A DNA stretch of 26,116 bases from positions 1 through 26,116 of IMG/VR virus record IMGVR_UViG_3300027833_000196; one strand, 5' to 3'. Below, in pieces: positions 1-26,116 of this stretch (the stretch's first letter is position 1; each line of letters starts with the position of its first letter). The DNA comes from a virus. Below the pieces are notes generated by a model. It saw only the letters and a list, made by a program, of their open reading frames with translations, ran no database searches and was not told the origin of the DNA. Position numbers and translations under genes: made by a program.

Positions 1-167
1 TACGTTTAAAAGCGGCTCAAGATATTCTGCACAGAACAGGCCATGATAAGCCTAAAGAACTAAATGTTAACCAAACCGTATCAGACCTTTCTGATGCAGA
101 ACTTGATGAACAACTATCGGAACTGATTGAATCATCTGCTAATGTCAAACAACTTAAACAAAGCTGA
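1..167 (+). CDS. Terminase small subunit, C-terminal end (partial)
   Basis: An open frame enters from the left edge (first full codon at base 3) and stops with TGA at 165-167. About 54 residues are visible. They begin RLKAAQDILHRTGHDKP and end in an acidic, Leu-rich helix. The AAxxILxRxGHxKP segment is typical of the C-terminal part of phage small terminases, which bind the packaging site and recruit the large subunit. It overlaps the large terminase start by 26 bases in another frame, the usual order for the two packaging genes. The DNA-binding N-terminus lies outside the window, so the name rests on this short segment and on position. Confidence 0.7.
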   Translation, partial: RLKAAQDILHRTGHDKPKELNVNQTVSDLSDAELDEQLSELIESSANVKQLKQS

Positions 168-1608
168 AAAAGAGAAGCTCCTTCAATTAATGAAGGAGAA
201 AGAAGAGAGGATTCTATTTAATCAAATAGGACAATGGACTCCCTATGGCTGGCAGGAACTACTGTCTAATGCTACAGAGGAGAACAATCAGTGCTTGGCA
301 ATGGCGGGCAACAGGGTCGGTAAGACTTATACTGGAGCTAGAATTACCGCTTGTCACTTAACGGGTAAGTACCCAGACTGGTGGAAAGGTAAACGATTTA
401 CCAAGCCTATTAACGCATGGGCAGCGGGTGCTAGTACAGTTACCACACGGGACATCTTGCAAAAAGAATTGCTAGGTGATCCTGTAAATCTATTAATGCG
501 TGGCTCTGGGTCAATACCTAGAGACTGCATAGTTGATGTGGTCAGAAAGCCGCAGATACCTAATGCAGTAGAAAGTATTGTAGTTAAATTCCACAATGCT
601 TTTGGCGTGCATATAGGCGAGTCAGTAATCTCGTTTAAGTCATACGAGATGGGTGAAGAGAAGTTCATGGGTTCTTCGCTTGACTGGATCTGGCTAGATG
701 AGCAGCCAGCACAGAACATCTATACTCAGTGCTTGACAAGAACACTTGATAAGCGTGGGTTCGTTATGATGACGTTCACGCCTGAAAGCGGTATGACACC
801 TGTTATTCAGCAGTTTATGAATGATAGAAAGAAAGGTCAGTTTCTAGTTCAAGCTGGCTGGGATGAGGCTCCTCACTTAGATGAAGATGCAAAAGAGCAG
901 ATCCTAGCCCAGTACCTCCCTAATGAGCGGGAGATGAGAACCAAAGGCCAGCCGGTATTTGGTAGAGGTATGGTATTCCCATACACTCTCGATAAACTTG
1001 TGGTCGAAGATTTTACAATACCCGCTCACTGGAATAGAATCTGTGGCATAGATTTTGGGTTTGATCACCCTACAGCTATTGTTTGGGGTGCAATAAACCC
1101 AGAGAATGGCTGCTTTTACATTACAGACGAGTACAGAGAGTCTCGTCAAACAGCAACGCAACACGCTATAGCGATTAGAGCTAGATCAGTTCAACCACCT
1201 ATAGCTTGGCCGCACGATGGTAACAGAACATTTGACGGTGGTGATTCAATGGCAGTGCAGTACAGGCAGGAAGGTGTAAACTTCTTACCTGAGCACTTTA
1301 CCAATCCACCAGACTTGTCGCAAAATAAAGGCGACATAAAGATAGCTCCAGGCATTACTGCTATTTCTCAAGCAATGGAGAAAGGGCTATTTAAAGTATT
1401 TCAAAGTTGCCAGTATTGGCAACAAGAGTATGGCGCATATCACTTTGGCGAGAACGGTAAAATCGTTGATAAAGCAGATGATTTAATGTCAGCAACTAGA
1501 TACGCATTTCAAAGCCAGCGATGGGCAGAGCCAAGTAAAGATAAATCAAAAAGACAGCGCCCTTGGGAAACTAAGGAATCTAAAAGCAATTACAACTGGG
1601 TCACATAA
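142..1608 (+). CDS. terL: Terminase large subunit (packaging ATPase/nuclease)
   Basis: This 488-residue protein is the motor that pumps DNA into the procapsid and cuts the concatemer. Walker A is GNRVGKT at residues 56-62. Walker B with the catalytic Glu is WIWLDEQP at 182-189. The RNase H-like nuclease domain shows GIDFGFDHP (Asp304) and a late acidic pair in VDKADDLMSATRYA (about 442-455). The C-terminal tail is basic. I prefer the ATG at 142 to the in-frame TTG at 127, since neither has a strong Shine-Dalgarno and ATG is the commoner start. Its stop overlaps the portal start in TAATG, so the two are probably translationally coupled. Length and motif order fit podoviral large terminases. 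Confidence 0.95.
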   Translation: MSNNLNKAEKEKLLQLMKEKEERILFNQIGQWTPYGWQELLSNATEENNQCLAMAGNRVGKTYTGARITACHLTGKYPDWWKGKRFTKPINAWAAGASTVTTRDILQKELLGDPVNLLMRGSGSIPRDCIVDVVRKPQIPNAVESIVVKFHNAFGVHIGESVISFKSYEMGEEKFMGSSLDWIWLDEQPAQNIYTQCLTRTLDKRGFVMMTFTPESGMTPVIQQFMNDRKKGQFLVQAGWDEAPHLDEDAKEQILAQYLPNEREMRTKGQPVFGRGMVFPYTLDKLVVEDFTIPAHWNRICGIDFGFDHPTAIVWGAINPENGCFYITDEYRESRQTATQHAIAIRARSVQPPIAWPHDGNRTFDGGDSMAVQYRQEGVNFLPEHFTNPPDLSQNKGDIKIAPGITAISQAMEKGLFKVFQSCQYWQQEYGAYHFGENGKIVDKADDLMSATRYAFQSQRWAEPSKDKSKRQRPWETKESKSNYNWVT

Positions 1609-3572
1609 TGATCACAAACAAAGATTTACTGAGTACAATTAATTCCTATGAAGATAATGTTTCTGATCACATGGATAGCGATGCAGCGCAAACTCGTGCT
1701 GATTTACTTGATTACTATCTTGGTGAGTCTTACGGCAACGAAAGGGATGGCTACTCAAGTATTGTTACACGAGAGGTCTACCAGACCATTGAGAATATTA
1801 AAGCAGATATAGCGGAGTTATTTGTAGCTGATGATGAAACTGTACGATTTGAACCGGAAGGTCAAGAGGATGTTGAAGCAGCACAGCAAGCTACTGACTA
1901 CATTCGCTATGTATTTTATCGCCAAAACGATGGCTTCAGCAATATTATGGATAGCCTTATCGATGGTTTACTACAGCGTCAAGGTGTTATTAAGCGCTGG
2001 CGAGCTATGGAAGACTCTACAACCACTCACGACTTTGATGACATATCTGAAGAATCATTCATGCTACTTGATGCTGATCCAGAAGTGGAAATCACTGAGT
2101 TCGAGGAATACTTAGACGATCTTACTCAGACAATATATTACTCTGGCAAAATGCTACACACAACAACTAAAAGCTCTACTCGTGTAGAAGTTGTTCCACC
2201 TGAAGAGTTTGGTATTGATCGCAACGCCACTACAGTAAAAGAGGCTCGATTTGTTCGTCAGCGCAGTCAAAAGTCTAAAAGCGACTTGTTAGAGATGGGC
2301 TTTAGCGAGTCTAAGATTGACAAAGCGTCAACTTCTTCTGGCTACAATGAATATGACTCACCTGAGCGTATTGCTCGTAACTTTGATACAGATGATTACG
2401 ATGGTGACGAGAACCAAATTGCAAACACTTACGACTTACATGAGGTTTATATTCGTGTAGACCGTGACGAAGACGGATTTGATGAGTTACTTAAAGTTTG
2501 TAAGATCGGCAATACAGTATTAGATATTGAAGAAGTTGATGAGATTCCTTTTGAAACTTGGACTCCTATCCGTATGCCGCACAAGCTTACAGGTCTTTGT
2601 CCAGCGGATGCCGCAGCACCCATCCAGAAGATGAAGAGTACGCTTTGGCGTAACCAGTTAGATAATCAGTACAACTTAAATAACGGTCGCCCTGTGGTCG
2701 TAGAGGGACAAGTAGACCTGGACTCAGTAATGAGCAGTAAGCCTGGCGCTCCGTATTTAGTTAAGCACCCTAATGCTATCTCATTCCCTAATCAGCCTTC
2801 GTTTGGCGCTCATACCAACAATATGATGGGTATGGCTGATCAAATGCTAGAAAAGGATGTAGGGTCTACTGATAACTCGCTTAACCCAGATATTCTTAAT
2901 GGCAACACAGCAGCGGGTGCAGTTAGCCAAGTATTGTCCAAGCGACAAGCTCGTATTCGTTTAATTGCTCGTGAGTACGGTGAGTTCTTGCGTAAAGTCT
3001 TTATGGGTGTCTATGAGTTAGAGATTGCTCACGCAGATGACAAATCTATCTTTAGATTAAACAATAAGTTTGTAGAGGTTGATCCTCGCACATGGAATGC
3101 TCGAAAAGACGTTACAGTTCTAGTTGGTCTTGGTAATGGCTCTAAAACTGAGCAGTTGTTCCATATGCAACAAACTATGCAAGCTCAGCAAATGATGGTT
3201 CAGGCTGGTGGCTTAGGCGTTACTGTAATGCCGCAGCAGATTGTACAGTTGCAAGAAGATATGGTAAGGCTGTATGATAAGGCAGCATACGGGCGATACT
3301 TTACAGATCCAGGCCCAGAGTTTACTGGTCAACCAGAAGGCCCATCACCAGAGCAGCAAGCGGCTATGCAAGCGCAGCAAGTTCAGATGGAAGCTGTTAT
3401 GGCTCAGGTTGAAATTGAAAAGGCTAAGGTCGAGCTTGATAGAGCAGAGCTTGAGCTTAAAGAGCAAGAATTTATGCTTGAAGTTAAGAAGCATGAAGAT
3501 GAGAACGAATTTAAAGTGGCTGAAATAAATCTGGAGGCACGCAGTGAGAGAGCAGTCAAGATTGGTAACTAG
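1608..3572 (+). CDS. Portal protein (P22-like, head-tail connector)
   Basis: At 654 residues this fits the P22-type portal family: a dodecameric ring at one capsid vertex through which DNA enters and leaves, and on which the terminase docks. The N-terminal third is rich in acidic and aromatic residues, with YYLGESYGNERDGYSSIVTREV near residue 37 typical of these portals. The central part holds segments such as PEEFGIDRNA and GLCPADAAAPIQKMKSTLWRNQ that I recognise as conserved. The C-terminal ~80 residues (from about 575) are a Gln-rich then Glu/Lys-rich coiled coil resembling the portal barrel. It starts inside the terminase stop and ends inside a small GTG-start gene. Family is called from sequence feel and position, not a search. 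Confidence 0.88.
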   Translation: MITNKDLLSTINSYEDNVSDHMDSDAAQTRADLLDYYLGESYGNERDGYSSIVTREVYQTIENIKADIAELFVADDETVRFEPEGQEDVEAAQQATDYIRYVFYRQNDGFSNIMDSLIDGLLQRQGVIKRWRAMEDSTTTHDFDDISEESFMLLDADPEVEITEFEEYLDDLTQTIYYSGKMLHTTTKSSTRVEVVPPEEFGIDRNATTVKEARFVRQRSQKSKSDLLEMGFSESKIDKASTSSGYNEYDSPERIARNFDTDDYDGDENQIANTYDLHEVYIRVDRDEDGFDELLKVCKIGNTVLDIEEVDEIPFETWTPIRMPHKLTGLCPADAAAPIQKMKSTLWRNQLDNQYNLNNGRPVVVEGQVDLDSVMSSKPGAPYLVKHPNAISFPNQPSFGAHTNNMMGMADQMLEKDVGSTDNSLNPDILNGNTAAGAVSQVLSKRQARIRLIAREYGEFLRKVFMGVYELEIAHADDKSIFRLNNKFVEVDPRTWNARKDVTVLVGLGNGSKTEQLFHMQQTMQAQQMMVQAGGLGVTVMPQQIVQLQEDMVRLYDKAAYGRYFTDPGPEFTGQPEGPSPEQQAAMQAQQVQMEAVMAQVEIEKAKVELDRAELELKEQEFMLEVKKHEDENEFKVAEINLEARSERAVKIGN

Positions 3573-3825
3573 TCTACCTAGTGATAAGGCAGAACTAGAT
3601 GTAAGAATTCGGGTGGCAAATGCCTCCGCAAGGCTTATAGAAGACGAAGCAATACAGTTTATTTTTCAAGAAATGGAAGATAATTTGTACAGGGCTTTTT
3701 CTGGAGCATCAAGACCTGATCAGGTTGAGCATATCTGGAGAGAGGTTAAAGTAGTTAAGGCTTTAAAAGAGAATATGGAGTGGTATGCAAACCAACGAGA
3801 AAGCCTCGCCAAGCGAGCAAAGTAA
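3544..3825 (+). CDS. Small conserved phage protein after portal
   Basis: This 93-residue protein of unknown function starts at GTG inside the last 29 bases of the portal gene. Upstream, CTGGAGGCACGCA provides a GGAGG ribosome-binding site. It looks all-helical and charged, with IEDEAIQFIFQEMEDNLY and a C-terminal basic helix KENMEWYANQRESLAKR. Many phages carry a similar ~90-residue helical protein between portal and scaffold or coat; I can name no activity. A role in head assembly is inferred from position only. It overlaps the next small gene by 41 bases in another frame, so expression is probably coupled. Confidence 0.75.
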   Translation: MREQSRLVTSLPSDKAELDVRIRVANASARLIEDEAIQFIFQEMEDNLYRAFSGASRPDQVEHIWREVKVVKALKENMEWYANQRESLAKRAK

Positions 3826-3994
3826 AAAATATTTTATTGTGTCTGGTGAGTTAATTGACTGGATGCGAACAATGGCTTTTACAAAGCTAACAATGAAAGA
3901 CGTAGAGGGTGCTGTTGATGAGTTGTGGAATTGCCCAACAATTGAACAATACCTAAAACTAAAAGACGAACAAAAACCAAAGATTATTACTTAA
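3785..3994 (+). CDS. Small hypothetical protein
   Basis: This 69-residue ORF starts at ATG inside the preceding gene. It begins with a charged Ser/Lys-rich stretch, then a predicted helical core SGELIDWMRTMAFTKLTMKDVEGAVDELW and a Lys-rich end. I recognise no domain. The overlap with the upstream gene, and the short space before the scaffold Shine-Dalgarno, suggest it is translated as part of the head operon. It could be a head assembly accessory. The ORF is plausible because it fills the otherwise empty interval between two head genes. Confidence 0.6.
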   Translation: MQTNEKASPSEQSKKYFIVSGELIDWMRTMAFTKLTMKDVEGAVDELWNCPTIEQYLKLKDEQKPKIIT

Positions 3995-4036
3995 CAATTG
4001 AGGACAACGGGAAACCGACCCTTTGAGGAGATACAA

Positions 4037-5083
4037 ATGTCAGACAATGAGAACAACTCTTCGGAATTCTCTAGTAACGAACCCATTACGCAGGATGCTG
4101 GATTAGAAGCAATTTTGGGCATGATCAATCCTAAAGATGATTTAGGAGAAATTGAAAATGAACCTGTAGCTGAAGCGGAATCTGAAGAAGAATATTCTGA
4201 AGAAGAAGTGGACGAAAACTTGGATCAACTAGAAGAAGTTGAAACCGAAGATAGTGATGAAGGCGGAGAAGAAGAACTCTCTGGTGACATCGAGCTTGAA
4301 GACGGTGAATATGAATATCTAGTCAATGCACGCGAATTTCTTGTTGAAAATGGTCTTGACGACATTGAGAAGATTAAGAGCGGCGTTTTGATGCAAGGTG
4401 ATTATACACGCAAGACTCAGGCGTTATCTGAAGAGCGAAACACTTTTGAGGCAGAGCGAGGAGCATCTCTTGAAGAAACAGCAAAGCTGTTAGAGTATGC
4501 ACAAGCTATGGTTTACGGGCAAAAACCCACTCACACCACTCAAGAGTTAATAGCTTTAAAACAATCAGATCCTTACGCTTATGAACAGGCATTAGAGAAT
4601 CGAGTTCTTTACGAACAAAAAGAACAAGAGATCAATGCTGTAGCTGCTCAAGTACATGAGCAATACGAAGGTCAAAGATTACAGAACTTGCAAGCTGAGT
4701 CAGCTAAACAAGCTGAGTTATTAATTCAGTTAGAGCCAAGCTTTAGTGATCAAAAGGTAGCTTCACAGAAAGTAGAAGTTATGACCGAGTACTTTGAAAG
4801 CATTGGTGGTAGCGCAGAAATGCTGTCTACTGTCACAGATGCCATTGTACTTAAAGTGTTGCACGATGCTGCGATGGCTAGTAGCACTAAGAAGCAAGTA
4901 GAAGCAACTAAAAAGGCTCCTAAGAAAAAAGCTTCTAAGACTGTTCTAAGAAAAGGCGCGTCAGCGAGTCGAGCACAAAAACAGGCTGCTGCACAATCTA
5001 AAAAGTTTAAGAATGCCACACAAAGTGATGGCTCTTTCTCAAGAGATTCTGCGGTAGATTTAATTCTCGATTCTTTTAAATAA
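4037..5083 (+). CDS. Capsid scaffolding protein
   Basis: This 348-residue protein directs procapsid assembly inside the shell and leaves before or during packaging. The first ~90 residues are extremely acidic (runs of E/D). The middle is helical, with GVLMQGDYTRKTQALSEER typical of phage scaffolds, followed by a Gln/Glu coiled coil. The C-terminal ~60 residues are strongly basic (KKAPKKKASK...), as expected for the coat-binding end in P22-type scaffolds. I chose the ATG at 4037 because it follows GAGGAG at the right distance; the in-frame TTG at 3998 would add 13 unlikely residues. It sits directly before the coat gene. No protease is seen, so the scaffold may be recycled, not cleaved. Confidence 0.88.
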   Translation: MSDNENNSSEFSSNEPITQDAGLEAILGMINPKDDLGEIENEPVAEAESEEEYSEEEVDENLDQLEEVETEDSDEGGEEELSGDIELEDGEYEYLVNAREFLVENGLDDIEKIKSGVLMQGDYTRKTQALSEERNTFEAERGASLEETAKLLEYAQAMVYGQKPTHTTQELIALKQSDPYAYEQALENRVLYEQKEQEINAVAAQVHEQYEGQRLQNLQAESAKQAELLIQLEPSFSDQKVASQKVEVMTEYFESIGGSAEMLSTVTDAIVLKVLHDAAMASSTKKQVEATKKAPKKKASKTVLRKGASASRAQKQAAAQSKKFKNATQSDGSFSRDSAVDLILDSFK

Positions 5084-5097
5084 TTAGGTAAATTAAC

Positions 5098-6120
5098 ATG
5101 GCTACAATCGCATCAACCTCAGTAGTAGCGTTAGACGCTGTAAAAAACATCCGTGAAGACTTAGGTAACGTAATCTTTAATGTTACTCCTTTCATGACTC
5201 CTTTCACTTCTGGTATCTCACAAACTCGCGCTACTGCTGATACTCATGAGTGGTTAACTGACACTTACGCAGACGCTGTTGATACTAACGCTGCTATTGA
5301 AGCTCAAGCAGCTACAGCACCAGTTACAGGTGTTGCTGGAACAACTCGTGTTCGTCTTGGTAACTTTATCCAAATTGCAGATAAAACTGTAACTGTTACT
5401 AAGAAAGCTGAGTTCATGGATCGTGCTGGTGTTCCTGGCAAAGAAATGGCTTACCAGTTGATGAAGCTTGGTAAAGAGTTGCAAATGGACGTTGAAAAGC
5501 AGACTCTAGGTTGCTACGGCGCTCCTGCTACTAAATCTCAAGGCACTGCTGGTGCTGCTGGTGTTTCTGGCGCATTTGGTTCTTACCTTGTAACTAACCA
5601 AGAAGCTAACGGTGGTACTGATAACCCAGGTAATGCTGCTGGTGTAGGTGACGGTTCTACTGTCCCAACTATTGCTGGTGCAAATACTGCTATCGACCAA
5701 GGTAAAATGGACGATCTTCTTGACGGTGTTTGGGATAACTCTGGCGACATTAACAGCGCTAAGATTATGGCCTCTGCCGGTACTGTAGCTTCATTGCGTA
5801 ACACTTTAAATGGTATGGCTAACAATGTTGATTCAAACTTGGACGGCAACTCTACAAACGGCGGTAACATCATTTCTCGCGTAGCTGTTTACGTTTCTCA
5901 GTTTGGCCCTATTGCTGTTGTTCCTAACAAGCATATGCCTGCTAAAACTTTGTACGTTGTTGACTATAGCACTTGGGGCTTGGCTTTTGCTGGTGGTAAG
6001 AAGATTCATACTACTGACATCGCTACTCAAACTTCTGCTGAACAAAAACTTTTAGAGTGTTACTACACTTTGGAAGCGCGTTCTGAAGAAGCTAACGCTG
6101 CTTACTACAACATTGCTTAA
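5098..6120 (+). CDS. Major capsid protein (DUF5309 / SU10-like)
   Basis: This 340-residue protein forms the icosahedral shell. The N-terminus, with NVIFNVTPFMTPFTSG and then THEWLTDTYADA, and the segment VTKKAEFMDRAGVPGKEMAYQ are hallmarks of the DUF5309 (SU10-type, HK97-fold) coat family. The middle Gly/Ala/Thr-rich part (about 140-200) probably forms surface loops. The C-terminal part, with VAVYVSQFGPIAVVPNKHMP and LYVVDYSTWGLAFAGGKK, is the expected A-domain region. Codons are strikingly uniform (many GCT, GGT, ACT, GTT), as expected for the most highly expressed virion gene. A strong hairpin terminator follows 20 bases after the stop. Confidence 0.93.
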   Translation: MATIASTSVVALDAVKNIREDLGNVIFNVTPFMTPFTSGISQTRATADTHEWLTDTYADAVDTNAAIEAQAATAPVTGVAGTTRVRLGNFIQIADKTVTVTKKAEFMDRAGVPGKEMAYQLMKLGKELQMDVEKQTLGCYGAPATKSQGTAGAAGVSGAFGSYLVTNQEANGGTDNPGNAAGVGDGSTVPTIAGANTAIDQGKMDDLLDGVWDNSGDINSAKIMASAGTVASLRNTLNGMANNVDSNLDGNSTNGGNIISRVAVYVSQFGPIAVVPNKHMPAKTLYVVDYSTWGLAFAGGKKIHTTDIATQTSAEQKLLECYYTLEARSEEANAAYYNIA

Positions 6121-6140
6121 TGTTTAAGTAACTAAGGTGG

Positions 6141-6160
6141 GGGAGCTTCGGCTCCCTTTT
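6141..6160 (+). terminator. Rho-independent terminator after the coat gene
   Basis: A 6-bp perfect stem GGGAGC/GCTCCC is closed by a TTCG tetraloop in the C(UUCG)G context, which is exceptionally stable, and is followed by TTTT. It lies 20 bases after the coat stop on the same strand. The T-run is short, so it may be only partly effective: it could set coat mRNA levels above those of the tail genes and protect the 3' end. Confidence 0.85.
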
Positions 6161-6186
6161 CCTGTATCTAACTATTGGAGAAGATT

Positions 6187-6267
6187 ATGCCAGCAGGTAA
6201 AGGAACATACGGAACTAAAGTAGGACGACCACCAAAGAAGAGTAAGAAGAAAAAAACTAAGAAGTGA
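6187..6267 (+). CDS. 26-residue basic mini-protein (MPAGKGTYGTKVGRPP-type)
   Basis: This tiny ORF starts MPAGKGTYGTKVGRPPKK and ends in a run of Lys with a few Ser and Thr. TTGGAG lies a few bases upstream as ribosome-binding site. GRPPKK resembles an AT-hook core, but one short motif does not prove DNA binding. From memory, very similar mini-proteins sit near coat or tail genes in many marine phages, which supports it as a real gene. Function is unknown. A nucleic-acid-binding or capsid-filling role is a guess from its charge. It occupies the space between the coat terminator and the next virion gene. Confidence 0.7.
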   Translation: MPAGKGTYGTKVGRPPKKSKKKKTKK

Positions 6268-6274
6268 GAGAGTC

Positions 6275-6607
6275 ATGGATCACAAGATAGATAGCACTGT
6301 TAGTAATGGAGTCCAAGAGGATAATGTTTACACCTCAGACGGACAGATTGTTCAGAACTTTAGTCAAGACATTACTCAGTTATTAGAAGATAACAAGAAC
6401 GCAAGAAACGCTACTAGCGATTGGGTTAAATACGATCCTAAACAGAATTACCATCAAGTTTTAGATTTATCTATGACTGATGCAATGAGAATCAAACAAG
6501 AGCATGGAATCGATATACTTAACGATACCGATATGGATTGGAAGTATTTCTTCAAGCTCATTGAAACACACTACCCATACATGAAAACCACAACAGCGAG
6601 ACTGTAA
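6275..6607 (+). CDS. Conserved small virion-operon protein
   Basis: This 110-residue soluble protein starts at ATG after GAGAGAG. It begins with a polar, acidic region. The C-terminal half (YHQVLDLSMTDAMRIKQEHGIDI ... YPYMKTTTARL) matches, from memory, a widespread small phage family whose members end in YRYLRT-like motifs and lie between coat and adaptor genes. No catalytic motif is visible, and a head-completion or assembly role is inferred from position. Its stop overlaps the adaptor start (TAATG), so the two are coupled. Confidence 0.72.
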   Translation: MDHKIDSTVSNGVQEDNVYTSDGQIVQNFSQDITQLLEDNKNARNATSDWVKYDPKQNYHQVLDLSMTDAMRIKQEHGIDILNDTDMDWKYFFKLIETHYPYMKTTTARL

Positions 6608-7602
6608 TGTCTGTAACAAACTCAAATGATTTATTCAATAGAATAGCGGACTGGTTAAATAGATCTGATCTGTCTTCACAGATTCCAAGCTTTGTAGATT
6701 TAGCTGTTAATGAAATGCAAAGAAAATTAACTGGAAAAATCCAAGATACAGTTTTACAGTACATTGTGTCAAATTCGGACGCTATTGCAAAAAGCATTAA
6801 ATCTCCATTAAGAGCTTACTCTATAGTGTCAATCACAGACTCAAACGGAAGAGCTTTATCTCCAGTATCTTATAGTGAATACAGAAACATATCATCAACG
6901 AGTGGAGTCTCAACAGTTTATGCCGTTTCTGGAGAAGACATATACATTGGGCCAAATCCATCTTCCGGAGATTCGTTTTCCATACAGTATGATGATGGAG
7001 CAAACGATAGAATAAGAAATACCTTTTCTGTATACGAAGATCAAAGCGCATTAGAGTCTCCACAGACAAATATTCTTCAGATGTATTCAAAAAACAACTT
7101 GCTAATTAATAACACTGTAACTCCAGCTATAGTTCTTAACGTGCAAAATTTACCATCTGATACTACTACTACTGTTGGCGATAGAATACAAATTAAAGGT
7201 ATAACAAACTATAGCGAAGTAAACCCTAATGGAGTTTGGGACATTGTTCTAATCTCGCGTTTAGAATCTAACACTTATTATTATTTAAGTTTTCCAGAAG
7301 CTGTAAATACTTCAGGAATTTTAGAGTATTTTGTTGGTCTTGGTGCGCCTGCCGCACCATCAGATACTGTTTTAAATGCAAGTATAAGAGCAGATAAAGA
7401 AACATTAACTTACCCAGAAGCAATTTTAATGGGATCTTTAATGTTTGCATATATTTACTTAAAAGATGATGCAAGGGTTACATTTTTTCAGCAAAAGTTT
7501 CTTGATGCAATACAAGATATTAACCGCAAAGACTCTGGTAATTTAGGACTAGGTAGAATTAAAGACGAAAGTATAGCAGCCAATGGAGGCCCGTTAGTCT
7601 AA
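6607..7602 (+). CDS. Head-tail adaptor protein (SU10-like) with an inserted domain
   Basis: The N-terminus (DLFNRIADWLNRSDLSSQIPSFVDLAVNEMQRKL, residues 8-41) and the C-terminal block (YPEAILMGSLMFAYIYLKDDAR, 269-290) are the two conserved ends of podoviral/SU10-type adaptor proteins, which bind below the portal and join it to the tail. Family members are usually near 200 residues, and this one is 331. The extra length lies at about 155-262 and contains VGDRIQIKGI...NPNGVWDI...YYYLSF, a beta-rich pattern like the small FCCH-type domains common in phage structural proteins. It is coupled at both ends through TAATG overlaps. Confidence 0.8.
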   Translation: MSVTNSNDLFNRIADWLNRSDLSSQIPSFVDLAVNEMQRKLTGKIQDTVLQYIVSNSDAIAKSIKSPLRAYSIVSITDSNGRALSPVSYSEYRNISSTSGVSTVYAVSGEDIYIGPNPSSGDSFSIQYDDGANDRIRNTFSVYEDQSALESPQTNILQMYSKNNLLINNTVTPAIVLNVQNLPSDTTTTVGDRIQIKGITNYSEVNPNGVWDIVLISRLESNTYYYLSFPEAVNTSGILEYFVGLGAPAAPSDTVLNASIRADKETLTYPEAILMGSLMFAYIYLKDDARVTFFQQKFLDAIQDINRKDSGNLGLGRIKDESIAANGGPLV

Positions 7603-8780
7603 TGACTTCACAAATAGTAAGAACTAATCCAACAGCAGGTACGGCCACAACTTCTAGCGTTAGAGATAACTTTGGATTTGCTGCCGATGAAATTAACAGA
7701 TTATTACGCGCAAATACTGACAAGGTAGAGTCTACCGGAACAAATGAAATATCTGCTCAGTTTGGAAATGTCCCAACATTTTCTTTAGTTGACGGTGTTA
7801 GAGTTTTAATTCAAATTGCAACCACAACAACAAGCGAGACCCCAACACTTAATGTAAATAGTACTAGCAATGTACCAATAAAGAAAAGTGATAACACAGA
7901 CTTAGCTATTGGCGATCTTGTTGCTGGCGGTTATTACGAGTTTGTATATCACTCGGGAAATGATTATTGGTTGGTTTTAAATCTTCCTTCTCCATTCTCG
8001 TCTCAAAATAAATTGTTTGAGGCTATGCTTGGTGGTTTATATCCAGTAGGCGGGCTATTAACAACTACTAACTCTGCAAACCCAGGCGATGCTGATTACT
8101 TCTTTAGCGGGATTACGTTTGGTACTTGGGAAGCATATGCGGCAGGTCGTACCATTGTAGGTGTTGACGCTGGCGAGGGGGTTGCATCTGCTAGTGCGGC
8201 TAGTGATGTTGTAACAATCAATTTTAATTACAAAGATACCCTGTCAAGAACAAACAATGTTGTAGTTACTGGCTTTGATAATGCTTCTGCAAACGGAACA
8301 TTTGAAGTAACTTCAGCAGCTACGGTTAATGGTTTGTCTGTAATTACTTATGATGCTCCTGGGGCTGGCACTGCTGCTAATTTAACGGGAACAGATATTC
8401 GCGTCTCAAACGAAGCCTTTCACACGTCTCAGTTTGAAGCTGGTGAGACTGTTCATAACCTTACTGCCGAAGAAATGGCGCAGCATAGGCATCATCAGTT
8501 TGTAATCTCAAGCCAATCAAATCAAAACTATATAAGTGGCGATTCTAGATTTAGTTCTGCTTATCATTTCTCCAGAGGTGGCGATGATAATAGATATATT
8601 ATAGCTCGTCCGGTCAGTGATGCTTACCAAAATCCTACTCACGCTCCAAGTTCAAATATGATTGATGCGAGAGTTGGAAACGGTAGCGGAACAGATAATG
8701 ATGTAACTGGCGATGCACCACACAACAACTTGCAGCCATACATAACCACTTATATCTGGAAACGTGTAGTCACTCCATAG
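7602..8780 (+). CDS. Tail fibre / tail-collar domain protein
   Basis: This 392-residue protein is a probable receptor-contacting or collar fibre. The N-terminus may attach to the particle. Residues 147-189 (YPVGGLLTTTNSANP ... FGTWEAYAAGRTIVGVD) and 273-392 (GETVHNLTAEEMAQHRHH ... HNNLQPYITTYIWKR) together form a phage tail-collar (T4 gp12-like) C-terminal region, whose His-x-His motifs bind metal in known members. These two halves are normally adjacent. Here they are separated by about 80 residues (193-272) of a beta-rich segment with NVVVTGFDNASANGTFEVTS. It lies between adaptor and nozzle genes, an early place for a fibre. Host receptor cannot be predicted. Confidence 0.8.
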   Translation: MTSQIVRTNPTAGTATTSSVRDNFGFAADEINRLLRANTDKVESTGTNEISAQFGNVPTFSLVDGVRVLIQIATTTTSETPTLNVNSTSNVPIKKSDNTDLAIGDLVAGGYYEFVYHSGNDYWLVLNLPSPFSSQNKLFEAMLGGLYPVGGLLTTTNSANPGDADYFFSGITFGTWEAYAAGRTIVGVDAGEGVASASAASDVVTINFNYKDTLSRTNNVVVTGFDNASANGTFEVTSAATVNGLSVITYDAPGAGTAANLTGTDIRVSNEAFHTSQFEAGETVHNLTAEEMAQHRHHQFVISSQSNQNYISGDSRFSSAYHFSRGGDDNRYIIARPVSDAYQNPTHAPSSNMIDARVGNGSGTDNDVTGDAPHNNLQPYITTYIWKRVVTP

Positions 8781-8789
8781 GATTAGTCA

Positions 8790-10856
8790 ATGCCATTTGA
8801 AACTGATAAAGGCGGTGGTTTTAAGATAGATGCTTCTGATCTTCTAAAGACTGGCGTATACCCAGAACGATTTGATAGACAGATTCCATTTTGGGAAACT
8901 GTAAACGGTGTACAGTATACTGAGTTTGGTATGCGAAGAAAGGCTGGTCGAGAACTTGTACATGATTACAAGATAGCCCCACAAAGCTCTAACACTCCAG
9001 TACGAGGAATTACAGCGACAAGAGAGTTTGGTACAAAGGTTGCGTACATAGGTGATCTTAGAAATATATATTCGTATGTACTATCTGATCCTTTAGCTAC
9101 TCCAGCATTATCCTCATCCTTTAACACTGTAGGCACTGGATATAACCTTCTTCGCACATCGCAAGGAACAGAGTGGGATGTAGGTCAAACAATATCTATA
9201 GCTTCAGCAAGCAGGTCACAAGGTACTTTAACAATAAGAACAACAACTCCTCATGGGTTAATTCCTGGTATTACCTTTACCGCTCAAGGATTAGGTTTTA
9301 GCACTGTAGATCCAAACGGGATTCAAGTAGCTAACTATCCAACAGGATCATTCCCAGTAGACGAATATACAATTAGTGTAATTGGCTTTGCATCGGGCGA
9401 TGAAACTTACAGCGCTGCTGGAGCCACAGTATTGCTAGGTGAAACCAATTGGGACGCTTCGCAAACAACTTGGGATGAAGCTGTAAACGAATCAGACCAG
9501 TGGGATTTTGAAACCTTTGGCTCGTTTGTTGTTGGTGCAAAAGGATCAAGCAAACCGGTAATTAAAAAGAACAACGTAAACTTTAATACATTCCACAACG
9601 ATCAAGTCAGCGGCGCAACAATCCTATCAACAAATACAGGCGGGACTAATTACAATGTAGGTGACACCCTGACCACAACTGTATCTTCTGGTGGTGGTAG
9701 TGGATTAACTGCTACAGTAACAAAAGTTAATGCAACTGCAATTGTTGATTTTAAAATAACAAACTTTGGTTCTGGTTACGCAAATGGAGATGTGGTTACA
9801 TTCTCTGGCGGTACAACTCCAGCAACTGCAACCTTAACCGTCCCTGACATCGACTTTGATTCGCTAGAGTGCTTCCACCGTCAAGGCCCGCACATGCTTG
9901 CGTTTAACTACACTAAGGGCGCTGTAGACTACAGTACAAGCTTTGCATGGTGTAGCGCAGATAGCCTAGACGTTTGGGGTGCACTAGCAACAAACACCGC
10001 TGGTAGCTTGTTAATTCGTGAAGCAGAGACTCCCATACGTTGTGTATGCCAATTAGGTACTGGCTTAGCGGTTTACACAGAAACTCAGATGTTTGTAGTT
10101 AATTATGTTGGCTTGCCTAACATCTTTGGTTATCAAGTAGCGTTAGAGGGTAGCGTTGGAGCAGTGTCTCCTAACTCAGTTATTTCTGTTGGTCGTCAAA
10201 ACTACGGATTAAGCAGAGATGGATTTTTTGTTACCGATGGATCTTCTGTGAAAATGATTGGCCGTGAAAGCGGTATGAATCAATTCTTTAGGGATAATGC
10301 GGCTGATAATGAGCTTGCTCAGGTATACGGCTTTGATAACTCAAAAGAAAATGAAGTTGTTTGGGCTGTCCCTTTAAATGAATCAAGTATAACTAAAGAA
10401 ATATATTACAACTACAAGACTGGTCAGTGGGGAATGCGAGACCAGACTATATCTTGCTATTTAGATAGAGGTATATTTCATACAGCTTTATCGGCAGATT
10501 CTATTGGTAACTTTTATAGAGAAGGCAATGTTCCGACATTAGCTAATGCCAGCGTATTTGCAATCACTAAAGCTCACGATCTTAATGATGCAGATCGTAT
10601 TAAAGAAATATCAGCCATTCGAGTAGGTAAAGAGGGAGCTGGAAACCCAACACTTTCTGTTGGATTCTCAAGCACTATTGATGCCACTCCAACATTCTTA
10701 CAAAAAGATAGCTTTATTATTGACGACACATTTAAGAGTTTTCCAATTAGAGCTGCTGGTCGATACATTACCATTAAGATCGAAACTAATGGCTCTGCTG
10801 ATAACTGGACAATTACTAACCTAGTGATTCAAGGTCGAATGGAAGGTGAGCGATAA
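8790..10856 (+). CDS. Tail nozzle / DNA-stabilisation-like protein
   Basis: This 688-residue protein resembles the large beta-rich tail proteins of P22-like (gp10) and SU10-like phages that form the nozzle under the adaptor. Recognisable blocks are YPERFDRQIPFWETVNGVQYTEFGMRRKAG near the N-terminus and GAVSPNSVISVGRQNYGLSRDGFFVTDGSSVKMIG about two thirds along. Two segments look inserted: about 136-217, containing TTPHGLIPGITF, and about 273-353, with two copies of a GxxYxxGDxxT...TATxT pattern. It starts at ATG after AGGATTAG and ends in a TAATG overlap with the next gene. The exact role (nozzle or plug) is inferred from length, order and pattern. Confidence 0.68.
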   Translation: MPFETDKGGGFKIDASDLLKTGVYPERFDRQIPFWETVNGVQYTEFGMRRKAGRELVHDYKIAPQSSNTPVRGITATREFGTKVAYIGDLRNIYSYVLSDPLATPALSSSFNTVGTGYNLLRTSQGTEWDVGQTISIASASRSQGTLTIRTTTPHGLIPGITFTAQGLGFSTVDPNGIQVANYPTGSFPVDEYTISVIGFASGDETYSAAGATVLLGETNWDASQTTWDEAVNESDQWDFETFGSFVVGAKGSSKPVIKKNNVNFNTFHNDQVSGATILSTNTGGTNYNVGDTLTTTVSSGGGSGLTATVTKVNATAIVDFKITNFGSGYANGDVVTFSGGTTPATATLTVPDIDFDSLECFHRQGPHMLAFNYTKGAVDYSTSFAWCSADSLDVWGALATNTAGSLLIREAETPIRCVCQLGTGLAVYTETQMFVVNYVGLPNIFGYQVALEGSVGAVSPNSVISVGRQNYGLSRDGFFVTDGSSVKMIGRESGMNQFFRDNAADNELAQVYGFDNSKENEVVWAVPLNESSITKEIYYNYKTGQWGMRDQTISCYLDRGIFHTALSADSIGNFYREGNVPTLANASVFAITKAHDLNDADRIKEISAIRVGKEGAGNPTLSVGFSSTIDATPTFLQKDSFIIDDTFKSFPIRAAGRYITIKIETNGSADNWTITNLVIQGRMEGER

Positions 10857-11434
10857 TGGCTAATCTTCCAGCGGAGTACAACCGACCAGTTATTGAGGAT
10901 GAGCTAAGAAGGCTTAACCAAAGGATTGATGACATGAAGACGTTGTTAACCTTTATTCCTCAAGCGTCACCAGTGGCAAACCCTAAGATTGGAATGGTTA
11001 TGTATTCCGATGGAACTACTACTGATTTTAGCAACCATACGACTAGAGGTCTTTACCGCTACGACTATGTGAACCCAGACGTAGATGGTATTCTTGGGTG
11101 GATACATTTTGCTAGTGAGGATATGGAGCCTTTTACTGTTACAGAGGCTGGTGGAGCTGTTGTTAATTACACTCAAAGCAATGACTTTGTTCTGCTTAGT
11201 AATACTGGCGGAGGGTCATGGACATTGAACCTACCTTCTCCAGTTGATCAGTCATTTAGAACTATTCAGTTTATTTCAGACGACACTACTTTTGGGTCTA
11301 ATAGAATTATATTGGATGCAGGTTCTGGCTTTTTAATTGATGACGCTCAGACCTTTACCATTAATAGAAAGTTTGAGGCAATAACAATATTTTCAGATGG
11401 ATCAAATTGGATAATTACGCAAGCTAAAGTATAA
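10856..11434 (+). CDS. Small fibre-like virion protein
   Basis: This 192-residue protein has a short N-terminal helix with heptad character (VIEDELRRLNQRIDDMKTLL, about 12-31) followed by a beta-rich body with many Thr/Ser/Gly and repeated short strands (FTVTEAGGAV, WTLNLPSP, AITIFSDGSNW). A coiled-coil start and a beta C-terminal domain suggest a trimeric fibre or spike that attaches through its helix. The body resembles the beta domains that close phage fibre proteins, but no specific family can be named. It is coupled to the nozzle gene by TAATG. Confidence 0.6.
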   Translation: MANLPAEYNRPVIEDELRRLNQRIDDMKTLLTFIPQASPVANPKIGMVMYSDGTTTDFSNHTTRGLYRYDYVNPDVDGILGWIHFASEDMEPFTVTEAGGAVVNYTQSNDFVLLSNTGGGSWTLNLPSPVDQSFRTIQFISDDTTFGSNRIILDAGSGFLIDDAQTFTINRKFEAITIFSDGSNWIITQAKV

Positions 11435-11444
11435 AGAGAGATAG

Positions 11445-11864
11445 ATGCAAAAGAATTTAGTAAAGTTAGAAACAGATCAAATTGATAAAGTTTGGAATGT
11501 TTGCGCGCCATTACTTGATAAGGCAATAGTCTATTCAGAGGGTGGGATAGATATTAACGATTTATACTTAATTCTAAAAGAAAGAAAACAAGAGTTGTGG
11601 GTTTTATTTGGCGACACTGTAGATTTTGTATGCACCACAAGGATAGTTACGTATCCACAAAAAACAATTTTAGAAATCCCGTTTGCAGGAGCTAGAGATG
11701 CAAATCAAGTAAAGGATTTTAAACTGATTATGGACAACCTAGAAGAGTGGGGAAAGGCTGAAGGGGCAGAAGCCACAGTCGTTCCTGGAAGAGTTGGTTG
11801 GACAAAAATATACCCAGAATTTAAATTAGCATATCAAGTATTAATTAAAGAGTACGAGGAATAA
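11445..11864 (+). CDS. GNAT-like phage protein
   Basis: This 139-residue protein begins 10 bases after the fibre-like gene behind AGAGAGATAG. The pattern, with WVLFGDTVDFVCTTRIVTYPQKTILEIPFAGAR, a helical stretch, and then GRVGWTKIYPEFKLAYQVLIKEY, follows the diverged GNAT fold of small phage proteins found next to internal-virion genes; T7 gp13 is a structural analogue in the same position. The acetyl-CoA loop (Q/RxxGxG/A) is not evident, so it may be a structural or assembly protein and not an acetyltransferase. The fold is inferred from pattern, and no substrate can be proposed. Confidence 0.5.
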   Translation: MQKNLVKLETDQIDKVWNVCAPLLDKAIVYSEGGIDINDLYLILKERKQELWVLFGDTVDFVCTTRIVTYPQKTILEIPFAGARDANQVKDFKLIMDNLEEWGKAEGAEATVVPGRVGWTKIYPEFKLAYQVLIKEYEE

Positions 11865-11865
11865 C

Positions 11866-12624
11866 ATGAGCAAAGGCGGCAGCAGTACACCAGCAGATAC
11901 AACAACAACAACTAAACCATTTCCAGCGCAGGAAAAGGCTTTAACTGAATTATTTGGTATGTCTCAGGCTGCATTTGATGCTGGCCCACAACAATTCTAT
12001 CCAGGTCAGACAGTAGCGGATCAAAGCTTTAACACTTTAGCTGGTCAACAGCTAGGTCTTGATGCTGCCGGTATTCAAGGCGGTCTTGGAATGCAAGCTG
12101 CTCAGAACTTGAGTGCAGCGTTCGATCCTAACTCAGATCAAAGCCAAGCCATTATCAATCCATTAGTTGCTAACTTGCAAGGCCAGATCCTTCCTGGAAT
12201 TGGCAGTCAAGCTATCCAACAGGGCGCATTTGGTGGTGATCGACAGCGCATCCAAGAGCAGAGTGCTGCTGAGGCTACAGCAGGAGCCGCTACACAGGCT
12301 ATCTTGCGTAATCAACAGAATGCCATTCAGAACCTTGGCAACGTCCAGAGCGGCCTTTTAGCGCCTGCTAGGACTGTCTCTGCTGTTGGTGCTCAGCAGA
12401 ATGCTTACGATCAAGCCCTTATTGACGCTGATAGAGAGCGCTTTAGATTCGAGCAGGAAGCTCCTGAGACTGCGCTTGATCGATTGGGTAGCCGCCTTAC
12501 GGGAGTTAACCTTGGCTCAATTAGCAATACTTCTGGTGGTGGTGGCGGTGGCAATAATGCAGCTACAGCAGTGGGTGCTGGATTGGCAACTTATGGTCTA
12601 TTTGGCGGTGGAGGTGGATCGTAA
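11866..12624 (+). CDS. Putative internal virion / ejection protein (Gly-rich tail)
   Basis: This 252-residue protein begins MSKGGSSTPADTTTTTKPF. The core is rich in Gln, Ala and Gly, with PGIGSQAIQQGAFGGDRQRIQEQSAAE near residues 105-132. From memory this resembles a common phage family with AxxxGxxGGSRQGIAEGLA-type segments, usually found among tail or ejection genes. The end is a Gly-rich low-complexity tail (GGGGGGNNAATAVGAGLATYGLFGGGGGS). No enzyme motif is seen. A role in DNA ejection or tail assembly is inferred. Its stop overlaps the next start (TAATG). Confidence 0.6.
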   Translation: MSKGGSSTPADTTTTTKPFPAQEKALTELFGMSQAAFDAGPQQFYPGQTVADQSFNTLAGQQLGLDAAGIQGGLGMQAAQNLSAAFDPNSDQSQAIINPLVANLQGQILPGIGSQAIQQGAFGGDRQRIQEQSAAEATAGAATQAILRNQQNAIQNLGNVQSGLLAPARTVSAVGAQQNAYDQALIDADRERFRFEQEAPETALDRLGSRLTGVNLGSISNTSGGGGGGNNAATAVGAGLATYGLFGGGGGS

Positions 12625-13478
12625 TGGGTTGGTCACCAAATTTGCATAGTAACAGTAATAACGCTCCAGAATTGACCGACATGCAAAAGCGGTATGAGGC
12701 TGAAACTGGCAGCACAATGTTTTCTAAGCCACAAACAACAGCAGGTGGACGCTTAGGTGGCGGAAACAGTAGCAAAGATAAAAAAGCCTTTGAAGAATGG
12801 TCAAAGACTACTGCTGGCATGGACGCAGGGAAAAACAGATTTAACGAGATGATGGCCAATCGTAGCCAGAATCCTGCATTAGGTCAGACTCAAGCAGGAA
12901 TGAGTGGCTTTGATAAGTTCCAAGCAATGCAGGCTGCTAGAGATGGCGTTAATAGCACTCATGGTCAGAAGATTGGTATGGAAGCGTTAAGTAAAGCAAT
13001 GGCTGCTAAGGGGGATCCAAAAGGGATCTGGTTACAAGCAACAGAAAATTATAGAAATAGAAATAGCGGTCAACCAGCAGGCTACGATAGGTTCCAAGCA
13101 ATGCAGGCTGCAAGAGATAATACAGAATATAAACTCGACAATCCATTTAAAGGCCTTTTAGGTGGTATTGATATGTCTTCTGGCCCCATGCAAGATAAGA
13201 TGCAGGCAAATGCAGCTAGACAGCGCAGTGAGCAAGGAGCAAGATTCAATGCAGCAATGGGAGCTAACCCACTAATTCTCCAGCAGCTTCAAATGGGGCA
13301 AAGACAAATGGGGCCACAATTTAATGCCTTTGGTTTTGGCGCACAGCCAGGATTAGCGGCTCAAGGTGGTCAAGGTGGTCAAGGTGGTAGTATGCTTGCG
13401 AATATGTCGAGTCAAGGTATGAATCAGCTTGCAGCAGGCCAACAAAACAACCCAACTATATTTAAAGCGAAGTCTTAA
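12624..13478 (+). CDS. Repeat-containing Gln/Met-rich virion protein
   Basis: This 284-residue protein has an unrecognised family. It is rich in Gln, Met, Asn and Gly and looks largely disordered or helical. The motif FDKFQAMQAARD (near residue 96) recurs as YDRFQAMQAARD (near 154), and related pieces ARFNAAMGAN and RFNEMMANRS occur elsewhere. Near the C-terminus is a GGQ triplet repeat. It lies between two probable ejection genes, coupled by TAATG to both neighbours, so an internal or tail-tip role is likely. No catalytic residues can be pointed to. Confidence 0.62.
   Translation: MGWSPNLHSNSNNAPELTDMQKRYEAETGSTMFSKPQTTAGGRLGGGNSSKDKKAFEEWSKTTAGMDAGKNRFNEMMANRSQNPALGQTQAGMSGFDKFQAMQAARDGVNSTHGQKIGMEALSKAMAAKGDPKGIWLQATENYRNRNSGQPAGYDRFQAMQAARDNTEYKLDNPFKGLLGGIDMSSGPMQDKMQANAARQRSEQGARFNAAMGANPLILQQLQMGQRQMGPQFNAFGFGAQPGLAAQGGQGGQGGSMLANMSSQGMNQLAAGQQNNPTIFKAKS
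12912..13118 (+). repeat. Two 33-bp direct repeats within the virion gene
   Basis: Copies at 12912-12944 and 13086-13118 match at 31 of 33 bases and encode DKFQAMQAARD and DRFQAMQAARD. They start 174 bases apart, in frame. The high base identity, including third positions, points to recent duplication or gene conversion and not to protein selection alone. Confidence 0.8.
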
Positions 13479-13822
13479 TGTTTAAATACTTTAAGTTAGA
13501 AGATTTTGATTGCCAAGAAACAGGCGTTAACGGTATTAATGTTAAGTTTGTTTCAAAGCTAGATGAGCTAAGGGAAGCCTGCGGGTTTCCTTTTATCATT
13601 ACTTCTGGTTATAGAGATCCTAGTCACAGCATTGAGGCTAAGAAGTCTAAACCTGGAACTCACGCTCAAGGCATTGCAGCAGATATAAAAGTAACAAGTG
13701 GAGCGCAAAGAATGGCAGTTGTGGAACACGCTGTTAAACTGGGCTTCACAGGAATAGGCGTAGCAAAGAGCTTCGTACACGTAGATATAAGAGAAACTAC
13801 ACCCGTATTGTGGTGTTACTAA
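13478..13822 (+). CDS. M15-family peptidoglycan peptidase (endolysin or virion lysin)
   Basis: This 114-residue protein has the motif set of M15 D-Ala-D-Ala/L,D-type zinc peptidases: SGYR at 43-46, THAQGIAADI with His62 and Asp69, and FVHVDIR with His101 as third zinc ligand. It would cut peptide cross-links of peptidoglycan. The size is that of a bare catalytic domain, with no signal peptide and no wall-binding domain. No holin or spanin is visible beside it. Its place between virion genes, coupled through TAATG upstream, leaves two roles open: endolysin for host lysis, or particle-carried lysin that opens the wall during DNA entry. Confidence 0.88.
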   Translation: MFKYFKLEDFDCQETGVNGINVKFVSKLDELREACGFPFIITSGYRDPSHSIEAKKSKPGTHAQGIAADIKVTSGAQRMAVVEHAVKLGFTGIGVAKSFVHVDIRETTPVLWCY

Positions 13823-13833
13823 TAGGATAAATT

Positions 13834-14511
13834 ATGGCACTCCCATTTCTAATACCAATGCTTATAGGTGCTGGCGTTGGCGCAGTAACAAACCCAGATG
13901 ATCGTCTTCGTGGCGCATTACTTGGCGGTACTTTAGGCGCACTTACTGGCGGCTTAGGTGCAGCAGCAGCTCCGGCAGCAACTGGCGGATCAGCAGCAAC
14001 CTCAGCCTTAAGCTCGGCTACTAGCGGTCTTGCTGGTTCAGCATCAGCAGAAGCGGCCAAAGCAGCATCTATTAACGCAGCAAGCGGCCTAGCTGTTCCA
14101 ACTCAAGCATTAGGTGTAGCGGCTCCAGCGGCAACGACAAGCTTGGCAGCTCCTTCCGCAGGATTGTCTACATCTCTGGGCGCTGCTCCTTCTACAGTTA
14201 CAGCGCCACTTACAGGTCTGGATAAGTTTAAAGCGGTAGTAAAAGAAAAACCCATGCAGACTGCAATGTTTGCATCATCTATGCTCGGTGGCGGTCAACA
14301 ACAGCCACAACAAGCTCCAGTATATGCCGCTCCCATCCAGCAAGGCGGAGGTATGCCAGCACCACCTTCTATAGAAGAAAGGTTAGCAATGACTGGCGGT
14401 AACGAACCTTCTTTTGTTCCTAAAGGCTTGTTTGAGGAAGAAAGAGCTATACTAGATGACGAAGATAAATTGCGTCAATTACAAAAGCTAACATTACACA
14501 GCGGATTTTAA
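13834..14511 (+). CDS. Ala/Gly-rich membrane-active virion protein
   Basis: This 225-residue protein has an N-terminus (ALPFLIPMLIGAGVGAVT) and a second hydrophobic stretch (LRGALLGGTLGALTGGLGAAAA) that form a Gly-zipper helical pair like those of ejected proteins that enter the host envelope. A long Ala/Ser-rich low-complexity region follows (about 45-125), then LDKFKAVVKEKPMQTAMFASSMLGG, a Pro/Gln linker and a charged C-terminal helix. It starts at ATG 11 bases after the peptidase gene. I infer an ejection or internal-virion role. A holin is the alternative, but the long soluble remainder makes that less likely. Confidence 0.62.
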   Translation: MALPFLIPMLIGAGVGAVTNPDDRLRGALLGGTLGALTGGLGAAAAPAATGGSAATSALSSATSGLAGSASAEAAKAASINAASGLAVPTQALGVAAPAATTSLAAPSAGLSTSLGAAPSTVTAPLTGLDKFKAVVKEKPMQTAMFASSMLGGGQQQPQQAPVYAAPIQQGGGMPAPPSIEERLAMTGGNEPSFVPKGLFEEERAILDDEDKLRQLQKLTLHSGF

Positions 14512-14514
14512 GTT

Positions 14515-16317
14515 ATGGCTACACAAGAAGAATTAGAATTTCAAGCTTTACTTAATCAAGCAATGGCTGGTGCTGGTCAGGCTACTTCTGATATGCCAGT
14601 GCAAGCTGTAGATCCAGTTAGAGCAGAACGACTTGCATTTGAAGCATCGCAAGGCGCTCCTTCTGTAGCTCCTGTAGTGCCGCAGCAGCCAGCTTTAGGT
14701 TCTAGGGAAGCGTTGATTGCCCAGCAAGCGCAGCTTAGGCAGAATGCTCTAGCTCAACAAGAAGCTCTTCAAGCATCAACAGAGGCTATTACAAAACGAC
14801 CAAGACAGCGCTTTCTAAACGAAGGTCAAGGCTTCATGGATGCGTTTAAGAATCCAGGAGCAGGTCAGAGACAGTTTGCCATTAACGCAGGACTATCTTT
14901 GCTTTCTAGCGGTGGTACTCAGGATCTATCTCAGCGTATTGGTCACGCTTTAGGTGCTGGCGTACAAGGTATGCAGGCAGCTCGTCAAGGAGAACTTGAT
15001 GTAGCGTCTCAAGCAGCAAAAGCTCAACAAGCAGCACTCGGTTTAGAGGCGACTAACCTTAATACAGAGTTAGGGTTCACTAAAGATTTAATGGCTCTTG
15101 ATCGTCAGGAAAAGTCAGATCAAGCAGCTATTGCTAAAGCGGAAGCTGATGCAGTAGAAAAGAAAACCGCTCTTGAAGTAGCGGCGCAGAAGACTGCGTT
15201 CTCACAAATGTCAGATGCAGGCAAAGCTCAGCAACAAATTCAAAACGCAATAAATAATAAAGACTACTCACTTGCTGCTCAAATACAAGCAGATTATGAA
15301 AAATCTACTGGTGTAACTGGCAACAAAGTTACTCAAGCTTATGATTCAATTAAAGGCATAAGAGCTGAAAACGCACAACTAACAAAGCTTGGAACTCCAG
15401 AAGCGTTAGCTCAAATTGAGCTTAACAACTCTCAGATTGCAGATCAAAGAAGACTTGCCGCTGGTAGTGGTGGGCAAGTGATAGAGATGAGAGACCCTGA
15501 TTCTGGGGTGGTAACTTTTAGCATGGGAAGTGGTGGCGCAAAAACTGCATTAAACAAGCGCAAATTAGAAGTAGGCACAATGGATAAGCAGTGGATGAGC
15601 GAACTCATTGGCAGTGTTGATGCAGAGCAGGATATTGTTGACACAATTGGTGAGGTTATATTCTCTCCAAACTATAAAGATGTTTCAGGGAAGTTTGAAG
15701 GATCAATCCTTGAAAGTGACACTCTTGGCCCTCTTTACAATCTTGCTCAGCAAGCCCCAACTAGGTTGTTATATCGAAAAGCAAACGAGTTAAGTACCAG
15801 ATTGGCATTGCCTCAGACAAGATTCTTTAAACCTTTATCTAATACTGAGTGGCCTATAGTTAGAGACGCTTTTAAAATACCCTTAGCTTTAGACCAAGAT
15901 CAAGTTCAAGATTTATTTGTTACAACTAGAATACCTTTAATCCTTGCCACTACAGCTTCAGCGTACAATAGAAGAAACCCAGAAATGGGTACTACGGCTG
16001 GAACCGCAGCATCATTAGAGTTCGCAAGTGATACAATGGTATCTTATATTCAAAAAGGATTACCCTTACAAGCTCAAGATATGGAAACATTTGGAAAAGA
16101 GGGTTACTTAAATAATAATGCCGACTACGCTCTTAAAACTTGGTTCCCTTCTGCTGATCCAGCACTAAAGAATCAAGGTTATATATTAGGACAGAACAAC
16201 AAGTTATACACTAAAGATGTAGTTAATGCTTATGTTGAAGCATACAAAGAAAGATCTGGTGCTAGAGATTATAATGCAGAACAATTTATGAAAGATAACG
16301 GGATGGAAATGTACTAA
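14515..16317 (+). CDS. Putative DNA ejection / internal virion protein (600 aa)
   Basis: The N-terminal third is Gln/Ala-rich and helical. FLNEGQGFMDAFKNPGAGQRQFAINAGLSLLSSGGTQDLSQRIGHALGAGVQGM (about 99-152) is a Gly-punctuated segment similar to those in internal-core proteins of podoviruses. A long coiled coil (about 155-235) follows, then a more globular C-terminal domain with QAPTRLLYRKANELSTRLALPQTRF and several Trp/Tyr. No lytic transglycosylase motif is found. Size, order (medium ejection protein before the largest) and composition fit the P22 gp16/gp20 or T7 gp15 position. The stop overlaps the next start (TAATG). Confidence 0.62.
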   Translation: MATQEELEFQALLNQAMAGAGQATSDMPVQAVDPVRAERLAFEASQGAPSVAPVVPQQPALGSREALIAQQAQLRQNALAQQEALQASTEAITKRPRQRFLNEGQGFMDAFKNPGAGQRQFAINAGLSLLSSGGTQDLSQRIGHALGAGVQGMQAARQGELDVASQAAKAQQAALGLEATNLNTELGFTKDLMALDRQEKSDQAAIAKAEADAVEKKTALEVAAQKTAFSQMSDAGKAQQQIQNAINNKDYSLAAQIQADYEKSTGVTGNKVTQAYDSIKGIRAENAQLTKLGTPEALAQIELNNSQIADQRRLAAGSGGQVIEMRDPDSGVVTFSMGSGGAKTALNKRKLEVGTMDKQWMSELIGSVDAEQDIVDTIGEVIFSPNYKDVSGKFEGSILESDTLGPLYNLAQQAPTRLLYRKANELSTRLALPQTRFFKPLSNTEWPIVRDAFKIPLALDQDQVQDLFVTTRIPLILATTASAYNRRNPEMGTTAGTAASLEFASDTMVSYIQKGLPLQAQDMETFGKEGYLNNNADYALKTWFPSADPALKNQGYILGQNNKLYTKDVVNAYVEAYKERSGARDYNAEQFMKDNGMEMY

Positions 16318-19300
16318 TGGCAAATGATTTAAAACGCGAAGAAGATCAAGCTATACCCTTTCTTTCAGAAACATCGGGGTTAAATGAGGCTTCAGCTACA
16401 GGATTCAGTATGGGCGAAGACTTTAACGCCAACGATCCGTTTGTTGTCGCTGAAGAGTCTGGCGATGTAAGTATAAATCAAAGAGATCAGTTAATAAACG
16501 CAGAAGCTCTTATTCAAGGAATTGATAGAGCTGAAGCTGAGGCTGGCATTGGACAAGATCTACCTGCAAGCGTTCCCACAGTACAGGCAGGGTATCGACC
16601 TAGCGTAGTCCCAACTGCACCTGCTTTTGGTGGCCCACTATCTGGCGTAGCTGACAAAGAATCAAGCGACCTAACAAGAGACCTTGAAAGACTCCCTGGA
16701 GCGCCTGCTGATTACTTAGCGTCACTAAACCAAGCTGCTGTAAAAGGTATTGTTTCTGTTTTAGACCTTGGCCCATTAGCTTTTAATGCTGCTGGTTGGC
16801 TATCAAGTAAACTTCCAGGCGTTGAAGGTGAACCCTACTATATGGGCTTCCCATCAGAAATTGCCGCAGAGCTTTATGGTATTGGCGACAAATCAAAAAA
16901 ATCTCCTTTTGCGACTGACATAATAGCGGCAGGAAAGCAGACAGCCATTGATTTAGGTTTAGCTGACGAAGATATATTAGCTGGTCAAGAATTCTCTTTA
17001 GATACAAGTATGATGAGCGAGAAGGATGCCCAAGCAAGATTAAAGCAAGATCCTAACTCAATCTTTCTTAATCAAGCGCAACGTCAAAAAGTTGCTCCAT
17101 ATCAGTTTGGCTTAGAGATTGCTTCTGGCGGATTAACGGGTACTAGTTTAGTGTCTGGTGGGGCTATAAACTCACTGAAATCAGCAGCTAACTCGATACC
17201 TATCCAACAAGGACTGCAACTTCCTGAGTTTCTTAAACAGGGCCGGTTAATACCAAGATCAAGAGCAGACCTTGCTAGAAATGCTCAAATTACAACAAAA
17301 ACTCCGAATGGTTTTGTTAGAACGGCAGCTAACCCCGCATCTATTGCGGCAGAAAATAAGTGGACTGCCTTATCAGCAATATCAGGAACAAGTGCTGGGC
17401 TTGCATCAAATGGCGATCCACTAGCTATGAGTGCCGCATCCATTGTGTTTCCTAGCGCAATAGGCATTAGAGGTTGGTTTAAGCAAAAAGGAATACAGCA
17501 AACCGAAGTGCTGAATCAAATGGTGAGCACAGATGGTCAAGTAGGTATGGCTATTGACGGCATATTAAAACATGCAACAGATCCAGAGCGAGTGTTACAG
17601 GTTGCTCAAGAGTATTTGGCATCTGGAAAACAGTTCCCTGTTAGCTTGGGCGCTCTTACTGGCGATAGAGGTCTTTTGTCTTTTGAGAAAGGGCTAAATA
17701 TTAAAAACTTTAAGTTTGCCCTTAATGAACTTGATAGAGACTCGTTAGAGTATTTTGGTACGGTTCTAAATGATATTGGCGGTCAGGGAGTGGAGGCATC
17801 AACTCAGGCTTACTTTAATGCACGAATTGCCGCTACTGAAGCCAACCTTAACGGGCAACTTGCTGAGGCTAGGAACCTTGCAGAGCATAACTTAAACTCT
17901 GCTGGGTCAAAATATGAGAATCTTGAGACAGCTAATATTGAGTTCATGAGAGATATGGATGGCATAACTGGCGCTCAAAGTGCAATAGAGAAAAGTCTAT
18001 GGTCTGAAGTTGGCAATGCAACGGTTAATGCTAGAAGAGTACTTACTAAATTAAAGCAAGCAAGAGCTGAAGCTTTTAGTACCTTAACAGGAAAAGATGA
18101 ATCTGTTAAAGGTATGGATAAGATTATTAGCGACCTTGAAAAGCTTGCATCAAAAAGTCCTGGCTTATCAAAAAGCTTGGGTGGAGTTCCTGCTGGCCAA
18201 GTTGACGTTAAAGAGCTTATCGATATGCGATCAGCTATAACAGCAAAACTTAGAGAGATGGCGTTTGAGGGCAAAACTGGCGGGTTTCATAAGAAGCTTG
18301 CTTCAGATCTTCAGGCAATAATTCTTGACGAGATTATGGCAAGCTCTACAGGTAGCGCTTACGATGAGGCTGCAAACTTCACAAGAAACATGCACGAAAT
18401 GTTTGACAAAACTTTCTTTGATGCAAAGGATGATATATCTCAAATAATTTCCAACAAGATGCTTGTAGGCCAAGAAAGAGGCGCTCAAACTGCTGATCAG
18501 ATATTGAAAGTAGCTGGTGCTGAAATGGGTCTTGGCCCGTTAGCCGACAACGGAATCATTGGAGGTACAGAGCAAGTTATTCTAAGTAGCTTTGCTAAAT
18601 CTGCTGTTAATAGCGATGCAACTGTAAGCGTTAAAGCTGCACAAAAGTTTCTTGATAACAATGCTCCATTTTTAAGACGCTTCCCAGAAGCAAGACAGAA
18701 AATAGAAGCTGCGCTAGAGTCTGGCCAGTCGGCAGAGTTAGCAGAGCTTGTAAATAAAGAGAGCCTTGCAGCGTTAGAGGATACCGCTGTAGCCTTATGG
18801 GTAGCTCCAGGACTTGACACTAATAGAGTTATCGATAAGATTATTTCTGGCAGAGTTAAAGCTCCAGGCGATGCGGTAGAAAGCCTTGTAATTGAAGCGT
18901 CACAAGATCCAACAGGAAAAGCGCTTGCTGGTTTGCAAAGAGCTTTTATGGATAGATTAATTGAAAGCAATGCAATTTCTAAGGTTGCTAATCGTAATAA
19001 ATTATATCCAAGCTTGGAAAAGGTATTTGGGAAAGAACAGACAAAGTTAATAAGAGGTGTTTTTGATGACGTTGATAAGGTTCTTGATAGATCATCAGTA
19101 CCAGTAACAAAAGATCAGCACCTAAACTCAGTTTTATTAAGCACCATAGGTAAGGTCATGGGTGCTAACTTTGGTAAAAGAGTTGCTGGTAGTCCGTTAA
19201 TTATGGCTGGTGTTGGTAGTAAGCTTATGCAAACTTATTTAGAGCAGCTTCCAAGAGAAGCTATTGATGCCTTAATCCAAGAGATGATAACTAACCCAGC

Positions 19301-19460
19301 AGCTTTTGCCTCTTATAAAAACACTCTGCCTAAATTAAAAAATCCTGATGAGGCTGCGGGAATGCTTAATCAGTGGTTAATAATGTCTGGTATTCAATCT
19401 AATCTTACACTTAGAAAAGATCAGAGAGAAGAGGAGAGGCTATCATCTACAAGAATCTAA
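16317..19460 (+). CDS. Large internal virion / DNA ejection protein (1047 aa)
   Basis: This is the largest gene in the window and the last of the rightward virion operon. The N-terminal ~110 residues are acidic and disordered. Residues about 130-190 contain hydrophobic and amphipathic helices (GIVSVLDLGPLAFNAAGWLSSKLPG). The middle and C-terminal parts are helical and charged, with segments such as RLKQDPNSIFLNQAQRQ and PREAIDALIQEMITNPAAF typical in style of large phage internal proteins. No enzymatic signature is visible. By size and position it corresponds to the big internal core/ejection protein (T7 gp16 or P22 gp16 type). It ends one base short of the convergent gene. Confidence 0.62.
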   Translation: MANDLKREEDQAIPFLSETSGLNEASATGFSMGEDFNANDPFVVAEESGDVSINQRDQLINAEALIQGIDRAEAEAGIGQDLPASVPTVQAGYRPSVVPTAPAFGGPLSGVADKESSDLTRDLERLPGAPADYLASLNQAAVKGIVSVLDLGPLAFNAAGWLSSKLPGVEGEPYYMGFPSEIAAELYGIGDKSKKSPFATDIIAAGKQTAIDLGLADEDILAGQEFSLDTSMMSEKDAQARLKQDPNSIFLNQAQRQKVAPYQFGLEIASGGLTGTSLVSGGAINSLKSAANSIPIQQGLQLPEFLKQGRLIPRSRADLARNAQITTKTPNGFVRTAANPASIAAENKWTALSAISGTSAGLASNGDPLAMSAASIVFPSAIGIRGWFKQKGIQQTEVLNQMVSTDGQVGMAIDGILKHATDPERVLQVAQEYLASGKQFPVSLGALTGDRGLLSFEKGLNIKNFKFALNELDRDSLEYFGTVLNDIGGQGVEASTQAYFNARIAATEANLNGQLAEARNLAEHNLNSAGSKYENLETANIEFMRDMDGITGAQSAIEKSLWSEVGNATVNARRVLTKLKQARAEAFSTLTGKDESVKGMDKIISDLEKLASKSPGLSKSLGGVPAGQVDVKELIDMRSAITAKLREMAFEGKTGGFHKKLASDLQAIILDEIMASSTGSAYDEAANFTRNMHEMFDKTFFDAKDDISQIISNKMLVGQERGAQTADQILKVAGAEMGLGPLADNGIIGGTEQVILSSFAKSAVNSDATVSVKAAQKFLDNNAPFLRRFPEARQKIEAALESGQSAELAELVNKESLAALEDTAVALWVAPGLDTNRVIDKIISGRVKAPGDAVESLVIEASQDPTGKALAGLQRAFMDRLIESNAISKVANRNKLYPSLEKVFGKEQTKLIRGVFDDVDKVLDRSSVPVTKDQHLNSVLLSTIGKVMGANFGKRVAGSPLIMAGVGSKLMQTYLEQLPREAIDALIQEMITNPAAFASYKNTLPKLKNPDEAAGMLNQWLIMSGIQSNLTLRKDQREEERLSSTRI

Positions 19461-19461
19461 C

Positions 19462-19626
19462 TTAACCTTTACGGCCTCTGGGAAGAATCTTATTTTCATT
19501 CTTCTTGGAGGCTTTTTTCTTTTCTAAAGAAGCTTCCTTCGTGTTACTCCAATCTATCCCATCAAACTTCTTACTGAACTCTTCTCTGCCTATATCAATA
19601 GGTCTTGGCTTCGATCCTTTACCCAT
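19462..19626 (-). CDS. Small basic protein (MGKGSKPRPI-type)
   Basis: This 54-residue ORF starts MGKGSKPRPIDIGREEFSKKF, includes IDWSN, and ends in a Lys-rich tail and LPRGRKG. MGKGSKPRPxx followed by a short aromatic/acidic block is a common small phage protein, as I recall it, so the ORF is very likely real although short. A Shine-Dalgarno-like GAGGTAATT lies before the ATG. It is the last gene of the leftward operon, 8 bases after DUF3310. Its 3' third is the DNA that on the other strand forms the late-operon terminator. Function unknown; high basic charge suggests nucleic-acid contact. Confidence 0.72.
   Translation of the reverse strand: MGKGSKPRPIDIGREEFSKKFDGIDWSNTKEASLEKKKASKKNENKILPRGRKG
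19474..19525 (+). terminator. Late-operon terminator inside the convergent gene
   Basis: An inverted repeat pairs GCCTCTGGGAAGAAT (19474-19488) with ATTCTTCTTGGAGGC (19498-19512). All 15 positions pair as RNA, three of them as G-U. The 9-base loop is followed by TTTTTTCTTTTCT on the + strand. It starts 14 bases after the stop of the 1047-residue gene, so it ends the virion transcript. On the - strand no U-run follows, so it acts in one direction only. Confidence 0.85.
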
Positions 19627-19634
19627 AATTACCT

Positions 19635-19937
19635 CTAGTAGTTTACTTTGAACGCCGGATTGGTACTAACAGTACGAGTATAGTAGTTTAAATACTCTTC
19701 GTCGTCATCTTTATGTTTCTTCTCTAGCAACTCAATCATCTTATTAGAGTACCAGATGGCCTTCTGCGCATCCTCTATGCAGTTTCCTTTGTTCATAAGC
19801 CTACCGCCAGTATATTTAATTACATTGCCGTGACAGTAGTCTATAGCGCCTTGTGTGCCAAGAACATCAACGATGTAGTCGATAGTCTCTATGTCGCCTT
19901 TGGTGTAGTGTGCCGGGTGATTCACGTTATCAGTCAT
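19635..19937 (-). CDS. DUF3310 protein (T7 gp1.7-like family)
   Basis: This 100-residue protein begins MTDNVNHPAHYTKGDIETIDYI, the signature of DUF3310. It continues with the helical core CHGNVIKYTGGRLMNKGNCIEDAQKAIWYSNKMIE, in which the KY..R...K....D..KA.WY pattern is conserved. T7 gp1.7, a family relative, is a nucleotide kinase, so a role in nucleotide metabolism is possible but not shown here. The C-terminal ~30 residues are acidic and variable. It lies near the end of the leftward operon and is preceded by a 94-base gap with a foldable RNA element. Confidence 0.88.
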   Translation of the reverse strand: MTDNVNHPAHYTKGDIETIDYIVDVLGTQGAIDYCHGNVIKYTGGRLMNKGNCIEDAQKAIWYSNKMIELLEKKHKDDDEEYLNYYTRTVSTNPAFKVNY

Positions 19938-19962
19938 TATATCTCTCGCTAATTAGTTAGTA

Positions 19963-20017
19963 GCTGGCTTTGGGGATAAGGTAGGCCAGCGCTACCCAAG
20001 GAGGTTCAACTCCCCAA
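19963..20017 (-). promoter_or_regulatory. Possible structured RNA leader (pseudoknot)
   Basis: In the 94-base gap before the DUF3310 gene, read on the - strand, TTGGGGA (20017-20011) pairs perfectly with TCCCCAA (19976-19970). Inside it GGTAG/CTACC (19996-19992 with 19984-19980) forms a 5-bp stem with a 7-base loop, CGCTGGC. Six bases of this loop, GCTGGC (19990-19985), are complementary to GCCAGC (19968-19963) just after the outer stem. The whole can form a nested hairpin plus pseudoknot about 25 bases before the start codon. It could control translation or be an mRNA processing/stability element. It matches no riboswitch class that I can name. Confidence 0.4.
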
Positions 20018-20031
20018 TGTCGTAAGTAAAC

Positions 20032-20268
20032 CTATAGATCCGTTACAAGATTATCAAGCACGTCCTCAAGCTCCTCAATGTCAATCCCGCACTCACATAA
20101 GAAACTACCTATAGTCATAGCTGTTGCGCTATCAGTTATAGTAAACGTGTAAGGTTGTTCGTACCCATCAATACTTAAAATTAAAGTCTTATCTTCCGGT
20201 AAATACTCTGCCATCAAAGCCTTTTGTGAAGTTGGATCATCTGCGGTAATGCTAATAACTGAAATCAT
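20032..20268 (-). CDS. Hypothetical acidic protein
   Basis: This 78-residue acidic protein of unknown function starts at MISVISITADDPTSQKALMAEYLPEDKTLILSIDGYEQPYTFTITDS and ends in an acidic helix IDIEELEDVLDNLVTDL. The first two thirds look beta-rich, with alternating hydrophobic residues. Its start overlaps the stop of the NinG-like gene by four bases (ATGA), so the two are translationally coupled. I recognise no family. The acidic C-terminus could be a protein-protein contact. Confidence 0.6.
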   Translation of the reverse strand: MISVISITADDPTSQKALMAEYLPEDKTLILSIDGYEQPYTFTITDSATAMTIGSFLCECGIDIEELEDVLDNLVTDL

Positions 20269-20699
20269 TGCCCTATTCTCTCTAGTTGTCTAAGTATTCG
20301 TTCGTTAAAATCTTCGATCATATCTCTATAGTCAGCAGCGTAAAGCTTCTTCGGCTTCTTTGCGTCTGCAAGCATTTGCTCAACGAACTCTTTGCTAAAA
20401 AGTTCTTGCATGTAAATTGTATAATTCTGAGCAGCAACACCATGAGCCATACCGAATTGGTTACAATAAGCGCACTGAGGATGAATGTTATCAATCTCTA
20501 AAGCCCAATAACTGCTAGAGCCTTTGGGGATAAAGTGACCGCCTTGCATCCCTTCGTTCCACTTCTTTGTAACTCCACAGGTTACGCAAGTACAATACCC
20601 ATTGTCATCAGATTCCAACAACCTAACCAGCTTCTGAATAAGCTTGAGTGCTTCCTTACGTAACTCTTGCGAAGTTTTCGCTTTCTTTTTAGCGGCCAT
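20265..20699 (-). CDS. ninG: NinG-like recombination protein (HNH/zinc fold)
   Basis: This 144-residue protein matches the lambda NinG (Rap) pattern: a basic N-terminal helix, then a zinc site formed by CVTC (38-41) and CAYC (76-79), GGHFIPKG (53-60) with His55, and LEIDNIHPQCAYCN (67-80). NinG/Rap is a structure-selective nuclease acting on recombination intermediates, here next to an ERF annealing protein and an SSB-like protein in the same operon. Start is ATG; MAAKKKAKTS is normal for the family. Residues after 90 are helical and charged. The family call is strong; the enzymatic role is by homology only. Confidence 0.87.
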   Translation of the reverse strand: MAAKKKAKTSQELRKEALKLIQKLVRLLESDDNGYCTCVTCGVTKKWNEGMQGGHFIPKGSSSYWALEIDNIHPQCAYCNQFGMAHGVAAQNYTIYMQELFSKEFVEQMLADAKKPKKLYAADYRDMIEDFNERILRQLERIGQ

Positions 20700-20701
20700 T
20701 A

Positions 20702-20956
20702 CTAAAAGGGCATATCATCGTCAAAGTCATCTGCTGGTGTTGCAGCGGCTTTAGCAGGTTTGGCTTGTTCATCCTTAGCCTGAACGCTTAAACTTAAAGC
20801 AGGAGCTTTAGGATTATCCTTATTGCCAATCCAGGCGCTTAGCCAGTAGTCTACGCCATCAACAGTAATGCTGCCTTTGTATTGCGGATGCTTATCTGAT
20901 TTGCGATCTTCATTTTTCCAGATAGCGCCTCGGTTGTTGTTATCATAATCAGTCAT
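20702..20956 (-). CDS. Small SSB-like protein with SSB-type C-terminal tip
   Basis: This 84-residue protein begins MTDYDNNNRGAIWKNEDRKSDKHPQYKGSI and continues with a beta-rich core (DGVDYWLSAWIGNKD, ALSLSVQAKD), an Ala/Lys/Pro linker, and the tail DDFDDDMPF. Bacterial SSB ends in the nearly identical DFDDDIPF, the peptide that docks SSB partners such as RecO, RecQ and PriA. The core is shorter than a canonical OB fold but suits a minimal one. It sits between NinG-like and small genes, two bases from the NinG start, and probably serves ssDNA handling. I infer binding to ssDNA or a role as mimic of the host SSB tail. Confidence 0.68.
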   Translation of the reverse strand: MTDYDNNNRGAIWKNEDRKSDKHPQYKGSITVDGVDYWLSAWIGNKDNPKAPALSLSVQAKDEQAKPAKAAATPADDFDDDMPF

Positions 20957-20965
20957 AGTTCTCTC

Positions 20966-21199
20966 CTAGTGCATAGTTTCAGTTGGGAAATCATTTTCAT
21001 TTAATACTGGTGCGTTAATTGCACCCGTCATATAAGTTAACATTGTAGCGATGTGACATGCTTCATTTTCGACCGGCTCTTCCAAATCTAAATCTATAGA
21101 AAGACTAGCAGGCCCGTACATTATAGGCTTACCTTTTTCATAAAACACCTCTTTAATAGATATTTCGTTGCCTATTTTCACAATTCTATAGTTCCACAT
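20966..21199 (-). CDS. Small conserved phage protein (MWNYRI-type)
   Basis: This 77-residue protein is read from the ATG at 21199, which follows a GGTGG-type ribosome-binding site and abuts the stop of the membrane-protein gene. A longer in-frame start at 21241 would overlap that gene by 41 bases. MWNYRIVKIGNEISIKEVFYEKGKPIMYG resembles a recurrent small phage family (MWNYRVI...YGIHEVYY), which I know only as hypothetical. The C-terminal part is acidic and ends PVLNENDFPTETMH. No function can be proposed. Confidence 0.65.
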   Translation of the reverse strand: MWNYRIVKIGNEISIKEVFYEKGKPIMYGPASLSIDLDLEEPVENEACHIATMLTYMTGAINAPVLNENDFPTETMH

Positions 21200-21200
21200 A

Positions 21201-21383
21201 TTACCACCCGACTCCAAACCAAATGCCAATACCGTGAACAACTCCTACTGGGAATATAAATCCTCCAGCAATGAGCAGTAAGTATTTTGCATACACTAAA
21301 CAGTGAATTATATGCGTAACCCAAGCTGCAAGACACACTATAACTGCAACCATTAATATGTAACCGCCGGTTTCTTCATTCAT
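21201..21383 (-). CDS. Small membrane protein with two TM helices
   Basis: This 60-residue protein has two hydrophobic segments: about 7-27 (GYILMVAVIVCLAAWVTHIIH) and about 32-56 (YAKYLLLIAGGFIFPVGVVHGIGIWFG). The PVGVxHGxGIWFG end is seen in small phage membrane proteins of the early region. It is too unlike known holins to call a lysis role, and it sits in the early recombination operon. Superinfection exclusion or a host-membrane effect is possible but only inferred. Its start overlaps the next upstream gene's stop by 4 bases. Confidence 0.65.
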   Translation of the reverse strand: MNEETGGYILMVAVIVCLAAWVTHIIHCLVYAKYLLLIAGGFIFPVGVVHGIGIWFGVGW

Positions 21384-21676
21384 AGTCCTGTACCCTTTTC
21401 TGGTTGATATTTTTGATTCGACTTATCTTCTTTTTCAAACAAATTAAAGTAATGCTCTGCCATTGCTTGAAGCATGGCTTTATCTTCAGATTCAGATTCC
21501 TCTTTAGATATTAGCTCAATTCGACCATCAAAAGCGTACCCACTACCCTTTAAAAAGTCACTAAACACCTCAATAATTTCGTATAGGTTTGCATCGCAAT
21601 TGACGGACATCTCAATAGACCTCATTGCTGTATAGCATCCTTCATCTTCTGGCACTGTATAGCTAAATTTAATCAT
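21380..21676 (-). CDS. Hypothetical acidic protein
   Basis: This 98-residue soluble protein has no recognised family. It starts MIKFSYTVPEDEGCYTAMRSIEMSVNCDANLYEIIEVFSDFLKGSGYAFDG, a pattern of strand, helix and strand, and ends in a charged, probably disordered tail. It lies directly downstream of the ERF gene with a three-base gap. The GYxFDG piece and the helix EIIEVFSDFLKG are typical of many small phage early proteins with unknown roles. Confidence 0.6.
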   Translation of the reverse strand: MIKFSYTVPEDEGCYTAMRSIEMSVNCDANLYEIIEVFSDFLKGSGYAFDGRIELISKEESESEDKAMLQAMAEHYFNLFEKEDKSNQKYQPEKGTGL

Positions 21677-21679
21677 TTT

Positions 21680-22345
21680 TTATGCTCCCTTAAGTAATTT
21701 ACGTTCTTCGGTTGTTAAAAATGCTGTTTCACACTTGCTTGGCGCTACCCACATAGCGCGCTGATCTTCTTCTGGTATCTCACCAAAGGCTTCTTTAGCT
21801 AACGCTACATTATCGCTTGTAGGATCGATAAGCATCCTGCGGATATACTGTAGAGAGTCAATGTGGAGATCCACCGCTAACCCACACAGTTGCTCTTTTG
21901 TTTTCTCCTGTACGTACAGTTGCTCCTTTGACTTCACCGGTGACTTTCCCCGCATCATCGCAGCCTCTGCATCATCATCCGCTGTAGGAATGCCAGCCAT
22001 TGCCTGTAAAGCATAACGTCTAGCGTAGGTAATCGCTGAACCACCGCCTTGCGGATCTTTCTTAGCTAGGGGCAAGTAGAACTCTGACTCTAGCCATTCG
22101 CCTGAAGAGTGCATTAGCACAGTCACAACACCTATTCCTCCACCGCCTTCAGATGTAACAGGAAACTGCGAGTAAGATAAACCATTACTGGCAAACGGTT
22201 CTTTGATTGCCTTTATGACCGCTGTAAGATCGGCGTAATTAGATTTAAAGAACGGATTCTTTGCATCCTTAACCGCACCGCCCATTTCGTTCTGCGCTTT
22301 ACATAACGCTTTTGCTAAATTACTTATACTTTCTGATTTATTCAT
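21680..22345 (-). CDS. erf: ERF-family single-strand annealing recombinase
   Basis: This 221-residue protein is an Essential Recombination Function protein. The signature block NPFFKSNYADLTAVIKAIKEPFASNGLSYSQ (about 30-60) and GGGSAITYARRYALQAMAGI with the following DDDAE (about 100-127) match P22 Erf-type annealing proteins. These form rings on ssDNA and promote strand annealing, for phage recombination or end circularisation. The C-terminal ~80 residues are variable and probably mediate partner contact. It lies in one operon with the SSB-like and NinG-like genes, a coherent recombination cassette. Its ATG overlaps the upstream stop (TAATG). Confidence 0.93.
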   Translation of the reverse strand: MNKSESISNLAKALCKAQNEMGGAVKDAKNPFFKSNYADLTAVIKAIKEPFASNGLSYSQFPVTSEGGGGIGVVTVLMHSSGEWLESEFYLPLAKKDPQGGGSAITYARRYALQAMAGIPTADDDAEAAMMRGKSPVKSKEQLYVQEKTKEQLCGLAVDLHIDSLQYIRRMLIDPTSDNVALAKEAFGEIPEEDQRAMWVAPSKCETAFLTTEERKLLKGA

Positions 22346-22485
22346 TACATTCTCCCTAGGTCAAGTTCATATGCTTGTTTGTTGCCCCGATAGATGCCAA
22401 ATCCATTTTTCTTGATGCTGGCTTTATTTAATTCAATTAGACGAGCTTTGTGTTTTGCTCTAGCGTTTCTTTTAGCTTTGTTCAT
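22345..22485 (-). CDS. Small basic protein
   Basis: This 46-residue protein starts at the ATG at 22485, after an AAGGAGAGG ribosome-binding site. The longer in-frame start at 22575 would add hydrophobic residues from the overlapping zinc-ribbon gene and is unlikely. Sequence MNKAKRNARAKHKARLIELNKASIK is strongly basic, with a hydrophobic strip after it. Function unknown; its charge suggests nucleic acid binding. It overlaps the zinc-ribbon gene by 14 bases and the ERF start by one. Confidence 0.6.
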   Translation of the reverse strand: MNKAKRNARAKHKARLIELNKASIKKNGFGIYRGNKQAYELDLGRM

Positions 22486-22618
22486 TTTCCTCTCCTTCTT
22501 CATTAAAATAATTGACATTACAATCCTCACAAACCAAGTCGTAATTAGCCAGCTCTTCTGGCGGATTATAATCATCGTCTTTCATGCCGTCACAATAACC
22601 ACAAATATATATAGCCAT
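22472..22618 (-). CDS. 48-residue zinc-ribbon mini-protein
   Basis: This short ORF, MAIYICGYCDGMKDD..., ends in an acidic tail GEENEQS. It has two CxxC pairs, CGYC (residues 6-9) and CEDC (30-33), separated by 20 residues, so it can bind one zinc. AGGAGGG lies before the ATG at good spacing. The two CxxC pairs, the ribosome-binding site and the tight operon spacing make it a credible gene. The role may be protein or nucleic acid contact. No specific family is recognised. Confidence 0.7.
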   Translation of the reverse strand: MAIYICGYCDGMKDDDYNPPEELANYDLVCEDCNVNYFNEEGEENEQS

Positions 22619-22627
22619 TATCCCTCC

Positions 22628-22822
22628 TCAGAGATCGTTATAGTGTTCAGATGACGGTTTAGTTGTTATCAGTACATCAAGATTTGCTTGGTGTGCTGCA
22701 ACCACCACTAATCTTGATAACTCATTAAACATTTCGTCAGGCGTATACATCTTTGAATCCCTAACGACAAGCTTTAGCTTTTTACGAAAATAATCATGAT
22801 CAAGCCCGTATTCATTTGCCAT
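22628..22822 (-). CDS. 64-residue hypothetical protein bounded by direct repeats
   Basis: This soluble protein, MANEYGLDHDYFRKKLKLVVRDSKMYTPDEMFNEL ..., ends EHYNDL. It is helical and charged, and I recognise no family. The final residues EHYNDL are also the end of the upstream gene's product, because a 20-bp repeat covers both gene ends. The 29-base gap before it contains TATATATAGGT, a weak ribosome-binding site. The repeat flanks suggest that the gene came in, or could leave, as a unit. Confidence 0.6.
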   Translation of the reverse strand: MANEYGLDHDYFRKKLKLVVRDSKMYTPDEMFNELSRLVVVAAHQANLDVLITTKPSSEHYNDL

Positions 22823-22873
22823 ATCTATACCTATATATAATCGTTAGCTAATTAGAGATCGTTATAGTGTTCA
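22630..22873. repeat. 20-bp direct repeats bracketing the 64-aa gene
   Basis: Identical copies of AGAGATCGTTATAGTGTTCA lie at 22630-22649 and 22854-22873, 224 bases apart. Each forms the 3' end of a gene on the - strand and encodes the terminal residues EHYNDL or part of them. No other copy is obvious in the window. Confidence 0.85.
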
Positions 22874-23169
22874 TTTGCTCTTTCCTGGTGAGCTTCTATA
22901 GCCCTGCGCTTCTCAATATCTACAGCTACATAGCCTGCTTTGACTTCTTTCTTTGCAATAACCTTTCTTTGCGCTTCCTGTTTGCAAGCTACGCACTTAG
23001 ATGTACTGCCTTTGCTTACCCAGACTCTAGTGTAAGATCCACACTTGTGGCAACTTGCATCAGATATAAAGCGATTAGTTCCAGACCTTAACCTCCTAGA
23101 ATGCTTCTCGTACCTAACACCTCGGTGCTCATGGTTTACCGGATTGAAATCTGCTTCGATAGGAGTCAT
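22852..23169 (-). CDS. Zinc-ribbon protein
   Basis: This 105-residue protein has a zinc ribbon built from CHKC (40-43) and CVAC (59-62) with 15 residues between. The N-terminal region is basic (EKHSRRLRSG) and a charged helix follows the ribbon. It looks like a nucleic-acid-binding or transcription-associated phage factor, but no family can be named. The ATG overlaps the previous gene's stop by one base. Its end carries the 20-bp repeat shared with the next gene. Confidence 0.7.
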   Translation of the reverse strand: MTPIEADFNPVNHEHRGVRYEKHSRRLRSGTNRFISDASCHKCGSYTRVWVSKGSTSKCVACKQEAQRKVIAKKEVKAGYVAVDIEKRRAIEAHQERANEHYNDL

Positions 23170-23417
23170 TAAAATGGTAACTCCTTGTCAGCGTTGCGCT
23201 CTGCAATAGCTTTCTGCTCTGTTCGCCACAACTCTAAAGCTAAACCTTCTACATGCTTTGCAAACGCATAACCATTAACAAAGTCGTTAGCCTTCATGTA
23301 GTTATTCATAGTGGCCATTAGGTCATACTCAAGCCAGCCTTCTTGAGCTAGGGCAGACATAGCGTCACCAATGTCAGAGCCAGTAAGACCATTCTCTGCT
23401 AAGCTTTTAACTTTCAT
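23169..23417 (-). CDS. Hypothetical helical protein ending in ELPF
   Basis: This 82-residue protein is mainly helical and acidic: LTGSDIGDAMSALAQEGWLEYDLMATMNNYMKANDFVNG, then ALELWRTEQKAIAERNADKELPF. The end, DKELPF, resembles the acidic/hydrophobic C-terminal tips of SSB-type proteins (DxxPF) but lacks their acidic run, so the likeness may be chance. I recognise no domain. It is coupled to both neighbours by short overlaps and belongs to the leftward early operon. Confidence 0.6.
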   Translation of the reverse strand: MKVKSLAENGLTGSDIGDAMSALAQEGWLEYDLMATMNNYMKANDFVNGYAFAKHVEGLALELWRTEQKAIAERNADKELPF

Positions 23418-23692
23418 AAGTTCTCCTCAACATAGTCAGACACAACATCTTTTAAAAGATCTCTCATATCCAGCTCTACTTCATCACGTTTTACTGTATA
23501 AAGCTTACGAAGCCAAGCATGAAGAAAACCGTTTCCAAAAACGACATCTTCTAAAGCGGCATGAAACGGAGTGGATATATCATCTGAGTCTAAGTAGTTG
23601 TCTAAGAAATCAAACTTAGCTTCATCAATGGAAAAACCTTTAGGTGATTCTGGTGGTGCTACTCGTGCGGGATTATCTGGAATGTTATTCAT
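23414..23692 (-). CDS. First gene of the leftward early operon, unknown
   Basis: This 92-residue acidic protein begins MNNIPDNPARVAPPESPKGFSIDEAKFDFLDNYLDSDD and continues with a helical domain (TPFHAALEDVVFGNGFLHAWLRKLYTV) and an acidic C-terminus. AGGAGG lies 8 bases before the ATG, the best ribosome-binding site of the operon. It follows a credible promoter (23722-23750). I recognise no family. As the first, probably strongly expressed early gene it might act on host functions, but nothing in the sequence shows this. Confidence 0.65.
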   Translation of the reverse strand: MNNIPDNPARVAPPESPKGFSIDEAKFDFLDNYLDSDDISTPFHAALEDVVFGNGFLHAWLRKLYTVKRDEVELDMRDLLKDVVSDYVEENL

Positions 23693-23721
23693 GTGATTGT
23701 CCTCCTCAGAACTGAGTACGA

Positions 23722-23750
23722 ACTATAGTTTAATTTATTTAAAAAAACAA
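23722..23750 (-). promoter_or_regulatory. Leftward early promoter
   Basis: On the - strand, TTGTTT (23750-23745) and TATAGT (23727-23722) are separated by 17 bases in a very A/T-rich stretch, a good sigma70-type match for the -10. The -10 overlaps AACTATAGTT, a 10-bp palindrome that might be an operator half-site. The first leftward ATG lies about 30 bases downstream with AGGAGG in front of it. Confidence 0.6.
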
Positions 23751-23776
23751 TTAACGATTTGTAATAAACAAAACGC

Positions 23777-23805
23777 TTGCTATTCTGTGTAAGCTGGATT
23801 ACATT
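23777..23805 (+). promoter_or_regulatory. Rightward early promoter
   Basis: TTGCTA (23777-23782) and TACATT (23800-23805) are 17 bases apart and about 28 bases before the Cro-like ATG. The match is moderate. An alternative reading is TTGTAA/TATTCT slightly upstream. The divergent arrangement with the leftward promoter, within 140 bases of gene-free DNA, is like a lambdoid control region. Confidence 0.4.
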
Positions 23806-23832
23806 AATCGCTCACATCAATTGGAGGTATGT

Positions 23833-24012
23833 ATGAAAGTAAGTTACGAAGAGTTAGTAGAGTTTTTCGGTTCACCAATGGAAGTGGCTGAATACTTTAA
23901 TTGTAAAGTCCAGGCTGTCTATCAGTGGAAAGAAGATGTTCCTGACACTAGAGCTAGAGAGTTTAAATTAGTTAAGGAGCTAAGGAGTGCGGTATGTCAG
24001 CAGACAAGCTAG
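23833..24012 (+). CDS. Cro-like HTH repressor
   Basis: This 59-residue protein starts at the ATG at 23833 behind TTGGAGG. The sequence ELVEFFGSPMEVAEYFNCKVQAVYQWKEDVPDTRAREFKL has the pattern of P22/lambda Cro-type helix-turn-helix proteins, with the FGS turn, the QAVYQW recognition helix and VPDTRA following. It probably binds operators in the adjacent 140-base intergenic region and represses one or both divergent promoters. No CI partner is visible in the window. It overlaps the next gene's start by 19 bases. Confidence 0.87.
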   Translation: MKVSYEELVEFFGSPMEVAEYFNCKVQAVYQWKEDVPDTRAREFKLVKELRSAVCQQTS

Positions 24013-24386
24013 TGTCAAAACTTAATCACGCCAAGGAAGTCAAGGCTAGGAAAGGTCACACTAGAAGTTGGGTGGCATTATGCCCCTCACACGATGACAA
24101 AAGCCCCTCACTTTGTATCGATGAGGCAGACAATGGCAAAATCTTAATCAAGTGCTGGTCTGGCTGTGGTGCTAATGAAGTTATTGATAGCGTTGGAATG
24201 AAGTATCACGAGTTATTTCCCGATGATGGGTATGAATCTCACATTAAACGCAGGATAAAACCTATTGGTTATCACGAATTGCATTTAGATATAGTGCAGA
24301 GCAGGAGAGAAAAAGGATTGAAGCAGACAAAAGAAGATAAGAACGATGAACTAGCATCGTTTATGGCCCTGAGAGGCTCTGTATGA
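23994..24386 (+). CDS. Stand-alone primase-type zinc-finger protein
   Basis: This 130-residue protein has the CHC2-type zinc site of DNA primases: CPSHDDKSPSL (Cys30, His33) and KCWSGCGANEV (Cys54, Cys58), then a helical segment and a basic region. There is no TOPRIM domain, so it cannot make primers alone. It may recognise template for the following helicase, or be a separated primase half. It is encoded between Cro and the O-like gene, and overlaps the O-like start by four bases. The ribosome-binding site AAGGAG lies upstream of the ATG. Strong family call for the zinc domain; role inferred. Confidence 0.83.
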   Translation: MSADKLVSKLNHAKEVKARKGHTRSWVALCPSHDDKSPSLCIDEADNGKILIKCWSGCGANEVIDSVGMKYHELFPDDGYESHIKRRIKPIGYHELHLDIVQSRREKGLKQTKEDKNDELASFMALRGSV

Positions 24387-25021
24387 GCGCACAGGCGACA
24401 TTCTGGGCTTGGGGTATACAAGTGCCTTCCTCTGAGAAGTTAGTGCTTTTATGCCTATCAGATTGTCATAATGGTGATACAGGCCAGTGTAATCCTAGTG
24501 TGAATTACATCTCAAGAAAGACATCGCTAGATAGAAAAACTGTACTGAAGGCTTTGCGAGTTTTAAGTGATCAAGAAGTGCTTAGTAGAATTAAGGTTGA
24601 GGGTTCCAGTAATCAGTATTTCCTTGCGGTAGAGGCAGTACCAAATATGGGACAAGGGGTGGCCCAAATTTCCCCAAAAGCAGTACCAAATATGGGACGC
24701 AAACCTATAAGTAAACCTAAAAAGAACCTACACTACGAAAATGGTGATCTTGAAACAGCAGAAACGATCTACAATTTGATCTTAACCTTGAATCCAAAGC
24801 ATCGAAAACCAGCTATGGAATCTTGGGCTAATGAGATCAGGTTGATGAGAGAAAAAGATAACTGTACTCATAGCGAGATACTAAGTTTATTTAGGTTCGC
24901 CAATAGCGATGATTTTTGGAAGTCAAATATCCTGAGTCCGAAGAAGTTAAGGGATAAGTGGGATGTATTAACGATTAAGAAAGGCGATAGCAGACAGCAA
25001 GAACCATCAATATGGGTTTAA
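24383..25021 (+). CDS. Replication initiation protein (lambda O-like)
   Basis: This 212-residue protein has an N-terminal winged-helix part (about 10-72: PSSEKLVLLCLSD, NPSVNYISRKTSLDRKTVLKALRVL, i.e. a helix-turn-helix of the phage replication O/DnaD kind). A linker carries two copies of AVPNMG at 85-90 and 100-105. The C-terminal region with DDFWKSNILSPKKLRDKWD (about 176-194) is typical of phage O-like loaders. It probably binds the origin and helps load the helicase encoded just after. The linker DNA is repetitive and may itself be the origin. RBS and ATGA coupling link it to the primase-type gene. Confidence 0.78.
   Translation: MSAQATFWAWGIQVPSSEKLVLLCLSDCHNGDTGQCNPSVNYISRKTSLDRKTVLKALRVLSDQEVLSRIKVEGSSNQYFLAVEAVPNMGQGVAQISPKAVPNMGRKPISKPKKNLHYENGDLETAETIYNLILTLNPKHRKPAMESWANEIRLMREKDNCTHSEILSLFRFANSDDFWKSNILSPKKLRDKWDVLTIKKGDSRQQEPSIWV
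24635..24698 (+). other. Candidate replication origin: three iteron-like repeats
   Basis: GCAGTACCAAATATGGGAC occurs twice, at 24635-24653 and 24680-24698, exactly 45 bases apart. Midway, CCAAATTTCC (24664-24673) is a partial third copy, so cores begin at 24641, 24664 and 24686 (about 22-bp spacing, near two helix turns). Each full copy is an imperfect dyad. Lambda O has four iterons inside its own gene, so this is a natural place for an origin. The repeat also encodes the linker motif AVPNMG. Confidence 0.5.
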
Positions 25022-25031
25022 GGAGAGAGTA

Positions 25032-25730
25032 ATGTGGGTACTACCAAAGAACTACCAACCGTCATCAGCTTTTGTAGCGGATACGGTGGAATCGAAAGAG
25101 GAATTGAGCTTGCTGGAGTCGAGCATCGAGTCATCGCTTATGTGGAGATCGAAGCCTTCGCCATTGCGAACCTGGTTGCTAAGATGGAAGCGGGTGAACT
25201 GGATCCCGCTCCTATTTGGACGGATCTTAAAACCTTCCCAGCACACTTATTTCGAGGAGCAGTTGACATTATCACTGGCGGGTATCCTTGCCAGCCGTTC
25301 TCAGCAGCAGGGCAGCGAAAAGGAGAAGATGATCCAAGACACTTGTGGCCAACAATTAGGGAGCATGTTAAAACCATCAGACCAGATAGATGCTTTTTCG
25401 AGAATGTCGAAGGACACATATCGCTTGGACTCTCCAGCGTCATCAGCGACTTGGAAGAAGATGGTTATGCAGCAACGTGGGGAATATTCTCAGCGCGTGA
25501 AGTTGGCGCAGCACACCAAAGAAAGCGAGTCTATATCTTGGCCGACTCCCAGAGCGAGCGAGTACAAGGATTGCGGGCCAGTAGGAAGCAAAAGCCAGGT
25601 GCACATGGACAACAAGAGTTACTTGTGCGCCAAGGTAAAAGATCCGAGTATGCCAAGTGGCTGCCTGAACCCAGAGTGGGTAGAGTGGTTGATGGGTGTG
25701 CCGATAGGGTGGACAGAATTAGACTTTTAG
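25032..25730 (+). CDS. Alternative-frame ORF overlapping the methyltransferase
   Basis: This 232-codon open frame starts with ATG at 25032 two bases upstream of, and overlapping, the GTG of the methyltransferase (ATGTG). It runs through most of that gene in the other frame. The start has the better spacing from AAGGAGAGAG. Its translation is Ser/Trp/Lys-rich (MWVLPKNYQPSSAF ... ISWPTPRASEYKDCG ... LNPEWVEWLMGVPIGWTEL). The last two motifs resemble, from my memory, conserved blocks in database proteins annotated as phage cytosine methyltransferases. Either this is a real overprinted gene, or those records are shadow frames of the same enzyme. Not provable from one sequence. Confidence 0.35.
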   Translation: MWVLPKNYQPSSAFVADTVESKEELSLLESSIESSLMWRSKPSPLRTWLLRWKRVNWIPLLFGRILKPSQHTYFEEQLTLSLAGILASRSQQQGSEKEKMIQDTCGQQLGSMLKPSDQIDAFSRMSKDTYRLDSPASSATWKKMVMQQRGEYSQRVKLAQHTKESESISWPTPRASEYKDCGPVGSKSQVHMDNKSYLCAKVKDPSMPSGCLNPEWVEWLMGVPIGWTELDF

Positions 25731-25801
25731 GTAATGCTGTAGTTCCGCAGACAGCAGCAAAAGCATGGGAAACACTAGGAGAGAGAAATGCAAAAGATTG
25801 A
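25034..25801 (+). CDS. C5 cytosine DNA methyltransferase
   Basis: This 255-residue enzyme transfers a methyl group from S-adenosylmethionine to carbon 5 of cytosine. Motif I FCSGYGG (13-19) binds the cofactor. Motif IV GGYPCQPFS (82-90) carries the catalytic Cys86. Motif VI is ENVEG (123-127), motif VIII QRKRVYI (162-168) and motif X GNAVVPQTA (233-241). The target-recognition region between VIII and X is only ~60 residues, short for the family. Start is GTG, placed by the ATGTG overlap. It probably protects phage DNA from restriction or marks it. The last 14 bases overlap the helicase start. Codons look GC-richer than neighbouring genes, which may reflect transfer or a second coding frame. 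Confidence 0.92.
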   Translation: MGTTKELPTVISFCSGYGGIERGIELAGVEHRVIAYVEIEAFAIANLVAKMEAGELDPAPIWTDLKTFPAHLFRGAVDIITGGYPCQPFSAAGQRKGEDDPRHLWPTIREHVKTIRPDRCFFENVEGHISLGLSSVISDLEEDGYAATWGIFSAREVGAAHQRKRVYILADSQSERVQGLRASRKQKPGAHGQQELLVRQGKRSEYAKWLPEPRVGRVVDGCADRVDRIRLLGNAVVPQTAAKAWETLGERNAKD

Positions 25802-26116
25802 TATTACGGATAAAGAGTTACTAGGTTTTATTGGAAAGCAAGAGAGTCAAGAAATTGGCGCATTTAATTCCTATGGCGATAGGTTACTAAAGCAGTTGGA
25901 GGGTGGCAGTGGTTTGGTTGGCGATAAACTACCTTGGTCAAAGACTCATAGCGCTGTGAGACTAGGGCAGGGCCAGTTATCAATATGGTCAGGAATCAAT
26001 GGTCACGGCAAGACACTTTTGCTGAGTAATGTTTTTACTTATTTAATGGCTAGAGGTCGCAGGTGTTTGGTAGCGTCAATGGAGATGAAGCCAGAAGAAA
26101 CATTACAATGGATGTG
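25788..26116 (+). CDS. Replicative helicase, N-terminal part (partial)
   Basis: The frame begins at ATG 25788, after GAGAGA, and leaves the window. The 109 visible residues contain LPWSKTHSAVRLGQGQLSIWSGINGHGKTLLLSNV, with Walker A GINGHGKT at 69-76, and VASMEMKPEETL (95-106), the second conserved RecA-fold block of DnaB/Twinkle-like helicases. The short N-terminal region has no TOPRIM or zinc domain, so priming must come from elsewhere, such as the zinc-finger protein in this operon or the host. The gene continues beyond the window, so later motifs cannot be checked. Confidence 0.85.
   Translation, partial: MQKIDITDKELLGFIGKQESQEIGAFNSYGDRLLKQLEGGSGLVGDKLPWSKTHSAVRLGQGQLSIWSGINGHGKTLLLSNVFTYLMARGRRCLVASMEMKPEETLQWM

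Follow-up and report, generated by a model that had tools for sequence, protein, structure and literature searches.

The window analysed here is the 26,116-nt stretch of IMG/VR record IMGVR_UViG_3300027833_000196 (positions 1 to 26,116), the record being that of a tailed phage with terminase, portal, Erf and replication genes. Flanked by a DnaD/O-like initiator on one side and a DnaB-like helicase on the other, two long ORFs overlap on the same strand, i.e. a C5 methyltransferase catalytic chain in frame 1, here called alpha, and an overprinted ORF in frame 2, here called beta, which is read in the +1 frame relative to alpha (Table 1). An earlier note on this DNA had described these ORFs, starting at ATG 25032 (232 codons) and GTG 25034 (255 codons) behind one ribosome-binding site, and had quoted two pairs of peptides read from the same bases; the layout is confirmed and the pairs are exact, WPTPRASEYKDC in frame 2 lying over LADSQSERVQGL in frame 1 and LNPEWVEWLMGVPIGWTEL over EPRVGRVVDGCADRVDRIR. 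The AGGAG core is spaced by 6 nt from the ATG and by 8 nt from the GTG, and most of 78 distinct homologues show a purine-rich site 4-8 nt 5' of the ATG. Frame 2 starts with ATG in 76/78 and with GTG in 2/78 of these loci and frame 1 starts with GTG in 78/78, the latter because the invariant Met-Trp (ATG-TGG) of frame 2 forces a GTG. An antisense ORF (25138-25443) overlapping the locus was set aside as lying outside the pattern. Elsewhere in the window, a short ORF (23994-24386) matches phage primases (phrog_6088, 772 aa) over just their first ~80 residues, the zinc-finger part, and a downstream helicase fragment was found in none of the records of six relatives.

Table 1. Features of the overlapping methyltransferase locus (coordinates of the window)
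Feature	Position	Strand	Boundaries, basis or remark
alpha (frame 1), C5 methyltransferase catalytic chain, 255 aa	25034..25801	+	GTG 25034 to TGA 25799-25801
beta (frame 2), overprinted ORF, 232 aa	25032..25730	+	ATG 25032 to TAG 25728-25730
Shine-Dalgarno-like AAGGAGAG, common to both starts	25020..25027	+	sequence
ATGTG overlapping start codons (ATG frame 2, GTG frame 1)	25032..25036	+	conserved in 78 loci
alpha motifs I-VIII (SFCSGYGG ... GGYPCQPFS ... ENVEG ... HQRKRV)	25058..25537	+	frame 1 is the main selected frame here
alpha motif X (RLLGNAVVPQTAAKAW)	25721..25768	+	at and past the functional end of frame 2
beta N-terminal extension, overprinted on alpha catalytic domain	25032..25538	+	sliding substitution profile; invariant residues
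beta target-recognition region (WPTPRASEYKDC...) and motif IX	25539..25727	+	frame-2 third-position substitutions; Spartoi gp40 alignment
motif IX LNPEWVEWLMGVPIGWTEL, frame 2	25665..25721	+	motif scoring across distinct loci

Frame 1 matches the C5 methyltransferase family PF00145 (E 7e-32) and phrog_363 (E 6e-59) and contains motifs I-VIII with PCQ and ENV in order, PCQ and ENVEG being invariant. It does not hold what a single-chain enzyme carries between motifs VIII and X of the same chain, i.e. a recognition region and motif IX. For frame 2 the only strong database match is phrog_1008, annotated as 'DNA methyltransferase' (E 4e-22); Pfam and NCBIfam hold no frame-2 family, and searching PDB sequences with the frame-2 profile returned chance matches only. 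A link between the two frames was first suggested by phrog_1008, which also weakly matches frame 1 at its motif X end. Motif IX was scored in distinct viral and bacterial-genome loci: 148 carry it in frame 2, none carries it in frame 1, and 12 more genome loci show the pattern in neither frame. Motif X lies in frame 1 in 136 of these 148 loci and in frame 2 in nine, three being unscored. Frame 2 apparently represents the part of the frame-1 enzyme that comprises its recognition region and motif IX, a point missing from the earlier note.

This assignment is mirrored in enzymes of phages infecting actinobacteria. Residues 9-192 of Spartoi gp40 from a Rothia phage align to frame 1 of one overlapping locus (L117; E 4e-19), and its residues 217-316, comprising the in-frame recognition region and motif IX, align to frame 2 of another (L092; 35%, E 2e-11); by alignment, one single-chain actinophage protein is the counterpart of two frames in the overlapping loci. 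Spartoi gp40 and Tweety gp72 were examined in full, both being single-chain enzymes with all motifs and a PTP-type recognition region in frame. Their recognition region (PTP...) and motif IX are homologous to frame 2 and their catalytic half to frame 1, but they hold all motifs in one frame and their other frames contain many stops. A query with the actinophage motif retrieved 549 phage records, nearly all of actinobacteria, with motifs IX and X in one frame. In two actinophages the halves are encoded by consecutive, hardly overlapping genes (Sebastisaurus gp34/gp35 and Scavito gp81/gp82). Two further phage genes differ in other ways. Propionibacterium phage B22 gp50 (L248:1-2064) is a single-chain C5 methyltransferase with an intein-like interruption (CFVAGTSVLTHDG ... 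VVHN), which sits directly before the catalytic CQD of motif IV. The methyltransferase of Mycobacterium phage Llama (L155:1198-1957) is annotated as two genes, gp74/gp75, with a +1 offset at their junction; in its near relative Zerg the gene is single and uninterrupted, and the Llama pair therefore reflects a frame change within the enzyme frame itself.

We collected 80 viral loci by the enzyme frame alone, which were therefore not chosen for frame 2, and removed near-duplicates to obtain 51 distinct sequences including the window. Frame 2 is free of stops over the whole overlap in all 51 loci, compared to 691 stops expected from flanking-gene codon usage and 308 expected after shuffling each gene's own synonymous codons; these counts pool related loci as one set and are not independent, identities to the window reaching below 45%, and the flanking-gene controls are drawn from the same loci but are fewer. 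For the window alone, 12.2 stops are expected from flanking-gene codon usage or 6.4 with its own synonymous codons shuffled, and stop-free draws occurred in 0/300 simulations for either kind of expectation. The third frame is full of stops, with 9 to 33 per locus. The length of frame 2 ranges from 232 to over 420 codons across window-type loci owing to a variable middle region, and the window-type frame 2 ends at or just past a conserved LNPxWVEWLMGVPxGWTxL sequence.

The frame under selection differs along the locus. Selection acts mainly on frame 1 over codons 1-165, and the fourfold-degenerate sites of this frame are over-conserved, 0.69-0.75 being identical compared to 0.46-0.51 in flanking genes at equal protein identity. 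Within this part, frame 2 dominates locally at codons 1-10, 31-40 and 141-150, where frame-1 third positions vary less than first positions. In the sliding substitution profile the segments MWVLPKNYQ, IESSLMWRSK and KKMVMQQRGE of the beta extension look frame-2-constrained, and M1, W2, P5, S35, S40, K41, W52, W141, R149 and R155 of frame 2 are invariant. Pairs that are 80-97% identical in frame 2 differ by 0.11/0.10/0.37 per site at frame-2 positions 1/2/3 of the recognition region, and pairs 65-80% identical by 0.20/0.19/0.46; in the closer pair set the identity is 0.61 in frame 1 compared to 0.85 in frame 2. The concentration of changes on frame-2 third positions past motif VIII thus marks frame 2 as the protein under selection there.

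Frame 1 is nevertheless kept open across the recognition region. In 48 window-type loci it contains no stop there, compared to 302 expected given frame 2 and 137 expected from shuffled codons, the third frame actually having 324. A natural control is provided by ten related viral loci (L134, L117, L138, L142 and relatives), in which frame 1 terminates just past motif VIII (QRKRVFIMADS...stop), while frame 2 supplies motif X (DRVDRIRMLGNGVVPATAAKAW) behind an added linker (NSNEWQNNWSGDWEGNTPRTT). In this L134-type clade 109 frame-1 stops are observed and 90 expected, corresponding to the neutral rate. Stop avoidance is lost where frame 1 ends early, and frame 1 is therefore kept open only where motif X must be reached; in these ten loci the overlap was partly resolved. 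Taken together, comparison of the loci at the sequence level shows that both frames are selected to stay open, that the selected frame depends on the region and that the motifs are split between the frames.

The switch of the selected frame from 1 to 2 past motif VIII and back to frame 1 for motif X is also what programmed ribosomal frameshifting would produce, by which a ribosome starting in frame 1 would undergo a +1 shift past motif VIII and shift back for motif X to yield a single chain, and in the clade with motif X in frame 2 one shift would suffice. The window type would need two shifts, however, and frameshifting requires neither an open frame 2 over the first 165 codons, where no stop is found against about 500 expected, nor a conserved frame-2 start codon, yet ATG or GTG stands at this position in every one of the 78 loci. 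Neither does it require an open frame 1 across the recognition region, and within the clade stopping frame 1 the stop distances and stop codons vary and no shared slip site stands out. We consider frameshifting unlikely.

AlphaFold predicts a confident catalytic core and motif X helix for alpha, and the model superimposes on M.HhaI with a Z score of 18 over 190 residues at 3.1 A; residues 175-233, at the site of the missing recognition domain, reach a pLDDT of about 25-37. Beta alone is modelled with a pLDDT of 50 and a pTM of 0.19, which does not support an independent fold, and a chain folding only together with alpha would look alike. Frame 2 could instead encode a separate protein with another role, e.g. 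a regulator or an anti-restriction factor, merely descended from a recognition domain, and its long N-terminal extension, which has its own constraint and is absent from single-chain enzymes, fits such a role. This reading appears improbable given that frame 1 has neither a motif IX of its own nor an ordered recognition domain, the enzyme therefore being incomplete without frame 2, and that in one clade motif X lies in frame 2 as well. A chance shadow ORF, conserved merely through conservation of the enzyme frame, is refuted by the stop counts and the substitution pattern and has next to no probability left: codon choice and amino-acid constraint do lower the expected stops somewhat (6.4 compared to 12.2 in the window), but all 51 loci are stop-free, frame 2 shows a protein-like substitution pattern in the recognition region, synonymous sites are over-conserved, motif IX occurs only in frame 2 and frame-1 stop avoidance is lost exactly where frame 1 is unneeded.

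The earlier note had left the choice between a real overprinted gene with dual initiation and a widespread shadow-frame annotation family. Its chance estimate for the stop-free second frame has the correct magnitude, and the homologues taken together rule chance out. Every sequence test proposed in it favours the real overprinted gene: stops in the second frame are absent from all window-type loci and nearly absent from bacterial-genome relatives, the enzyme frame shows the excess synonymous-site constraint, and ATGTG is kept. The database entries which it remembered do exist, i.e. phrog_1008 and Paenibacillus phages with both frames annotated.

Judged by sequence comparison, the arrangement is a recurrent one, present in bacterial genomes as well as in phages from several bacterial phyla. 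In phages of Paenibacillus, Lacticaseibacillus, Bacteroides, Salmonella and Acinetobacter and likewise of Stenotrophomonas, Microcystis, Microbacterium and Mycobacterium, the methyltransferase is overlain by a recognition region and a motif IX in the +1 frame, the similarity of these annotated-phage copies to the window being far lower. In most of these distant families, e.g. in the Paenibacillus, Lacticaseibacillus and Salmonella phages, stops interrupt the +1 frame within its first ~60 codons; beta would therefore have to start internally there, and the ATGTG dual start is not universal. By frame 1 we also found 80 bacterial-genome loci, 69 of them distinct, in Proteobacteria, Bacteroidota, Verrucomicrobia, Planctomycetes and others. 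The 69 distinct loci contain 3 frame-2 stops in the stretch from motif I to motif VIII compared to 109 expected, with 272 in the third frame; the recognition region of the bacterial-genome loci contains 4 frame-1 stops compared to 136 expected, and 41/69 loci have an ATGTG-type start. A locus of E. coli PCP07014 (L332:1201-1962) is a prophage relative of the Salmonella phage gene, its annotation being that of a pseudogene containing an internal stop. Sequence databases mostly annotate one frame only or label the other 'hypothetical'. Both frames are deposited in GenBank as separate genes for the Paenibacillus phages Leyra (L154; gp61/gp62) and Lily (L164; gp62/gp63, noted as 'g62 internal gene'). 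These pairs and phrog_1008 are deposited frame-2-type proteins, annotated as 'DNA methyltransferase' or 'internal gene'; we found no statement identifying the phrog_1008, Leyra or Lily proteins as the recognition half that the overlapping enzyme lacks, and within the literature searched there is no account of this overprinting in phages.

The closest known system is M.EcoHK31I, and the window would hold a variant of that kind by likeness, its membership being putative. Lee, Kam and Shaw reportedly described in 1995 that the gene of the small M.EcoHK31I subunit lies inside the large-subunit gene in another reading frame. As far as this layout goes, the window is alike in having its small-chain ORF in another frame (+1, 232 codons) within the large-chain gene. 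It differs in that the phage chains would both start at one overlapping ATGTG, frame 2 extending over the gene from the very beginning, and in that no gene for a restriction enzyme was recognised next to the phage methyltransferase. When plasmids and E. coli were searched for a pair resembling M.EcoHK31I, phage-like or unrelated copies alone were returned. M.EcoHK31I (YGGCCR) carries motifs I-VIII and X in its large subunit and motif IX in its small subunit (PMC3404938), a split which, at the level of sequence motifs, is present in the window and 136 distinct loci. The predicted recognition domain of M.EcoHK31I was placed in the large subunit (PMC3404938), whereas the substitution pattern puts the phage recognition region in frame 2. 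The large and small domains of M.HhaI and M.HaeIII divide like alpha (I-VIII, X) and beta (recognition, IX) (PMC3404938). In M.AquI, the cut between the alpha and beta chains falls in the variable region, after motif VIII and before motif IX, the small subunit carrying IX and X (PMC3404938). This two-chain cut resembles the clade ending frame 1 past motif VIII and the actinophage gene pairs, and motifs IX and X indeed lie together in the small chain in ten homologues (e.g. L134) and in Sebastisaurus gp34/gp35. The window type differs from M.AquI in keeping motif X in alpha and in the almost complete overlap of its two ORFs.

These data support, with good though not full confidence, a C5 methyltransferase of two subunits, the specificity subunit being overprinted on the catalytic one and both being started at ATGTG from one ribosome-binding site. 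According to this model, ribosomes at the single Shine-Dalgarno site would start either at the ATG, yielding beta, or two bases later at the GTG, yielding alpha; with one site serving two starts, both chains would therefore come from one message. Alpha would provide the large catalytic domain, consisting of motifs I-VIII, a stop-free, poorly conserved, low-confidence linker and motif X, the linker occupying the place where the recognition region normally sits. Beta would consist of the N-terminal extension followed by the small DNA-recognition domain with the target-recognition region and motif IX. Alpha and beta may then assemble to a methyltransferase marking the phage DNA, presumably protecting it from host restriction. 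What we infer from the two reading frames is that both codons serve for initiation, that the chains form one enzyme and that its role is protective.

In prokaryotes, long same-strand overlaps with a conserved protein in each frame are rare and difficult to prove. Here, two halves of an enzyme would lie on the same bases over 230 to 430 codons, with a built-in control clade freed from one frame. This would explain the apparent lack of a recognition domain in many phage methyltransferases as well as the second 'methyltransferase' or 'hypothetical protein' annotated atop them. The locus offers a direct test system for the use of one ribosome-binding site by two start codons and for the evolution of two proteins on one sequence. 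In the broadest reading, to which we give slightly less than an even chance, these loci may constitute a large, overlooked class of dual-coded two-subunit methyltransferases spanning phages and bacteria of many phyla, in which the overlapping starts would fix co-production of both subunits and the N-terminal part of beta would have a function of its own.
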